Part shown: positions 1 through 64,000 of the stretch, piece by piece | Numbering within the stretch: position 1 is the stretch's first letter | Layout of the letters: every line of letters starts with the position of its first letter | DNA from: Selenomonas sp. oral taxon 892 str. F0426 | Lineage (GTDB): Bacteria; Bacillota; Negativicutes; Selenomonadales; Selenomonadaceae | Assembly (NCBI RefSeq): GCF_000468035.1 | Contig: NZ_KI260542.1 | Location: forward strand, 40,062 to 104,061 | Direction: 5' to 3' | Length of the DNA stretch: 64,000 bases | Notes under the pieces: model-generated | Database searches by the model: none | What the model was told of the DNA's origin: nothing | Seen by the model: the letters and a program-made list of their open reading frames with translations, nothing else | Translations under genes and position numbers: made by a program

Positions 1-49
1 AGGATTTGCTAACGAAAAGCGGGCAAAAAAGATGTGCTAAGATGGCAGT

Positions 50-71
50 GCTGAATTTATCAGTGCTTCCT
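50..71 (-). repeat. Dispersed palindromic repeat, copy 1
   Basis: This 22-nt core contains GGAAGCACTGATAAATTCAG on the minus strand. It is identical to cores at 5060-5081 and 63025-63046. Here it lies downstream of the clpB terminator hairpin, and a partner arm is not obvious in positions 1-49. The other two copies sit near predicted transcription starts, so this one may belong to the leader of a minus-strand gene beyond the window edge. That last point is inference. Confidence 0.75.
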
Positions 72-77
72 AAAATA

Positions 78-117
78 AGGAGCAACATGAAGGAAAATAC
101 ACCTTCATGCTGCTCCT
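78..117 (-). terminator. Probable clpB terminator hairpin
   Basis: On the minus strand GGAGCAGCATGAAGG pairs with CCTTCATGTTGCTCC around a short loop, followed by TTATTTT. The stem is about 15 bp. The U-run is interrupted, so termination may be incomplete. It lies about 110 bases past the clpB stop. Confidence 0.6.
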
Positions 118-122
118 GTTGT

Positions 123-193
123 GCCCCTTCCCCACAAGCGGGGCAGGCTTTTTGATTACGGCATATTAGCTTCCCCCGTCGCAACGGGGGAAG
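123..193. repeat. Two GC-rich palindromes between clpB and its terminator
   Basis: Positions 123-144 form a GCCCC/GGGGC palindrome. Positions 170-193 form a 10-bp CTTCCCCCGT/ACGGGGGAAG hairpin with a four-base loop. They occupy the gap between the clpB stop and its terminator hairpin and have no coding potential. They resemble REP-like intergenic units, but no second copy was seen in this window, so the identity is not established. Confidence 0.4.
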
Positions 194-226
194 TGGCGAG
201 CACAGCGAGCCGATAGGGGCGCTCAC

Positions 227-2800
227 TTACAGTGTCTTAAACGTAAACTCCGTCCCGTCAAACCCGAGCTCCACGGTATCGCCGCCGCGTACATCGCCCG
301 CGATGATCTTCTTCGAGAGCGCGGTCTCGACCGTGTGCGTGAGCAGTCGGCGGAGCGGACGCGCGCCGAAGTCGGGGTCGAAGCCCTCATCGGCAAGTGC
401 CGTGAGTGCCGCCTCATCCCACGTGAGCTGAATATCTGTCTGCCGTTCAAGCCGCTTGCTGAGCGCCGCGAGCATAATCGCCGCGATGTGCTTCACATCC
501 TCCTTTGTAAGAGCCTTGAACACAATCGTATCATCCACACGGTTCAGGAACTCGGGGCGGAAATACTCCCGCAGGAGTGCACGCACCGCAGTCTCTGCCT
601 CCGCGTAGTCCTTGCTCAGAATCTCATGCGAGCCAAGGTTGCTTGTCATGATAATAACCGTGTTCTTGAAGTTCACGACGCGCCCCTTGCCATCCGTCAG
701 ACGCCCGTCGTCGAGAATCTGCAGCAGCACGTTGAACACATCGCGATGCGCCTTCTCGATCTCGTCGAGCAGGATCACGCTGTACGGACGGCGGCGTACG
801 GCCTCCGTCAGCTGTCCGCCCTCATCGTAGCCGACGTAGCCCGGAGGCGCGCCGATGAGACGCGAGACGCTGTGCTTCTCCATATACTCGCTCATATCGA
901 TGCGGATCATGCTCCGCTCATCGTCAAAGAGCGACTCGGCAAGCGTCTTTGCAAGCTCCGTCTTGCCTACGCCCGTGGGACCGAGGAAGATAAACGAACC
1001 GATCGGACGGTTCGGATCCTTGATGCCCGCGCGTGCACGCAGGATTGCCTCACTGACTGCCGTCACGGCCTCGTCCTGTCCAACCACACGTTCATGCAGC
1101 ACCTCTTCGAGGTGGAGCAGCTTCTCGCGCTCGCCCGTCATCATCTTCGTCACGGGGATGCCCGTCCAACGGCTGACGACACGCGCGATGTCCTCCTCGC
1201 CGACCTCTTCCTTGAGCATCTGCTCGCCGTCCGCCTTCGCAGCAATCGCTGCCTCCTCTTCTGCGAGCTTCTTCTCGAGTTCCGGCATCTTTCCGTATTT
1301 CAGCTCCGATGCACGCGCAAGGTTCTGGGCGCGCTCCGCGGCCTCCATCTCACCGCGCAGCTCGTCCATTTCCTTCTTGATAGCACGCACGCGCAGAATG
1401 GACTGTGTTTCCTCCTCCCACTTCGCTTGGAGTTTCTGTTCCTCAGCATGGAGCTGCGTTTTTTCGGCGATGAGTGCAGCAAGCTTTTCCTTCGATGCCT
1501 CGTCCGTCTCCTTTTTCAGCGCCTCCTCCTCGATGTCAAGCTGGAGGATCTTGCGCCGAATCTCGTCCAACGGTGCGGGCATGGACTCGATCTCCGTGCG
1601 CAGCTTTGCCGCCGCCTCATCGACGAGGTCGATCGCCTTGTCCGGCAGAAAACGGTCGGAGATATAGCGGTCGGAGAGCGTCGCCGCCGCGACAAGTGCC
1701 GCGTCGCGGATGCGTACGCCGTGATGCACCTCGTAGCGCTCCTTCAGTCCGCGCAGAATCGAGATTGTGTCCTCCACACTCGGCTCACCGACCATGACGG
1801 GCTGGAAGCGGCGTTCGAGCGCCGTATCCTTCTCGATGTATTTGCGGTACTCGTTCAGTGTCGTCGCACCAATGCAGCGCAGCTCGCCGCGCGCAAGAAG
1901 CGGCTTCAGCAGGTTGCCCGCATCCATCGCGCCCTCTGCCGCGCCCGCACCGACGACCGTATGTACCTCGTCGATGAAGAGCAGTATCTGCCCCTCGGAC
2001 TTTGCGATTTCGTTCAGCACACCCTTGAGGCGTTCCTCAAACTCGCCGCGAAATTTTGCACCTGCAACGAGTGCGCCCATATCAAGCGAGTAGAGCGTCT
2101 TGTTCTTCAGCGACTCGGGCACATCCCCTGCCACAATGCGGCGAGCAAGCCCCTCGACGATCGCCGTCTTGCCAACGCCCGGCTCACCGATCAGCACGGG
2201 GTTGTTTTTTGTCCGGCGCGAGAGAATTTCAATCGAGCGACGGATCTCCTCGTCGCGTCCGATCACGGGATCGAGCTTGTTCGCACGCGCCGCCGCTGTC
2301 AGATCGCGTCCGTATTTCTCAAGCGACTGGTACCCCTCCTCGGGGTTGTCGCTTGTGACATTCTGCTTGCGGTGCTTCTGGATCGCGTCCTGCACGGCGC
2401 TCTTCGTCAGGCGGAACTCGCGTGCAATCGACTGCACCTCGTCGCTCCCGTCCGTGATGAGCGCGAGCAGCAGATGCTCGGTCGAGACGTATTCGTCCTT
2501 CATCGACTTCGCCAGTTCCTCGGCACGTCCGAGCACGCGCACCATGTCCATCCCCATGCCAAGTCGATTCGTCCCGCGCACGCTCGGAATGGCGGCAAGC
2601 TCCTTTTCGAGGCGTGCCTTGAGCAGCGGCAGGTCAACACCGCAGACATCGAAGATGGTTGCGAGAAGCCCCTCCGGCTCCTTTGCAAGTGCGAGCAGTA
2701 CGTGCACCGATGTGATTTCCTGATGATAGCGCATCGCCGCGATCTGCTGTGCCGACTGCAGTGCCGCGAGCGTGCGCGCTGTGTATTTATCCTGTTCCAT
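227..2800 (-). CDS. clpB: ATP-dependent chaperone ClpB
   Basis: This is the Hsp100 disaggregase, which works with DnaK to pull proteins out of aggregates in the cytoplasm. The 857-residue product has the full ClpB layout: two Clp-N repeats (about 1-145), a first AAA+ domain with Walker A GEPGVGKT at 205-212 and Walker B LLFIDEVH, a long charged coiled-coil middle domain, and a second AAA+ domain with GPTGVGKT and the pore segment GYVGYDEGG. The start at 2800 (MEQDKYT) is preferred over an ATG 18 bases upstream, because GGAGGG lies 7 bases before it and inside the longer reading. It has its own promoter and a striking inverted repeat upstream, consistent with heat-shock control. Confidence 0.97.
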
Positions 2801-2840
2801 AATGTATCCCTCCACCATTCATATGATTGCTCTTGGATTC

Positions 2841-2868
2841 ATTATAACAGTTAAAGTCAAAAAGTCAA
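2841..2868 (-). promoter_or_regulatory. clpB promoter
   Basis: On the minus strand TTGACT (2863-2868) and TATAAT (2841-2846) are separated by 16 bases. This is a near-consensus housekeeping promoter about 40 bases upstream of the clpB start. The -35 box lies inside the operator-like inverted repeat at 2853-2894. Confidence 0.8.
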
Positions 2869-2894
2869 ATACTTTTCTTTGATTTTTTGACTTT
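2853..2894. promoter_or_regulatory. Inverted repeat of doubled GTCAAA at the clpB promoter
   Basis: The left arm AAAGTCAAAAAGTCAAA (2853-2869) and right arm TTTGATTTTTTGACTTT (2878-2894) are inverted with one mismatch and an 8-base spacer. Each arm is itself a doubled (G/A)TCAAA with 8-base period. The left arm covers the -35 box. Canonical CtsR boxes use GGTCAAA heptads with a 10-base period, so this resembles a CtsR site without matching it. No CIRCE element (TTAGCACTC inverted repeat) is present. It is probably a heat-shock operator. Confidence 0.6.
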
Positions 2895-2901
2895 TATTTT
2901 A

Positions 2902-2950
2902 TAAAAAAAGTTACTGCGCAAAACCCAGCTGTGAACTTCGTGCAGTAACT
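2902..2950 (-). terminator. glnA terminator
   Basis: On the minus strand AGTTACTGC pairs with GCAGTAACT and is followed by a run of seven T. It lies about 50 bases past the glutamine synthetase stop and just before the clpB operator, so the two genes are separate units. Confidence 0.85.
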
Positions 2951-2997
2951 CCTTATTGTCCCCATTTCCTGTCATGAAGGGAAGGCTTTGGAACAAT

Positions 2998-4887
2998 TTA
3001 GATCATATTCTTTTTATAGCAGGCATAGAGCTCCTTGAGCTCCTCCATCTTTGCATACATCTCACGCTGCAGGGCAGATGCCGTCGGATAGTCGCCCTCG
3101 TTCAGTGCCTTGATAAGCAGGGTAAAGAGTGCCTTGTCGTCAATCGTATCCTTCGCAAGATAGATGCGCAGATCGTGAATCTTGTTCCACATATAGGCAT
3201 CCTGATCTGTCACGAAGTCACTCTTGATCTCCGTCATACGGCGCACAATATTGCGATTCTCTGGAATGATGCGGCTGATGAGCTCGATCTTCCAACGCAG
3301 GAGTGCACCCGTGCGGAACGACTCGATGATCTGCGGACGAAGCGTCCCTCCCGCTGTGAGCGCTGCGACTTTCTCCGGATAGAGGTCGAAGCCGAGCATA
3401 TTCTCCCAGACCGTTGCGGGCGGCTTTCCAAAGCGCGCATCGCGCTCATCTGCCGTGTAGTACTCGAATACGTCCTCCTCGCTCCGATAGGCACGGTCGG
3501 TTTCGAGGTAGAGGCCCTTCTCCCCTGGCTGCTTCGACAACTCGCCGAGAAGTTCCTCAGTACTGCGTCCAGCCGTATGCTTGATGCCGTCGAGAATCGC
3601 AAGATAGGATGCGGCAATGACGAGGTAAGTGTTCGAATACGGATTCGTCGCACGCAGCTCGAAACGCGTTGCAATTGGATTTTTAAGGTCACGAATGAGA
3701 CTCACAAGCACCGTACGGTTGCGTGACGGGATCGCGGGCGATGCGCCGAACGAGGTGACGACACATACCGGCGCCTCAAAGCCCGGCTTCAGGCGGTTGA
3801 ACGCGTCGTTCGTCGCCGAGACGAACGGGTTGATCGCCTCGTAGTTCTTGAGCAGCCCCATCAGTGCGCCGTAGCCGACCGCATTCATATAGTGTGCATT
3901 CTGATCATCGGCGGCAAAGAGGCTGTGCCTCTTGCCGTCCTTCGTGATCGCCGCAAGGCTCAGATGCGTATGCTCGCCGTTGCCCGCAAGCCCGATCAGC
4001 GGCTTTGCCTTAAAGTTTACCTCAAGTCCGTAGAGACGGAAGATCTCGCGGACAAAGGTACGAACGAAGAGTTCGTTATCCGCCGCCTGCACGGCATTGT
4101 CATACTGCCAATCGATTTCAATCTGCTCGCAGACGTGCGTCATACGGCCGCTCTCGTCGATCTGCGCCTTGAGTCCCCCGACTTCCTTGTGCCCCATCTC
4201 CATATGGAAGCCATATTTATCCAGCTGAATAAGGCAGTCTTCAAGTGCCGTACGCACCGCTCCGTGCGTACGCTCCCAATACTGCTCGTTCATTACCTGC
4301 GACGCCGACATCTCTTCGATGGATGCATTATCATCGAGCGGCGTCTTGACCCAAAATTCAAGCTCCGTTGCAGACGTAAAGGAAATGTCCACTATATCCG
4401 CTCCGTTTAGGCTTGGCGCACCTGAGATCTTCGGATTTGCATGGAAAAAATCGAGGAGTTCCTGCTTGACATATGCAAGCGTATCCACGAGTACCGCACG
4501 CGAATCGACGCGCTTCCCCTCGTGAATGATAAAGGAAGGAATCCGCAGCGTACCGATGGGCAGCCCCGTCTCCTCGTCCGTCCCCTCGGGGTCATAGTCG
4601 ACAAACCAGTTGACTGCAGGATCAATCGGCAGATCCACCTTCGCGTTATTAATCGTCGCGATCTTCGGCAGAACCACGGAGGAGCCATCTGTCTGCACAG
4701 CGGTTCCGTTGTAGAATTTCTCGATATCTTCAATAAATATCCGCACGGGGATCTTCTCATCCGTATCATTTCCCGCCATGTCGATGCCGACAAGCGAGAC
4801 GAAGCGCACCTCGGGATGTGCCTTGAGCTGCCGGATGATCTCTTCGCGCGGCGTGTTGGCGGGAATCTTATAGAGAAGCTCGTTCAT
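2998..4887 (-). CDS. glnA: Glutamine synthetase, long form
   Basis: The enzyme makes glutamine from glutamate, ammonia and ATP. At 629 residues it is longer than ordinary GSI (about 450) and shorter than GSIII (about 700). Visible active-site segments are ELEFWVKT, HMEMGHKEVGG, the NGEHTHLSL histidine loop, NRTVLVS and RFELRATNPYSNTYL. The last 150 or so residues are a helical, charged extension absent from standard GSI. The start at 4887 (MNELLYK) was chosen because AAAGGGTGG precedes it; the 27 upstream codons lack a ribosome site and read as leader. A promoter lies at 4959-4988. It is single and monocistronic. The general function is clear; the subfamily is less sure. Confidence 0.9.
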   Translation of the reverse strand: MNELLYKIPANTPREEIIRQLKAHPEVRFVSLVGIDMAGNDTDEKIPVRIFIEDIEKFYNGTAVQTDGSSVVLPKIATINNAKVDLPIDPAVNWFVDYDPEGTDEETGLPIGTLRIPSFIIHEGKRVDSRAVLVDTLAYVKQELLDFFHANPKISGAPSLNGADIVDISFTSATELEFWVKTPLDDNASIEEMSASQVMNEQYWERTHGAVRTALEDCLIQLDKYGFHMEMGHKEVGGLKAQIDESGRMTHVCEQIEIDWQYDNAVQAADNELFVRTFVREIFRLYGLEVNFKAKPLIGLAGNGEHTHLSLAAITKDGKRHSLFAADDQNAHYMNAVGYGALMGLLKNYEAINPFVSATNDAFNRLKPGFEAPVCVVTSFGASPAIPSRNRTVLVSLIRDLKNPIATRFELRATNPYSNTYLVIAASYLAILDGIKHTAGRSTEELLGELSKQPGEKGLYLETDRAYRSEEDVFEYYTADERDARFGKPPATVWENMLGFDLYPEKVAALTAGGTLRPQIIESFRTGALLRWKIELISRIIPENRNIVRRMTEIKSDFVTDQDAYMWNKIHDLRIYLAKDTIDDKALFTLLIKALNEGDYPTASALQREMYAKMEELKELYACYKKNMI

Positions 4888-4958
4888 CTTGCGTACCACC
4901 CTTTTTCTAAAAGAATGCCGAACAGATCCCTGTCCGCACGGCAAAACCACACGCGCCC

Positions 4959-4988
4959 ATCTTACCATTTTTCGGAGGTCGTTGTAAA
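4959..4988 (-). promoter_or_regulatory. Probable glnA promoter
   Basis: On the minus strand TTTACA (4983-4988) and TAAGAT (4959-4964) are 18 bases apart. They lie about 70 bases upstream of the chosen glnA start. Confidence 0.55.
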
Positions 4989-5028
4989 GATTTGAGAAGA
5001 AGTATTCATTTCCTTAATCTGGTACGCA

Positions 5029-5057
5029 TTGACGGCGATTCCCTATACACATAGAAT
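5029..5057 (+). promoter_or_regulatory. Promoter of the DUF4153 gene
   Basis: TTGACG (5029-5034) and TAGAAT (5052-5057) are separated by 17 bases. The expected start of transcription, near 5064, falls at the left end of the repeat palindrome 5060-5117, so the transcript would begin within that hairpin. Confidence 0.65.
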
Positions 5058-5059
5058 AT

Positions 5060-5117
5060 AGGAAGCACTGATAAATTCAGCACCAATACGACGGACTTCA
5101 TTTTATCAGTGATTCCT
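5060..5117 (+). repeat. Dispersed palindromic repeat, copy 2 (MITE-like)
   Basis: The left arm AGGAAGCACTGATAAA (5060-5075) and right arm TTTATCAGTGATTCCT (5102-5117) are inverted with one mismatch across a 26-base loop. The left 22 bases are identical to copies at 50-71 and 63025-63046. There is no U-run after the hairpin, so it is not a terminator. It may be a miniature mobile unit or a leader structure. Confidence 0.75.
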
Positions 5118-5155
5118 TAGCAAACGAATACCAATGCACAGAGAGGATGATTGCT

Positions 5156-6787
5156 ATGAATATCACCATACGCATCTTGCGGCTGAAGGGGCGGGCGCAT
5201 GAACTCCTTCGCCGTTTTCCAGTTGCTGTCTTTTGGCAGACGGTTCTTGTCCTCGTCGGTGCAGGCATTATTCTGCTGCGCCCCGGTTTGTATGAGGAGG
5301 GTTGGCACAGCGATTATTTCGAGCATCTCGTGCGCCTCGCACCCGCTGTCTTCGGCGCATGGATGACGGCAGTCACCTGCCGCCTCTTCACGGATGTATT
5401 TCCAGTAAAAAAGGCCTTGCTGCTGCGCGCGGCGTCGTCTGCCGTCCTGTTCCTCCTCCTTGCCTATGCGTGGTATGGCGTGGAAAATCCGAGCCGCCAG
5501 CTGATCGTTGGGACACAGGGCATCTATCTCGCACTCGCCTTTCTCGCGCTCTTCCTCCTCGAACGTGCGAACAGAGCCCCGGGGCTGCCCGCCCTCCTCT
5601 TTGCCGCCGCATTTTCCATCGCGACGAGCATCCTGCTCTTTCTCGGACTCATCCTCTGCGTCGCCGCATTCTGGGCGCTGATCATCACCGATGCGGACGG
5701 ATGGCTTCCCGAGACGACCTATCTCTTCTCCGGTCTGATCGCCTACGGCGGCTGGGGATTTTCCTCATTCCTCGGCGCACTGACAAATGCGGGCGCACGC
5801 TATGAGTTCCCCGCAGCCACAGAGAAGCTGCTCCTCTATCTCTTCTTCCCTGTCTATCTTCTCCTGCTCCTTGTCCTCTACCTCTACGTCGGCAAGATCA
5901 TCGGTGCGGGCGAGATGCCTGTCGGCACGATGAATTGGTACGCCTCGTTTGCGCTCCTTGGCTTCGCCTTTTTCTTCGGCACGCTCGCTGCGCAGTCTAG
6001 GCTTCCCCTCTTTTCCCGCTTTCTGAAATGGGCACTCCTGCTCTTTCTCCCCATCCTCGCCGTCCAGCTCTACGGCGTCTGGCTCCGCTATGAGGCGTAC
6101 GGGCTGACAACGCTGCGCTACACCTCCATGATCTGTACGTTCTGCGGCATCTATGCGCTTGCCGTCGCCTTCCTTCGACGAAAGCCCCAGCAAGTATACC
6201 TCTGCGCCGCCATTCTCGCGCTCATCTTCAGTCTCACTCCGCTCAACGTCGTCGACGTGCCGCGCCGCAATCAGGAGGCGCGCCTCACGCAAATCCTCAC
6301 CGAGAACAATCTTTTGCAGGACGGTCGGATTGTGAAGCGCGACGATACACCGCCCGCGGTTGTGGACGAAATCATCGATATTGCGTTCTACCTCGAACAG
6401 GATGTCTCTCCGCTCGCTGCAGAGGTATTCGATGAGAATTTCAGATCTATGCATGAGAGCTTTTTCTTCTACGGCACAGATTTCACGGAGCTGTCCATCG
6501 AGGGCTACCACACGCTCATCCGTTTCGACACACAACAAATAACAGACGAGGGGTTCCTCGTACTCACGCGCACTGACGGAACAGAGGAGCGCATTGACCT
6601 AACGTCCTATGCGGAAATACTTGTGCAATATGGGAATCAACACGACAATATCCATCTTCTCAGCGGGGAGCTGCAGGATTACAAGATAGGAAATTATCTC
6701 ATCCATTTCGAGAATATTTCCATCCACAAGGCAGAGAACGGCACCGTCGTCTGGGACAGTGCAAGCGGATTTGTACTGGTCCGCTAA
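5156..6787 (+). CDS. DUF4153 family membrane protein
   Basis: The 543-residue protein has about 11-13 hydrophobic segments in its first 370 residues, then a soluble C-terminal part of about 175 residues probably outside the membrane. The pattern, including the aromatic loop FFPVYLLLLLVLYLYVGKII and the R-Y-T-S region before the last helices, fits DUF4153, a family of unknown function. The start at 5156 is preferred over 5147 because AGAGAGG lies 9 bases upstream of it and abuts the earlier ATG. It has its own promoter and is followed by a strong terminator, so it is a single-gene unit. No partner gene suggests a role. Confidence 0.75.
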   Translation: MNITIRILRLKGRAHELLRRFPVAVFWQTVLVLVGAGIILLRPGLYEEGWHSDYFEHLVRLAPAVFGAWMTAVTCRLFTDVFPVKKALLLRAASSAVLFLLLAYAWYGVENPSRQLIVGTQGIYLALAFLALFLLERANRAPGLPALLFAAAFSIATSILLFLGLILCVAAFWALIITDADGWLPETTYLFSGLIAYGGWGFSSFLGALTNAGARYEFPAATEKLLLYLFFPVYLLLLLVLYLYVGKIIGAGEMPVGTMNWYASFALLGFAFFFGTLAAQSRLPLFSRFLKWALLLFLPILAVQLYGVWLRYEAYGLTTLRYTSMICTFCGIYALAVAFLRRKPQQVYLCAAILALIFSLTPLNVVDVPRRNQEARLTQILTENNLLQDGRIVKRDDTPPAVVDEIIDIAFYLEQDVSPLAAEVFDENFRSMHESFFFYGTDFTELSIEGYHTLIRFDTQQITDEGFLVLTRTDGTEERIDLTSYAEILVQYGNQHDNIHLLSGELQDYKIGNYLIHFENISIHKAENGTVVWDSASGFVLVR

Positions 6788-6796
6788 GCACATACG

Positions 6797-6840
6797 AAAA
6801 GAGCGACTACACAGCAAGAGTGCAGTCGCTCTTTTTGCTT
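6797..6840. terminator. Bidirectional terminator between convergent genes
   Basis: AAAGAGCGACTACAC pairs with GTGCAGTCGCTCTTT with one mismatch, followed by T on the plus strand and preceded by A. It sits between the DUF4153 gene and the convergent ABC permease, and can serve both. Confidence 0.85.
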
Positions 6841-7584
6841 TTATTGCCTATTCCACGCACACAGCCGTCGTTCCGCAAAGTCAAGCAGGATAAAGAGCAT
6901 CAGCCCCATTGTACTGAGGACGACGATGCCCGCGTACATATCGAGGTAGTTCACGCGCAGCCACGCATCCATGATATAGCAGCCAATGCCGTACTGCGTT
7001 CCAAATGTCTCTGTGAAGAAGAGTACGGAGATCGCCGTTGCCATCGCAACGCGTACTGCCGTAATGAATTTCGGCAGGGAAGCGGGTACGATGATATGGC
7101 GCACAATCTGCGGAAAGGATGCCCCGAGGACGCGCAGCGGCGCGTACGTCTCGGAAGGAATTGCGGCAACCGCATCACGCACGCCAACGATGACCTGAAA
7201 GACGATAATGAGGAATACGAGCAGCAGCTTGCTCGTCTCCCCCACGCCGAAGAGAAGCATTACAACGGGCAGCAGGGCGATCTTCGGTACGGGATAGGTC
7301 ATGTATAGGACGGGCGCAAAGAGACGGTTCACACGAGGGAAATGTCCCATCAGCACACCAACCGGGTAGCCCACGGCGACAGCGGCAAATAGTCCCAGCA
7401 CAATACGCATAAGACTGTAGCCCGCATGAACGGAAATCGTTTCGGGGAATTTCGCCGCGAGACGCAGGGCCACCTGCTCAGGCGAGGGAATCACAGGCAT
7501 TGCGAGGAGATATGCCAGCCCTGCCCAGAGCACGATACAAAGACATGCGCCGAACACGAACATCCGCAGTGAAATTTTTCCCAT
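6841..7584 (-). CDS. ABC transporter permease, SsuC/TauC type
   Basis: The 247-residue inner-membrane protein has an N-terminal helix and about five further membrane segments. The EAA-like coupling loop reads YAPLRVLGASFPQIVRHIIVPASLPKFITAVRVA, shown here as two neighbouring parts: YAPLRVLGASF then IIVPASLPKF. This is the binding-protein-dependent permease family that takes up nitrate, sulfonates, taurine, bicarbonate or thiamine precursors. The ATG overlaps the stop of the ATPase gene as TAATG, so the two are translationally coupled. No substrate-binding protein is encoded nearby, so the substrate cannot be named. Confidence 0.88.
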   Translation of the reverse strand: MGKISLRMFVFGACLCIVLWAGLAYLLAMPVIPSPEQVALRLAAKFPETISVHAGYSLMRIVLGLFAAVAVGYPVGVLMGHFPRVNRLFAPVLYMTYPVPKIALLPVVMLLFGVGETSKLLLVFLIIVFQVIVGVRDAVAAIPSETYAPLRVLGASFPQIVRHIIVPASLPKFITAVRVAMATAISVLFFTETFGTQYGIGCYIMDAWLRVNYLDMYAGIVVLSTMGLMLFILLDFAERRLCAWNRQ

Positions 7585-8351
7585 TACACAATGCCCCCCG
7601 CAATCTTTGCACGCAGTTCCTGTCCCATTGCGAAGAACTCCGGCATGCAGCGATGTGTGAGATCACCCGCGAGTGGATTGTCAATGATCTCGGCGATGCG
7701 CCCCGGTGTCCCCGTCATGACGGCGATGCGTCCCGCAAGCATCAACGCCTCCTCGACATAATGTGTGACAAGCATGGTAGTGACGGCGTGCTTTTTCCAG
7801 AGAGACAGGAATATCTCCTGCATAGACTCACGCGTGATCGCGTCGAGCGCGGAGAATGGCTCGTCCATCAACAAGAGGTCAGGCGCAAGCAAAAAGGCGC
7901 GCGCAAGTCCCACGCGCTGCTGCTGACCGCCCGAGAGTTCGGACGGGTAACGCGTGAGGAGACCGGACAGTCCGAGATCAGATACAATCTCATCGAATGC
8001 ATTCATCCGCCCCGGATTCCACATCCCTTTGATCTGTGCGCCGAGGAGGATGTTCTCGCGCACAGTCTTCCACGCGAGCAGGCCGTAGTTCTGTGGGAGA
8101 AAGCCAATGCGCAGTATATGCGGATTAACAGGGACACCATCGGCGTACAGTGTCCCCGCTGTCGGGCGCACAAGTCCCGCCGCCACACGCAGCATCGTCG
8201 ACTTGCCGCAGCCCGATGCTCCGATAAGTGCGAGCACCATCCCCCGCTCAACACAAAGCGACGTGTCCGCAATCGCGTGTACGGCATCCGTCCCCGTTCC
8301 ATAGTCTACGGACACCCCCGAAAAGCACAGCAAGCTATCGCCCCCATCCAA
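7584..8351 (-). CDS. ABC transporter ATP-binding protein, SsuB/TauB type
   Basis: This cytoplasmic ATPase drives the downstream permease. All motifs are present: Walker A GASGCGKST, signature LSGGQQQR, Walker B LLLMDEPFSALD and the switch histidine in VTHYVEEA. The 255-residue length is typical. The start is a TTG at 8351. The alternatives are internal V codons, and only a weak GTGGAAA precedes the TTG, so the N-terminus is uncertain by up to about ten residues. The upstream gap holds only the satP terminator. Confidence 0.88.
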   Translation of the reverse strand: MDGGDSLLCFSGVSVDYGTGTDAVHAIADTSLCVERGMVLALIGASGCGKSTMLRVAAGLVRPTAGTLYADGVPVNPHILRIGFLPQNYGLLAWKTVRENILLGAQIKGMWNPGRMNAFDEIVSDLGLSGLLTRYPSELSGGQQQRVGLARAFLLAPDLLLMDEPFSALDAITRESMQEIFLSLWKKHAVTTMLVTHYVEEALMLAGRIAVMTGTPGRIAEIIDNPLAGDLTHRCMPEFFAMGQELRAKIAGGIV

Positions 8352-8393
8352 AAATTTCCACAGACATAGTCTAACACAAAATCGTCATTTCAA

Positions 8394-8424
8394 CAAAAAA
8401 GCGCTGCCCGTTACAAGCAGCGCC
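8394..8424 (-). terminator. satP terminator
   Basis: On the minus strand GGCGCTGC and GCAGCGC form a short stem followed by six T. It lies right after the satP stop and before the ABC ATPase gene, so the ABC pair probably uses another promoter or read-through. Confidence 0.8.
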
Positions 8425-8441
8425 ATGTCCATCTGATCTCA

Positions 8442-9059
8442 TTACGATTTCCAGTTATTCACCGGCTTACCAAGCGGCCAAAATACACGACCGTAGAAAT
8501 TATTGAGCAGAGCTGCTCCAGCGCCATACATGGAGAGGAGTGAAATACCAACCTCTGCATAGGCTGCAATCATATGCGGTGCGTGGCCTCCAATCCCCCA
8601 TGCATCAAGAGCAAGCCCCAGCAGAAGGATATCAATCAGCACCATATCGACGAAGAGAAAGAGATTCGCCGAGGATGCCGCAATGGTTGCAGTAACAGAA
8701 AAGAGAAAATATGCGAAAAAGGCAAATCCGATTGCCAGAGGATCAACCCCGGCAGCCAGTCCCTCGCCAAATGCGCCGGCTTTAATCATCCAGCTCATGC
8801 CGACGCCAAACCAAAAGAACCCGAATGCACAGAACACTGTCCCGCCAAAGATGTTCTTATGTAGATAGTCCAGCACACCTGCGACAACCTGAGCTGCAGC
8901 GCCACAGAAGATCGCCCACGGCAGTACCCATGCCACATTGCTGACGATCCCAAGCTTTGCCGCAGATGCCACCATTGTGACAACGGCAAGCCCCATCAGA
9001 CCGAGCGGTGTCGGGTCCGCGACTGCGATTTGAACGTGTGGTGATTGATTGTTGCTCAT
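8442..9059 (-). CDS. satP: Acetate/succinate transporter, GPR1/FUN34/YaaH family
   Basis: The 205-residue protein has six membrane helices. The family signature, normally NPAPLGL, appears at the N-terminus as DPTPLGL, followed by GLAVVTMV. Relatives are proton-coupled or channel-like carriers of acetate, succinate or other short organic acids, which suits a fermenting anaerobe. A GGGGGTAA ribosome site precedes the ATG. It has its own promoter and terminator. The D for N change in the signature is a small departure. The exact substrate is inference. Confidence 0.88.
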   Translation of the reverse strand: MSNNQSPHVQIAVADPTPLGLMGLAVVTMVASAAKLGIVSNVAWVLPWAIFCGAAAQVVAGVLDYLHKNIFGGTVFCAFGFFWFGVGMSWMIKAGAFGEGLAAGVDPLAIGFAFFAYFLFSVTATIAASSANLFLFVDMVLIDILLLGLALDAWGIGGHAPHMIAAYAEVGISLLSMYGAGAALLNNFYGRVFWPLGKPVNNWKS

Positions 9060-9096
9060 TCTTTTACCCCCATTGATCCTCTTAATTATTACTAAA

Positions 9097-9126
9097 AATA
9101 TATCAAATATAGGTTAACATCGTCAA
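9097..9126 (-). promoter_or_regulatory. Probable satP promoter
   Basis: On the minus strand TTGACG (9121-9126) and TATATT (9097-9102) are 18 bases apart, about 40 bases upstream of satP in the divergent satP/trkA intergenic region. Confidence 0.55.
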
Positions 9127-9197
9127 CTACTTTTTTGTCAAAACAGAAAACTTCTTTCATACAATCCAGAATATGCGGATGTATCGATCAATATGAG

Positions 9198-9226
9198 TTT
9201 AACTTCCAGAAAATCTATGGTATACT
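9198..9226 (+). promoter_or_regulatory. trkA operon promoter
   Basis: TTTAAC (9198-9203) and TATACT (9221-9226) are separated by 17 bases. They lie about 40 bases upstream of the trkA GTG start and drive the trkA-trkH-trkH unit. Confidence 0.6.
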
Positions 9227-9265
9227 TCTTTATATTTACCTATTGAAGCGCAGGAGGGAATCATC

Positions 9266-10615
9266 GTGCGGATCGTAATTGCAGGAGCTGGACGGCTGGG
9301 TTACAGCATCGCGGCACTGCTCTCGGAGGAGGACATGAATGTCGTCGTGGTGGACGGCGATGAGAGTCAGCTCGAAGCGGCAAAGACAACGCTGGACGTA
9401 CTGACGATCGAGGCGAACATCACAAGCCCGCTCACGATGAACGACCCCGACATCAAGAGCGCGGACATTCTCATCGCAGTAACGGAGAGCGACGAGGTAA
9501 ATATCGTCGCCTGTGTACTCGCGAAGAAGCACGGTGTCAAGCATACGATCGCCCGCATTCGCGACATGAATTTTACAATGGATGCAGGACGCTATCTCAA
9601 GGAAAACTTCGACATCGACCTCGTATTGAATCCGGAACTCATCACAGCGAACGAAATCAATCGCATTCTCATGACCCCTGCCGCACTCAACGTGGAGGAC
9701 TTCGCACAGGGCAAGGTGCGTCTTTTCGAGACACGCATTCGCCGCCGCTCCGCCATCACACGCAAGCCGCTCAAGGAGCTGCGTCTTCCCCAGGGGGTAC
9801 TCGCAGGACTCATCTTCCGTGACCACCGCATGATTATCCCGCACGGTGACGATATGTTTCTCCCGGGGGACAATGCCTACTTCATCGGACTGCCCGAACG
9901 CATTGAGGAGTTCAGTCACAGTCTCGTACCGAGCGACACGCACAAGCTGACGCGTGCCGCCATCATCGGTGCGGGGCGAACGGGGCGCGCGCTGGCGCTC
10001 TTGCTTGAGCGACAGGGAGTTCAGGTGAAAGTAATTGACAAGAGCCGCGAGCGCTGCGAACTGCTCGCCGAAAAGCTGACGGCGGGACTTGCGATCTGCG
10101 GCGACGGCACGGATATAGACCTCCTGACGGAGGAAGGTGTCGCCGAGGCGGATGTCATCGTCTGCCTTACAGAAGATGATAAGCTGAATCTGATGCTTGC
10201 CCTCCTTGCACGACACCTCTCAAACAATAAGATTAAAACGGTCGTACGTGTCGACCGCAACGAGTACATCGACCTCATGGAAAAGGTCGGCGTCAATATC
10301 GCACTCTCGGCTCGTCTGCTCTCCGCAAGTGAGGTGCTCGCCTATGCACGCGGCGGCGATGTGACGCGTGTGACCCTGCTCGAGGGCGCACGGGCCGAAG
10401 CACTTGAGGTAATCATCAGCCCCGGTGCTCCGATTGTCGGAAAGAAGCTTATGAATGCGAATCTTCCGCGTGAGTGCTTGGTCTGCGCCTATGTTCGCGG
10501 CGAGGAAGCGGCAATCCCGAACGGCATGACAGAACTTATGCCGGGCGACCGCGTCATCCTCTTTGTACTCAAGACCTTTGCGAAAAAGGCCCTCGCCTAT
10601 TTTGGAGATGACTAA
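9266..10615 (+). CDS. trkA: Trk potassium uptake regulatory subunit TrkA
   Basis: This cytoplasmic gating ring controls TrkH potassium channels in response to NAD(H) or nucleotides. The 449-residue protein carries two RCK units, each with a Rossmann half (GAGRLG near residue 6, GAGRTG near residue 235) and an RCK_C half. It is therefore the tandem TrkA form rather than single-unit KtrA. The start is GTG with a strong AGGAGGG site 7 bases upstream. Its stop overlaps the first trkH start as TAATG, so subunit synthesis is coupled. It is the only ring subunit for two TrkH proteins. Confidence 0.95.
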   Translation: MRIVIAGAGRLGYSIAALLSEEDMNVVVVDGDESQLEAAKTTLDVLTIEANITSPLTMNDPDIKSADILIAVTESDEVNIVACVLAKKHGVKHTIARIRDMNFTMDAGRYLKENFDIDLVLNPELITANEINRILMTPAALNVEDFAQGKVRLFETRIRRRSAITRKPLKELRLPQGVLAGLIFRDHRMIIPHGDDMFLPGDNAYFIGLPERIEEFSHSLVPSDTHKLTRAAIIGAGRTGRALALLLERQGVQVKVIDKSRERCELLAEKLTAGLAICGDGTDIDLLTEEGVAEADVIVCLTEDDKLNLMLALLARHLSNNKIKTVVRVDRNEYIDLMEKVGVNIALSARLLSASEVLAYARGGDVTRVTLLEGARAEALEVIISPGAPIVGKKLMNANLPRECLVCAYVRGEEAAIPNGMTELMPGDRVILFVLKTFAKKALAYFGDD

Positions 10616-12054
10616 TGCGTTTTGATCTGTTCTGGGTGCTTATGGGGCGAACGGCATATGTCTTTGCGCCGCTCTACCTCATCCCATTCGCATACGGCTT
10701 TGCACTCGGCGATCCGCTCGCTGGTTCGTTCCTCGCGCTCGGCGTACTGACGGCGGTTCTCGGCATAGTGTTCGGCAATATGGGACGCAGCCATATGCGC
10801 CAGCTGTCCATCGAGGAGGGTACACGATTCCTCCTCAGTGTCTGGTTCTTTCTCGCTGTGCTCGGTATGCTGCCGTTTCATATGGCAGAGCTGCAGCTCT
10901 CCCCCACGGATACGTTCTTTGAGTGCATCTCCGCACTCACAACGACTGGGATAACAACACTCGGCGAATCACTCCCTCCCACCCTCCTGCTCTGGCGTGG
11001 ACTGATGAGCTGGTTCGGTGGGCTGCTTTTTATCGTGATTCTCGTGACAGTTCTGCCCGTCGTAAGCGGCTGTTTCGGCGTCGACTTCACGGTTCGGCAA
11101 GAACGATTGTTCAGCCCGCTCTGGAATCGCATGACGCGCCCCATGCGCGAGATGACATTGATCTACATGGCGATCACATGCCTTGCCGTCATCATCTATC
11201 TCGCGGCGGGCGATGAAATTTTTCCTGCGCTCATCCTTGCGCTCTTTACGATCTCCTCAGGGGCAGGTCCCGTGACGGGAGGTCTCTCTCCAACGCCGCC
11301 GCTCATGCTCGGCGCGGGATTGGTTGCCTTGCTCTCGGCACTTCCGCTGCTCACGCTCTGGCAGTTCTTGCACCGCAAATCAGCGACAGAGCTCGCACAT
11401 CATATGGAGCTGCGCTCTTTTTTTGCACTTTTTCTCTGTGCGGGTGTATTGCTGTCCATTCTTCCCATCCTGCACGGTGTGCAGACGATCACAGCGGCTG
11501 TTAGCTATGGTTTTTTTTATGCAATCTCCTTTCTCTCGACAAATGGGCTCATGTTACAGGAGGAAATTCCATTCCATAACGGTGCAGAGCTGCTGCTCAT
11601 CCTGCTCGCCATCATCGGTGGCTGTATGGGCTCGACGGCGGGTGGTTTTCGCATCTCGCGCGTTCTCATCCTCGTCTCGCTCGCGTGGACGGAGCTGCTG
11701 CGGACGCTGCATCCGCGCATGGTGTTCGCCGTACGGCAGGGCGGTGGGATTGTCCCCCTTCACTCTGCGGGACGCATTCTCGTCCTCGCGTTCATCTCTG
11801 CCGCCGTCTTTTCCATCAGCAGCCTGCTCATCGCTCTCGCAGGTTTGAGCCCCATCGAGACGATCGCACTGACCGTCTCGTGTCTCACGACGACGGGCGG
11901 TGTGGCATCACTCGTGGATCTGGATACGGTTGCGGCTCTCCCCATGTGGACAAAGGTCCTCTGTGCGCTGCTGATGATCCTCGGACGCATTGAGATCTTT
12001 GCTTTCTTTCTCTTCGTCGGCTCTCTCTTTGAGGACACGGGGCACAGGTGGTAG
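10615..12054 (+). CDS. trkH: TrkH family potassium channel subunit, first copy
   Basis: The 479-residue membrane protein has the four-fold M1-P-M2 plan of TrkH/KtrB. The filter loops read ALTTTGITT, ISSGAGPVTG, FLSTNGLM and CLTTTGGVA. Each keeps glycine, but the second is far from the usual STxGF form. A GGCMGSTAGG segment matches the typical TrkH loop after the third pore. It is coupled to trkA upstream, and six bases separate it from the second trkH. It is probably a potassium channel subunit. The altered second filter could change selectivity or mean that it works only with its neighbour. Confidence 0.88.
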   Translation: MRFDLFWVLMGRTAYVFAPLYLIPFAYGFALGDPLAGSFLALGVLTAVLGIVFGNMGRSHMRQLSIEEGTRFLLSVWFFLAVLGMLPFHMAELQLSPTDTFFECISALTTTGITTLGESLPPTLLLWRGLMSWFGGLLFIVILVTVLPVVSGCFGVDFTVRQERLFSPLWNRMTRPMREMTLIYMAITCLAVIIYLAAGDEIFPALILALFTISSGAGPVTGGLSPTPPLMLGAGLVALLSALPLLTLWQFLHRKSATELAHHMELRSFFALFLCAGVLLSILPILHGVQTITAAVSYGFFYAISFLSTNGLMLQEEIPFHNGAELLLILLAIIGGCMGSTAGGFRISRVLILVSLAWTELLRTLHPRMVFAVRQGGGIVPLHSAGRILVLAFISAAVFSISSLLIALAGLSPIETIALTVSCLTTTGGVASLVDLDTVAALPMWTKVLCALLMILGRIEIFAFFLFVGSLFEDTGHRW

Positions 12055-12060
12055 GACGTT

Positions 12061-13509
12061 ATGAATATCTACACCGTCAACTACATTCTCTCGCGCCTCT
12101 CGTTTGCGATGGCGGCAGTACTTGTAATCCCGCTCGTGCTCGCGGTCGTGGGCGATGAGCCAAGCCGTGAGGCGTTCACTCTGTCCGTGCTTGTCAGTGC
12201 ATTTCTCGGTGTCGGCTTTCGCCGCTACGGAAAGCCCTCCGAGGAGCTGACGGCGCGTGAAGGCATTGCCATCACTGCGTTCGGATGGTTCACGGGAACA
12301 TTCCTCGGAATGCTCCCCTATCTGCTCGGCAACTACCTTGGCTTTCTCGATGCGCTCTTTGAAAGCATCTCAGGATTCACGGGCACGGGCGCAACGGTCT
12401 TCTCGTCGCTCGGTACACTCCCCTACAGCATTCTCTTCTGGCGCATGATGACCGCATGGATCGGGGGACTCGGCATCATCGTCATCTTCATTGCCCTGCT
12501 CCCGCAGTCCGGTGCGAGCACGATCTATATGTACAGCGCCGAGGGGGCGGGACCGACCATGGATCGCGTCATGCCGCGCCTGCGCGATATGACCATGGCA
12601 CTCTTCAAGATCTACCTCATATTTACTGCCGTTACGACAGGAGTGTTCATGCTCTGCGGTGTGGATTTCGCCATTGCCATCACACACGCAATGTCGACGA
12701 TCGGTACCTGCGGTTTTTCGACCTATGATGACAGCACCATGCACTTTCACAGCCTCGCGTTTGAGATGTGGACTGCGCTCTTCATGTTCCTCGCAGGCGG
12801 CAGCTTCTCTCTCTACTACCGTGCGTGGATCAAGGGGCCGGCTGTTATTCTCCGCAATACGGAGTTCCGCACCTACCTCAGCCTGATCCTCGTCGCCATG
12901 CTGCTCATTGCGCTCAACCTCATTATTGAGATGGGGCTGGACAGCGGCGCCGCTGCACGCGCTACCGTCTTTCAGGTGACATCGCTCTCGACGACAGGCT
13001 TCGTCTCGGCAGACTTTGAGACGTGGCCGACGTTCTCGAAGCTCCTGCTGCTCCTCCTCATGACCATCGGCGGCTGTGCCGGTTCGACCGCGAGCGGCAT
13101 CAAGGTCGCGCGCATCATCCTCCTCGTACGCAATGCGCGTGCCGTCATCCTCCAAAAGCTGAATCCAAACCGCGTCATCGACATCTCGCTCAGCGGCGCA
13201 CATGTAGACAGTGCCATGCTGCTGCGCGTAGGAACGTTTTTCTTCCTCTATTTCGCGATCATCTTCGTAACGGCATTCCTCCTCACGATGGACGGACTGC
13301 TCCCGTTCGATGCGATCGCCGTCGCTGTCACAACCCTTGGCAACATCGGCCCTGCGTTCGGCATTGTGAGCGCGACCTCCACCTACGCGCCGCTCTCGGA
13401 CTTCGCAAAAACAATTCTCTGCGCGACCATGCTCCTCGGCCGCCTTGAAATATTTACCCTGCTCATCCTTCTGCGCCCCTCGTTCTGGCGCAAGACGAAG
13501 CGATGGTAA
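12061..13509 (+). CDS. trkH: TrkH family potassium channel subunit, second copy
   Basis: The 482-residue protein has the same four-pore plan with more classical filters: GFTGTGATV, STIGTCGFST, SLSTTGFVS and TTLGNIGPAF. The GGCAGSTASG loop is present. It forms the last gene of the trkA operon and is followed by a strong terminator. Identity to the first copy is modest by eye, so this is an old duplication or separate acquisition rather than a recent copy. It is the better candidate for the standard channel that pairs with TrkA. Confidence 0.93.
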   Translation: MNIYTVNYILSRLSFAMAAVLVIPLVLAVVGDEPSREAFTLSVLVSAFLGVGFRRYGKPSEELTAREGIAITAFGWFTGTFLGMLPYLLGNYLGFLDALFESISGFTGTGATVFSSLGTLPYSILFWRMMTAWIGGLGIIVIFIALLPQSGASTIYMYSAEGAGPTMDRVMPRLRDMTMALFKIYLIFTAVTTGVFMLCGVDFAIAITHAMSTIGTCGFSTYDDSTMHFHSLAFEMWTALFMFLAGGSFSLYYRAWIKGPAVILRNTEFRTYLSLILVAMLLIALNLIIEMGLDSGAAARATVFQVTSLSTTGFVSADFETWPTFSKLLLLLLMTIGGCAGSTASGIKVARIILLVRNARAVILQKLNPNRVIDISLSGAHVDSAMLLRVGTFFFLYFAIIFVTAFLLTMDGLLPFDAIAVAVTTLGNIGPAFGIVSATSTYAPLSDFAKTILCATMLLGRLEIFTLLILLRPSFWRKTKRW

Positions 13510-13520
13510 TGACGCATACG

Positions 13521-13560
13521 AAAAAACTCTTTGAGCCGCTCTTGGTTCAAAGAGTTTTTC
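13521..13560 (+). terminator. trk operon terminator
   Basis: AAAAACTCTTTGAGCC pairs with GGTTCAAAGAGTTTTT, giving a long stem ending in a T-run. It marks the end of the trk operon and the left edge of the accessory island. Confidence 0.9.
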
Positions 13561-13627
13561 ATTTGATAACTTCCCTTATGGATACCGCTTTCGCAAAAAA
13601 TATGGCACAGCCAGTCCGTAAAACCGG

Positions 13628-13780
13628 CTATGCCTGTTCGTTTTCCGCATCCAAAGTCCGAGTGTTGAACTCTCCGATGCAGTTCCACACGATGACGATT
13701 TTCTGGGTGCGTTTGCCGTCCGCCACTTCCGGATGGAAGATGTACACCTTCTCGATGAACTCGCGTACGATTGGGAACAT
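13628..13780 (-). pseudogene. Serine recombinase C-terminal remnant
   Basis: Read from an ATG at 13780, 50 codons give MFPIVREFIEKVYIF, then HPEVADGKRTQKIVIVWNC, then IGEFN and a short acidic tail ending in TAG. The pattern REFIEKVYIF...DGKRTQKI.IVWNCIGEF matches the extreme C-terminus (DUF4368-like) of large serine recombinases from integrative elements. The catalytic and DNA-binding parts are missing and no matching frame continues upstream. It is a fragment left by deletion. Assignment rests on pattern recall. Confidence 0.6.
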
Positions 13781-14215
13781 GTTTTATTTTCTTGAAAAAA
13801 TTTTTTCACATCCCCTTGTATTTCTCTCTATTCTGCTATAAGCTATAATTGTAATCAACGTATTCACACTCACGCTTATACTTACTCTAACGCTTACTAT
13901 CAAACGGTTAGTGTGGTAATGATGGGATATAGACGAAACAACGTCGGCATGAGAGCCAACAAACAGACGGATATGCTCAGTTTTGGGGAGGTCGGCGGCG
14001 TGGGACAGCTTGTCTACCACAGCTTCCGCTTTGCCGATTATGAGATTGATTATTTGAAGGACGGCACTTAGGCTGCCATCCTCGTATGCGACGCTCATCA
14101 TCCCCCAGATGTAACGCAAAAGGATTACATTTCGGGAGGATACATACTTTCCAGCCTGTGCAATCTGGCAAACCAAAAGAGAAGCCATTCACGGATTTGA
14201 TGATTGACGGGCGTT
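13781..14215. other. Non-coding or decayed stretch within the island
   Basis: There is no convincing gene. A 50-codon plus-strand frame at 13919-14071 (begins MMGYRRNN, ends EIDYLKDGT) has no ribosome site and no family I recognise. The longer minus-strand frame 13784-14188 also lacks recognisable features. The segment starts with an A/T-rich run and probably holds remnants of element genes. Confidence 0.4.
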
Positions 14216-14401
14216 ATGATGACCTGCCGCCACTGCGGGGACTTCTTCATTCGCAGGAACAATCGGCAGGAATACTGCGACAAGGATAAATGCCAGAAAG
14301 CACGGAATGCCAAGAATCAGCGAGGGTTTAGAAAACGCAAGAAAATGTCGAAGGCGGGAAAGAAAATGCAAACGGAGGAAAATTATAATGGCAAAGCTTG
14401 A
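14216..14401 (+). CDS. Small zinc-ribbon-like protein or fragment
   Basis: The roughly 61-residue frame begins MMTCRHCGDFFIRRNN and continues RQEYCDKDKCQKARNAK into a very basic tail. The C-x2-C ... C-x4-C arrangement suggests a zinc-binding knuckle like those at the C-terminus of several element-encoded proteins. There is no clear ribosome site, and the frame overlaps the next gene start by 14 bases, so it may be the tail of a lost larger gene. No function is assigned. Confidence 0.4.
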   Translation: MMTCRHCGDFFIRRNNRQEYCDKDKCQKARNAKNQRGFRKRKKMSKAGKKMQTEENYNGKA

Positions 14402-16784
14402 ATATCAAGAAAAAGATGGTAAGGTATTTTGCCCATTAGCAAATAAGTGGCTTGTTGCAAAACCGGAGGAAAAGGTTAGGCAGAGATATGTCTGTACTCT
14501 TGTGAATGACTATGGGTACTCTTTAGACCAGATGGCGCAGGAATTAAAAGTAAATAATTCCCAGCGTGGGCAAGGCAAGGCTCGTGCAGATATTGTAATA
14601 TGGAAAAGCAAAAAAGATAAAGATGATAAGAAAACAGCTTTTATAGTTATAGAATGCAAAGCTGAAAATGTAAAAATCCGCGTAGAGGACTACTATCAAG
14701 GCTTCAACTATGCCGCTTGGGCACATGCTGATTTCTTTGTTACTACAAACGAGAAGGAAACAAAGTTCTTTAATGTTGATCCGGCATTTCTTCCACAAAA
14801 ACTGGAGGAAGTTGTAGCCATACCTACTGCCAAGGATATCGACAACGCTAAGAAAATTGAGCAAATCAAGAATCAGACAAAGACATTCACACGTGAGGAA
14901 TTTACAAAAACCTTACAGGCTTGCCATAACATCATCCGCAATAATGATAAATTATCACCAGAGGCGGCATTTGACGAAATCAGCAAACTCCTTTTTATGA
15001 AAATCAGATATGAGCGTCAGCAAAGAGGCACAAAGGTATTTACCAAAGCGGAATATCTGTCTCAAGCTGATAATTACGAAAAAAATGTGCGTCCTGGTTT
15101 AAGAGCGAGAGGTATTGACCAAGCTTATATGCAGAACCTGTTCGACACCACAAAAATCGAATTTAAGGAAGACCATCTGTTCGATGATAATGATGAAATT
15201 AAAATCAGAGAGAACAGTTTCGTGCAGATTTTGGAGAAACTTGAAAATTACAATTTGTCTGATACACAGGATGATGTAAAAGGTATTGCTTTTGAGCAAT
15301 TTCTCGGTACAACTTTTCGCGGTGAACTTGGACAATTCTTTACGCCGAGAACAATTGTGGATTTTATGACGGAGATACTCGATCCTCAGGAGGGGGAAGT
15401 TATCTGCGATCCAACTTGCGGCTCCGGCGGATTCCTCATCAAAGCGTTTGAATATGTACGTGAGAAAATAGAGGCTGATGTCAGATTACAAAAAGAAAAA
15501 CTGAGAGCCTCTCTTGAAGGAAATGACTTTGACAGCAAGACGGAAGAAGAACAGATAGAAATCAGCGACAAAATTGATGCGATGCAAACGGCGCTGAATA
15601 CTGAGATAGATACTTCTATCAAGGGAAGTCGAATGTATCAGCTTTCCCGCAATTGTATTTATGGAACGGATGCAAATCCTCGTATGGCACGAACATCGAA
15701 AATGAACATGATTATGCATGGTGATGGTCACGGCGGCGTACATCATCACGATGGTCTGCTCAATGTCAACGGTATATTCGAGGAAAGATTTGATGTAATT
15801 CTGACAAATCCGCCATTTGGTCAGAATGTTGACCGTAACCAGCTCATCTCCGAGGCTGATCGCTTTACTGATGAGGAGATGAAAAGAAAATACAAAGAAA
15901 AATATGGTAAATCCTATGATGAGGCTCTTAAACAGGTCGATGACCACATCGGTGAATCCCTACTCTCGCTTTACGATCTTGGTAGCACAAGTACCCTTAC
16001 AGAGGTTCTTTTTATGGAGCGGTGTCTTCGTTTGCTCAAAAAAGGTGGAAGGCTGGGCATGGTTCTCCCTGAAGGCGTACTTAACAATAAAAACCTTGCT
16101 ACAGTCAGAGAATACTTTGAAGGACGTGCAAAACTTATACTCATCTGCTCGATTCCCCAAGATGTGTTTATCGCGGCAGGAGCAACGGTTAAGCCGTCCC
16201 TCGTCTTTATGCGCAGGTTCACAGATGAGGAAGAGCAAGAATATGCTCGTTGTAAAAAAGCTGCGCACGATGAAGTAACCGAACTCCATCAGCCTGAAAT
16301 CGATGCTCTGAAGACCATTATCGCCAACTGTACCTCCAGTGCGGATGCTTTGAAAGAAGATTTGAAGGAAGCTCGTAGTCGGTTGAAACAGGCAAAAAAA
16401 GCAAAAGAGGTGGTTATCTCTGCAATCAAGAAAGAGATCGAAGCCATTCAGCAAAAACAGAAAAAAAACAGAGACTCGAAGAAGTCTGCAGAGAAGGATC
16501 TCAAAGACCTGCAGAAACAGATCGCGGATGAGACCAAGCCTGTCTTAAAGAAAAAATTTGACTACGATGTGCCGATTGCAAAGGTCGATGACGCAGGAAT
16601 AACCACAACCGGAGCGGAATCAGAAGGCAATCAGTTGCCTGCCTTGGTGAATGAATATCGGGATTATCGAATTCAGAACTGCTTATGGTATTCCGAAAAA
16701 AATGATGTCGAATACAGTCTTAATACAGACGGATTTTATTGCAGAGACAACCATGAAAAGGAGGTTGTGTTAAATGAACAATAA
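14388..16784 (+). CDS. Restriction-modification enzyme: HsdR-N nuclease fused to N6-adenine methylase
   Basis: The 798-residue protein joins a type I R-protein N-terminal nuclease domain (about 1-165) to an HsdM-type DNA adenine methylase. The nuclease core is visible as D68 and E89-x-K91. The methylase has SAM motif DPTCGSGGF at 341-349 and catalytic NPPF at 474-477. A long coiled coil (about 650-740) precedes the HsdM-like tail FDYDVPIAKVDDAG. There is no helicase motor. With the adjacent specificity subunit this resembles type IIB enzymes such as BcgI, where one chain cuts and methylates. The start at 14388 follows GGAGGAAAATTATA. It overlaps the next gene by 11 bases. Confidence 0.88.
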   Translation: MAKLEYQEKDGKVFCPLANKWLVAKPEEKVRQRYVCTLVNDYGYSLDQMAQELKVNNSQRGQGKARADIVIWKSKKDKDDKKTAFIVIECKAENVKIRVEDYYQGFNYAAWAHADFFVTTNEKETKFFNVDPAFLPQKLEEVVAIPTAKDIDNAKKIEQIKNQTKTFTREEFTKTLQACHNIIRNNDKLSPEAAFDEISKLLFMKIRYERQQRGTKVFTKAEYLSQADNYEKNVRPGLRARGIDQAYMQNLFDTTKIEFKEDHLFDDNDEIKIRENSFVQILEKLENYNLSDTQDDVKGIAFEQFLGTTFRGELGQFFTPRTIVDFMTEILDPQEGEVICDPTCGSGGFLIKAFEYVREKIEADVRLQKEKLRASLEGNDFDSKTEEEQIEISDKIDAMQTALNTEIDTSIKGSRMYQLSRNCIYGTDANPRMARTSKMNMIMHGDGHGGVHHHDGLLNVNGIFEERFDVILTNPPFGQNVDRNQLISEADRFTDEEMKRKYKEKYGKSYDEALKQVDDHIGESLLSLYDLGSTSTLTEVLFMERCLRLLKKGGRLGMVLPEGVLNNKNLATVREYFEGRAKLILICSIPQDVFIAAGATVKPSLVFMRRFTDEEEQEYARCKKAAHDEVTELHQPEIDALKTIIANCTSSADALKEDLKEARSRLKQAKKAKEVVISAIKKEIEAIQQKQKKNRDSKKSAEKDLKDLQKQIADETKPVLKKKFDYDVPIAKVDDAGITTTGAESEGNQLPALVNEYRDYRIQNCLWYSEKNDVEYSLNTDGFYCRDNHEKEVVLNEQ

Positions 16785-18150
16785 TGCGACCATCCTTTCC
16801 AATGTTTTGTTTTCTTCACTTGGGCAGTGGGATGTAAAGCAGTTTCTGCTAAACAAGATAAAGTCAATCTATCCAGTAGAGCCATTAGGAAGGCATTTAA
16901 TTCATCAAACAGAAAAGATTCAGCTATCCGATTACCCAGATGAGGATTTCACTATTCTTGGCGTTTCCAATAAGGTTGGAATGTTTGATGCCAGTGTTAA
17001 AAAGGGTAAGAAGATAAAGCAGAAATACCACAGGGTAGAAAACGACTGGATTGCTTATAACCCATACAGGATCAATGTCGGCTCTATCGGCATTAAAACA
17101 GCCGATCTAAAAGGCAGCTACATCAGTCCCGCATATGTCGTTTTCAGCTGCATGGAAACCCTAATTCCACAATTCTTATGGTTAATGATGAAGAGCGAAT
17201 ACTTCAACACTTTAATCAAAGATTCGACCACAGGTTCGGTTAGACAGACGTTGAGTTATGAAAAATTAGCAACTATTGAGGCACCTATTCCGTCAATCCC
17301 GGAACAAGAACAGATTCTAAAGGCATATCACGCCACGATCGAGGAGGCTAAAAAGAGCATTTCCGAGGGGGACGATTTCAGCAACGGCTTACTCTTTGAT
17401 ATTCAGTCTATGATTTCAGATTTGAAGGAGCAGGATGTGTCTACAGCAGCAGCATCGATCCTTCAGATAATATCTTATTCATCCGTATCACGCTGGGAAG
17501 TTGCGTTTAGTTTAAAAGAAGGCAAATTGGACAAGATTTATAGCAGTTTCAAGTCCCCCATATACACAATTGCGGATCTTACAAAGGAGTCGCTTTTCGG
17601 TCTATCGATAAAGGCATCCCCCGCACAGGAAGTCGGTATGATACCAATGCTGCGTATGTCCAACATCGTCAATGGGGAGCTTGACTTAGACGATTTAAAG
17701 TACTTACCACGCAAAACTGCGACTACGGTAAGGGCGCCAGATAAATGGTTATTACGTAAAGGAGACTTCCTCATTAACAGAACAAACAGCAAAGAGCTTG
17801 TTGGGAAATCAGCAGTCTTTAACCTTGACGGCGATTATACCTATGCATCATACGTCATACGGTATCGGTTTGATACTTCTATAGTTTTGCCAGAATATGT
17901 GAACATCCTATTCATGCTTCCATTGGTACGATTCCAAATCGATACTATGAGCAGACAAACTGCAGGACAGTGTAATATAAATAGCGATGAAATAGGTTCT
18001 ATCCGTATCCCGGTTCCCTCAATCTCAGAGCAAGAGGAAATCATCAAGAAATACTACTCCACAAAAGACGGAGCAGACAAGTTCTATACAAAAGCTGAAG
18101 AATTAAGGAAAAAAGCCTACACAGATTTTGAGCAGACTATATTTGCGTAA
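16774..18150 (+). CDS. Restriction-modification specificity subunit (HsdS-like)
   Basis: The 458-residue protein has two target-recognition domains, each ending in the conserved boundary IPSIPEQEQI (first) and VPSISEQEEI (second), followed by helical spacers. Two such domains imply a bipartite DNA target. It starts after AAGGAGG inside the end of the nuclease-methylase gene, so the two are coupled and form one complex. No separate HsdR gene follows, which supports the type IIB-like reading of the system. The target sequence cannot be read from the protein. Confidence 0.9.
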   Translation: MNNNATILSNVLFSSLGQWDVKQFLLNKIKSIYPVEPLGRHLIHQTEKIQLSDYPDEDFTILGVSNKVGMFDASVKKGKKIKQKYHRVENDWIAYNPYRINVGSIGIKTADLKGSYISPAYVVFSCMETLIPQFLWLMMKSEYFNTLIKDSTTGSVRQTLSYEKLATIEAPIPSIPEQEQILKAYHATIEEAKKSISEGDDFSNGLLFDIQSMISDLKEQDVSTAAASILQIISYSSVSRWEVAFSLKEGKLDKIYSSFKSPIYTIADLTKESLFGLSIKASPAQEVGMIPMLRMSNIVNGELDLDDLKYLPRKTATTVRAPDKWLLRKGDFLINRTNSKELVGKSAVFNLDGDYTYASYVIRYRFDTSIVLPEYVNILFMLPLVRFQIDTMSRQTAGQCNINSDEIGSIRIPVPSISEQEEIIKKYYSTKDGADKFYTKAEELRKKAYTDFEQTIFA

Positions 18151-18204
18151 ATCTGAAGTCACGGAAAAAAATCTTCCCGAGGCTTTCCTCAACTCTTCAT
18201 CTTT

Positions 18205-18456
18205 TTACTGTTGATGACTTGACTTTTTATTTACAGACTTCATAATGCGGAATTCGTCCACTTCAGGGATAAGGCTTAGAAAGAATCCGTTTCGCCAGCA
18301 TACCAAAATGCTCCCAGCACCGTCTACTCCCCAAACCATCCCCAATGTTCCGGCAGGAGGTGCTTGGGTATCTTCCATCGAGATAAGCTCAACCACCGTC
18401 CCCGCTAGGTACTTTTTGCGGAGAATTTTGATGTGTTCTCTACTGAGAAATTTCAT
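18205..18456 (-). CDS. DUF4314 protein
   Basis: The 83-residue protein contains GTVVELISMEDTQAPPAG then TLGMVWGVDGAGSILVCW and a PEVDEF end, the pattern of DUF4314, a small beta-barrel-like family found mainly in conjugative and phage-related elements. Its function is unknown. The start at 18456 is supported by AAGGAG, 9 to 10 bases upstream, and lies one base after the stop of the neighbouring frameshifted gene, so they were one operon. Typical DUF4314 proteins are this length. Confidence 0.75.
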   Translation of the reverse strand: MKFLSREHIKILRKKYLAGTVVELISMEDTQAPPAGTLGMVWGVDGAGSILVCWRNGFFLSLIPEVDEFRIMKSVNKKSSHQQ

Positions 18457-18457
18457 C

Positions 18458-19283
18458 CTAAGCAGTCTCCTTACGATGTCCACATTTGAATGCACTGTTC
18501 CCCCAAAGATTCTGAAGGAGAATTTTCCGACTGGTCTTGTACTTATTGCCAATCAAATCAAACCGCAGGAGAAAACAGCGGAATGCGTACTTTGGATTGT
18601 CCACTTCCTTTTCTTTGGCAAGTACACGCTTCTGCCGCCGTTCCATATCGCACAGCTTGCCGATGAAATCAGCGTAGGCGTGGTATGCTTCCGGGGTGAG
18701 GGTTCCGCGAAACCATGCGAAAGTAATCCGCTCCTCTGTCAGCGTATAGTTCACATCCTCGATGTCAAAAGCTGCCTTGATGAGATTCCCTTTGCTTTTG
18801 AGCAAGGCATCCAAATTTGTGAGTGTAGTGTCGGAGAAGTTTTCCCTCGGCATACTGATGGAAAATTTGATGATGTCTTCTCGTGACTCAATGGGGGCAA
18901 ACTCCTCCGTGATGCGTTCCTCGGTTTTGTCTGCGCCATCACTTCAATCCCCGCTGTGTCTGCTCCTCCTGCGGAATCTCCTCGGCATCTTTCTTACTAC
19001 TGTCAGTGAGAACGTCCCCTTCGGACTGCTCTACCATGAATCCTGCTGCTTCGATGGCTGCGAGGACACTTTCCGTCTGCTCATCCTTCTCGAAAATCAG
19101 CACACCGTGCTTACCGATCTCGTAGCCGCCAATCTGAAAGGCAAAGCTCGGTGTCCCCATGTATTTGGGTCTGATTCCCAGAGCATCTCCGATAACTTTG
19201 ACAAGCCGCTTACGGTCTGCTCCGCTCACATTGTACTTGCGTTCAATGGTGTTGTCCTCCTTTGTAGTGGTGTGGTTTTCCAT
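18458..19283 (-). pseudogene. Frameshifted element gene, 'virulence protein' type
   Basis: The first frame (19283 to 18939, 114 residues) begins MENHTTTKEDN and has YNVSGADRKRLVKVIGDALG. The second (to 18458) has MPRENFSDTTLTNL and KRVLAKEKEVDNPKYAFR. In relatives as I recall them these are the two halves of one protein from Firmicute integrative elements, often labelled virulence protein. The second frame is already open from just after the first stop (S-D-G-A-D-K-T-E-E), but has no ribosome site at its ATG (18853). Skipping one base around AAG-T-GAT (about 18940) would join them. I read this as a +1-type frameshift mutation. Function is unknown. Confidence 0.65.
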
Positions 19284-19469
19284 GTCTATCTATCACTCGC
19301 CGGAGCAGAAATTTCAAGTGATTTTTGAGATGCACTCTCATTATCTTTTCTTCCAAATAAAGCAACGACCATGCAGGATTTTGCGTCCACATGATCGTTT
19401 TTTTCTTGAAAATTGTTGATAAAACTGCGTTGATTGCGTATCCCTAAGAAGACTCATTTTTTCGTTCTT

Positions 19470-20003
19470 CTATTTCCCACGCCGCAGCTCCTCAAGACGC
19501 GCAAGCGTATCACGGTCGATGCGCTCGTGCAGTTCGCTGCGTGCAAGCGGCTGAATGTGCGGATTCATAAACTCCGCTTTCATTTGCTTCTTCGCCTTCT
19601 TCACGGAGCGGCGCAGCTCGGGCGAGGTGATGCGATAGGCGCCCGCGCCGAGGATAACGCTCTGCTCTGCACCGTCGGATGTGACGACGTGCACCTCGCG
19701 TCCCGCGCGCACCGCCGTATACGCAAGACGCTCGATGCAGCTATCCGCCGTCTCGCCCGCACCCGTGTAGATGACCCGCATGCGGTCACTGATTTGCAGC
19801 TCATATTCTTCATCCTCGGTGAAAAAGGCGTCGAACACGACCGTCATCTCGTAGTTTTCAAATGCGCCGTACTCCGTGAGGATGTGCACCAGGACATCGC
19901 GCGCCTCATCAAGATTGCCGCGCAGGCGCATGAGCTCCGGCCATGCATTGATAACATTGTAGCCGTCAACGAGATAGTATTCGCTCTCGCGCTGTCTAGC
20001 CAT
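19470..20003 (-). CDS. rae1: Ribosome-associated endoribonuclease Rae1 (YacP)
   Basis: The 177-residue protein is a NYN/PIN-like nuclease. YYLVDGYNVINAWPEL carries the first acidic active-site residue, and VVFDAFFTEDEE and VVTSDGAEQ the others. The Bacillus relative cuts mRNA in the ribosomal A site. Gene order cysS-mrnC-(thyX)-rlmB-rae1 matches the conserved Firmicute cluster. The start overlaps the rlmB stop by 8 bases. No strong terminator follows; only a 6-bp stem is seen before the island. Confidence 0.9.
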   Translation of the reverse strand: MARQRESEYYLVDGYNVINAWPELMRLRGNLDEARDVLVHILTEYGAFENYEMTVVFDAFFTEDEEYELQISDRMRVIYTGAGETADSCIERLAYTAVRAGREVHVVTSDGAEQSVILGAGAYRITSPELRRSVKKAKKQMKAEFMNPHIQPLARSELHERIDRDTLARLEELRRGK

Positions 20004-20859
20004 GCCGCACCGCAGCCTTCACCGTGCGCTGACGCAGCGCCTCGTACATGAGGATCGCACCCGCGGCCGAGGCGTTGAGCGAGTTGATCTTCCCGCGCAT
20101 CGGCAGACGCACGGTGAAGTCGCAGAGATCGCGCGTGAGGCGGCTCATGCCGCGCCCCTCGCTGCCGATAACGAGGACGAGTGCCCCCGTGAGGTTCGCA
20201 CGATCATACGTCTCCTCCCCTGCCATATCCGCGCCCGCAATCCAGAATCCCTGCTCCTTGAGGGCACGCATGGTCTGCGCAATATTGCCGATGCGCGCCA
20301 CGGGGACATACTCGAGTGCACCTGCCGAAACGCGTGCGACGGTCTCCGTCAGGGGAACGCTGTGGCGGCGCGGCAGGAGAATCCCATGTACGCCCGCCGC
20401 ATCTGCTGTGCGGAGGAGCGCCCCCAGATTCTGCGGATCCTCGATACCGTCGAGCAGCAGCAGCAGCGGATCCTCGCCGCGTTCACGCGCCGCCGCAATA
20501 ATCTTTTCGACGGCAACATAGGCAACGGGCGCAACGTAGGCGAGCACTCCCTGATGACGCACCCCCTCGGGCACGGCGGCATCCAGCTTCGCTCGTCCAA
20601 CTGTATCCACCGTAATGCTGTGCTCACGCGCAAGATCGCGCAGTTCGTGCACAGAGTTCCCATGCAGACCGTCCGCGAGCAGGATGCGGTTGATGCCGCG
20701 CCCCGCCTTGATTGCCTCCACAATGGCATGGCGTCCCACAAGAATATGAGAGGGCTGCTCCGATGTACGCTCCTCTGCAATTTTCTCAATACGTTTTTCC
20801 CTATGTTTCTCCGTATGCTTTTCTGTTCGTTTTTCCGTGCGTTGTTCTTTCGGCTTCAT
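19996..20859 (-). CDS. rlmB: 23S rRNA 2'-O-methyltransferase RlmB (TrmH family)
   Basis: It methylates a ribose in 23S rRNA (G2251 in E. coli). The 287-residue protein has an unusual N-terminal tail of repeated T-E-K-(R/H) units (about residues 8-24). A substrate-binding domain starting HILVGRHAIVEAI follows, then the knotted SPOUT domain with LLDGIEDPQNLGALLRTA, IGSEGRGM and LRQ. The tail is not needed in other family members and is probably disordered and basic. It starts after GGGGGAG, 15 bases past thyX. Confidence 0.93.
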   Translation of the reverse strand: MKPKEQRTEKRTEKHTEKHREKRIEKIAEERTSEQPSHILVGRHAIVEAIKAGRGINRILLADGLHGNSVHELRDLAREHSITVDTVGRAKLDAAVPEGVRHQGVLAYVAPVAYVAVEKIIAAARERGEDPLLLLLDGIEDPQNLGALLRTADAAGVHGILLPRRHSVPLTETVARVSAGALEYVPVARIGNIAQTMRALKEQGFWIAGADMAGEETYDRANLTGALVLVIGSEGRGMSRLTRDLCDFTVRLPMRGKINSLNASAAGAILMYEALRQRTVKAAVRHG

Positions 20860-20874
20860 TGCGCTCCCCCTACA

Positions 20875-21513
20875 TCATCCGCGCGGGATAAAGCGCTCCA
20901 GCCACGGCTCTGCCGCAACAATGAGGTCGCGCATACGGAGCATCATCTCCTTGATCTCCCACTGTGCACCGGGGGTCAGGACACGCTTCTCATACACATC
21001 CATAAAGGAGCGCAGGTTGAGCGTCGTGACAAAATTCGTACACGCACCGCCCGGCAGCACGAAGCGTGCGTCCTGCTTTGCAACGCCCATTCCAAGCAAA
21101 TCGTCATACACCTGTTGGATCTCACGCATACACGCCATATAGCGCGCATACGCCTCTTCGTTATCCGCAACCGTCTGCGGGACGACATGTCCAAAGAGTC
21201 CGCCCGCCTGCTTTGCGGACTGCTCGGAGACATAGCGCTGGCTCTGCACGCTCAGCGAGACACCGATGCGGTGGCGGCTGTACTGCGCGAGCAGGGTCCG
21301 CGAGACATCCTTGACAGCAAAGGTCATGGAGCAGTGCTCCACCACCGAGAGATGCTTGCTCGTCATAATGCGCTCTAAGAGACGCAGCATCTCTTCGTCC
21401 GTCTTCTCTTCGGTGAGGAGTTCAATCGGAGAGTCCGCGCTGTAGCACGTCCGCGCCGCCGTCCAGCAGGTCCTCAGATAATTCGGTGTCTTTGAAATCA
21501 GTTTAATGTCCAT
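20875..21513 (-). CDS. thyX: Flavin-dependent thymidylate synthase ThyX
   Basis: It makes dTMP from dUMP using methylene-tetrahydrofolate and FADH2. The 212-residue protein has the ThyX signature as SRHRIGVSLSVQSQRY (RHR-x7-S) and the substrate segment VLPGGACTNFVTTLNLRS. It overlaps mrnC by 11 bases and sits inside the cysS-rlmB cluster, a position seen in several anaerobic Firmicutes. No thyA is in the window. Confidence 0.95.
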   Translation of the reverse strand: MDIKLISKTPNYLRTCWTAARTCYSADSPIELLTEEKTDEEMLRLLERIMTSKHLSVVEHCSMTFAVKDVSRTLLAQYSRHRIGVSLSVQSQRYVSEQSAKQAGGLFGHVVPQTVADNEEAYARYMACMREIQQVYDDLLGMGVAKQDARFVLPGGACTNFVTTLNLRSFMDVYEKRVLTPGAQWEIKEMMLRMRDLIVAAEPWLERFIPRG

Positions 21514-21997
21514 GTTTTTGCTCCTGCTGATTCATCATCTCTTTCGAGATGATCTGAAATGCTGCCTCCGTGATCTCCTCAAGGCGCTCGTGCTCCTCAC
21601 GAATGTAAAGGCTCCCGAGCAGTGCCTCAAGCCCCGTGCTCGCATGGTAGTCGGCAACGGACGCGCTCCGCGGCGCGTGGCTCTTCGTATTGCGTGCGCG
21701 CCGATAGATCGCCTGCTCCTCCTCCGTGAGCATATCCGAAATACCGCGATAGGCACGCGCCTGCCAGAGCGCGGAGACGATCTGCGCGCTGAACGCATGG
21801 AGTGCCTGAACCTGCGTCTGCTCGTAGGAGAGGAGACGCATACGCACATAGAGGTGAAAGTAGGCATCGCCTATGTATGCGAGAACAAGCGGATGTATAT
21901 TCGCCGCATCCACGTTCTCATAGCGCGTGCGGATATTGCCCGCCTCATCCGGCAGGAACATCATGCGTACGAGCTGTTGAAACCGTTCAAATTTCAT
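21503..21997 (-). CDS. mrnC: Mini-ribonuclease III
   Basis: This is an RNase III domain without a double-stranded RNA-binding domain; the Bacillus enzyme matures the ends of 23S rRNA. The 164-residue chain has the RNase III signature as HPLVLAYIGDAYFHLYVR and a second acidic helix STGLEALLGSLYI. Length and the position just downstream of cysS are typical. The stop of cysS lies six bases upstream of the start. Confidence 0.95.
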   Translation of the reverse strand: MKFERFQQLVRMMFLPDEAGNIRTRYENVDAANIHPLVLAYIGDAYFHLYVRMRLLSYEQTQVQALHAFSAQIVSALWQARAYRGISDMLTEEEQAIYRRARNTKSHAPRSASVADYHASTGLEALLGSLYIREEHERLEEITEAAFQIISKEMMNQQEQKHGH

Positions 21998-22003
21998 GCG
22001 CGG

Positions 22004-23434
<1,431 letters not shown>

Positions 23435-23442
23435 AATACCCC

Positions 23443-24165
23443 CTATTGTTTATTTTCCAGTTCAGAAAGACGGTTTTTGAGTGCATCAATCTCCTGCCTC
23501 ATCGCCTCGAGCATCTCCGCCTCTGGATCGGGCAGCATATCGTGATCGAGGTCGACATCCAGCTCGCTTGCAATCTCCTCCGCACTCTCATCATACTCGA
23601 TGGAGAGTTCCCGCGCTCTGTGAAAATCTGCCTCCGTACGGACACGCTGTCCATTCATCATGACAATGCGTCCAGGAATACCGACCACCGTTGCATGTGC
23701 AGGGACAGGACGCAGTACGACGGAGCCCGCACCGATCTTTGCGTGATCGCCCACGGTGAAAGAGCCGAGTACCTTCGCACCCGAGGCAACAACGACATTG
23801 TTGCCGAGCGTTGGATGGCGCTTGCCCTTCTCCTTACCCGTTCCACCGAGTGTCACCCCCTGGTAGAGAGTAACGTTTCGCCCAAGTTCTGCTGTCTCTC
23901 CGATGACAATACCTGTACCGTGGTCGATAAATAGCCCCTCGCCAATCGTCGCACCAGGATGGATCTCAATGCCCGTCAGGAAGCGGCCAAAATTGGAGAT
24001 CAGGCGCGGGAAGAGTACCCAGCCGCGTATGTATAGCGCGTGCGCGATGCGATGCAGCCAGATGGCGTGAAGTCCGCCGTAACAGAGCAGTACCTCGATC
24101 GTACTCCGTGCCGCAGGGTCACGTTCAAAGACAACGCGAATATCACGCTTTATCCTCGCGAGCAT
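23443..24165 (-). CDS. cysE: Serine O-acetyltransferase
   Basis: It acetylates serine with acetyl-CoA, the first step of cysteine synthesis. The 240-residue protein has the hexapeptide-repeat helix with [30 protein letters not shown] and [22 protein letters not shown], each a left-handed beta-helix segment. The C-terminus is a longer acidic helical tail than usual. The true start at 24165 (MLARIKRD) has GAGGGAA 6 to 7 bases upstream; the 58 upstream codons are non-coding leader. A promoter and a terminator-like hairpin lie in that leader. Confidence 0.95.
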
Positions 24166-24200
24166 AACAGCTTCCCTCACTCCCAGTCCAATACTGTCAA

Positions 24201-24243
24201 CAAAAGAAATGCGCCCGCATCTCTTCAGAGACGCCGACGCGCA
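24201..24243 (-). promoter_or_regulatory. Terminator-like hairpin in the cysE leader (possible attenuator)
   Basis: On the minus strand TGCGC...GCGTCTC-TGAA-GAGATGC...GCGCA forms a 34-base hairpin followed by TTTCTTTTG. It lies between a good promoter (24266-24294) and the cysE start, not after a gene, which suggests transcription attenuation. No T-box core was found and the leader is only about 100 bases, so the sensing mechanism is unknown. Confidence 0.5.
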
Positions 24244-24265
24244 GATCGCCTTTGATTCCTTCCTT

Positions 24266-24294
24266 ATTTTAGCAAAGAAGACAACGATGTGCAA
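24266..24294 (-). promoter_or_regulatory. cysE-cysS promoter
   Basis: On the minus strand TTGCAC (24289-24294) and TAAAAT (24266-24271) are exactly 17 bases apart, about 100 bases upstream of cysE and after the rpsA terminator. Confidence 0.65.
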
Positions 24295-24321
24295 GAAGGC
24301 AAATTCGGAAGCATCGCTGAA

Positions 24322-24351
24322 ATAAAAAAGGAGTGACATACATCACTCCTT
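24322..24351 (-). terminator. rpsA terminator
   Basis: On the minus strand AAGGAGTGA pairs with TCACTCCTT, followed by TTTATTT. It separates rpsA from the cysE unit. Confidence 0.85.
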
Positions 24352-24406
24352 AGTATTTTATGCAGCGATCTGCAGTGCAGACTTACCTCACCCGATCGAG
24401 ACAGAA

Positions 24407-25552
24407 CTAGGCCTGATCTTCCGTGTTCTCGCTTTCCTCAGCTTTTTCCGACTGATGCTCGTCCACGTACTTCTTGACCTCTGCCGCATCTGCATCACGC
24501 TTCGCCTTCGTAATCGACAGCGAGATGCGCTTACGCTTCGTATCGATGCGAAGCACCTTGACAGTCACGACATCGCCCGTGTGGACAGCCTCATCCGCAC
24601 GCTCGATGCGCTTCTCGGCAAGCTCGCCCATCGGAATAAGACCGTCAAAGCCCGGCTCGATCTCCATGAACGCACCGAAGTCCGTCAGTTTGATGATCTT
24701 ACCCTCGATGAAGTCGCCCTCAGCATACTGCTCCGCCTTCTCGACCCACGGATCCGGAAGCGTATCCTTTACCGAGAGGGAGATGCGCTTTGCATCACGG
24801 TCGACGCTCTTAACGAAGACATCGAGTTCCTGCCCGACCTCGAGCACCTCGGACGGATGCTTTACGCGATGCCATGCAAGATCCGAAATGTGAGCAAGGC
24901 CATCCACGCCGCCGATGTCGATGAACGCACCGTAGTCGACAAGGCGCTTGACCGTACCGCGCACAACCTGCTCCGGCTCAATCGCCGAGAATACAGCCTC
25001 TTCCTTCTCCGCGCGATCACGCTCGAGAAGCTTGCGGCGGGAGAGTACGAGACGACGCTTCTGAACATCAATCTCGATGATCTCTGCCTCAACCGTCTGA
25101 TCTACATAGACTGCGAGATCCTTGACGAAGTGGAGTTCCATCTGGGATGCCGGAATGAAGCCTCGCAGACCCATGACATAGGCAACAAGACCGCCCTTGA
25201 CTTCTTTCGCGATCTTCGCCTCGACGGTATCGCCCTTGGCTTTGATCTCCTCGATATCCTTCCAAGCCGCCATCTTATCCGCTTCGACTTTGGACAGGCT
25301 GCCGCCGTTGTCGCCGCCGAGCGACTTGATGTAAACATCGATTTCATCGCCGACCTTCACGACATCGCGTGCATCGTCCGGCGCAGGAACGGCAAGATCC
25401 CTCTTAGAGACAGGAATCTCCTGCTTATAGCCGATATCGACATACGCCTCGTCACGGGATACCTGAACAACGACCCCTTTGACAACCGTACGCTCCTGGA
25501 TATCGGGCATATCTTCCTGTTCCAAAAGTTCCTTCATGCTCTGCTCTGACAC
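24407..25552 (-). CDS. rpsA: Ribosomal protein S1 homologue with four S1 domains
   Basis: The 381-residue protein has four S1 RNA-binding repeats at about 20-90, 105-170, 192-260 and 277-345, and an acidic Glu-rich tail. The third and fourth have the best motif copies (GTVKRLVDYGAFIDIG and GKIIKLTDFGAFMEIE). The protein probably helps translation initiation. The start is GTG at 25552 with AGGAGG 10 bases upstream, and it overlaps the ispH coding region by 19 bases. In several Clostridia ispH and rpsA are one fused gene. Here they are separate but overlapping. Confidence 0.92.
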   Translation of the reverse strand: MSEQSMKELLEQEDMPDIQERTVVKGVVVQVSRDEAYVDIGYKQEIPVSKRDLAVPAPDDARDVVKVGDEIDVYIKSLGGDNGGSLSKVEADKMAAWKDIEEIKAKGDTVEAKIAKEVKGGLVAYVMGLRGFIPASQMELHFVKDLAVYVDQTVEAEIIEIDVQKRRLVLSRRKLLERDRAEKEEAVFSAIEPEQVVRGTVKRLVDYGAFIDIGGVDGLAHISDLAWHRVKHPSEVLEVGQELDVFVKSVDRDAKRISLSVKDTLPDPWVEKAEQYAEGDFIEGKIIKLTDFGAFMEIEPGFDGLIPMGELAEKRIERADEAVHTGDVVTVKVLRIDTKRKRISLSITKAKRDADAAEVKKYVDEHQSEKAEESENTEDQA

Positions 25553-26364
25553 TGTTTATAAACCTCCTTGATAATCCAGTCCGGTGTAGAAGCACCGGCT
25601 GTAATACCAATTTTATTAACATCCTTAATCCAATCGTCCTGCAGCTCTTCCACAGTCTCGATATGGTATGTTTTACACTTTGTTGCGCATAGTTGGGCAA
25701 GCCGTGTCGTATTCGCACTGTTCTTGCCGCCGACGACAAGCATCACATCGACCTTTTCAGCAAGCTCAAGTGCCGCTGCCTGGCGCAGATCAGTCGCCGT
25801 ACATATCGTACGCAAAATCTTGATCTCACGTGACTTTTCCAAAAGGCAGGACACGATGCTCCGAAAGCGATCCCCAGAGAATGTCGTCTGTGAGACAATC
25901 CCAAGCTTGCCTATACGGGGAAGGGCATTCGCCTCCTCCTCGGTCTCGATAATATGAGCACCACGCACCGTCCATTCGAAGATACTCTTGACCTCCGGAT
26001 GATCCTTCTCTCCGACAATAACAACGGTATATCCTTCCTCGGATAACAGTTTTGCCGAGAGCTGCGCTTTCTTGACGTGCGGACAAGTTGCGTCCACGAG
26101 TTCTAAACCGCGTGACTCCGCCTCCTCATACACGTTTGGTCCCACTCCGTGCGAACGAATGATGACAAGGCCATCCTCCATCTCCTTGAGTGAGCCGACA
26201 GTACCAACGCCCTCATTTTTCAGGCGCTCCACCATCTGCGGATTATGAATGATCGGACCAAGCGTACTGGACGTGCCATCCGGAGAGGCATTCTGGCGGG
26301 CAATCTCTATGGCGCGTTTCACTCCATAACAGAACCCCAGGTGTTCAGCTAAAATAACCTCCAT
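25534..26364 (-). CDS. ispH: 4-hydroxy-3-methylbut-2-enyl diphosphate reductase
   Basis: This is the last enzyme of the MEP isoprenoid pathway; it uses a [4Fe-4S] cluster to make IPP and DMAPP. The 276-residue protein has the three cluster cysteines in HLGFCYGVKRA, VDATCPHVKKA and the NSANTTRL-containing C-terminal third. EHL and SQTTF motifs fit. The start MEVILAEH at 26364 matches relatives. A GTG nine bases upstream is possible but lacks a ribosome site. Upstream is a promoter with a Fur-like palindrome. Confidence 0.95.
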   Translation of the reverse strand: MEVILAEHLGFCYGVKRAIEIARQNASPDGTSSTLGPIIHNPQMVERLKNEGVGTVGSLKEMEDGLVIIRSHGVGPNVYEEAESRGLELVDATCPHVKKAQLSAKLLSEEGYTVVIVGEKDHPEVKSIFEWTVRGAHIIETEEEANALPRIGKLGIVSQTTFSGDRFRSIVSCLLEKSREIKILRTICTATDLRQAAALELAEKVDVMLVVGGKNSANTTRLAQLCATKCKTYHIETVEELQDDWIKDVNKIGITAGASTPDWIIKEVYKQCQSRA

Positions 26365-26382
26365 AGACCTCACCGTAATGTA

Positions 26383-26397
26383 TATTGATTCTCAATA
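26383..26397. promoter_or_regulatory. Fur-like palindrome in the ispH leader
   Basis: TATTGA-TTC-TCAATA is a perfect 6-bp inverted repeat with a 3-base spacer, about 20 bases upstream of the ispH start and downstream of the promoter. On the other strand it reads TATTGAGAATCAATA, similar to the GAGAATCA part of Fur boxes. The match is partial, so the regulator is only a guess. Confidence 0.3.
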
Positions 26398-26438
26398 AAT
26401 GCACGTATACAGAATCCCATCCACACAATCTGGGTAAC

Positions 26439-26467
26439 AGTATAACACGCCAATCTCCTGCGCGCAA
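26439..26467 (-). promoter_or_regulatory. ispH-rpsA promoter
   Basis: On the minus strand TTGCGC (26462-26467) and TATACT (26439-26444) are 17 bases apart, in the gap between crcB and ispH. Confidence 0.6.
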
Positions 26468-26495
26468 ATAAAAATTTATATTTTCTCTTAGAAAT

Positions 26496-26861
26496 TCAAC
26501 TGTTGACCATGTACTTCGCTGCAAAAAGGGAAAGAATGCCAAACACAACGCTCAAAACGATATAGAGAATACCTGCTGTGAATCGCCCCTCCTCCATCAG
26601 ACTCAATGTTTCGAGCGAAAACGTAGAAAATGTTGTAAAACCGCCGCAGATTCCCGTCTGCAGGAAGAGCACGAGGCGCGGGTCGAGATTGCCATACCTG
26701 CCCGCAATACCGACAATCAGGCCGATGGCAAAGCAGCCGATCATATTGACTGCAAATGTGCCAATCGGAAATTCGCTCCCCAGTTTCGGAACCATCTGCC
26801 CGAGAAGGTATCGGCAGATGGCGCCGATCGCACCGCCAAGCCCTACGGCAAGAAGATTCAT
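26496..26861 (-). CDS. crcB: Fluoride channel CrcB/Fluc
   Basis: The 121-residue, four-helix membrane protein exports fluoride as a dual-topology dimer. The family signature is clear: GGAIGAICRYLLG, GTFAVNMIGCF, and the pore-lining GGFTTFSTFS. It is the last gene of the cobalamin operon and overlaps cobC by four bases (ATGA). There is no fluoride riboswitch because there is no intergenic space. A single gene is enough for a homodimer. Why it is in this operon is not apparent. No clear terminator follows it. Confidence 0.93.
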   Translation of the reverse strand: MNLLAVGLGGAIGAICRYLLGQMVPKLGSEFPIGTFAVNMIGCFAIGLIVGIAGRYGNLDPRLVLFLQTGICGGFTTFSTFSLETLSLMEEGRFTAGILYIVLSVVFGILSLFAAKYMVNS

Positions 26862-27481
26862 CGCACGTCCTCTGTACGCAGATGAGAGGTGTCGTTCATC
26901 AGTGTGACGATGGCAAAGCCATCATCCTCGAATCGAATTTTGTTGACCGCAGTATTGAGCTGTGATACATGCCATATTGAGCGAATCGGCATAGCAAGGA
27001 TGTCGGCAAGCAGGATGCGAATGGAGGCACCATGCGAAAAAATAACGACGCGTTTTCCCTGCTGTGCACGCACAATCTCGCTGACACGTCCTGCTACACG
27101 CTTTTGAAAGACAGGGAAGGGTTCACCGTTCGGAATATTGGCCTTCTCCGGGTCACTGTAAAAATGCTTCATTCCATCCGGGCATTCTGCATTGATATCG
27201 CTGAAATTACGCCCTTCCCATGTACCAAAGTTGAGTTCTCTGAGCGCGGTATCAGGAATAACGTCTACCCCGAAGCGCCGGGCAAGGGGAGCTGCCGTAT
27301 CCATCGCCCGAATGAGGTCACTCGCATAGATTGCGTCTACATGATCGATGATAAGATTTTGTGCAAGTGCCTCTGCCTGGGCCCTCCCCTTTTCTGAAAG
27401 GGGCACGTCGGAGTGCCCCTGAAAGCGCCCCGTCTGATTCCATTCCGTCTCCCCGTGACGTATGATAATGAGCTCCGTCAT
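26858..27481 (-). CDS. cobC: Histidine phosphatase, probable alpha-ribazole phosphatase
   Basis: The 207-residue protein has the phosphohistidine signature IIIRHGETEWNQTGRFQGH, with the nucleophile at H9, and the second catalytic histidine in VVIFSHGASIR. The family includes phosphoglycerate mutases and alpha-ribazole-5'-phosphate phosphatases. Its location beside pduX and cobS in the cobalamin operon favours CobC, which dephosphorylates the lower-ligand precursor. Sequence alone does not decide this. Confidence 0.8.
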   Translation of the reverse strand: MTELIIIRHGETEWNQTGRFQGHSDVPLSEKGRAQAEALAQNLIIDHVDAIYASDLIRAMDTAAPLARRFGVDVIPDTALRELNFGTWEGRNFSDINAECPDGMKHFYSDPEKANIPNGEPFPVFQKRVAGRVSEIVRAQQGKRVVIFSHGASIRILLADILAMPIRSIWHVSQLNTAVNKIRFEDDGFAIVTLMNDTSHLRTEDVR

Positions 27482-27502
27482 ATTCCCCTCCCCTTTCTCT
27501 TC

Positions 27503-28381
27503 TTACGGCCTGATTTCACAGACAACGCCGCCCGAGATGAGTCGCGCTGGCTGCATAAAACGATACCTTCCTTCAAATGCCGCTGCAAGAGTGCTTGTCT
27601 TTTCCTCGATTACATCACTCTTCATCTCAGTCGACCAGAGTGCGCCGACCACCGTTCCGCTGTGCGCCACGAGAATGCCGAGCGCGCCCTGATCCTGTGC
27701 CGCCCGGATGAACTCCTCGAGTTGTGGTTTTTCCAAATGCGCTTGATTGAGGCGAGCGCTCGCAGTCGCCACCTGACCAAGCATCTCCTCCTTCTGGCGT
27801 TCCGCTGCATAAAACGCATGCGTCACCTTAGCAAGTAAATCCCGATAAATCTCGTCCTGATTGCCGCTGTTTCCCTTGCTCTGATAGTAGGCAATCGTAT
27901 CGACCTCCCCACCTACGTCAAAAATTGAGATGGGGAAAAGAGGAACATTGGCGTATTGCCCAAAAAGTTCGCCTGTCGTGTGGCTTACATGGGCGAGTCC
28001 TGAAAAGGCAATCCCATCACTCGGCTCGATTGCAATGGCAATATCCATGATCTCGCGCCCTGTAATCTCTCGACCAAAGGCGCGCGCCGTCGCACAGCTG
28101 ACCGCAGCAATATCCGCACTTGAGGATGCCATGCCTTTGCCCTGCGGAATCTCCGATTCCAAGCGTATACCGAAGGGCAGCGCCTTCTGTCCGATATGCG
28201 CAAGCGTTAGACGCATTGCCTCCTGTGCTTTCGCCCCAAGCCCATGCACTCCCGTGAAGCGATCTGAGACTGTCGCCACGGCATACATACTGATGGGCGC
28301 AGTCACAAGAAACGGCGTCCCCTCAAGGACGCCTTCCACGAGTTCCCCACAGGATGCCGGTGCTTTTGCGATTATTTCCAT
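27503..28381 (-). CDS. pduX: GHMP kinase, probable L-threonine kinase PduX
   Basis: PduX phosphorylates L-threonine to supply the aminopropanol linker of cobalamin. The 292-residue protein starts MEIIAKAPASCGELVEG and has the GHMP ATP loop as EIPQGKGMASSSADIAAV, plus a C-terminal ALGILVAHSGTVVGAL motif. The SCGE(L/V)VEG start is characteristic of PduX-type kinases. The start at 28381 follows GGGGGA. The 44 upstream codons are the end of cobS in another frame. It overlaps cobS by 10 bases, supporting a cobalamin role. Confidence 0.85.
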   Translation of the reverse strand: MEIIAKAPASCGELVEGVLEGTPFLVTAPISMYAVATVSDRFTGVHGLGAKAQEAMRLTLAHIGQKALPFGIRLESEIPQGKGMASSSADIAAVSCATARAFGREITGREIMDIAIAIEPSDGIAFSGLAHVSHTTGELFGQYANVPLFPISIFDVGGEVDTIAYYQSKGNSGNQDEIYRDLLAKVTHAFYAAERQKEEMLGQVATASARLNQAHLEKPQLEEFIRAAQDQGALGILVAHSGTVVGALWSTEMKSDVIEEKTSTLAAAFEGRYRFMQPARLISGGVVCEIRP

Positions 28382-29148
28382 AATATCCCCCAAACGTTCG
28401 GATGTGTTGATGCAAGTGAAAAGACAGCAAGGACAAGTGTTTCGGTAAGTACGGTTGCCGCTCCATAGACATCCCCCGTCACCCCGCCAAGAATTTTCGT
28501 CATTGCACTGCAAAAAAGAAGTGCAAAGGCCGTGCCGAGGACGAGTGCTGCCGCTGCAAGCGTCCCCCAGGGAAGAACAAGCGCTGTCGTTGTCAATGCT
28601 GCAATCACAACGGTCCTGCGATCCCCCATATCCGCAAATGTCTTCCCTACGCCGTCCTTGCGCGCATAGGGAAAACAGGAAACGGCGAGCACCATCGCAA
28701 GCCTGCCGATGATGGGCATAACGAAAAGCGCAGGGACGAGAAGAAGCGGATGCATATCAAAGAGCAAAGAAAACTGCACAAACATGAGGAGAACGAAGGA
28801 AACAACCCCAAACGAACCGACACGGCTGTCCTTCATGATCTCGAGTTTGCGCTCACGTTCACGTCCAGAGAACACGCCATCTGCCGTATCCATAAAACCA
28901 TCCGCATGCAGCCCTCCCGTCAAAACGAGCGGCAGTATGAGCAGGAGTGCTGTGGGCAGTGCCTGCATTCCGAAGAGCCCCTTCGTATAAACGAGAAGCC
29001 ATGCCGCAGATGCATAGCAGATACCAAGGACAAGTCCGACAAGAGGAAAGAAACGCGTACTGCGCCCAAAGTCCTCTGCCGTCCATTCCGTCTGATTCAC
29101 CAAGCGAATCCTTGTAAGAAATTGAAGCCCAATCAAAAATGAATGCAT
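28372..29148 (-). CDS. cobS: Adenosylcobinamide-GDP ribazoletransferase
   Basis: It joins alpha-ribazole to adenosylcobinamide-GDP, the last assembly step of the nucleotide loop. The 258-residue integral membrane protein has the metal-binding GGLHADGFMDTADGVFSG motif, MKDSRVGSFG, and GGVTGDVYGA near the C-terminus. About six or seven membrane helices are visible. It lies nine bases after cbiB. Confidence 0.95.
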   Translation of the reverse strand: MHSFLIGLQFLTRIRLVNQTEWTAEDFGRSTRFFPLVGLVLGICYASAAWLLVYTKGLFGMQALPTALLLILPLVLTGGLHADGFMDTADGVFSGRERERKLEIMKDSRVGSFGVVSFVLLMFVQFSLLFDMHPLLLVPALFVMPIIGRLAMVLAVSCFPYARKDGVGKTFADMGDRRTVVIAALTTTALVLPWGTLAAAALVLGTAFALLFCSAMTKILGGVTGDVYGAATVLTETLVLAVFSLASTHPNVWGILWK

Positions 29149-29157
29149 GAAACGCCT

Positions 29158-30120
29158 CTAATTGTACCGATAAAGTGAAAAAAGATAGTAAAAGAGCAAG
29201 AATAGTACAGCCACCGTATACATGAGGCGAATTGCGCCGAGAATATGCTTTGCAGATATATCCATATGCGCATCACCCATATAGGCGCGGAAATGTCGCT
29301 CACCAAAATAGTAGTTGATGCCGCCGAGACGTATGTGAAGAGCACCTGCAACAGGAGCTTCAGCATGTCCCCCATTCGGGCTTGGATGTCCGGCAGCGTC
29401 GCGGACAAGAATATTGAGCGCATTGCGCCCATCATAGCCCAGGAGGAAGGCCGCCATGACAAAGAGCACCCCCGAAATGCGCGCCGGTATGTAGTTCAGG
29501 ACATCATCCACGCGCGCTGCCATGCGGCCAAAGTAAAGATACCGCTCATTTCGATAGCCGAGCATAGAGTCCATCGTATTTGCTGCACGATAGAGTACAG
29601 CAAGAGGAGCTCCCCCAAGTGCAAAGAAAAAAAACGGTGCAATCACGCCGTCCACAGTATTCTCCGCAACGGTCTCAATGGCTGCTCGTGCGGCATCAGC
29701 CTCATCAAGCTGTGCCGTATCGCGCCCGACAATATATCCAACGTGTTCCCGCGCTGCTGGGAGATCCCCTTTGACGAGCAGCATATAGATATCCTGTCCC
29801 GCCTTAGCCAGCATGCGGGGAGAGATGCAAAAATAGAGCAGAAGCACGCTGACAGCGTCGCTCCCCCATGCCACAGGCAGCTGACGCACCGCAAGCAGCA
29901 GGCCCTCTGCGAACGCATAGGCAATGCAGAGTATGAAGAGCACCAGCAGAGATCCCATCACAAATTTTCGCTGATTACTGCCACCCGTTGGATAGAGCAG
30001 GCGCTCCAAAAGCGAAATAAAACGACCAAGCACGGCGACAGGATGCCACCTTGTCTGTGGATCGCCAAGTACCGTATCGAGAAAGAATGCCCCCATGGCA
30101 AGGAGTGGTGCAGGGATCAT
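29158..30120 (-). CDS. cbiB: Adenosylcobinamide-phosphate synthase
   Basis: It attaches aminopropanol phosphate to adenosylcobyric acid. The 320-residue membrane protein has the typical LDTVLGDPQTRWHPVAVLGR start, the ETVAENTVDGVIAPFFFF segment, the NTMDSMLGYRNERY region and SPNGGHAEA. It overlaps cobQ by four bases. Together with PduX it covers linker supply, although the CobD decarboxylase that converts threonine phosphate is not in the window. Confidence 0.95.
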   Translation of the reverse strand: MIPAPLLAMGAFFLDTVLGDPQTRWHPVAVLGRFISLLERLLYPTGGSNQRKFVMGSLLVLFILCIAYAFAEGLLLAVRQLPVAWGSDAVSVLLLYFCISPRMLAKAGQDIYMLLVKGDLPAAREHVGYIVGRDTAQLDEADAARAAIETVAENTVDGVIAPFFFFALGGAPLAVLYRAANTMDSMLGYRNERYLYFGRMAARVDDVLNYIPARISGVLFVMAAFLLGYDGRNALNILVRDAAGHPSPNGGHAEAPVAGALHIRLGGINYYFGERHFRAYMGDAHMDISAKHILGAIRLMYTVAVLFLLFYYLFSLYRYN

Positions 30121-31655
30121 CTGCTCTCCCCCAGGCCGACAATCGCTCTGAGTTTCTCCATGGCTAGACTTTTGCGCACACTCTCGGCAAGGCGATCATA
30201 GGCACGCTCTTTTTCTGCACGATAGCGGTACTGCACGGGCAACTCCTCCCACCCACGGTGCTGACGCAGGCGATTGAGAAACGCCCGTCTGAATTCATCC
30301 GCATCAAAGATTCCGTGAATATAGGTTCCCATGGCAAGCCCATCATTCGAGAGCGCACCATCACGTACGTCTGTCGGCTGACTGCCTGCCCGAACAATAT
30401 GGAATGGTCGATGCGCCTCCTCCGTGAATATAGTCTCTCCCATATGGATCTCATAGCCAAAAAGATTCACCGCTGAAATCTGTGCGCCGAGGAAGCTAAA
30501 ATCAGCCGTTGCAGTGACCTGACGCAGACGCTTCGTGGCTGCAAATGTCGTCTCGATCGGCAAATAGCCAAAACCGGTCGTCTGCTCGTGCTCCGACTCC
30601 GTATGGAGCGGATCGCGCACCACTCTGCCAAGCATCTGATACCCTCCGCAGATACCAAAGAGAAGTGTGCCTCGCGATACACAGCTCCGAATCGCCTCTT
30701 CCAGACCGCTGTCTCGGATATAGAGGAGATCCTCCGTTGTGTTTTTCGATCCCGGCAGGAGAATAAGATCGGGAGTCCCAAGTTCCGACGGTACGCTCAC
30801 ATAGTAAAGCGCGACATCCGGCTCATTTGCAAGTGCGTCAAAATCTGTGAAGTTCGAAAGCTTCGGTGTACGAATGACCGCGATGCGCAGCTGATCTTTG
30901 TGCGCCCCCCCATCTCCATAGCGCTTCTCATCGAGCGAGACAGAGTCCTCCTCATCAATCCCAAGCTGTTCGATATGATGTACAACGCCAAGAACAGGCT
31001 TGCCCGTCTTTTCCTCAAGGAAATCAAGTGCCGGAGTCAAGAGGCTCACATCACCGCGAAACTTGTTGATGATGAGGCCTTTGACAAGATCGCGTTCCTC
31101 CTCATCCAAGAGTTCCAACGTGCCTACCAGAGAAGCCAAAGCACCGCCGCGATCAATGTCAGCAATAAGCAGGACAGGAGCATGCAGATGCTTTGCCACA
31201 CGCATATTGACAATATCATTTGCTTTGAGATTGATCTCGGCGGGACTGCCCGCTCCCTCGATCACAAGCAGCTCGTACTCCTCCTGGAGTCGATCGAGTG
31301 CTTCCTCAACCGCCCCCCATGCTTTAAGCGAGTATCCCTTGTGATATTCACGTGCGCTCATGTTGCCGACCGGCTCACCCTTGATGATAACCTGAGACTG
31401 TGCATTCCCCGTCGGCTTGAGAAGAACGGGATTCATATCAACCATAGGGGCAAGCCCCGCCGCTTCCGCCTGTGCCACCTGTGCACGCCCCATCTCACGC
31501 CCATCAAGCGTGACATAGGAGTTCAGCGCCATGTTCTGTGCCTTGAAAGGAACGACACGCCATCCTTCTTGGTGGAATATGCGGCAGAGCGCCGTCGTCA
31601 AAATGCTCTTGCCAACATGAGAGCTCGTTCCCATCAGCATAACGCTCTTTGCCAT
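30117..31655 (-). CDS. cobQ: Cobyric acid synthase
   Basis: It amidates four side chains of the corrin ring using glutamine and ATP. The 512-residue protein has an N-terminal dethiobiotin-synthase-like domain with P-loop GTSSHVGKSIL and a C-terminal glutaminase domain with nucleophile LFGICGGYQML and the histidine in YIHGIFD. The true start at 31655 (MAKSVML) follows GGAGGTGATCTG and overlaps the cobU stop as TGATG. It is also called CbiP. Confidence 0.96.
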   Translation of the reverse strand: MAKSVMLMGTSSHVGKSILTTALCRIFHQEGWRVVPFKAQNMALNSYVTLDGREMGRAQVAQAEAAGLAPMVDMNPVLLKPTGNAQSQVIIKGEPVGNMSAREYHKGYSLKAWGAVEEALDRLQEEYELLVIEGAGSPAEINLKANDIVNMRVAKHLHAPVLLIADIDRGGALASLVGTLELLDEEERDLVKGLIINKFRGDVSLLTPALDFLEEKTGKPVLGVVHHIEQLGIDEEDSVSLDEKRYGDGGAHKDQLRIAVIRTPKLSNFTDFDALANEPDVALYYVSVPSELGTPDLILLPGSKNTTEDLLYIRDSGLEEAIRSCVSRGTLLFGICGGYQMLGRVVRDPLHTESEHEQTTGFGYLPIETTFAATKRLRQVTATADFSFLGAQISAVNLFGYEIHMGETIFTEEAHRPFHIVRAGSQPTDVRDGALSNDGLAMGTYIHGIFDADEFRRAFLNRLRQHRGWEELPVQYRYRAEKERAYDRLAESVRKSLAMEKLRAIVGLGESR

Positions 31656-32227
31656 CAGATCACCTCCGCAATCTTCTTGATGTTCACCGGAATCCCACAG
31701 GTGACGAGATAGACCTCCGCTGCACTGCACGCAATCTGCTGATTGGCAAGTCCCGCCATATCCCGATAAAGACGCCCCAGGCGATGTTCGGGCACAATCC
31801 CCGCCCCCACTTCATTCGTTACAAAAATGGTGGTCGCAGAGATTTCCTGGGCCGCAGAAATAAGCGCGCCTATTCGCTTCTCCACATGGAGCACAAAGGA
31901 ATCACGCTCCTGTTCCTCTTCCGGGTACTGAAGCATATCATTGCTCAGAAACATGGTAATACAGTCAAATAGGATGACACCGTGCGCCGCTCCTGCCGCA
32001 CGAATGGCATCCTCTGTATGGAAAGGTGCTTCGTATGTAGACCAATCTGCTGGACGGCGGCTCTGGTGAAGATCGACGCGCTGGCGCATTTCCTCATCAT
32101 AGACTTGTGCCGTGGCAATATAGGCGACCTTCGTCCCCGTCTGTGCCGCACAATAAGCCGTATAGCGTTCGGCAAATGCAGATTTTCCAGATCGCACACC
32201 ACCCGTTACAAGGACTATTTTCCCCAT
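31655..32227 (-). CDS. cobU: Adenosylcobinamide kinase/guanylyltransferase
   Basis: It phosphorylates adenosylcobinamide and adds GMP. The 190-residue protein starts MGKIVLVTGGVRSGKSAFAE with the P-loop. The guanylylated histidine segment fits VDLHQSRRPADWSTYE, and FVTNEVGAGIVPE is the typical family motif. The start at 32227 has GGAGGCG 10 bases upstream, inside the end of cbiA, which it overlaps by 13 bases. Confidence 0.95.
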   Translation of the reverse strand: MGKIVLVTGGVRSGKSAFAERYTAYCAAQTGTKVAYIATAQVYDEEMRQRVDLHQSRRPADWSTYEAPFHTEDAIRAAGAAHGVILFDCITMFLSNDMLQYPEEEQERDSFVLHVEKRIGALISAAQEISATTIFVTNEVGAGIVPEHRLGRLYRDMAGLANQQIACSAAEVYLVTCGIPVNIKKIAEVI

Positions 32228-33582
32228 CTGCTGGACGCCTCCACAAAATGCGCTGCAGCAGACGGACATCCTGCAAAATGAAGATGCAGATAACTCCCCA
32301 ATGCGTTTTGAAAAACGCATCCCGCTTGGTACTGTGCTCCGTTGCGCAGCTTCGTAAAGGTAAACGGACGAACAAGATCTGCCGAGTGCTCTGCCTCCTC
32401 GACGGAGAAGTGGAACTCATGCCCATGCAGAACAAGTCCTGCGGAGCCAAGCACAGTATCTACGGCCTGCTCTGCTTCAACATAACCAACCATTTGCAGT
32501 TTCTCGGTCATGCGCGCCTGCATAGGAAATATACCAGCCATCTCATGCTCCACTCCGTCAAAGTCGATGAGTGTTTTCATTAAATACATATATCCGCCGC
32601 ATTCTGCATAGATAGGCATACCCGCGGCTGCTGCACGAGAGATAGATGTTCGCATGGACACATTCCCAGAAAGCTGCCCTGCAAACATCTCGGGGAATCC
32701 ACCGCCGATAATGAGACCATCTACGTTCGGAATACAGGCATCATGCAGAGGGCTGAATTCCACGATTTCTGCGCCTTGTGCCTCAAGTTCGGCGAGACTG
32801 GCTGCATAGTAGAAGGAAAAGGCCTCGTCACGTGCAACGCCAATACGCGTGGCTCGCTGCGCGGCCTGCCGCGATGCCATCGGCAATGAAACGGGTTCAG
32901 CGCTGCGAGCGAGTTCCAGAATGGCCTCAATATCAAGCCCTTCCTCAACGCGCTCTCCCACGGCATGAATCGTCGCTGCGGCTGCATGTTCCTCCACTGG
33001 AGTCAAGCCAAGATGACGCTCCGGCAAGGAAAGCGTACTGTCGCGCCGTATCGCACCATAAACGTGCATATCAATCCCAGCCATTGCCTCGCGGATCATG
33101 TCCTCGTGTGTATCGCTGCCGAGACGGTTGATGAGAACTCCCGCAAGATTCAGCTTAGGATCATAGACACGAAAGCCGAGTGCTGTCGCCGCTGCCGAAG
33201 CACCGACCGATTTCGCATCAATCACAAGAAGCACGGGGGTGTCAAGAGCCTTTGCGATGGCAGCCGTCGAACTGATGCCGCGGCGCCCCCCATCATAGAG
33301 TCCCATCACGCCCTCAATTATAGCAATATCAGCGCCCTCACACTCGCGTGCAAAGATCTCTGTCAGCCGCCCCTCCGGCACAAGCCAGGTGTCCAGATTA
33401 TGCCCTGTACGTCCGCTTGCCATCCGATGGTAACCAAGATCAATATAGTCCGGGCCAACCTTGAATGACTGCACACAAAGTCCACGGCTGCGCAGTGCGG
33501 CAAGAAGCCCTGTAACCAAGGTTGTCTTGCCACCGCCGGACTGAGTCGCAGCGACGACAAGACGTGGAATGTTCCACTGCAT
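32215..33582 (-). CDS. cbiA: Cobyrinic acid a,c-diamide synthase
   Basis: This glutamine- and ATP-dependent amidase modifies side chains a and c of the corrin. The 455-residue protein has the P-loop AATQSGGGKTTL, VGPDYIDLGYH, the EGVMGLYDG motif, and a glutaminase domain with GGGFPEMFA and nucleophile YAECGGYMYL. It ends FAGCPSAAAHFVEA. It lies 18 bases downstream of cbiC. Confidence 0.96.
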   Translation of the reverse strand: MQWNIPRLVVAATQSGGGKTTLVTGLLAALRSRGLCVQSFKVGPDYIDLGYHRMASGRTGHNLDTWLVPEGRLTEIFARECEGADIAIIEGVMGLYDGGRRGISSTAAIAKALDTPVLLVIDAKSVGASAAATALGFRVYDPKLNLAGVLINRLGSDTHEDMIREAMAGIDMHVYGAIRRDSTLSLPERHLGLTPVEEHAAAATIHAVGERVEEGLDIEAILELARSAEPVSLPMASRQAAQRATRIGVARDEAFSFYYAASLAELEAQGAEIVEFSPLHDACIPNVDGLIIGGGFPEMFAGQLSGNVSMRTSISRAAAAGMPIYAECGGYMYLMKTLIDFDGVEHEMAGIFPMQARMTEKLQMVGYVEAEQAVDTVLGSAGLVLHGHEFHFSVEEAEHSADLVRPFTFTKLRNGAQYQAGCVFQNALGSYLHLHFAGCPSAAAHFVEASSRWGK

Positions 33583-33600
33583 GAATCCACCTCTCCTTGA

Positions 33601-34236
33601 TTAGGGGCGCGTGTTATCAATCAGATACATGAGCGCATTGATTGCCGCCGCCGCGATGGGGCTGCCGCCCTTCGTGCCCTCGACGGTAATATATGGAATA
33701 ATGCCGTTCTCTGCGAGCTCAGCTTTCGACTCGGCTGCTCCCACGAAGCCGACGGGAATACCAACGATGCAGGCAGGGCGAATGCCCTCCTCACGCACAA
33801 GGCGAAGAACCTCAAAGAGTGCCGTCGGCGCATTTCCAATGGCAATAATACTGCCATGGAGATCCTTGCCAAACTGACGCATGGCAACCATCGAGCGCGT
33901 AATTCCAAGTTCCTTCGCGCGCACAGCGACATCGGGATCCGCTACGAGGCAGTGCACCTCACCTCCGAATGAGGCAAGCTTTTTCTTGTTAATGCCCGTA
34001 CGCACCATCTCTACATCCGTATAGATATGTGCACCAGCCTTAAGCGCCTCAATGGCAGAATCAATGGCCTCGGGATGAATGCGGGTAATCGGTGCATAGC
34101 CAACATCCCCCGAGGCATGAATTAAGCGAGAGTATACCTTTGTCGCACGCTCGTCCAAGCCGAGGCCCTCCAGATGAGGTGCAATCAGCTCCATGCTGCG
34201 GTTTTCAATCGCCATAGGTTCCTTTATAAAATCCAT
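33601..34236 (-). CDS. cbiC: Cobalt-precorrin-8 methylmutase
   Basis: It moves the C11 methyl group to C12 to form cobyrinic acid. The 211-residue protein has RLIHASGDVGYAPI with the catalytic histidine, TDVEMVRTGI, GNAPTALFEVL and PVGFVGAAESK, all standard for the family. There is a 15-base gap to cbiJ. The order cbiJ-cbiC-cbiA reflects late ring modification followed by amidation. Confidence 0.96.
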   Translation of the reverse strand: MDFIKEPMAIENRSMELIAPHLEGLGLDERATKVYSRLIHASGDVGYAPITRIHPEAIDSAIEALKAGAHIYTDVEMVRTGINKKKLASFGGEVHCLVADPDVAVRAKELGITRSMVAMRQFGKDLHGSIIAIGNAPTALFEVLRLVREEGIRPACIVGIPVGFVGAAESKAELAENGIIPYITVEGTKGGSPIAAAAINALMYLIDNTRP

Positions 34237-34251
34237 GAAAAACTCCTTATT

Positions 34252-35034
34252 CTATGATACTTTCATCAAATCAACAAAATCTTTTACTTCCTCATAGGTA
34301 TGTGCTAAATGTGGGTATGCGAGTACGGGACGATCAATCACAATTACAGGGAGCCCCAAATCCTCAGCTGCCTGAAATTTCTCATCCGTTCCGCCGATTG
34401 TGCCGCTGTTTTTTGTCACGACGACATCTGCACCATACTTTTCATACATAGCTCGATTCAGCTCACGGGAGAACGGCCCCTGCATCGCAATAATCTGGGC
34501 CGGTGTCAATCCAAGGTCCTCACAAAGGGCAATTACATCCGCCGTTGGCAGCACACGCGCAATCAGTGTACAGTCCACAAGAGAAGGTGCCTTGACAAAG
34601 CGCTCCAGATTACGGCTGCCTGTTGTCAAAAACACCGTCTTCCCTAAACGAGCAGCAACCTCCGTCGCCTCCTCATATGAATGAACGAGATGGACATTCT
34701 CATAGGAGATATCCGTGAGATTGCGTTCATAACGAATATAGGGAATCCCCTCCGCCGCACACGCCGTCATGGCGTTCCGTGAAACATTGACTGCATAGGG
34801 ATGCGTTGCATCGACAAAGGCACGAATCTCATGTTCACTGAAAAAACGACGCAGACCATCTTCATCAAGTGGTGTATCATTGATAATGAGACGCCCACCG
34901 CCCCTTTTCTGCTGTTCTGCGAGGAGCTGCTGCCCATAGGAACTGACAACAGAGGCAACAACATCATATCCTGAGGCACACAGGCGGCGTACAATCTCAC
35001 GCCCGTCCTGCGTCCCCGATGCTACAAAAATCAA
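34252..35034 (-). CDS. cbiJ: Cobalt-precorrin-6A reductase
   Basis: This NADPH-dependent reductase acts on the macrocycle. The 260-residue protein shows the GTQDGREIVRRL start, VDATHPYAVNVSRNA, YIRYER, and the nucleotide and substrate segments FLTTGSRNLE and MQGPFSRELNRAM. The KNSG motif VVTKNSGTIGGTDEKFQAA is intact. It overlaps cbiH by four bases. Confidence 0.93.
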   Translation of the reverse strand: MIFVASGTQDGREIVRRLCASGYDVVASVVSSYGQQLLAEQQKRGGGRLIINDTPLDEDGLRRFFSEHEIRAFVDATHPYAVNVSRNAMTACAAEGIPYIRYERNLTDISYENVHLVHSYEEATEVAARLGKTVFLTTGSRNLERFVKAPSLVDCTLIARVLPTADVIALCEDLGLTPAQIIAMQGPFSRELNRAMYEKYGADVVVTKNSGTIGGTDEKFQAAEDLGLPVIVIDRPVLAYPHLAHTYEEVKDFVDLMKVS

Positions 35035-35786
35035 AGTCCCGGCTCCCGTTTCTGATAGCCGCGCGGCGTAATCATCCAGTCTCCCACCTGACGTGTCTTG
35101 GAGTTGCCAATGATGACGATCGAGAACATATTGATGTCCTCCTTCGTAAAGTCGCTGAGCCTCGAAATCAGCATCGCCTCATTGGTACGACTCGCTCCCG
35201 TCACGACGCCAACGGGCGTCTCGGGAGCACGGTGGCGCAGGAAGATCTCCTGCACCGCGTTGATCTGTCCCACGCGCTTATTGCTGCGCGGATTATAGAG
35301 CGCCGTAACAAAATCGCCCTTTGCCGCGAGTTCGGCACGTTCCTGAATGATCTCCCACGGCGTGAGCAGATCCGAGAGGCTGATGACAACAAAGTCGTGC
35401 ATAATGGGCGCACCAAGAAGACCTGCCGCCGCACTCATCGCCGAGACACCTGGAATCACGCCGCCGAACTCCGGCTTCTCCGCGTCATCCATCTTCACGA
35501 GCAATTCGAGGACAAGACCTGCCATTCCATAGATGCCGGCATCACCACTCGAGATGACAACGACATTTTCCCCTGCTGACGCCTCCTGAAGCGCCGCACG
35601 GCAGCGGTCAATCTCCTGCGTCATGCCTGTATCGAGCACCTTTTTTCCTTCGACAAGCTCCGCGATCAGATCCACATAGCGCTTGTATCCGACTACCGTC
35701 GTCGCCTCTTCAATCGTGCGCCGTGCACGGTAGGTCATATCGTCCAAGCTGCCCGGGCCAATGCCCACAACACTTATTTTTCCCAT
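35031..35786 (-). CDS. cbiH: Cobalt-precorrin-3 C17-methyltransferase
   Basis: This SAM-dependent enzyme drives ring contraction. The 251-residue protein has the corrin methyltransferase motifs VGIGPGSLDDMTYRA, VVISSGDAGIYGMAGL and ALYNPRSNKRV. The last is typical of CobJ/CbiH. It is the single-domain form without extra Fe-S or CbiG fusion. It overlaps cbiG by 13 bases. Confidence 0.95.
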   Translation of the reverse strand: MGKISVVGIGPGSLDDMTYRARRTIEEATTVVGYKRYVDLIAELVEGKKVLDTGMTQEIDRCRAALQEASAGENVVVISSGDAGIYGMAGLVLELLVKMDDAEKPEFGGVIPGVSAMSAAAGLLGAPIMHDFVVISLSDLLTPWEIIQERAELAAKGDFVTALYNPRSNKRVGQINAVQEIFLRHRAPETPVGVVTGASRTNEAMLISRLSDFTKEDINMFSIVIIGNSKTRQVGDWMITPRGYQKREPGL

Positions 35787-36862
35787 AGGAGTGCCACCGT
35801 CACTTTCCCAAAACTTGTTTTTCCGAGCGCCATGCGCCCGCCTGCTTCTCCAGCCGCGCAGAGCGCCGCCGCCTCGGAAACATTCCCGACGCCGATCGTC
35901 TGCCGGACAAAATTGGACTCTATAAGTCCGTATTCTTGAATCATCGCAGCAAGCTCCTCGTTCGGGTAGAAACGAATCTCCCGTCCAAGTGTGCGAACTG
36001 CCGACAACAACCCATCCTCATGACTCTTGACCACTGTGCTCGCAAAGAGATCGATGGCGGACGGCTCACGTCCGATCATGCCGCACGCCTCTGTGAGTGC
36101 GCGGAGAATCTTCGCCTCCGGCACACCTGCACGGCAGCCAACCCCTGCAATCAGTCGGCGCGGTGTAAGGTATAGTGTGCGCGGCTCATGCATATTCGGA
36201 ATATCGTCCGCCTGCACGATAACAACGCGGAACTCATCCGCCCCCACGGACGGTATCGCCCCCTGAAAGGATCGTACCTGCACATCCTCTCTACGCAGCT
36301 GTTCCTCATAGAATGGGGCCTGCGACAAGCTGGCATCCAGGTAGTATGTGAGCGTCTTTCCTTCAAGAAGTGCCGTATTCACCGTCTGTATGGCGGCCTT
36401 GGGTACGGGGCGCAAGGCTAATCGTGCAGCGATCGCATCTGGTGCAAGAACCCCCGTCACATCGGTCGCCGTTGTGATGACCGGGTCAGCCCCTACCGCT
36501 GCACAAAGGTTGCGTGTGAGTTCATTTGCACCGCCGACATGCCCTGAGAGGAGACTGATCCCATGGTGTCCCGCCTCATCAAAGACAATGACCGCGGGAT
36601 CGTACAGCTTGCTCGTCGTATAGGGCGCGATCATACGCACGACAATGCCCGTCGCCATCACACAGATCAGTGCATCATAACGCACAAACGCCGTCTTGAT
36701 GACATCCGCAAGACGTGTAAAATATACGGTCTCACAGGACGTTATCACACTGCTGCGCAGGCGCTCCGGCAGGTGAATCGTCCCCCCATCACCGAGGGCC
36801 TCAGAGAGGCGCAGCGCAAGCTGTGCACCGCTCTCCGTCAAGGCAAAAAGCGCTGTTCTCAC
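35774..36862 (-). CDS. cbiG: Cobalt-precorrin-5A hydrolase
   Basis: It opens the ring lactone and releases acetaldehyde in the anaerobic route. The 362-residue protein has the family core VMATGIVVRMIAP, LLSGHVGGANELTRNL and ATDVTGVLAPD, and a C-terminal CbiG domain with GVGCRAGVPEAKI and ALGKTSFGKVTVAL. Its presence marks the cobalt-early, anaerobic pathway. It overlaps cbiF by four bases. Confidence 0.95.
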   Translation of the reverse strand: MRTALFALTESGAQLALRLSEALGDGGTIHLPERLRSSVITSCETVYFTRLADVIKTAFVRYDALICVMATGIVVRMIAPYTTSKLYDPAVIVFDEAGHHGISLLSGHVGGANELTRNLCAAVGADPVITTATDVTGVLAPDAIAARLALRPVPKAAIQTVNTALLEGKTLTYYLDASLSQAPFYEEQLRREDVQVRSFQGAIPSVGADEFRVVIVQADDIPNMHEPRTLYLTPRRLIAGVGCRAGVPEAKILRALTEACGMIGREPSAIDLFASTVVKSHEDGLLSAVRTLGREIRFYPNEELAAMIQEYGLIESNFVRQTIGVGNVSEAAALCAAGEAGGRMALGKTSFGKVTVALLWEK

Positions 36863-37614
36863 GATTTTGCATCCCGGAACATATGCGAGAATCCGGGCGC
36901 ATAGAGCTGTGAAAGATTATATTCCGTATCAAGGCAATCTCCGACGACAATCATCGCCGTACGATCAATCGCCTCTTCCTTTACCTGCTCTGCAATCGTT
37001 GCGAGAGTGCCGCGCAGAATCTTCTGCTCCGGCCATGTTGCCCTCTGAACAATGGCAATCGGCGTAGTCTCCTCATATCCACCTTCAATGAGTTCGGCTG
37101 CAACCTCCTCAATCATGGTGATCGAAAGGAAAATACACATTGTCGCATGATGTGAGGCGAGACTCCGCAGCTTTTCGCGCTCCGGAACGGGCGTACGTCC
37201 CTCGTTGCGCGTGATAATAACCGTCTGTGAAATGCCGGGCAGCGTATACTCCTGGCGCAGCGCGGCGGCAGTGCCAAGAAACGAACTGACACCAGGTACA
37301 ACATCATAGTCAAATCCATGCTTCTTCCAGGCATCCATTTGTTCCTGAATTGCACCATAGATTGCAGGATCACCCGTATGCAGACGAACTGTCATCTTTC
37401 CCTCGGACTCTGCACGGACGATCACCTCAACCACGTCGTCGAGTGTCATATGCGCTGAGTTGTGGATCTCCACCCCCTCTTTGCACATCTCGAGAAGGGC
37501 AGGGTTAACGAGAGATCCCGCATAGATGACAACGTCCGCCTCTGAAAGATAGCGTGCACCTTTGACAGTAATGAGTTCGGGATCACCTGGTCCCGCACCG
37601 ACAATATGAATCAT
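36859..37614 (-). CDS. cbiF: Cobalt-precorrin-4 C11-methyltransferase
   Basis: The 251-residue SAM-dependent methyltransferase shows VGAGPGDPELITVKGA, VIYAGSLVNPALL, VRLHTGDPAIYGA and VPGVSSFLGTAAAL, the standard CobM/CbiF signatures. It sits nine bases after cbiT. Full length. Confidence 0.96.
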   Translation of the reverse strand: MIHIVGAGPGDPELITVKGARYLSEADVVIYAGSLVNPALLEMCKEGVEIHNSAHMTLDDVVEVIVRAESEGKMTVRLHTGDPAIYGAIQEQMDAWKKHGFDYDVVPGVSSFLGTAAALRQEYTLPGISQTVIITRNEGRTPVPEREKLRSLASHHATMCIFLSITMIEEVAAELIEGGYEETTPIAIVQRATWPEQKILRGTLATIAEQVKEEAIDRTAMIVVGDCLDTEYNLSQLYAPGFSHMFRDAKS

Positions 37615-37623
37615 ATAGATACC

Positions 37624-38199
37624 TCACTTTCGCTGTGCTGTAATAATATAGATTGGATTCAGGGCCTTTGCCATGTCGTACGGGCCGACACGCTCGAGCT
37701 TACTGATCTGCACCTGTATCGCCTCATAGGTATAATGCTCTGTATGCTTATGGAAATAGTCCAGGCATGCAGCTACCGTCTGCATGGTGATTGCATTTGC
37801 CACAATACGTCCATGAGGGCGCAGGCGCTGCCCAATGATATCTAAAATATCTGCAAGTTTCCGTCCGCTGCCGCCAATGAGGGCCACATCGACTTCCGGC
37901 AGCCCCGCCAAAGCGTCAGGGGCAGTCCCCTCCACTACGGTGATATTCTCCACAGAAAAAATCTTTGCATTCTCAGTGATTAGACCAATGCCCTCCGGAT
38001 TTTTTTCGATCGCATAAACATGACCTGCAGGGGCAAGGCGTGCAGCCTCAATAGAGAGCGATCCGGTTCCCGCACCGACATCGTAGATCACTGCATCCGG
38101 TGCGATCTGCGCTTTGACGAGCGTGAGAATACGAATCTCCTCCTTCGTCATAGGTACCTTCCCCCGCACAAAAGCATCGTCTTTAATTCCTAAGTTCAT
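37624..38199 (-). CDS. cbiT: Cobalt-precorrin-6B C15-methyltransferase (decarboxylating)
   Basis: The 191-residue Rossmann methyltransferase carries MTKEEIRILTL and the SAM loop IYDVGAGTGSLSIEAA. It methylates C15 and removes the acetate carboxyl at C12. It is separate from cbiE, with a four-base overlap, unlike the fused CobL. Confidence 0.95.
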   Translation of the reverse strand: MNLGIKDDAFVRGKVPMTKEEIRILTLVKAQIAPDAVIYDVGAGTGSLSIEAARLAPAGHVYAIEKNPEGIGLITENAKIFSVENITVVEGTAPDALAGLPEVDVALIGGSGRKLADILDIIGQRLRPHGRIVANAITMQTVAACLDYFHKHTEHYTYEAIQVQISKLERVGPYDMAKALNPIYIITAQRK

Positions 38200-38837
38200 A
38201 CATTCTCCTCATGTGCACAGACAATGATGACACCGTGCCCAATGCCGGCATCCATCTTCGCTGCCCCCAAAGTCGTCGTTATAATATTCTCATCTGCATA
38301 CGAAAGCCGCGTGCAGATATACATTATATCCTCATCCCGCCATCCACACGCGAGCAGGCGCACAGCAATTGTCTGCGAGTTGTTTCGCCCATCTGTCAGC
38401 ATACCGATTACTGCATCCGATGAGCGAAAGAGTTCCTCTGTCAGAGGTTCGCGTCCATGAAAGCTAAGAAGCCTAGCATTATGCCATGGCAGAGCCAGCC
38501 GCGCGAACGCAAGCTGGAGCGAGCTAATGCCAGGAACAACCTCTATTTGTTCCAAAGGAAATGTGCGCCGCAATGCATCGAGAAGTGAAAAATATCCAGG
38601 ATCCCCAGAGACCATAACGACGACATCATCTCCCGCGAGGGACTCCTCAATAAAGGCGAGAACACCCGAGATATCTGCACCGACGGCACATTCATGTACC
38701 CCATGATGCGAATAGTCGACAAGCGCACGTTTGCCTCCAACCAGGATACGAGCATTCTCTATCGTTGTCTGTGCTTTTGGCAACAAATACGCAGGATCTC
38801 CCGGGCCAATACCAACCACGATAATTTTATGGTTCAT
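38196..38837 (-). CDS. cbiE: Cobalt-precorrin-7 C5-methyltransferase
   Basis: The 213-residue SAM-dependent enzyme has VVGIGPGDPAYLLPKA, VVVMVSGDPGYFSLLDAL, EVVPGISSLQLAFARL and LSFHGREP, matching CbiE. It works with CbiT as the split equivalent of CobL. It overlaps cbiD and cbiT by four bases each. Confidence 0.95.
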   Translation of the reverse strand: MNHKIIVVGIGPGDPAYLLPKAQTTIENARILVGGKRALVDYSHHGVHECAVGADISGVLAFIEESLAGDDVVVMVSGDPGYFSLLDALRRTFPLEQIEVVPGISSLQLAFARLALPWHNARLLSFHGREPLTEELFRSSDAVIGMLTDGRNNSQTIAVRLLACGWRDEDIMYICTRLSYADENIITTTLGAAKMDAGIGHGVIIVCAHEENV

Positions 38838-39940
38838 TGTTCAAGTCTCCATCCATACGCACGTGCAAAGCCATATGCCCGTTCATCCGCGCCAAGAATA
38901 TCGCCCGCGAAATTCACCATGAGTGCACCGACCTCGACCTTGCCGAAGACATACCGCTCCGCACGGACATGCACGCGCTCCGCAATGACACTGCAGACGC
39001 GCTCCATCAATCCGGCCGAAGCAATGATCTCCATCGCGTCCTCCGTCGTATTCGCCGCAAGAACGGCACGCACACCGTCCTGTGGCAGGCCCTCTGCCGC
39101 TGCGTAGGCAGCGAGTGTCTCAAGGCGGGCATCCGCAATGCGATTGTGCGTGTGAAAGACCCCAGCAGCCATCTTCACAAGCTTTCCCGTATGACCGAGA
39201 ATGAGTATGCGTGCTGCTCCTCGTTCTGCAGCACGATCCAACATAAATCCAATAAAATTGCTCGTCTCAATGAGCGCTGTCTGCGGTACCCCAAGCGAGA
39301 GGGCAATCTTCTCCCCAATCTTGCCGGGAACGAATACGAGCACAGGTTCCTGTGCTGCAAGTGCCACATCGATCTGCGGCACGAGGGAGTCCTTGAAAGC
39401 CTCCTCTGACATTGGACGGAGAACTCCCGTCGTCCCGATGACGGAGATGCCTCCTTCGATCCCAAGTACTGGATTGAGGGTCTTCTTGGCAAGCTCCACG
39501 CCCTCAGGTATAGAAATCGTCACGACCGCGCCAGAATCTGGACGGCCTGTCATCTCCTCAATCACACTGCGAATCAGTGTGCGCGGTCCTTTATTGATCG
39601 ATGGCTCTCCAACAGGAAGGCTCATGCCTCGCTTTGTCACTGTGCCGACACCCTTGCCTGCCCGAAATACGATGCCTGGCTCATCGCGCCGCTGAATCGT
39701 AGTAAATACGGAGACTCCATTCGTAATATCAGGGTCATCGCCCGAGAACTTTACGACCTCAGCGCAAATGCCATCTGCTGTCTCCCTGACTTCTTTGACC
39801 GGAATCGTCAGAAGCGTACCATCGAGCGCTGTCAAAGAGATTTCACGCCAATCTACACCTGCCATAAACAGGAATGCGGCCTTGACTCCTGCTGCTGCAC
39901 AAGCACCTGTTGTATAGCCGCTGCGCAATTCCTTTGCCAT
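38834..39940 (-). CDS. cbiD: Cobalt-precorrin-5B C1-methyltransferase
   Basis: This methyltransferase is specific to the anaerobic pathway. The 368-residue protein begins MAKELRSGYTTGACAAAG, the hallmark of CbiD, and contains SINKGPRTLI and GHTGKLVKMAAGVFHTHN. The start at 39940 has GAGAGG 5 bases upstream; the 67 upstream codons run into lexA and its terminator and are not coding. It is the first gene of the cobalamin operon. Only about 30 bases separate it from the predicted promoter, leaving no room for a cobalamin riboswitch. Confidence 0.95.
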   Translation of the reverse strand: MAKELRSGYTTGACAAAGVKAAFLFMAGVDWREISLTALDGTLLTIPVKEVRETADGICAEVVKFSGDDPDITNGVSVFTTIQRRDEPGIVFRAGKGVGTVTKRGMSLPVGEPSINKGPRTLIRSVIEEMTGRPDSGAVVTISIPEGVELAKKTLNPVLGIEGGISVIGTTGVLRPMSEEAFKDSLVPQIDVALAAQEPVLVFVPGKIGEKIALSLGVPQTALIETSNFIGFMLDRAAERGAARILILGHTGKLVKMAAGVFHTHNRIADARLETLAAYAAAEGLPQDGVRAVLAANTTEDAMEIIASAGLMERVCSVIAERVHVRAERYVFGKVEVGALMVNFAGDILGADERAYGFARAYGWRLEQ

Positions 39941-39971
39941 AATTACCTCTCCAATGACAGAAAACAAAATT

Positions 39972-40000
39972 ATTATATCATTCCTTGCTCCAAATGAAAA
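39972..40000 (-). promoter_or_regulatory. Probable cobalamin operon promoter
   Basis: On the minus strand TTTTCA (39995-40000) and TATAAT (39972-39977) are separated by 17 bases. The -35 box overlaps the T-run of the lexA terminator, so read-through from lexA may also contribute. Confidence 0.5.
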
Positions 40001-40031
40001 GGGAGCACCATGCTTTTCACACAGTACTCCC
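39994..40031 (-). terminator. lexA terminator
   Basis: On the minus strand GGGAGTAC pairs with GTGCTCCC (one wobble), followed by TTTTCATTT. It lies 10 bases past the lexA stop. Confidence 0.75.
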
Positions 40032-40041
40032 TCGAATCGTC

Positions 40042-40656
40042 TCAAATATGACGATAAAGTCCAATAACCTTCCCTAGAATCTGTACATCTGTCTCGTAGA
40101 AGGGTTCCATCGAATCGTTCTCCGGCTGCAGACGAATGCAATTCTTCTCCCGGAAAAAACGCTTCACCGTCGCCGACTCACCATCCACCAGGGCAACGAC
40201 GATCTCCCCATTGTTCGCTGTCGGCTGTTGACGGACAAGCACAAAATCACCGTCAAAAATGCCGACGTTGATCATGCTGTCGCCCTGAATACGCAGCATG
40301 AAGACATCCTCCGCCGTACCAATCAAACCACGGGGGAAAGAAAATACATCCTCGACGTTCTGCTCTGCTAGAATCGGCTCACCTGCCGTCACCGTGCCGA
40401 CAAGCGGCACCGGGATCGTGCGCCCCCATGGATTCTCACCCATGATGTCAATGGCGCGCGGCTTTGTCGCATCACGCCGAATTGCCCCGTTTTCCTCAAG
40501 CATGGCAAGATAACGGTGCACAGTGGAGCTTGATTTCAGCCCCACTGCCGTTCCAATCTCTCGTACCGATGGCGGATAGCCCTTTTCGACCAAAAAATCT
40601 TTGATATACTGCAGGATTTCAGACTGACGCCGCGTGGATATTCTGGTTTTTTTCAC
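40042..40656 (-). CDS. lexA: SOS repressor LexA
   Basis: The repressor binds DNA damage operators and self-cleaves when stimulated by RecA. The 204-residue protein has a winged-helix N-terminus ([21 protein letters not shown]), cleavage site A91-G92 in VTAGEPIL, catalytic S127 in GDSMIN and K165 in SATVKRFF. The start is GTG after a GGGGGA site. Upstream is a perfect AT-rich palindrome rather than the canonical Gram-positive box, so autoregulation may use a variant operator. Confidence 0.97.
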
Positions 40657-40684
40657 GGTAATCCCCCCTGATAGGATCGTACAT

Positions 40685-40705
40685 ATATAGTATTTTATAC
40701 TATAT
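40685..40705. promoter_or_regulatory. AT-rich palindrome at the lexA promoter
   Basis: ATATAGTAT-TTT-ATACTATAT is a perfect 9-bp inverted repeat with a 3-base centre. On the minus strand it overlaps a candidate -10 (TATAAA) with TTTAGA 17 bases upstream. It is well placed for an operator, but it does not contain the GAAC-N4-GTTC pattern of Bacillus-type LexA sites. Confidence 0.4.
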
Positions 40706-40747
40706 CATATATACGTTCTAAAAAAAAGAGGTTTCGTAAAATTTTAC

Positions 40748-41638
40748 TCAATTTGTATCAAATTTTTGTTCTGCATCATGGAGAATACTGTCACGTCTTG
40801 CCTTCGAGGCAGAAAAGTAGTCGTGTACTGCCTGTCGATCGCCCGCCTCTACTGCCGTAATGACCTCTCCAAGAATATTTTGTAACGTGTGAAGCGTATC
40901 CGTGATCGGCACTCTGTTTGTCATACAGATATCCGCCCACATATCTGCATTCGACGATGCAATACGTGTCGTGTCTTTAAATCCGCCGCCGATGAGCTTC
41001 AGGCAAGAGGCTAGATCATCCCCGCTTCGATTGAGCAGAGTAACAAGCGCTGCCGCCGCAAGATGCGGCACATGGCTGATCACCGCCGCACAACGGTCGT
41101 GCTGTGCGAGATCGAGCGTGGTAAAGTTTGCCCCCGTATAACGCAGAACCATCATAAGACGATCCTTGATCTCCTGAGGTACCATCGGGTCATCAATGAT
41201 AACATATGCCTTGTGCGCAAAAAGGTCCTTTGTTGCGGCCTCCACACCGCTCTTCTCACGCCCCGTCATCGGATGCCCCGGCACATAGTAAATATGCGGA
41301 GGCAGTATCTTATGCAGCGCCTCATAGACAGCGCCCTTTGTGCTGCCCGCATCGGTCAGGATCGCTCCATCTTTCAAATGGGGCAGTATTTTCTCCACCA
41401 TCGGAACAATCTGCAAGACCGGTGGGCTGAGATAGACAATATCAGCGTCTCCGACAACAGTATTCAGATCGGATGAAGCCTCATCCACCGCGCCAAGACT
41501 GATCGCCTGCCGCATGGATGCCTCCGTACGACAAAGCCCCGTAATATAGATATCATCCCCGAGTGCATCTTTGAGGCAGAGTCCAAGCGAACCACCGATC
41601 AGGCCAACGCCGATGATTGCAAGCTTGGTTTGCGTCAT
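40748..41638 (-). CDS. tyrA: Prephenate dehydrogenase
   Basis: It oxidises prephenate to 4-hydroxyphenylpyruvate on the way to tyrosine. The 296-residue protein has the NAD loop IIGVGLIGGSLG, DAGSTKG, the GHPMTGREKSG substrate motif and QHDRCAAVISHVPHLAA with catalytic histidine. It has no C-terminal ACT domain and so no obvious feedback domain. It overlaps aroF by four bases. Downstream of it a self-complementary GTAAAATTTTAC and an eight-T run may act as a weak terminator. Confidence 0.95.
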   Translation of the reverse strand: MTQTKLAIIGVGLIGGSLGLCLKDALGDDIYITGLCRTEASMRQAISLGAVDEASSDLNTVVGDADIVYLSPPVLQIVPMVEKILPHLKDGAILTDAGSTKGAVYEALHKILPPHIYYVPGHPMTGREKSGVEAATKDLFAHKAYVIIDDPMVPQEIKDRLMMVLRYTGANFTTLDLAQHDRCAAVISHVPHLAAAALVTLLNRSGDDLASCLKLIGGGFKDTTRIASSNADMWADICMTNRVPITDTLHTLQNILGEVITAVEAGDRQAVHDYFSASKARRDSILHDAEQKFDTN

Positions 41639-42648
41639 ACGCGACGTCCGACAGCGGGTGCAATCTGACGCACCTCATCCATCAGCATCTCGAAGTTGCG
41701 CGGAATAAGGCTCTGATCCCCATCCGAAAGAGCAGCCTCCGGATGGCAGTGAACCTCGATAATGAGACCGTCTGCACCGACTGCCACCGAGGCGCGCGCC
41801 AGGGGGCGCACCATCTGCCAACGTCCCGTTCCATGACTCGGGTCTGCAATAACGGGATAATGTGTGAGCTCCTTGAGCGCTGCAACGGCATTGAGATCCA
41901 TGGTATTGCGCGTAAAGGTCTCATAGGTGCGGATGCCCCGTTCACAGAAGATGATATTTCCATTCCCGCCCGATACAATGTATTCGGCAGCATTGAGCCA
42001 CTCACTGATCGTTGCAGAAAGTCCTCGCTTGAAGAGCACAGGCTTCTTTGCCTTTCCAAGTGCCTTGAGCATTTGGAAGTTCTGCATATTACGTGCCCCG
42101 ACCTGCAGGAGATCAGCATACTCAGACACAAGATCAATGTCGTCTTTATCCACGATCTCAGTCACAACACGCAATCCCGTCTTATCCCCAACATCGCGAA
42201 GAATTTTCAGCCCCTCAAGCCCAAGCCCTTGAAAGTCATAGGGGCTTGTACGCGGCTTGAACGCCCCGCCGCGCAGAAACTGAGCACCGGCAGCCTTCAC
42301 CTTAACTGCAACATCATAGAGCTGATCATAGCTCTCGACCGAGCAGGGACCAGCCATGATAACAAGCTGTTCGCCGCCGACCGGGAATCCTGCCACATCA
42401 ACAATGCTGTTCGCCGGATGGAAATCACGACTGACAAGCTTATACTTCTCTGTAATACGAACTGTTTTCTCAACACCATCCATCATATTCATCTCAAGTC
42501 CCGCAATGAGCTTCTTATCGCCAATCACACCGATGATAAAGCGATCCTCCCCCTTCGACAGATGCGTACGCAGCCCTGCCTGCTCGATTTTCGCCGTAAC
42601 CTGATCGATATTTTCCTGCGTAGCTCTTGGATTCATCACAACAATCAT
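41635..42648 (-). CDS. aroF: 3-deoxy-7-phosphoheptulonate synthase, type with N-terminal regulatory domain
   Basis: It condenses phosphoenolpyruvate and erythrose 4-phosphate, the first step of aromatic synthesis. The 337-residue protein has a ferredoxin-like N-terminal domain (about 1-70) that gives feedback control in relatives. A barrel with AGPCSVES, RGGAFKPRTSPY, EIVDKDDIDLVSEYADLLQVGARNMQNF (in pieces) and DPSHGTGRW follows. It is co-transcribed with tyrA. Confidence 0.95.
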   Translation of the reverse strand: MIVVMNPRATQENIDQVTAKIEQAGLRTHLSKGEDRFIIGVIGDKKLIAGLEMNMMDGVEKTVRITEKYKLVSRDFHPANSIVDVAGFPVGGEQLVIMAGPCSVESYDQLYDVAVKVKAAGAQFLRGGAFKPRTSPYDFQGLGLEGLKILRDVGDKTGLRVVTEIVDKDDIDLVSEYADLLQVGARNMQNFQMLKALGKAKKPVLFKRGLSATISEWLNAAEYIVSGGNGNIIFCERGIRTYETFTRNTMDLNAVAALKELTHYPVIADPSHGTGRWQMVRPLARASVAVGADGLIIEVHCHPEAALSDGDQSLIPRNFEMLMDEVRQIAPAVGRRV

Positions 42649-42660
42649 AACGCGCCTCCA

Positions 42661-43110
42661 TCATACCTTGATCATAGCAATCTCATCGCAGTTTGGATAC
42701 TTCGGGCAGTCAATGCACTCTTTCCAAACCTTTTGCGGCAACTCCTCCCTACTAATACGGATAAAGCCCAATTTTCGGAAGAAGTCCGGCTTATACGTGA
42801 GCGTGAATACCTTTTCAATCCCAAGGGCATCGCCCTCCGCGAGCAGCCTGCTCACAATCTCGGCTCCAACTCCTTTACGCGTATGATCGGGAGAAATTGC
42901 CATCATACGCACCTCAGCAAGACGATCCCACATGATATGCAGAGCACCAACACCGATGACGCCGTCATCTGCCTCTGCTACGACCATATCACGCAAGTTC
43001 TCGTAGAGTGTGTTGCGTGAGCGTGGGAGCATCTCACCCTGCGCCGCATAGATATGTACGAGCCCATAGATGGACTCAATATCATCAAACCGCGCCTTTC
43101 GGTAGATCAA
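42661..43110 (-). CDS. ArgA-like amino-acid N-acetyltransferase (GNAT)
   Basis: The 149-residue GNAT domain has the acetyl-CoA loop ISPDHTRKGVGAEIVSRLL and the cysteine motif KVWKECIDCPKYPNCDE at its end. That motif is typical of the short ArgA-type glutamate or aspartate N-acetyltransferases of anaerobes, which start arginine synthesis. The start is TTG at 43110 with AAGGAG about 9 bases upstream. No arginine genes are nearby, and it lies 12 bases before aroF, so its role could differ. Confidence 0.75.
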   Translation of the reverse strand: MIYRKARFDDIESIYGLVHIYAAQGEMLPRSRNTLYENLRDMVVAEADDGVIGVGALHIMWDRLAEVRMMAISPDHTRKGVGAEIVSRLLAEGDALGIEKVFTLTYKPDFFRKLGFIRISREELPQKVWKECIDCPKYPNCDEIAMIKV

Positions 43111-43135
43111 TATCTCACGCTCCTTTCATCATACG

Positions 43136-43768
43136 TTATGCAGCACTGCTTGGGCAGACAGGACTGAGCGGACAGTCTCCACAGAGGGGCTTGCGTGCCT
43201 TACATAGCTGCCGTCCATGCAGAATCAGCCAATGATGCGCGTCACTCCAGTCCTCTTTTGGAATCACTTTCTGCAGGCCCTTCTCCACCTCAAGCGGCGT
43301 CTTTCCAACCGCAAGGCGCAGACGATTTGACACGCGGAATACGTGGGTATCGACGGCAATCGCAGGTGCGTGAAAGGCAACACTCATCACGACATTCGCC
43401 GTCTTGCGGCCGACACCGGGGAGACGCTGCAGCGCCTCGAAGTCTGCAGGAACCTTCCCTCCATATTCCTGGAGCAGGATGTCACACGTCTCCAAAATAT
43501 GCTTGGCCTTCATACGAAAGAACCCACAGTCATGAATTGCGGCCTCGAGCTTCGTCTGCCCAAGAGCTGCAATCGCCTCTGGTGTATTCGCATATTGGAA
43601 GAGGCGTCCCGTCACAATATTGACGCGTACATCTGTACACTGTGCCGAAAGAATCACCGCGATGAGGAGCTCAAACGGTGTCTTGAACTCTAGGGCAGGC
43701 TTCGCATTGGGGTAAAGTTCGCGGAGTATGCGGAGCTGCTCCGCTTTGATGGCTTTCGTTACTCTCAT
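43136..43768 (-). CDS. nth: Endonuclease III
   Basis: This base-excision DNA glycosylase/AP lyase removes oxidised pyrimidines. The 210-residue protein has LSAQCTDVRVN, the helix-hairpin-helix LPGVGRKTANVV with the catalytic lysine, VDTHVFRVSNRL with the catalytic aspartate, and the C-terminal [4Fe-4S] loop CKARKPLCGDCPLSPVC. The start lies one base past the UPF0210 stop. Confidence 0.96.
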   Translation of the reverse strand: MRVTKAIKAEQLRILRELYPNAKPALEFKTPFELLIAVILSAQCTDVRVNIVTGRLFQYANTPEAIAALGQTKLEAAIHDCGFFRMKAKHILETCDILLQEYGGKVPADFEALQRLPGVGRKTANVVMSVAFHAPAIAVDTHVFRVSNRLRLAVGKTPLEVEKGLQKVIPKEDWSDAHHWLILHGRQLCKARKPLCGDCPLSPVCPSSAA

Positions 43769-43769
43769 A

Positions 43770-45131
43770 TTAGTTCGTCAACGACCTCGTTGGTGCGGGG
43801 ATCCGCCCTCCCCGTGCAATAAATGCCGCTGAGCTGAATGCACTGCGCACCGGAACGATCGGCGAGTACCCAAGGAGTCCGCCGAACGATACCCCCTCCC
43901 CCACCTTTTTCCCAGGTACGGGGATAATTCGAACTGCCGTCGTCTTGTTGTTCACCATGCCGATTGCCGCCTCATCTGCAATGATCGCGGCGATCGTTGC
44001 AGCCGGAGTATCCCCCTCGACGGCGATCATATCAAGACCGACCGAGCAGACGCAGGTCATCGCCTCCAATTTTTCAATCGAGAGGCTGCCGCATTCAACA
44101 GCTGCGATCATGCCCTCATCCTCACTGACAGGAATAAACGCGCCCGACAGTCCACCAACATGGGAGCTGGCCATGAGCCCGCCCTTCTTGACTGCGTCGT
44201 TGAGGAGTGCTAATGCAGCTGTTGTGCCGGGAGCGCCGCATGCCTCGATCCCCATTTCCTCGAGAATACGCGCAACGCTGTCCCCGACCTCTGATGTCGG
44301 TGCAAGAGAGAGGTCGATAATTCCAAACGGTACGCCAAGGCGACGTGATGCCTCTCGTGCAACAAGCTGTCCAACGCGTGTGATCTTAAATGCCGTCCGC
44401 TTGATCGTCTCCGCAATCTCTGTGAAGTCTGCCCCCTTCAGCTCCTCAAGGGCATGTTTCACGACACCTGGCCCACTGACCCCCACATTGATAACGCGAT
44501 CCCCCTCGGCGACTCCGTGAAACGCTCCCGCCATAAAGGGATTATCTCCGGGCGCGTTGCAGAATACAACAATCTTTGCACAGCCGAGAGCCTCTTGCTC
44601 ACGCGTCAGCTCCGCCGTGCGCTTGATCACATCACCCATCTCACGCACGGCATCCATATTGATGCCCGCCTTCGTTGAGCCGATATTCACCGACGAGCAG
44701 ACGATATCCGTTGCCGCCATGGCCTGGGGAATCGAGTCGATGAGCACGCGATCGCCATGCGTCATCCCCTTTTCGACGAGTGCGGAAAAGCCTCCGATGA
44801 AATTGACGCCGACGGCCTTTGCCGCACGATCAAGCGCTTCTGCAACGGGTACAAACGAATCTGTCCGGCATGCATCCGCCGCAATGGCAATCGGTGTAAC
44901 GGAAATACGCTTATTGATGATAGGAATGCCGTACTCCGCCTCGATATCCTCGCCCGTGCGTACAAGATATTCTGCCGAGCTCGTGATCTTTTCATACACA
45001 TTCTGACAAAACTTATCAATGTTCGGATGTGCACAGTCTCGCAGGGAAATCCCCATCGTTATGGTCCGCACATCGAGGCGGTTCTCCGTAATCATCCGAT
45101 TTGTTTCACGGATGTCCTCAAATGTAATCAC
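43770..45131 (-). CDS. UPF0210 / PFL family protein
   Basis: The 453-residue protein belongs to UPF0210 (DUF711), a family with a glycyl-radical-enzyme-like fold and no established activity. Recognisable segments are [36 protein letters not shown] and [17 protein letters not shown]. The start was set at GTG 45131 (MITFEDIRE) because GAGGG lies 7 bases upstream. A TTG at 45149 overlapping the upstream stop is possible. It is nearly always paired with the ACT-domain gene found immediately upstream here. Confidence 0.85.
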
Positions 45132-45145
45132 TCTTTTGCCCTCGC

Positions 45146-45418
45146 TCAAATGCTGTGCATGACCTGAAAGATCTCCTGGTGCTGAAGCTTGATTTCAAGC
45201 CCGCGCTCCTCCCCCTTTTTCCGCAGAAGTTCCTGCAGATCCTTCAGGCGGATCTCCGCGTCATCCGGCATCTCAGCAATCATGACCATATTGAAAAACC
45301 CATCCATGATATTCTGGTTCACATTTAGGATGTTCACGCGCTGCTCGGCAAGAATCCCACTCACCATCGCCACAATACCGACCTGATCCCGCCCGACAAT
45401 CGTCACAACCAGCTTCAT
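45146..45418 (-). CDS. ACT domain protein, UPF0237
   Basis: The 90-residue protein is a single ACT domain, with [21 protein letters not shown] at the start split here for length as [11 protein letters not shown] and [10 protein letters not shown]. It is likely to bind a small molecule and modulate its UPF0210 partner. The ATG at 45418 has GAGGAG 8 bases upstream. A GTG nine bases earlier would overlap that site. Its own promoter is at 45484-45512. Confidence 0.88.
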
Positions 45419-45483
45419 CGTCGTCACTCCTCATCGAAAATATGCACACATCCAACGCAGATTGCGATAGAGATATACAATAA

Positions 45484-45512
45484 GTTATATCAGAAAATGC
45501 CGAAAGCGTCAA
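45484..45512 (-). promoter_or_regulatory. Promoter of the ACT/UPF0210 operon
   Basis: On the minus strand TTGACG (45507-45512) and TATAAC (45484-45489) are exactly 17 bases apart, about 65 bases upstream of the ACT gene. Confidence 0.7.
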
Positions 45513-45554
45513 TCATCATGCCGCTTTCGCCTAATATCACAAACATACATACGT

Positions 45555-45600
45555 AAAATCCCCATACGTCGGTCAGCATCCGTCGCATGGGGATTATTTT
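45555..45600 (-). terminator. Terminator after the ferredoxin/NapH-like operon
   Basis: AATCCCCAT and ATGGGGATT pair across a GC-rich loop (45557-45565 with 45587-45595). On the minus strand the stem is followed by TTTTA, directly past the stop of the membrane Fe-S gene. Confidence 0.7.
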
Positions 45601-45613
45601 TATGGCGATTGTA

Positions 45614-46237
45614 TCAGTCATTCGGGCACATACGCCGCTCACCGGGGATTACCGCATCCGCAGCCGCTGTTGCTTTTGCACGGCAGATCATCTGCGTCAT
45701 TGTACCCATGGGACAGATGACACACCAAGCGCGTGGACGATAGCGCAGCATCATCAGAATACCGATGATTGCCGAGGTCAGCATGAGGCTGTAGAAGCCA
45801 AAGGCAAACTGTGCTGCCCACGGCGCACCGCCTCCGCTGTACGCCCACCCCCACGGCACATCAAAGAGCCAGAACAGTGTCACAGTCTCTTGCAGAGGAG
45901 CGCCTGCCGCCGCATGATAGCTCACAACCATCACATTGGCAAACATGGTCAGAAAAAACGCCAGAAAACCATAGCGGAATCTGCGGGTGCGCAGCCACGC
46001 AGGCAGTTCCTTCCGCGCGGAAAGACGCAAACGGCTGCCGAGCAGCTGAAAGAGCTGCCCGCGATCACAGTAGTGATTGCAGTAAGCCTTGTTCCCCGCC
46101 AGCAGGGCAAAGCCGAGCGGCGTAAGAAAACAGATCATGCCGAGCCATGCAAACAGAATATTGACAAAGCCCAGAGAGAAATACACGATGGAGAAGATCC
46201 AAAAGTATTGATACCATCGCGTCCGCCGCTCCCTCAT
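45614..46237 (-). CDS. NapH-like 4Fe-4S membrane protein
   Basis: The 207-residue protein has about four membrane helices and two cysteine motifs of the NapH/YccM/RnfE-like quinol-side electron carriers: AYCNHYCDRGQLFQLLG (C53, C57) and AWCVICPMGTMTQ. It lacks the C-terminal ferredoxin domain common in that family. A separate 2[4Fe-4S] ferredoxin gene immediately upstream may supply it. The start at 46237 (MRERRTRWYQ) uses GGAGGTGCACAC, which lies at the end of the ferredoxin gene, with a four-base overlap. It probably moves electrons between the membrane and the cytoplasmic reductase of this operon. Confidence 0.75.
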   Translation of the reverse strand: MRERRTRWYQYFWIFSIVYFSLGFVNILFAWLGMICFLTPLGFALLAGNKAYCNHYCDRGQLFQLLGSRLRLSARKELPAWLRTRRFRYGFLAFFLTMFANVMVVSYHAAAGAPLQETVTLFWLFDVPWGWAYSGGGAPWAAQFAFGFYSLMLTSAIIGILMMLRYRPRAWCVICPMGTMTQMICRAKATAAADAVIPGERRMCPND

Positions 46238-46437
46238 GTGTGCACCTCCATTCGTATGACCTCCGCCGGACACTCGCGGCTGCACATACCGCAGCCGACA
46301 CAGTGAGCGGGATCGACCGTCGCATAGAGTCCGCGCAGAATGGTGATCGCACCGCGTGGGCACACATTCTGACACGTTCCGCAGGCAACACAGCTGCCGC
46401 GCTCAACAACAGGAAGCAGGCGCTTCTTCGTCCCCAT
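46234..46437 (-). CDS. Ferredoxin with two [4Fe-4S] clusters
   Basis: The 67-residue protein has two full C-x2-C-x2-C-x3-CP motifs: C16, C19, C22, C26 and C46, C49, C52, C56. The start at 46437 has GGAGGG 9 bases upstream and lies inside the 3' end of arsR. It overlaps the NapH-like gene by four bases. Together the two look like a split polyferredoxin. Confidence 0.88.
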   Translation of the reverse strand: MGTKKRLLPVVERGSCVACGTCQNVCPRGAITILRGLYATVDPAHCVGCGMCSRECPAEVIRMEVHT

Positions 46438-46741
46438 GAGATGTTCCCTCCTTGCCTTCCGCACGGAGAAGCGCACGCAGAATCTGCGCAACGCGCTCAT
46501 CTTTCAGCCGATAGGTGACCTCAAGTCCACTGCGCTCTCCACGGATCAGTCCCGCCTGCCGCAGCTTGCTCAGATGCTGCGATACGGTGGACTGCGGCGC
46601 ATCCAGACAATCCTGCATATAGGAAACGTTGCAGCTCCCCTCACGCAGAAGCCGTCGCACAATACAGAGGCGCACGGGATGCGCCAATGCACGCAAAAAA
46701 TCCGCCGCCTCCTCAAGTAGCTCCCGATCCTCAATCACCAT
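46403..46741 (-). CDS. ArsR/SmtB family transcription regulator
   Basis: The 112-residue winged-helix protein has ALAHPVRLCIVRRLL and the recognition helix APQSTVSQHLSKLRQAGLI. Cysteines are at 26, 37, 45 and in a terminal pair 111-112. Family members with such cysteines sense metals or sulfane sulfur. It lies one base after the CoA-disulfide reductase gene and overlaps the ferredoxin gene by 35 bases, so it probably regulates its own operon. The inducer is not known. A persulfide or polysulfide is my best guess from the neighbours. Confidence 0.85.
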   Translation of the reverse strand: MVIEDRELLEEAADFLRALAHPVRLCIVRRLLREGSCNVSYMQDCLDAPQSTVSQHLSKLRQAGLIRGERSGLEVTYRLKDERVAQILRALLRAEGKEGTSHGDEEAPASCC

Positions 46742-46742
46742 T

Positions 46743-48401
46743 TCATATCTCCTCTTCGTGCTGCATTCTCAAATAATAGTATCCACCGACCATATTCTTT
46801 GCTGTGAATCCGTGTGCGCGCAGAATCTGTTCGGCAAGATAGCCGCGCAGCCCCATCTTGCAGCAAACGATGATTGGAGTCTTCGGATCAAATTCATGCA
46901 GGCGTTCACGCAGCTGCGGCAGAGGAATCCGCTGCGCCCCCGCAATCTCACCGGTGTGGTATTCCTCCGGCGGACGCACATCAATGAGCATCGCTCCTGC
47001 TGCGACTTCCGCCGCCAGTTCACGCGGGAGAAGAGGGACACTTCTGCCCTGCAGGATATTTTCCGCCGCATAGCCTGCCATATTTACGGGGTCTTTTGCC
47101 GCAGAATACGGCGGCGCGTAGGACAGCTCGAACTCCTGCAGATCTGCCACCGTAAGCGACTGCCCGATTGCGGCGGCAATCACGTCGATACGCTTATCCA
47201 CGCCCTCCGATCCGATTGCCTGTGCCCCCAATATCACGCCGTCCGATGTACGGAACATCAGCTTGAGTGCAATTTCCTGCGCCCCCGGATAATAGGTCAC
47301 ATGATGTCGTGGAAAAATCACCGTAAAGCGATAGTCCTCACCATATTTCAGCCCCGCTGCCTGCAAGGCACGCTCATTCTGTCCCGTCGCCGCAGCGGTA
47401 CGTCCAAATACCTTCAACGCAGCCGTTCCGATCACGCCGCGATAAGCACGCCCCACTCCCGCCATGCTGTCCGCCGCCAGACGCGCCTGCCGATTTGCGG
47501 GTCCGGCCAAGGGAAGTGCCGCTTCCTTTCCCGTCTGCGCGGAACGTGTTAGCACGGCGTCCCCCACCGCATACACATCAGGCACATTTGTCCTCATGTA
47601 TTCATCAACGAGGATATGCCCACGCGCACCGAGAGCAATATCGCTCCCCTCTAGAAAGGACGTATCGGGGCGCACGCCAATCGCAAGTGCGACAAAATCT
47701 CCATGCACCTCACGCCCGCTGCCGAGGCGCACGCAGATTCCACCGTCCGACTGCTCCTCAAATCCCGCAACACCGTCCCCGAGTACCAGTTCCACACCAT
47801 GTCTGCGCAGTTCATCTTCAAGTAGAGAAATCATGTCTGTATCGAATACGGGGAGAATATGCGGCATTGCCTCGACCAAGGTCACAGAAAGCCCCCGCTC
47901 GCAGAAATTCTCCGCCAGCTCCACACCGATAAAGCCCCCGCCAACCACAACGACGCTGCGCCCCGTTTCCATCATCGCGCGGAAGCGATCCGCATCCTGC
48001 ACGCTGCGCAGCGTCGCAATACGCGGATGTTCAATGCCGGGAATCGGCGGACGTAGCGGCTTCGCTCCCGGTGAAAGCAACAGCGCGTCATAACGCTCCG
48101 TGTAGACACTGTCCGCAGAGCGTACCTCCACCGTATGCTGCGCCGTATCCACACGCACAACCTCACTGCATACACGCACATCGACGTTATACATTCCACG
48201 AAACTTTGCTGGGGTCTGGAGCAGCAGATCCCCGCGCTCGGCGATGACATCCCCCACATAGTACGGAAGTCCACAGTTTGCAAAGGATATATCCTCTCCA
48301 CGCTCAAAGAGAACAATCTCCGCGTGTTCATCCAAACGGCGCAGGCGTGCTGCAGCCGTTGCTCCACCTGCCACGCCTCCAACAATGATATATTTGCTCA
48401 C
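46743..48401 (-). CDS. cdr: CoA-disulfide reductase with C-terminal rhodanese domain
   Basis: The 552-residue protein combines a flavin pyridine-nucleotide disulfide oxidoreductase with a rhodanese. The FAD loop is VGGVAGGATAAARLRR, the single active-site cysteine is C43 in SFANCGLPYY, as in known CoA-disulfide reductases, and the NAD loop is VVVGGGFIGVELAE. The rhodanese part (about 455-545) has IVCCKMGLRGYLAE with the CxxGxR-type active loop. Such fusions reduce CoA disulfide or CoA-persulfide and polysulfide. The start is GTG after AAGGAG. It is the first gene of the operon. Confidence 0.92.
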   Translation of the reverse strand: MSKYIIVGGVAGGATAAARLRRLDEHAEIVLFERGEDISFANCGLPYYVGDVIAERGDLLLQTPAKFRGMYNVDVRVCSEVVRVDTAQHTVEVRSADSVYTERYDALLLSPGAKPLRPPIPGIEHPRIATLRSVQDADRFRAMMETGRSVVVVGGGFIGVELAENFCERGLSVTLVEAMPHILPVFDTDMISLLEDELRRHGVELVLGDGVAGFEEQSDGGICVRLGSGREVHGDFVALAIGVRPDTSFLEGSDIALGARGHILVDEYMRTNVPDVYAVGDAVLTRSAQTGKEAALPLAGPANRQARLAADSMAGVGRAYRGVIGTAALKVFGRTAAATGQNERALQAAGLKYGEDYRFTVIFPRHHVTYYPGAQEIALKLMFRTSDGVILGAQAIGSEGVDKRIDVIAAAIGQSLTVADLQEFELSYAPPYSAAKDPVNMAGYAAENILQGRSVPLLPRELAAEVAAGAMLIDVRPPEEYHTGEIAGAQRIPLPQLRERLHEFDPKTPIIVCCKMGLRGYLAEQILRAHGFTAKNMVGGYYYLRMQHEEEI

Positions 48402-48429
48402 GATATCATCTCCTTTTCTATATATTTAT

Positions 48430-48458
48430 ATATTACGATATAACGTTTTAATTGTCAA
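48430..48458 (-). promoter_or_regulatory. Promoter of the cdr-arsR operon
   Basis: On the minus strand a consensus TTGACA (48453-48458) and TAATAT (48430-48435) are 17 bases apart. The -10 region continues into an AT-rich, partly symmetrical ATATATAAATATAT stretch, a plausible ArsR operator between promoter and ribosome site. Confidence 0.8.
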
Positions 48459-48462
48459 TAAG

Positions 48463-48511
48463 AACGGGGCGCGTACACGAAGATTTTTGATCTTCATGCA
48501 CCTGCCCCGTT
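48463..48511 (-). terminator. Terminator after the methionine gamma-lyase gene
   Basis: ACGGGGC pairs with GCCCCGT on the outside and GAAGAT with ATCTTC on the inside, forming a long stem. On the minus strand TTCTTATT follows. It ends the hsp20-cheR-pyr-lyase run just upstream of the cdr promoter. Confidence 0.75.
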
Positions 48512-48521
48512 TGCCAGCTTT

Positions 48522-49757
48522 TTATGATAGAATCGCCTCTGCCGCCGCCATTACGCCGAGTGCTGCGTGCTCAAAGGTCAGGCCGCCCTGCAGATAGATG
48601 CAGTATGGTTCGCGCATCGGACCGTCCGCGCTCAACTCGATCGACGCCCCCTGTACGAATGTCCCCGCTGCCATGATGATCTGATCAGCATAGCCCGGCA
48701 TATCCCACGGCTCCGGTGCCGCAAAGGAGTCCACAGGAGACATCGACTGGATCGCGCCGGCGAATGCTTTCATCCGCTCCGCACTCCCAAGAACAATTGC
48801 CTGTATAATATCACTGCGTTCATATGTAAATCGCGGGAAGGTGCGACAGCCTAGTCCTTCAAAGATGCCGGCTGCAAAGACTGCTCCCTTGAGTGCCTGC
48901 GCCACAACGTGCGGCGCGAGAAACAGCCCCTGAAAGAGAAGTCGGTTCGAAATGAGACTTGCCCCAAGTTCATCCCCCATTCCAGGTGCTGTGAGCCGAT
49001 ACGACGCCATCTCTACGAGCTCACTACGTCCCGCAATATAGCCGCCCGTCGGGGCAAGTCCGCCTCCTGGATTCTTGATGAGCGAGCCGGCCATAATGTC
49101 CACATTCGGCAGTTCCGTCGGCTCAACCGTATCGACAAATTCACCGTAGCAGTTGTCCACGAATACAATACAATTTGGATTCGCTGCCTTGATCCGCGCA
49201 CTGACCGCGCGGATGTCCTCGATGCTGAGCGGCTCTCGCTCACTGTAGCCACGCGAGCGCTGCACAAGCGCGACCTTCGTCTGTGCCGTTACAACGCGCG
49301 CAATACCATCCAAATCGACGTGTCCATCCGGCATAGGCAGCTCATCATAGAGTACGCCAAACTCCTTGAGGGAGCCGATACTCTCATGTGCCCAACCAAT
49401 GACAGTCTGCATCGTATCGTACGGCGCTCCTGTGATCGAGACAAGTTGATCGCCGGGTCTCAGGATGCCGAAGAGCACCGTTGCAAGCGCGTGCGTTCCG
49501 GAGACGAAGTGCGTCCGTACGAGCGCCCGCTCCGCACCAAAAACGCGCGCATAGAGTTCATCCAGCTTTTCCCGCCCGAGATCGCTGTACGCATATCCTG
49601 CGCTCACGCCAAAGTGTGCATCGGAAACGCGGCACTCCCGCATGGCATCCAGCACCTTGCGGGTATTGAACTCCGCGACTTCATCCATTCGTGCAAACGT
49701 ATCACGTGCCCGCTCAATAACCTCCGCGCGCAGCGTGCCTAACTCGTCCCTCTGCAA
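48522..49757 (-). CDS. Methionine gamma-lyase family protein (YnbB-like)
   Basis: The 411-residue PLP enzyme has the catalytic lysine in MAGSLIKNPGGGLAPTGGY and VDNCYGEFVDT before it, the pattern of the family annotated as methionine gamma-lyase or 'aluminium resistance protein'. It is related to Cys/Met metabolism enzymes. The true reaction is unproven in most members. The start is TTG at 49757 after AGTAGGA, four bases from the upstream unknown gene, and it is the last gene of its operon. Confidence 0.85.
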   Translation of the reverse strand: MQRDELGTLRAEVIERARDTFARMDEVAEFNTRKVLDAMRECRVSDAHFGVSAGYAYSDLGREKLDELYARVFGAERALVRTHFVSGTHALATVLFGILRPGDQLVSITGAPYDTMQTVIGWAHESIGSLKEFGVLYDELPMPDGHVDLDGIARVVTAQTKVALVQRSRGYSEREPLSIEDIRAVSARIKAANPNCIVFVDNCYGEFVDTVEPTELPNVDIMAGSLIKNPGGGLAPTGGYIAGRSELVEMASYRLTAPGMGDELGASLISNRLLFQGLFLAPHVVAQALKGAVFAAGIFEGLGCRTFPRFTYERSDIIQAIVLGSAERMKAFAGAIQSMSPVDSFAAPEPWDMPGYADQIIMAAGTFVQGASIELSADGPMREPYCIYLQGGLTFEHAALGVMAAAEAILS

Positions 49758-49760
49758 ATC

Positions 49761-50450
49761 CTACTTCCTTTCCAAATCCGACTGTGTGCGCGCCATGCGC
49801 AGATAACGCACAAGATGCAGCTTCAGCCGCTGCTCCAGCTCCTCGAGATCTGACGCATCAAACGAATAACTCACATACGGCATACCGTTCACATGATATT
49901 CACCAAAGAATTCATTTCGATAGCAGTTATAGTAAATTCCGACGTCATTTTTTCGTGCAAAGTCAACATAATCAATGATGAGAAAGGAACCATTCGTGAG
50001 TTCTGCAGGAGCCAGAGGGTGGATAAAGAGCGTATATCCCTCCATCTCCTCCGGCAACGCTTTTCCATATATCCATGCTTCAATGCTCTCGCGCACGGGC
50101 AGGAGTTCCTGCGTTGTTAGCGCATTCGCATGAATTTCCTTTATTACGCGCGGCAAATAGCGCATCAGTTCCTGCCCAAACGCATCCAAATCCCCGTGGA
50201 TAAAGGATGGCAGGGCAAAACTCACCACACCAATCTCGACACGCAGCTTGTAGGAGGTGGTCGATGCGTCATAAAAACCGACAACGGCGCGATGCTCCTG
50301 CACATGATCGTAACGAAAGAAATCATACTGCGCCTCGCTTGCCTGCCGCTCCTTCGAAAGAACGAACCCTTCGATTTCGGCGGGGAGTTTGTCCAACACC
50401 ATCCATTCGGCAAGCGCGGCATCAATTTGCTCCGTAAATTCCTCAGCCAT
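49761..50450 (-). CDS. Unknown protein made of two tandem homologous domains
   Basis: The 229-residue acidic cytoplasmic protein matches no family I recognise. It contains an internal duplication: residues 22-104 (LPAEIEGFVL ... LMRYLPRVI) resemble 132-218 (LPEEMEGYTL ... LVRYLRM), with matching 'FxxxDYV/RYDHV' middles and a 'GDLDAF'/'SDLEEL' helix. The ATG at 50450 follows AGGGA; a TTG precedes it by three bases. It sits 11 bases after pyrE and four before the lyase gene, so it is expressed with pyrimidine genes. No signal peptide or membrane helix is seen. Confidence 0.75.
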   Translation of the reverse strand: MAEEFTEQIDAALAEWMVLDKLPAEIEGFVLSKERQASEAQYDFFRYDHVQEHRAVVGFYDASTTSYKLRVEIGVVSFALPSFIHGDLDAFGQELMRYLPRVIKEIHANALTTQELLPVRESIEAWIYGKALPEEMEGYTLFIHPLAPAELTNGSFLIIDYVDFARKNDVGIYYNCYRNEFFGEYHVNGMPYVSYSFDASDLEELEQRLKLHLVRYLRMARTQSDLERK

Positions 50451-50461
50451 CAAAGTCCCTG

Positions 50462-51040
50462 CTACTTACCCGTACGTCCGCGCTTCGTCATTGGAACACT
50501 CTTGGCACAAAGCGGACAGCTCTCAGGCGCATAGGTCTCTACATCCATTGTGAGGAGTGCCGTTGCAGGAACGTCGCCGAACCGTGCCTTTCCTCCGCTG
50601 CGGTCAACAAGCATGGATATCGCAACAGGAACAGCCCCCGCCTCTTTGACTACCTCGATTACTTCCTTGATCGATCCCCCTGTCGTGACAATGTCCTCGA
50701 CGATGAGCACACGCTCACCGGCACGCAGCGAGAAGCCGCGACGAAACGTCATCTTCCCATCCACACGCTCCGTGAAGATCGCGCGTGTCCCGAGAGCCTT
50801 GCCCGTCTCATGTGCAAGCAGGATGCCGCCCGTCACGGGGCCAACCACCGTCTCAATCTCCGCATCCTTGAACTTCTCTGCCATTGCCTCACAAAGTTGC
50901 TGTGTATAGGCAGGATGCTGAAGCACATTGAACTTTTCTACATAATGCGGGCTGTGCAGCCCCGAAGTCAGCAAAAAATGTCCATCCATGATCGCCCCTG
51001 TCTTTACGAGCAGTGCGCGCACTTCCTCCTGTGTCATCAT
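50462..51040 (-). CDS. pyrE: Orotate phosphoribosyltransferase
   Basis: It converts orotate and PRPP to OMP. The 192-residue protein has the PRPP-binding loop VLIVEDIVTTGGS and the flexible TERVDGKMTFRRGF segment. A C-terminal cysteine cluster (SCPLCAKSV) is typical of the PyrE subclass in many Firmicutes. It overlaps pyrF by four bases. Confidence 0.95.
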   Translation of the reverse strand: MMTQEEVRALLVKTGAIMDGHFLLTSGLHSPHYVEKFNVLQHPAYTQQLCEAMAEKFKDAEIETVVGPVTGGILLAHETGKALGTRAIFTERVDGKMTFRRGFSLRAGERVLIVEDIVTTGGSIKEVIEVVKEAGAVPVAISMLVDRSGGKARFGDVPATALLTMDVETYAPESCPLCAKSVPMTKRGRTGK

Positions 51041-51750
51041 ACAGCCTCCATCTCCTTCAAAACAGCCTCTGCTGCCGCACGCGGATCCTCCGCTGCATAA
51101 ATCGCACGTCCGACCACAATCTGCGACGCACCAGAGCGAATCGCCCCCGCCGGTGTCATGACGCGCCGCTGATCGTCATGTGAAACACCTGCGGGGCGAA
51201 TGCCCGGCGTCACGATAAGAAAATCCTCACCACAAGCGCGCCGAATCTCTGCCGTCTCCGCAGGCGAGGCGACCACACCGTCCAGTCCCGCCTCCTGCGC
51301 GAGCTTCGCACGTCGCAGAACGGAATCCGCAACAGGCTCTGTGTGCCCAAGGCCTGCCCAATCCTCTGCATCCATGCTTGTGAGCACCGTGACACCAATC
51401 AGCTTCGGACAGGGAATATCCGCCTCAGCTGCCGCACTGTGCAGAGCCTCTGCTGCCGCCTTCATCATACGCAGGCCGCCCGCAGTATGGACGTTCAGGA
51501 TGTCGGGACGCAGCCGCAGCAGTGAGCAAATCCCGTTCCCCACAGTATTTGGAATATCATGGAGCTTGAGGTCGAGAAAGACCTTCTTTCTCTCCCCCTT
51601 GAGCCATGTGACAATATCGCCGCCAAGTGCGTAGAAAAGCTCCATGCCCACCTTGTAATAGCCAACACGCTCCCCAAGTTGCGTGACGAGTTTCTCTGCC
51701 TCCGCACGTGTCGATACATCCAGTGCAGCAATCAACCGTTCATCCGCCAT
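51037..51750 (-). CDS. pyrF: Orotidine 5'-phosphate decarboxylase
   Basis: It makes UMP from OMP. The 237-residue barrel has LIAALDVSTRAEA, the catalytic DLKLHDIPNTV, LIGVTVLTSM, and the phosphate loop IVTPGIRP and IVVGRAIY. It lies four bases after the PaaK-like gene. The other pyr genes are not in the window. Confidence 0.96.
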   Translation of the reverse strand: MADERLIAALDVSTRAEAEKLVTQLGERVGYYKVGMELFYALGGDIVTWLKGERKKVFLDLKLHDIPNTVGNGICSLLRLRPDILNVHTAGGLRMMKAAAEALHSAAAEADIPCPKLIGVTVLTSMDAEDWAGLGHTEPVADSVLRRAKLAQEAGLDGVVASPAETAEIRRACGEDFLIVTPGIRPAGVSHDDQRRVMTPAGAIRSGASQIVVGRAIYAAEDPRAAAEAVLKEMEAV

Positions 51751-51754
51751 GTTT

Positions 51755-52672
51755 TCACTCCTCTATGATGCGCAGCCGCGCATCCCCGCAGCTGCATTGT
51801 TCCCGTATGAGGCGCACGGAGAGACCTGTACGATACCGCAGGATAGGCTGCGCCTCCGCCGCAATCGTCGAAAGAACAAGCTGTCCGCATGCATCGCTCT
51901 CGCACGAAGATCGCCCCGTTTCATCAACAACCTCTGCAAAGAAGAGCCTATCCTCGAGGTGAATCCCCTCATTCGCCGCGCAGCCGGCTCCGATGAGCGC
52001 TCCCATCTGCGCCAGTGTATAGATATGAGTGTGACGCACTCCCGTGCGCTCTGCCAGTTCACACGCAAACACCTGCGGCATAATGTGATTTCCAACGGTA
52101 ATCAGTCGGTTCATATAACTGTCGCCCATGACCTCCGCAAGTGCAGGCAGATCATGCTCCCAGGCAATGATGGTATCGGGAACTGCTGCACGAAGAAGCT
52201 GCGCCGCAGTATCAGCTCCCGTACAGGGCAGCACCGCCGCACCAATCGAATCAAGTGCATACTGCAGGTCGAGCGTACGACTATCCGCAAAATCTCCTGT
52301 AAGGAGCACTGTACTCGCGCGGTTCACGCCACAGGAGACTAGCATATCAGCTGCCGTCTGTACCTGTCGTGCAATGTCCCCTTGTGTATAGCAATGAATC
52401 CCGTACGTCCCATCATCATCGCACAAAGCACTCATGCGAAGAAGGGACGAGAGCGGCAGCGTGAGCATGAAAAAGGGGGCATCTGCCCCCTCTTTCACCA
52501 CATCATCCCAAAACGGGAACTTTACCATGTCCGCAAAGCTCTGCACACATGCATGACTGAGGCCCGCACGCGCGAAGGCAGCGCGGTAGAACTCTATCTT
52601 CTCCTCCGCCCATTTTAGGGTGCGTCGGAGCAACGCAAGACGCTGCTCCGATGTCAGCATCTCAGAGATCAT
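51755..52672 (-). CDS. PaaK-like adenylate-forming domain, C-terminally short
   Basis: The 305-residue protein resembles the N-terminal part of phenylacetate-CoA ligases: the start LKWAEEKIEFYRAAFARAG, KFPFWDDVV, and a late PILRYRTGLSVRLI followed by the CSCGDARLRI turn. Full PaaK is about 430 residues with a C-terminal domain carrying the catalytic lysine, which is absent. The usual SSG/STG-rich nucleotide loop is also not obvious (CDDDGTYGIHCYT stands in its place). It overlaps cheR by four bases (ATGA). It may be a non-catalytic or altered ligase rather than a true CoA ligase. Confidence 0.65.
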   Translation of the reverse strand: MISEMLTSEQRLALLRRTLKWAEEKIEFYRAAFARAGLSHACVQSFADMVKFPFWDDVVKEGADAPFFMLTLPLSSLLRMSALCDDDGTYGIHCYTQGDIARQVQTAADMLVSCGVNRASTVLLTGDFADSRTLDLQYALDSIGAAVLPCTGADTAAQLLRAAVPDTIIAWEHDLPALAEVMGDSYMNRLITVGNHIMPQVFACELAERTGVRHTHIYTLAQMGALIGAGCAANEGIHLEDRLFFAEVVDETGRSSCESDACGQLVLSTIAAEAQPILRYRTGLSVRLIREQCSCGDARLRIIEE

Positions 52673-53457
52673 GATTCGAGAGGGCGCTGATAGAAGAACG
52701 GCTGAAAGCTCGTATAACCCATCTTGCGGAAGTTCAGGATGGACTCTGTCGCACCGACAAAGAGAATTCCACCTGGCTTCAGTGCCTCAAAGAAATGACG
52801 ATAGAGCTGATCCTTCGCCTCATCCGTAAAATAGATGACAACATTGCGGCAGAGGATCAGGTCGAATCCCGTCTCGAACTTATCCTGCAGCAGATTGTGC
52901 CGCTTGAACTCGATCATGCTCTTGATCTCAGATTTTACAGCAAAGTGATCGCCGTCCTGATCAAAATACTTGCGGCGACGCTCAGGCGCCATACTCTTGA
53001 TCTCATCTGCCGTATAGACACCACGCTTCGCCTTCGCGAGAATCTCGACATCGAGATCAGAGGCGAGAATGCGGTGCCTTGTTCCCGGCGTCATCTCTTT
53101 CATAATGATCGCAAGCGAATACGGTTCCGCTCCGATGGAGCAGCCTGCACTCCAAATATTGAGCTTCGATGAGCGCTGGAGGAGATCGGGAATAACATCC
53201 GTCTCGAGCTTGCTGAACTTCTCCGGCGTGCGGAAAAACTCCGATACGTTGATCGTCAGATATTCGATGAACGCCGCAAAGTCATCCTTATTCTGACAGA
53301 CATGATCGAAATACTCGACACATCCCTTATATCCTGCCCGCGTGATCAGATTGTTGATCCGCCGTTTCATCTGCGGCTCTTTGTAGAGGTCGAGATCGAT
53401 CTCCGTCTTCGCCTTGAGCTTCTGCTTAAATTGCTCCCAGTCGCGATCTTCCGCCAT
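52669..53457 (-). CDS. cheR: CheR-type protein-glutamate methyltransferase
   Basis: It methylates glutamates on chemoreceptors using SAM. The 262-residue protein has the helical CheR_N domain, TINVSEFFRTPEKF, the SAM loop IWSAGCSIGAEPYSLAI, and LILCRNVVIYF then GGILFVGATE. All catalytic segments look intact. No other chemotaxis genes are nearby, so it is an orphan in an operon with hsp20 upstream and pyr genes downstream. Confidence 0.93.
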   Translation of the reverse strand: MAEDRDWEQFKQKLKAKTEIDLDLYKEPQMKRRINNLITRAGYKGCVEYFDHVCQNKDDFAAFIEYLTINVSEFFRTPEKFSKLETDVIPDLLQRSSKLNIWSAGCSIGAEPYSLAIIMKEMTPGTRHRILASDLDVEILAKAKRGVYTADEIKSMAPERRRKYFDQDGDHFAVKSEIKSMIEFKRHNLLQDKFETGFDLILCRNVVIYFTDEAKDQLYRHFFEALKPGGILFVGATESILNFRKMGYTSFQPFFYQRPLES

Positions 53458-53494
53458 ACATTACCCTCCCAAACACATTCCCTACAGTACGATC

Positions 53495-53941
53495 TCACTG
53501 AATCGTAAAGACGCGGCAGGATTTCTTTACCTCAAGTTTAGGCAGGGTCACATGAAGGATGCCCGCCTCATACGAGACAGACACCGCCGCCTCATCCACA
53601 TCATCAATGAGGAAAGAGCGCTCGAATATGCCTGCCTTACGCTCGTGACATAGATATTTCGTCTCAGATTCCTCGGAGTCCACACGCTCCGCCTTAATCT
53701 TCAGGCGTCCATCTTCGTTATAAGACACCTCGATGGCCTCCTTCGTGAAGCCGGGAAGCTCCGCGAACAGCTCATAGGAGTTCTCACTGTCGACCACATC
53801 AACACGGAACGGAAAGAGCATACCGCCCACCTTGTCGAATGGGTTAAACGAATGCTCCATGACGGTCTCAAGTGCCTTTCCCAGGATCTCCTGCCCCTTC
53901 TCAGCATTCTCTCTCAGATTGAACGGCAATGGACGAAACAT
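53495..53941 (-). CDS. Small heat-shock protein, Hsp20/alpha-crystallin family
   Basis: This ATP-independent holdase has 148 residues. The alpha-crystallin domain shows VDVVDSENSYELFAELPGF, KAGIFERSFLI and the end motif GILHVTLPKLE. A short hydrophobic N-terminus carries FNPFDKVGGML. The start at 53941 (MFRPLPF) follows GGAGGTGG; the six codons before it are not supported. It has a good promoter, but no CIRCE or the clpB-type repeat was seen there. Confidence 0.94.
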   Translation of the reverse strand: MFRPLPFNLRENAEKGQEILGKALETVMEHSFNPFDKVGGMLFPFRVDVVDSENSYELFAELPGFTKEAIEVSYNEDGRLKIKAERVDSEESETKYLCHERKAGIFERSFLIDDVDEAAVSVSYEAGILHVTLPKLEVKKSCRVFTIQ

Positions 53942-53984
53942 AATGACCACCTCCAACACTGACTAGATTTCTATCTACGATCTC

Positions 53985-54013
53985 ATTATAGCAATAACAT
54001 GCCTTCTTTTCAA
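53985..54013 (-). promoter_or_regulatory. hsp20 operon promoter
   Basis: On the minus strand TTGAAA (54008-54013) and TATAAT (53985-53990) are exactly 17 bases apart, about 45 bases upstream of hsp20. Confidence 0.7.
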
Positions 54014-54021
54014 TATGTACA

Positions 54022-54048
54022 GAAAAGGCGGCGTATCAAACGCCGCCC
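54022..54048 (-). terminator. proS terminator
   Basis: On the minus strand GGCGGCGT pairs with ACGCCGCC around TTGAT, followed by TTTTCTG. It ends the large rpsB-to-proS block. Confidence 0.88.
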
Positions 54049-54056
54049 CCTCCGCT

Positions 54057-55769
54057 TCAAAGCGTAGCCAGCATATCCTGCACGCCCTTCAAATAGGTAT
54101 CGCGTGCAAAGTTTACAAGTTCCCCTGTTTTGCGCACCTTCACCTCGATGCTCCCGCTCTCGATGGTCTTGGGTCCGATCGCAATGCGCACGGGATAGCC
54201 GATCAGATCGCAGTCGTTGAATTTCACGCCCGCGCGCTCACGACGGTCATCAAGCAGCACATCCAGGCCTGCCGCACGAAGTTCCTCGTAGACCTCCTCG
54301 GCGTACGCGAGCTGCTCATCCACCTTCGCGTTGACGACGACAACGACGACCTCGTAAGGAGCAATCGCACGCGGCCAGATGATGCCGCTCTCGTCATGGT
54401 TTTGTTCTATCGCCGCCGCCATCGTACGGCCGACGCCGATGCCGTAGCACCCCATCTGCATGGGCTGCGACTTGCCCGTCTCATCGAGGAAGGTCGCCCC
54501 CATCGCCTCACTGTACTTCGTGCCGAGGGCAAAAATCTGTCCCGCCTCAATGCCGCGCCCGATGTGGAGATGCCCGCTCTCACAGACGGGGCAATCATCC
54601 CCCTCTTCGACGAGGCGGATATCCGCCACTGTCACCGCACCAAAGTCACGCTTCGGATTGACATTCGTATAGTGAAAATCCGCTTCGTTCGCACCGGAAA
54701 CAGCGTTGTGCATCCGCATTGCCGTCTCATCGACGACGATATGCGTACCCTTCTTGATGCCAATCGGACTCATAAAACCGGGGCAGGCGCCCACCGCACG
54801 GATTGCCTCTTCGTCCGCCATGCGCAGCTCGCGTGCGCCCGGTACGGCGTTTGCGAGCTTGATCTCATTGACCTCGTGATCGCCGCGCAGGAACGCGAGA
54901 ATGAGTACATCGTCCTCCGTCTGATAGGCGACCGCCTTGATCGTCTTTTCCACAGGGAGCTTGAGATATTCTGCAAGGAGAGCAATCGTACTCGTGTGCG
55001 GAGTTGCCACCTTCTCGAGCGGCAGCTCCGCCTCGTCTGGCGCATCAATCGGACGCAATGCCGCCTTTTCATCACTCGCTGCATAGCTGCATGCGTCACA
55101 GCAGGCAATGCGCGACTCGCCCTCGGGTGCGAGGACAGTGAACTCCTCAGAGTGTCCGCCGCCGATCGCGCCGCTGTCCGCCTCCACTGCGCGGAAGTCC
55201 AGTCCGCAACGCGTGAAGATATTCGTATACGCCACCGACATCTTGCGGTAGGACTCGTTCATCCCCTCGACATCCTTATCGAAAGAATAAAGATCTTTCA
55301 TGATAAACTCGCGGCTGCGCATGACGCCGAAGCGCGGACGGCGCTCATCGCGAAACTTGTCCTGAATCTGATAGAGCAGGACGGGCAGCTGCTTGTAGGA
55401 ACGCAGCTCATCGCGCACGAGTGCCGTAATCATCTCCTCATGCGTCGGTCCCATGCAGAATTCGCGGTCATGGCGATCCTTGACACGGATCATCTCCGCA
55501 CCGTACGCACCCCAGCGGCCGCTTTCCTCCCAGAGTTCGGACGGCTGGAGGATCGGCATCATGATCTCCTGTCCGCCTGCCGCGTCCATCTCCTCACGGA
55601 TGATCTGCTCGATCTTGCGGATCGTGCGCCACGCGAGCGGCAAATAGGTATACATCCCCCCTGCAGACTTGCGTATGAGCCCCGCACGATACATGAGCTG
55701 ATGGCTTGCAATCTCCGCCTCCGCGGGTGTGTTCCTAAGTGTGGGCGCATACAGATTCGTAGCTCTCAT
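54057..55769 (-). CDS. proS: Prolyl-tRNA synthetase, bacterial type with editing domain
   Basis: This class II synthetase has 570 residues. It starts MRATNLYAPTLRNTPAEAE and has the motif 2/3 regions RPRFGVMRSREFIMKDLYSF (exactly this order) and GCYGIGVGRTMAAAIEQ. The YbaK-like editing insertion (about 220-400) contains EKTIKAVAYQTEDDV. It ends with an anticodon-binding domain. The four-base overlap with ispG is typical of the conserved gene block. Confidence 0.97.
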   Translation of the reverse strand: MRATNLYAPTLRNTPAEAEIASHQLMYRAGLIRKSAGGMYTYLPLAWRTIRKIEQIIREEMDAAGGQEIMMPILQPSELWEESGRWGAYGAEMIRVKDRHDREFCMGPTHEEMITALVRDELRSYKQLPVLLYQIQDKFRDERRPRFGVMRSREFIMKDLYSFDKDVEGMNESYRKMSVAYTNIFTRCGLDFRAVEADSGAIGGGHSEEFTVLAPEGESRIACCDACSYAASDEKAALRPIDAPDEAELPLEKVATPHTSTIALLAEYLKLPVEKTIKAVAYQTEDDVLILAFLRGDHEVNEIKLANAVPGARELRMADEEAIRAVGACPGFMSPIGIKKGTHIVVDETAMRMHNAVSGANEADFHYTNVNPKRDFGAVTVADIRLVEEGDDCPVCESGHLHIGRGIEAGQIFALGTKYSEAMGATFLDETGKSQPMQMGCYGIGVGRTMAAAIEQNHDESGIIWPRAIAPYEVVVVVVNAKVDEQLAYAEEVYEELRAAGLDVLLDDRRERAGVKFNDCDLIGYPVRIAIGPKTIESGSIEVKVRKTGELVNFARDTYLKGVQDMLATL

Positions 55770-56845
55770 GACGATTTGCGTTCCTCCAATATTGCATCAA
55801 TTTCCCGAAACAGTTCGGGAAGCAGTTCTTCTTCCTTCACCTTACGGATGACCTCGCCCTTGCGGAAGATCAGTCCCTCACCGTTGCCGCCCGCAATGCC
55901 GACATCCGCCCCGCGTGCTTCTCCGGGACCGTTGACGACACAGCCCATCACAGCAACCTCGATTGGGTCCTTCATGCCGCGCAGGCGCTCCTCGACCTTC
56001 TCCGCGATCTCCACGAGATTGATGCTCGTACGCCCGCAGGTTGGACAGGCGACAAGCGTCGGACCGTACTCCTTCAGCCCGAGTGCCTTGAGAATCTCGT
56101 TCGCCGTACGCACCTCGACCACAGGATCACCCGTCAGCGAGATGCGGATCGTGTCGCCGATGCCCTCGGCGAGGAGTGCTCCAACGCCGACCGAGGACTT
56201 GATGATCCCCGTGCCTGCCGTTCCCGCCTCTGTGATGCCGAGGTGGAGCGGATAGTCGACGCGCTCGCTCATAAGGCGGTACGCTGCGAGCGTCAGCGGT
56301 ACATCGTGCGCCTTGAGCGAGATCTTCATATCGTAGAAGTCCAGCTCCTCAAGGACACGTACATGCTCCATCGCAGACTCCACAAGTGCCTCTGCCGTAA
56401 TGCCGCCGTACTTCGTGAGAATCTTGTGATCGAGCGACCCGGCATTGACGCCGATACGGATGGGAATACCTCCCTCACGTGCTGCCGCAACGACCTTCTT
56501 GACGCGCTCCGTCCCGCCGATATTGCCAGGGTTGATCCGCAGTGCTGCAACCCCCTGCGCCATCGCCTCAAGCGCGAGCTTGTAGTCAAAGTGAATATCG
56601 GCAACAAGCGGCGTCTTTACCTGCCGCACAATATTGCCGAGATTCTTCGCTGCCTCCATATCCGGCACGGCGACGCGCACGATGTCACAGCCTGCCGCCG
56701 CAAGCTCACGAATCTGCTGAACAGTCGCCTCCGTATCCGTTGTCTTTGTATTGCACATCGATTGAACGGAGATAGGGGCATCTCCCCCAATGGAAATATT
56801 TCCTATATGGATTTGCCGCGTCCTGCGGCGTTCATAGCTTGCCAT
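55766..56845 (-). CDS. ispG: 4-hydroxy-3-methylbut-2-en-1-yl diphosphate synthase
   Basis: This [4Fe-4S] enzyme of the MEP isoprenoid pathway has 359 residues. Motifs include ISVQSMCNTKTTD, VADIHFDYKLAL, GVNAGSLD and the cluster cysteines in ACPTCGRT and MGCVVNGPGEA. The start at 56845 (MASYERR) is the best fit to relatives. The AGGAGG site is 12 bases upstream and an ATG four codons earlier abuts it, so the start is uncertain. It follows rseP. Confidence 0.96.
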   Translation of the reverse strand: MASYERRRTRQIHIGNISIGGDAPISVQSMCNTKTTDTEATVQQIRELAAAGCDIVRVAVPDMEAAKNLGNIVRQVKTPLVADIHFDYKLALEAMAQGVAALRINPGNIGGTERVKKVVAAAREGGIPIRIGVNAGSLDHKILTKYGGITAEALVESAMEHVRVLEELDFYDMKISLKAHDVPLTLAAYRLMSERVDYPLHLGITEAGTAGTGIIKSSVGVGALLAEGIGDTIRISLTGDPVVEVRTANEILKALGLKEYGPTLVACPTCGRTSINLVEIAEKVEERLRGMKDPIEVAVMGCVVNGPGEARGADVGIAGGNGEGLIFRKGEVIRKVKEEELLPELFREIDAILEERKSS

Positions 56846-56853
56846 AGAGAAGG

Positions 56854-57894
56854 TCATCCTCCTGCAAAGATACGGACAATGTCGTTCTTCATCGCGAGCA
56901 GCATGAGCAGTACAATCAACCCCACGCCCGCATTCTGAATGTAATGCATCACCTTGGGGCTGAGTGGTTTGCCGCGCACCGCCTCGACACAAAGAGTCAG
57001 GAAATGACCGCCGTCGAGTGCCGGAACCGGAAGAAGATTGATGATCGCAAGGTTGAGGCTGAGGAGTGCCGCAAAATTCAGGAGCGGCACAATGCCCATC
57101 TCGGCGACCTCCCCTGCCATCTGCGCTACACCAATGGGACCCGCAAGCTCCGATCCTGACAGTTCAAGGATAATACGATAGAGTGCATCCAACATCATCA
57201 GTACAATCGCTGCCGTCCGTTCAAAGGCCATTGAGATCGACTGGAAGAACCCGGGATACGTGCTCTCATAGGCATTCACAATGCCGATCACACCACGGTC
57301 ATGTGCCGCATCGTAATGCGGCGTCACACTGACCGTCAGCTCTTTCCCTGCACGCTCCACCTGCATGGTCATCGGGACAGTTCCGTGATTCGCACGGATG
57401 GTGTCCACCATCTCCTGCCATGTCTCAATGGGCTTCCCGTCAATCGCAACAATACGATCATTTACCTGAAGTCCTGCCTGTGCCGCAGGGTTATCGGCAA
57501 GTACCGTACCGAGCACAGGAGCAGGGTTCGGTGTCTGCACCCCCGCAAAGAAAAAAATGCCGAAGAAGAGAACAACTGGCAGGATAAAGTTCATCGCTGA
57601 ACCTGCAAGAATGACAATCATACGCGAAAGGATCGGTTTGCGACAATAACCGCGCTCCCCTGCATCGTTGTCATCCGCATTCATCCCTGCGATATCGTTA
57701 AAGCCGCCGAGCGGGACAATACGAATCGTGTAGACGGTCTCTCCCCAACGAAAGCTTACAAGACGCGGACCAAATCCAATGGCAAACTCATCCACACGCA
57801 TCCCTGTCAGTTTCGCAGTAATGAAGTGCCCAAGCTCATGGACAAAGACGAGAAGTCCAAAAACAAATACGGTCGCAAGAATTTTTTCTAACAT
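56854..57894 (-). CDS. rseP: RIP metalloprotease RseP
   Basis: This site-2 intramembrane zinc protease cleaves anti-sigma factors and signal-peptide remnants. The 346-residue protein has the first-helix zinc motif HELGH, a PDZ domain (about 130-205) with NDRIVAIDGKPIETW, and the C-terminal NLLPVPALDGGHFL with the third zinc ligand. It starts after AAGGAGC. Only 24 bases separate it from cdsA, where dxr is expected. Confidence 0.95.
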   Translation of the reverse strand: MLEKILATVFVFGLLVFVHELGHFITAKLTGMRVDEFAIGFGPRLVSFRWGETVYTIRIVPLGGFNDIAGMNADDNDAGERGYCRKPILSRMIVILAGSAMNFILPVVLFFGIFFFAGVQTPNPAPVLGTVLADNPAAQAGLQVNDRIVAIDGKPIETWQEMVDTIRANHGTVPMTMQVERAGKELTVSVTPHYDAAHDRGVIGIVNAYESTYPGFFQSISMAFERTAAIVLMMLDALYRIILELSGSELAGPIGVAQMAGEVAEMGIVPLLNFAALLSLNLAIINLLPVPALDGGHFLTLCVEAVRGKPLSPKVMHYIQNAGVGLIVLLMLLAMKNDIVRIFAGG

Positions 57895-57918
57895 TCAAGC
57901 TCCTTTATGATTGCAATT

Positions 57919-58740
57919 TCAGTGTAAAACAAAGTAAATCGTATAGTAGTAAACAAGCGGGGCTGTAAAGAGTACGCTGTCAAAACGATCCCAAATGCCG
58001 CCGTGTCCAGGAATGATCGCCCCCGAGTCCTTGATTCCTGCATATCGTTTCATCAGAGACTCTACAAGATCGCCGAGCGTCCCGAGTATAGCAATTACTG
58101 CACCAAGCCCCGCCATATGTGTGAGCGGCATCTGAAGTAGATAGCCGAGTCCCGCAACCGCTGCGACGGTGCCGAGGAGTCCGCCAACAAACCCCTCAAT
58201 GGTCTTGTTCGGACTGATCGCGGGTGCAAGCTTGTGCGCACCAAATGCCCGTCCCGCAAAATAGGCAAAACTATCACTTGACCACGTACCGATGAACATG
58301 ACCCAGATCATCGCCGTCCCAAGATCAAATGTCTCGATCGGCGTTACGTACGAAGCTCCTGAAAGCGCACGCAGCATAATGAGATGTGCAAACGGCAGTC
58401 CAATGTAGCAGATTCCAGCGACCGACACACACACATCGGGCACGGATACATCTCCACGCATCAGAACTGCAGTGATGAGTGCAAGCACAGCGGATCCCAT
58501 CAGCGCGAGCAAGATCAACTCCAGTTGCCCCATATACGCACCGTAGAGCATGCCGCCAATACCAAGAAGCCCCGAGAACAGCGCGGGGCTTCCACCGCGA
58601 TGTGAAAAAGCGCGTGTATACTCAAACCATGCAAGTATAGCAAGTACAGCTGCTGCAATAGAAAATGTCTGTCCGCCCTCCTGAATGACATAGGCAGCAA
58701 GAACAATGCCAATAACTCCAGAGATAATGCGCGTAATCAA
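57919..58740 (-). CDS. cdsA: Phosphatidate cytidylyltransferase
   Basis: It makes CDP-diacylglycerol for phospholipid synthesis. The 273-residue membrane protein has about eight helices and the CdsA signature spread over SPNKTIEGFVGG, GDLVESLMKRYAGIKDSG and IPGHGGIWDRFDS. The start is TTG at 58740 (MITRIISG): GGGAGG precedes it by five bases, and the longer frame runs back through uppS. It lies 13 bases after uppS. Confidence 0.94.
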   Translation of the reverse strand: MITRIISGVIGIVLAAYVIQEGGQTFSIAAAVLAILAWFEYTRAFSHRGGSPALFSGLLGIGGMLYGAYMGQLELILLALMGSAVLALITAVLMRGDVSVPDVCVSVAGICYIGLPFAHLIMLRALSGASYVTPIETFDLGTAMIWVMFIGTWSSDSFAYFAGRAFGAHKLAPAISPNKTIEGFVGGLLGTVAAVAGLGYLLQMPLTHMAGLGAVIAILGTLGDLVESLMKRYAGIKDSGAIIPGHGGIWDRFDSVLFTAPLVYYYTIYFVLH

Positions 58741-58753
58741 GGAAGCCTCCCAT

Positions 58754-59548
58754 TTACTTTTCAGGATCCAATCCGCCAAAGCGGCGGCTGCGCCCTGCAA
58801 ATTCCTCAATGGCGCGTGCCAGTTCCTCCGGCGTGAAATCCGGCCAATGCGTCTCCGTAAAATAGAGTTCCGCATACGCCGACTGCCAGAGGAGGAAATT
58901 GCTCAGGCGCAAATCGCCGCTTGTGCGTATAAAGAGATCGACGGGCGGGTCACCAGCCGTATCGAGAACATTTGAAAAAAACGTCTCATCGATCTCCTCC
59001 GGCGTGATCTCCCCCGCCGCCACGCGCACAGCGACGGAACGTACAGCGCGCAGAATCTCATCCTGACTGCCGTAGTTCGCCGCCAGATTAAACCGCATCC
59101 CTGTGTTAGGCCCCGTACGCTCCTCTGTATCTTCCATCCGACGAAGGAAACGATCCGTAAAGCGATCACGGCGGCCAAGGAAACGCATGCGCACATTCTG
59201 TGCATGGATCTCTGCAATCTCCTGCTCCAAAAAGGAATCGAAAAGATTGAGCAGGAAATCAACCTCCCGGTGTGGGCGTTTCCAGTTCTCTGTGGAAAAC
59301 GCATAGACTGTGAGCACCTCGATGCCCATATTCGATGCGGCCCGCACAATACTCTTAAGCGTGTGTGCCCCCGCCTCATGCCCTGCTGACCGGGATCGCC
59401 CCTGTGCCTTTGCCCAACGGCCATTTCCATCCATGACGATTGCAATGTGGCGCGGCATGCTTTCCCGATCGACCGCTAAATGAGGGGAAAGGTTCTCCTC
59501 TGTGTCGGCAGTCCCCCTCTTGCCGACGCCAAATATCTTTCTCCACAT
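58754..59548 (-). CDS. uppS: Undecaprenyl diphosphate synthase
   Basis: This cis-prenyltransferase makes the lipid carrier for cell-wall synthesis. The 264-residue protein has IAIVMDGNGRWAKAQG with the catalytic aspartate, GHEAGAHTLKSIV, YAFSTENWKRP and RTSGDLRLSNFLLWQSAYAE near the end. The start is given at ATG 59548 (MWRKIFG). A TTG at 59599 with GAGGG close upstream would add 17 basic residues and cannot be excluded. Confidence 0.95.
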   Translation of the reverse strand: MWRKIFGVGKRGTADTEENLSPHLAVDRESMPRHIAIVMDGNGRWAKAQGRSRSAGHEAGAHTLKSIVRAASNMGIEVLTVYAFSTENWKRPHREVDFLLNLFDSFLEQEIAEIHAQNVRMRFLGRRDRFTDRFLRRMEDTEERTGPNTGMRFNLAANYGSQDEILRAVRSVAVRVAAGEITPEEIDETFFSNVLDTAGDPPVDLFIRTSGDLRLSNFLLWQSAYAELYFTETHWPDFTPEELARAIEEFAGRSRRFGGLDPEK

Positions 59549-59639
59549 CTTATTCCGTCGTTCCTCCTCGGCAATTCTGCCTCTTCTGCTTTTTAGCAAA
59601 ACGCCCTCTTCCGGACGTCCCGGAAGGAGCTCTAGCTTC

Positions 59640-59873
59640 TCAGAGGAAATTCTCCTCGTAGGCGATAACCGATTTACTGCGTGCTGGGGCAGGCGTCAAC
59701 GTTGGTACAGCGCCCCCACTATTCTCTCCGACACGGATGACATAGAGCACCATTTCGTCCAGAGGGAAAAAATCACGCTGCGAGCGCGTTTCCGCCGTTT
59801 GATACAGCATACCTTCTGATTCAAGTAATGGCTTGATCTCATCCCAAGGACGCGCCAAAAGAAGCTCCCCCAT
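59640..59873 (-). CDS. Small unknown protein between frr and uppS
   Basis: The 77-residue frame begins [20 protein letters not shown] and contains RSQRDFFPLDEMVLYVIRVGE. I do not recognise the family. Its ATG overlaps the frr stop as TGATG with GGAG just upstream, so it is probably translated by coupling. It is a soluble, mildly acidic protein with no cysteine motif. A 40-base gap follows it before the possible uppS starts. Confidence 0.65.
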   Translation of the reverse strand: MGELLLARPWDEIKPLLESEGMLYQTAETRSQRDFFPLDEMVLYVIRVGENSGGAVPTLTPAPARSKSVIAYEENFL

Positions 59874-60430
59874 CAGATCTCCATAACCTCTTTTTCCTTT
59901 GCTGCACGCATCTCTTCCATCTGCTTGACAAATTTATCCACAAGCTTCTGTACAGAGTCCTGCCCGCGCTTGGATTCGTCTTCGTTGATCTCCTTATCCT
60001 TCTCGAGCTTCTTGATCGCCTCGTTCGCATCACGGCGAATGTTGCGCAGAGCGACCTTTGCCTCCTCCGTCTTCTTGCCGACCGTCTTGATGAGCTCCTT
60101 GCGGCGCTCCTGCGTCGGCTGCGGAATCGCAAGACGAATCACCGTGCCGTCCGAATTCGGCGAGAGCCCGAGGTCGGACTTCGAGATTGCGATCTCGATC
60201 TCGTGCAGGATGGACTTCTCCCATGGTGTAATGACAATCATGTGCGGCTCAGGGACAGTTACCTTCGCAAGCTGATTGACCGAGGTCGGCGTCCCATAGT
60301 AGGGAACCATCACCTTATCTAGGAGGTTCGGCGTCGCACGCCCCGCACGCAGAGATGAGAACTCCCGGCGGAGTGCCTCAATCGCTTTGTTCATGTTGGT
60401 TTCATGCTTTACGAGAATTTCCTTGATCAT
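59873..60430 (-). CDS. frr: Ribosome recycling factor
   Basis: It splits the post-termination ribosome with EF-G. The 185-residue protein has the long-helix bundle with [45 protein letters not shown] and [16 protein letters not shown]. Length is exactly typical. It overlaps pyrH by four bases. Confidence 0.97.
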
Positions 60431-61152
60431 ACAGTCTCGCCTCCTACCGTCGTTCCAATCGGTTCTCCAAATGATGCACGCGCAATGTTTGCATGATCAT
60501 CAATATTAAACACCACAATGGGAATCTTGTTCTCCATGCACAGACTCGTCGCGGTGGCATCCATCACCGCAAGGCCTTTTTTAAGAATATCAATGTAGGT
60601 CAACGTCTCAAAACGTTTTGCTTCAGGGTTCTTGTTTGGATCAGCATCATAGATTCCGTCCGTCCCCTTCTTTGCCATGAGAATGACATCTGCCTCGATC
60701 TCCGCGGCACGAAGTGCTGCTGTCGTATCAGTCGAAAAATATGGATTCCCCGTGCCCGCACCAAAGATCACGACACGCCCCTTCTCCATATGACGGATTG
60801 CACGCCGGCGGATATATGGCTCTGCCACCTGGCGCATCTCAACTGCACTCTGAACACGTGTATCAACATCCTGCTTTTCAAGTGCATCCTGGAGGGCGAG
60901 CGCGTTCATTACGGTCGCCATCATGCCCATGTAGTCCGCCGTCGTGCGGTCCATGCCCTTCGCACTGCCCGCAAGGCCGCGCCAGATATTACCGCCGCCA
61001 ACCACGATGGCGACATCAATGCCGTGATCACGCACCTTCTTAATCTGCGTGGCAATCTCCTCAACAACAGCAGGGTTGATACCGAACCCCTGCTCTCCTG
61101 CCAGAGCCTCTCCGCTAAGTTTCAAAACGATGCGGCGATATTTCGCTTCCAC
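60427..61152 (-). CDS. pyrH: UMP kinase
   Basis: It phosphorylates UMP to UDP. The 241-residue amino-acid-kinase-fold protein has [68 protein letters not shown] (in two parts) and [14 protein letters not shown]. The start is GTG after AGGGGGAG. An extended -10 lies just upstream, so the frr-to-proS part can be transcribed from here. Confidence 0.96.
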
Positions 61153-61181
61153 GATGACTCCCCCTGTCTGTTCTTTGCGTT

Positions 61182-61190
61182 ATTATAGCA
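61182..61190 (-). promoter_or_regulatory. Extended -10 element upstream of pyrH
   Basis: On the minus strand TGCTATAAT forms an extended -10 (TGN-TATAAT), about 30 bases before the pyrH GTG and after the tsf terminator. A -35 box is not clear. Confidence 0.5.
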
Positions 61191-61221
61191 TATTTTGGGA
61201 AAAAAATCCCTGTTCATCTGC

Positions 61222-61270
61222 AAAAAAGGGCCTTGTACGAAGCAAAAACAGCTTCGCACAACAGCCCCTT
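61222..61270 (-). terminator. tsf terminator
   Basis: On the minus strand AAGGGGCTGTTGTGCGAAGC pairs imperfectly with GCTTCGTACAAGGCCCTT, followed by six T. It separates rpsB-tsf from pyrH and the rest. Confidence 0.85.
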
Positions 61271-61282
61271 CTCTTTAACGTC

Positions 61283-62149
61283 TTACTGGATCTGTGCAGC
61301 AACCTCCGCCGCAAAATCCTCCTGTTTCTTCTCGATGCCCTCGCCGAGCTGGAAGCGCGTGAACGCCTTCACCTCGACGCCGCCGAGTACCGCCGAAACC
61401 TTCTGTTCGGGGTCCTTCACAAACTTTTGCTCGAGCAGACAGACCTCTTCGTAGAACTTATTGATGCGCCCTTCGACCATCTTCTCAATGATCTTCTCCG
61501 GTTTGCCTTCTTCAAGTGCCTGCTTGCGAAGGACTTCCTTCTCATGCTCGATATCATCCGCCGTCACGCCGGAACGGTCGATCGCAATCGGTGCTGCCGC
61601 TGCAATCTGCATCGCAATATCCTTGCCGAGCTGCTCATCGCCGCCAGAGAGTTCAACCAGGATGCCGATCTTGCCGCCCATGTGGATGTACGTCGCAACG
61701 CGGCCCGCACTCTCATAGCGAGCAAAGCGGCGAAGCGAGATCTTCTCACCAATCGTCGCCGTCGCCTCGGTGATGAGCGATGCAACATCCTTTCCATCGA
61801 GCTGGCTCGCATTCAGTGCATCAAGATCCGCAGGATTCGTCTCTGCGATATGCTTTGCAACCTTCGCACTCAGCTCACGGAACTGCTCGTTGCCCGCAGC
61901 AAAGTCTGTCTCACAGTTGATCTCGACAATCGCACCAATCTTTGCATCTGCTGTAAGGTACGCCGTTACAGCACCCTCGGCAGCAACGCGACCGGCCTTC
62001 TTCTCCGCCTTCGCAATGCCCTTCTCGCGCAAATAATCAATTGCCTTCTGCATATCGCCGTCCGTCTCTGCGAGCGCCTTCTTGCAGTCCATCATACCAG
62101 CGCCCGTACGCTCACGCAGTTCCTTTACCATTGCAGCAGTGATTGCCAT
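61283..62149 (-). CDS. tsf: Elongation factor Ts
   Basis: It exchanges GDP for GTP on EF-Tu. The 288-residue protein starts [20 protein letters not shown], with the TDV/EF-Tu contact segment [20 protein letters not shown] and [12 protein letters not shown]. The start at 62149 follows GGGAGG. It is downstream of rpsB across an internal terminator, which would lower its expression relative to S2. Confidence 0.97.
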
Positions 62150-62172
62150 TATATTTCCTCCCAAACATTACA

Positions 62173-62206
62173 TAAAAAAGGGCAAGGGATAACACTCCCT
62201 TACCCC
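62173..62206 (-). terminator. Terminator between rpsB and tsf
   Basis: On the minus strand GGGTAAGGGA pairs with TCCCTTGCCC with one wobble, followed by six T. It lies in the rpsB-tsf gap and may be a partial terminator controlling the S2 to EF-Ts ratio, since no separate tsf promoter was seen. Confidence 0.8.
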
Positions 62207-62217
62207 TGTTGGTTTCT

Positions 62218-62922
62218 TTACTCAGCCGTCTCCGGTGCACCGCCCTGGTTTCCCTCAAGCACGGCATCCGCCATGCAGCCCGTGAGGAGCTTTACCGCAC
62301 GAATTGCGTCATCGTTGCCCGGGATCACATAGTCGATCTCATCCGGGTCGCAGTTCGTGTCAACGATTGCCACAATCGGAATGTTCAGCTTACGTGCCTC
62401 AGCGACGGCAATACGCTCCTTGCGCGGGTCGACCACGAAGAGTGCACCCGGCAGACGATTCATATCCTTGATGCCGCCCAAATAACGCTCGAGCTTCTCC
62501 TTCTCGTGACGCAGCCCCTGAACTTCTTTCTTCGTCAGCACTTCAAACGTGCCGTTCTCCTCCATCTCCTCAAGCATTTTGAGACGATGTATACGGCGCT
62601 GAATTGTCTGGAAGTTTGTCATCATGCCGCCAAGCCAACGCTCGTTGACATAGAACATATTTGCGCGCAGAGCCTCCTCGCGGATCGCTTCCTGCGCCTG
62701 CTTCTTCGTGCCAATAAAGAGCACGGACTTGCCTTCCTGTGCCACGCTGCGGAGGAAGTTATAAGCCTCATCCACCTTGCGCACCGTCTTCTGCAGATCG
62801 ATGATGTAGATACCGTTGCGCTCCGTAAAGATATAGCGCGCCATCTTCGGGTTCCAGCGGCGTGTCTGATGTCCGAAGTGGACACCTGCCTCCAGAAGCT
62901 GCTTCATAGAAATTACTGCCAT
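62218..62922 (-). CDS. rpsB: Ribosomal protein S2
   Basis: The 234-residue small-subunit protein starts [20 protein letters not shown]. Motifs include [36 protein letters not shown] and [12 protein letters not shown]. The start at 62922 follows AGGAGGTATTTTTC. Its leader of about 130 bases carries the palindromic repeat near the expected transcript start and a GC-rich hairpin (CCGCGCTCCGCGCGG). Confidence 0.97.
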
Positions 62923-63017
62923 GAAAAATACCTCCTGTTGTTCTTCCGCGCCCCTCATGTGTCACACCACCGCGCGGAGCGCGGCACAGAGCGACTATCG
63001 GGAACGCGTGATTTTTA

Positions 63018-63046
63018 AGGAATCGCTGAATTTATCAGTGCTTCCT
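63018..63046 (-). repeat. Dispersed palindromic repeat, copy 3, in the rpsB leader
   Basis: On the minus strand AGGAAGCACTGAT folds with the end GCGATTCCT into an imperfect 29-base hairpin. Its first 22 bases are identical to copies at 5060-5081 and 50-71. It starts within about ten bases of the predicted rpsB transcription start. Confidence 0.75.
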
Positions 63047-63060
63047 AAACACTGCGGGAT

Positions 63061-63089
63061 ATTATAGCATAAGAAAGTCCGCAAGACAA
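63061..63089 (-). promoter_or_regulatory. rpsB promoter
   Basis: On the minus strand TTGTCT (63084-63089) and TATAAT (63061-63066) are exactly 17 bases apart. The TGC before TATAAT adds an extended -10. Confidence 0.75.
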
Positions 63090-63111
63090 CGGCTCAACGA
63101 AAATTTTTTCA

Positions 63112-63140
63112 CAAAAAATGGAGAGCACACGGCTCCCCAT
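63112..63140 (-). terminator. sepF terminator
   Basis: On the minus strand GGGGAGC and GTGCTCTCC form a stem with a short loop, followed by six T, about 25 bases past the sepF stop. Confidence 0.8.
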
Positions 63141-63164
63141 CGATCAAGTTCTATTATTATGGAA

Positions 63165-63704
63165 TCAATGCGGCAGTGCAGGTGACTCCGTCACATCCAC
63201 ACCCTTCGGGGCATAGAGGATGATCGTACTCGATATGACGCGCGCCGTCCCATGGAGGACATAACATGCACCATTCAGGAAGTCACACACGCGACGACGA
63301 TCGGCATCGTTCAGACAATCAAAGTTGACCGTAACAGCAATTCCCTGCTTAAGCTGGGTCACCGCTGCTCCCACGTCATCATAGCGGCGCGGACGATGAA
63401 TGCGAACCTTGAGCTCTGCAACCTTCGTCGTATGTACTGTCAGGGGCGTCCCCCCCTCTCCAGTAGCAGTTGTACGGGCAGCGGATGAAGCACTGCCATA
63501 TGTTGGCATCGAAAAAGACACCGTACCGCCATTGGCAACACGGCGCTCCATGACAGCAGAGCGTTGTGTCTTCGCTGCAGTCTGCTGTACTTGTTGTTCA
63601 CGCTCTTCTTCTACGTATTCCTCGTCATCCGCAATGGGGATAAATGAGTCCACGACGCGTGAAGCCATCCCCTTCACACGTGAAAACAATGAATTTCCAC
63701 CCAT
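63165..63704 (-). CDS. sepF: Cell division protein SepF
   Basis: It binds FtsZ and the membrane at the division site. The 179-residue protein has an N-terminal amphipathic helix (SLFSRVKGMASRVVDSF), an acidic and Gln/Thr-rich linker, and a C-terminal SepF domain with KVRIHRPRRYDDVGAAV, VTVNFDCLNDADRRRVCDFL and the GACY...G-T-A end. It stands alone, with its own promoter and terminator, rather than beside ylmE/ylmG as in many Firmicutes. Confidence 0.9.
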   Translation of the reverse strand: MGGNSLFSRVKGMASRVVDSFIPIADDEEYVEEEREQQVQQTAAKTQRSAVMERRVANGGTVSFSMPTYGSASSAARTTATGEGGTPLTVHTTKVAELKVRIHRPRRYDDVGAAVTQLKQGIAVTVNFDCLNDADRRRVCDFLNGACYVLHGTARVISSTIILYAPKGVDVTESPALPH

Positions 63705-63776
63705 TTACCTCTTCCTTCCTTGATAAGTGTAAGCCGCATAAAAAGAGCGACAATCATTCATTCTACTGACGGAGTC

Positions 63777-63805
63777 ATACTATCACATTTTTTTCAGAAA
63801 TGCAA
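63777..63805 (-). promoter_or_regulatory. sepF promoter
   Basis: On the minus strand TTGCAT (63800-63805) and TAGTAT (63777-63782) are exactly 17 bases apart, about 75 bases upstream of sepF. Confidence 0.6.
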
Positions 63806-63857
63806 GTATATCAAATGCAAACATAATCTTTTCCTAACAAAAAGACTTTATTGGGCT

Positions 63858-64000
63858 TTATTTGCGCGCATTTTTCGCGGCTCTCCCACGCGCCGTACGA
63901 TCGAGAATCGCCTTCCGCAAACGAATATTCTCCGGCGTAACTTCGACAAGCTCATCATCATTGATGTACTCAAGCGCCTGCTCGAGGCTCAGGATGCGGG
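63858..64000 (-). CDS. typA: GTPase TypA/BipA, C-terminal end only
   Basis: The reading frame enters from the right edge and ends at 63858. The visible 47 residues include [20 protein letters not shown] and [20 protein letters not shown], which match the very C-terminus of TypA/BipA, a ribosome-associated translational GTPase. The rest of the gene lies beyond the window. No terminator is obvious after the stop. Confidence 0.85.

Follow-up and report, generated by a model that had tools for sequence, protein, structure and literature searches.

A candidate ArsR-controlled persulfide-response operon joining a CoA-persulfide-reductase-like enzyme to a ferredoxin/NapH-like pair in an oral Selenomonas

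In E. faecalis, the CsoR-type sensor CstR governs CoA-persulfide reductase (CoAPR), an enzyme with two catalytic cysteines, C42 on the flavin side and C508 in the rhodanese domain (PMC9405070). The CoA-disulfide reductase–rhodanese fusion (CoADR-RHD) of B. anthracis and the Npsr enzymes of Shewanella and Archaeoglobus share this CoADR plus rhodanese architecture, and no ArsR partner or Fe-S module was found for either in the open-access literature. Sensor classes have been described for the ArsR family (PMC10509353, PMC8960804), as have NapH-like systems whose partners are flavinylated (PMC8238504) and thioredoxin systems of clostridia (PMC10880999). The operon reported here, its operator, and a role of a ferredoxin/NapH-like (Fd-NapH) pair in the persulfide response were not found described in the open-access literature, which is weak evidence of novelty.

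The window, i.e. the whole stretch of DNA analysed, comprises 64 000 nucleotides of Selenomonas sp. oral taxon 892 str. F0426. All four genes of the operon were found on its minus strand (45614–48458), in the 5′→3′ order CoADR-RHD, ArsR, ferredoxin and NapH-like protein. The features are as follows:

48463..48511, no strand assigned: terminator hairpin (inverted repeat; −32.9 kcal/mol, z −6.39) separating an upstream methionine-gamma-lyase-like gene from the operon
48430..48458, minus strand: sigma-70-like promoter, TTGACA-17-TAATAT, 28 nt upstream of the CoADR GTG start (read from the sequence)
48421..48450, minus strand: putative ArsR operator, TAAAACGTTATATCGTAATATATAAATATA, overlapping the −10 hexamer (matrix score 35.2 bits)
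46743..48401, minus strand: CoADR-rhodanese, a CoA-persulfide-reductase-like flavoenzyme of 552 aa with a GTG start (Pfam, PDB match)
46403..46741, minus strand: ArsR/SmtB-type repressor of 112 aa (AF2 model, Foldseek, cysteine alignment)
46234..46437, minus strand: 2[4Fe-4S] ferredoxin of 67 aa (domain match, alignment of 15 homologues)
45614..46237, minus strand: NapH-like membrane Fe-S protein of 207 aa with an ATG start (Pfam Fer4_5, cysteine alignment)
45556..45595, minus strand: terminator, hairpin plus T-run, just past the NapH-like gene (−23.4 kcal/mol, z −5.55)

As read from this layout, the four genes are one transcription unit: the CoADR and ArsR genes are separated by 1 nt, ArsR and ferredoxin overlap by 35 nt and ferredoxin and NapH-like by 4 nt (ATGA), each gene is preceded by a purine-rich ribosome-binding site, and the whole lies between the sigma-70-like promoter and the strong terminator. 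The single operon proposed in an earlier note on this DNA is thereby borne out. A longer GTG reading of the NapH-like frame (253 aa) was rejected in favour of the ATG start, as it runs through the ferredoxin gene. Rfam and tRNA scans of the window returned no matches.

The first gene encodes a flavin domain fused to a C-terminal rhodanese domain (Pfam Pyr_redox_2, Pyr_redox_dim and Rhodanese) and aligns over its full length with 8a56 and 3icr. Its top PDB match is the CoA-persulfide reductase 8a56 (E=7e-158), followed by B. anthracis CoADR-RHD (4e-154). Domain order and length are those of E. faecalis CoAPR, and both catalytic cysteines are retained: C43 (SFANCGLPYY) and rhodanese C514 (CCKMGLRG) align with C42 and C508. 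Because the protein misses the equivalog cut-off of NCBIfam TIGR03385 for CoA-disulfide reductase (454.8 vs 578.8 bits), it is labelled CoAPR/CoADR-RHD-like rather than a stand-alone CoA-disulfide reductase; judged by sequence, it is better placed in the persulfide-reductase subgroup. Its most likely activity is the removal of surplus sulfur from coenzyme A, and the persulfide-type chemistry suggested for it in advance agrees with its nearest solved relative. E. faecalis CoAPR differs from it in genetic setting: the former is under CstR and has no reported ferredoxin/NapH pair, whereas the window enzyme is under an ArsR with its own operator and shares its operon with such a pair.

A 30 bp near-palindrome over the −10 box is common to the upstream regions of ArsR-CoADR loci, and is a perfect palindrome in locus L107 (TATATTCATATAT-TGTA-ATATATGAATATA). 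A matrix was built from 27 sites, with the window and its genus excluded; the window operator scores 35.2 bits against it, a value reached by 0 of 2000 Markov sequences (best 23.1 bits). By pattern search, the window site is the only one in the 2.3 Mb genome, a second operator-like match with three mismatches having been rejected at <18 bits. All but one of the sites scoring ≥28 bits in 1.5 Mb of fetched loci precede ArsR, CoADR or Fd/NapH genes; as the fetched loci were selected for the presence of such genes, with near-copies among them, the figure gives the precision within them and not a genome-wide rate. In loci fetched later and outside the training set, the site was present in 10/11 ArsR promoters and in 3/3 promoters of stand-alone Fd-NapH pairs. 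Two other families have it at a distant NapH gene (L053, 28.3 bits; L056, 27.4 bits), and the genomes concerned carry an ArsR of the same clade elsewhere. Rumen Selenomonas lacking CoADR have it before an ArsR-thioredoxin-TrxR-like operon and, in trans, before Fd-NapH. No operator was seen at CoADR genes of genomes without a clade ArsR (L098, L213, L219–L221), and these site-less CoADRs nest within the site-bearing clade of the tree. Since the site recurs before ArsR, CoADR and Fd-NapH and is absent where the ArsR is absent, the regulator, the operator and both sets of targets belong together. Self-regulation of the operon, as had been proposed, and a regulon that would join CoADR to Fd-NapH are thus well supported at the level of comparative sequence.

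The ArsR contains five cysteines (C26, C37, C45, C111 and C112). In an alignment of 37 CoADR-linked ArsRs, some of them near-identical, every sequence has C26 and C45 (37/37) and 35/37 retain C37; the CC tail at the C-terminus is a feature of the genus alone. The AF2 model (pLDDT 85) places C26 in α2, C37 just before α3 and C45 in α3, and Foldseek matched it to SmtB, PagR, NolR, BigR, HlyU and SqrR. The prior suggestion of a cysteine-bearing sensor holds in that the cysteines are conserved; it had named C37 and C45 and missed C26, and the invariant pair is C26/C45, C37 being lost in 2/37. Position 45 is occupied by His in three clade ArsRs that do not adjoin CoADR (L276, L279, L282). The persulfide sensors SqrR, BigR, HlyU and YgaV share with this regulator the ArsR fold, a neighbourhood of sulfur genes and cysteine-based design, but their α2/α5 cysteine pair is absent here: C26 is three residues off the α2 Cys of BigR, and there is no conserved α5 Cys. 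Persulfide sensing is therefore assigned by association, the cysteine positions being unlike those of the known pair.

The best reading of the locus, which we hold to be probable, is a self-repressed operon responding to persulfide or sulfane sulfur. An ArsR dimer on the 30 bp near-palindrome, an operator identified by comparative sequence, would block its own operon by covering the −10 box. A rise in persulfide or polysulfide would modify C26 and C45, together with C37, and the repressor would let go. By analogy with the CoAPR orthologue, the rhodanese Cys of CoADR-RHD would take up sulfane sulfur as CoA persulfide, which the flavin site would then turn into CoA and H2S at the expense of NAD(P)H. 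The operon would further supply a ferredoxin of its own and, anchored in the membrane, a NapH-like partner whose four conserved cysteines probably coordinate an Fe-S site on the cytoplasmic side; from its place in the regulon, Fd-NapH may be an extra electron path for thiol or persulfide reduction at the membrane. Several points stand against this reading. The cysteines of the ArsR are placed unlike the α2/α5 pair of SqrR and BigR, and the enzyme falls short of the TIGR03385 cut-off. An NAD(P)H-dependent CoADR has no obvious need of a ferredoxin or a membrane partner, and most Fd-NapH loci have no adjoining CoADR (present in 12/80 named loci). The main guess made from the sequence at the outset, namely persulfide chemistry in a self-regulated and recurrent operon, is nevertheless strengthened. 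If the reading is true, oral and ruminal strict anaerobes deal with persulfides through an ArsR in place of the enterococcal CstR, and have in addition a membrane ferredoxin path that is absent from aerobe models of sulfide biology. The conserved operator makes the proposal directly testable with one repressor, one site, one predicted class of inducer and one four-gene operon, and the operon provides a setting that bears on function for an Fe-S membrane pair that is widespread but unnamed, as well as for an ArsR clade whose set of invariant cysteines is unusual.

A general disulfide or oxygen stress operon is a rather unlikely alternative, in which the ArsR would be a RexT-like H2O2/O2 thiol switch, CoADR would reduce CoA disulfide or act as an NADH oxidase, and Fd-NapH would help to reduce O2 or keep thiols reduced. 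RexT-type peroxide sensors use cysteines around α3 (PMC8960804), and the genes of that ArsR cluster are located near NADH oxidoreductases (PMC10509353); C37 and C45 of the window ArsR flank α3, thioredoxin and a TrxR-like protein take the place of CoADR in some of the regulons, and the members are strict anaerobes in need of protection from O2. The RexT type is marked by two proximal cysteines in α3, however, whereas the invariant pair here is C26/C45, and RexT is less close to the regulator than are SmtB, PagR and BigR. Sulfane sulfur is also indicated by the rhodanese domain and its Cys, and by the TusA and DsrE-type sulfur carriers of locus L280, which adjoin a divergent CoADR accompanied by an ArsR of this clade.

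The survey of co-occurrence that the earlier note had called for shows the four genes recurring together. In the genus (14 genomes), CoADR and NapH are both present in the same seven genomes and both missing from the same seven, so that the two are neighbours by more than chance. All 14 genomes contain the adjoining ACT-DUF711 pair; the operon lies next to it in 6/7 carriers, and the other seven genomes have no operon there. Of 151 Selenomonadaceae genomes, tallied by hand, 66 have NapH, 56 have CoADR and 40 have both. The two genes are no more than 3 kb apart in 22, and in 19 of these 22 the ArsR is there too, so that all four genes are together. Three gene orders occur (CoADR-ArsR-Fd-NapH, ArsR-CoADR-Fd-NapH and ArsR-Fd-NapH-CoADR), and in one additional locus (L306) CoADR is cut by the contig end. 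Fd-NapH-CoADR sets without ArsR are found in three Selenomonadaceae (L210–L212) and in Clostridia (L129 and L137; nearby in L150 and L178), the clostridial CoADRs of these loci forming a different clade of the CoADR tree. At least nine changes of the linked state on the NapH tree, which is rooted by a fragment (L307) and was used for label-change counts only, and at least six on the CoADR tree indicate that the link between CoADR and Fd-NapH was made or lost several times. In 398 genomes of the phylum, CoADR is far commoner than the NapH family (160 vs 24), so that the four genes represent a local joining of two widespread pairs, ArsR-CoADR and Fd-NapH; 55 of the 100 clade ArsRs in these genomes lie within 3 kb of a CoADR and several more adjoin a fused or divergent one.

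The ferredoxin carries two [4Fe-4S] motifs with eight cluster cysteines that are invariant in the 15 homologues aligned. Its partner matches Pfam Fer4_5 (PF12801; 34.4 bits vs a cut-off of 22), and its C53xxxC57 and C172xxC175P motifs, placed between the predicted transmembrane helices, are invariant in 37 homologues; four long helices are predicted in an AF2 model of modest confidence. Positively charged flanks place both cysteine motifs on the predicted cytoplasmic side. Foldseek found no solved relative of the model (best E 3.5), and the fold therefore says nothing about partners. NapH proper has additional C-terminal Fer4 domains and nap genes nearby, whereas Pfam found no Fer4 domain in the 207 aa protein and there are no nap genes in the immediate neighbourhood of the operon. 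The description of ferredoxin and membrane protein as a split polyferredoxin is accordingly a fair one. NapGH and NapH-like systems (PMC8238504) also pair a Fer4_5 membrane protein with a ferredoxin-type protein; unlike them, the pair in the window has a small cytoplasmic ferredoxin, no C-terminal Fer4, no FMN-binding domain and no respiratory reductase in its locus.

The suggestion of the earlier note that the system may be coupled to the quinone pool fared less well. It would make the operon one of dissimilatory sulfur or polysulfide reduction, with Fd-NapH moving electrons between menaquinol and ferredoxin in support of a persulfide reduction that depends on NADH. NapH-family proteins have been proposed to be quinol-linked (PMC8238504), CoADR-RHD resembles the Npsr persulfide reductases (3nta, 3nt6), and the genus has a UbiA-type prenyltransferase, which is needed for menaquinone. 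Against this, both cysteine motifs are predicted to be cytoplasmic and no periplasmic or respiratory subunit lies alongside Fd-NapH. The pair is, moreover, abundant in Clostridia and spirochaetes and common in Lachnospiraceae, Clostridioides and Treponema, which are not known to have respiratory quinones. The idea is weakened because so many holders of Fd-NapH belong to such groups; it is not supported, and we regard it as improbable.

Among 80 named loci of anaerobes, which range from Selenomonadaceae to Lachnospiraceae, Clostridioides, Synergistaceae, spirochaetes and a Mailhella, the two genes lie side by side in 77. Their recurrent neighbours, clustered by similarity and possibly including a few shadow frames, are Crp/Fnr-type regulators (16 loci), ArsR-type regulators (13), CoADR (12), thioredoxin, TlpA-like and CcdA-type proteins (10) and C_GCAxxG_C_C proteins (6). 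Where the pair adjoins an ArsR in Clostridia, the regulator belongs to the HlyU/SqrR/BigR type and retains both the α2 and the α5 persulfide-sensing cysteines. All of these contexts belong to thiol or sulfane-sulfur chemistry, which supports a role of the pair there and suggests that it serves thiol and sulfur chemistry. It is conceivable, as a tentative extension, that ferredoxin plus short NapH-like protein form a separate class of membrane electron-transfer module for thiol or persulfide reduction, recruited by unrelated regulators (the C26/C45 ArsR clade, SqrR/HlyU-type ArsR and Crp/Fnr) into regulons with CoA-persulfide reductase, thioredoxin/TrxR-like proteins or CcdA-TlpA.

It is very improbable that the operon serves resistance to metals or arsenite under a metal-sensing ArsR of the classical type: that reading has in its favour the ArsR/SmtB fold and the ArsP-type permease halves that adjoin one Fd-NapH pair (L132), but the α3 CxC motif that defines the arsenic-sensor class (PMC10509353) is replaced by CNVS (N38/S40), the operon has no transporter, arsenate reductase or metal efflux gene, and NCBIfam places the regulator in a general metalloregulator subfamily only.

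Three minor observations concern the surveyed loci. An 81 aa Cys-rich neighbour in L194, considered as a ferredoxin-thioredoxin reductase chain, was rejected as it has no Pfam or NCBIfam match. In the TrxR-like protein of L298, the HRRxxxR motif is absent and the GxGxxA stretch is kept. CoADR-containing frames of 841–898 aa also occur with the same ArsR clade.

The operon was flanked in the window by the following features:

43770-45427, overlapping genes for an ACT-domain protein and a DUF711 protein
48522-49757, gene for a Met_gamma_lyase-family (PF06838) protein, the upstream neighbour of the operon

The ACT-domain/DUF711 pair was kept in all 14 genus genomes surveyed and adjoined the operon in six of the seven operon carriers. 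A strong terminator lay between the PF06838 gene and the operon; the product of this gene possibly has a role in sulfur amino acid metabolism.

HlyU/SqrR/BigR-type ArsRs were found 3′ of Clostridial and Synergistaceae ferredoxin-NapH pairs (loci L133, L135, L144, L157, L165 and L166); they retain both persulfide-sensing cysteines. Among relatives of the window repressor (clade ArsRs), the otherwise invariant C45 was replaced by His in L276, L279 and L282, none of which adjoined CoADR.

Good operator matches of 27-28 bits were located directly 5′ of distant NapH-like genes in bacteria of other families (L053:6368 and L056:6864); both genomes encoded a clade ArsR elsewhere. The sole operator site of at least 28 bits among the fetched loci that did not precede a known regulon gene, L163:1308, was followed by a 337-aa open frame.

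Operons consisting of operator, ArsR, thioredoxin and a TrxR-like reductase were identified in rumen Selenomonas without adjoining CoADR (L298:2678-4210, L299, L300 and L311). The HRRxxxR NADPH motif was absent from these reductases, and the operator was also present in trans at ferredoxin-NapH in the same genomes. At one Eubacteriales locus (L194:5001-10579), ferredoxin, NapH, Crp/Fnr, CcdA, a TlpA-like protein, an 81-aa Cys-rich protein with no family assignment, thioredoxin and CoADR were encoded in a row.
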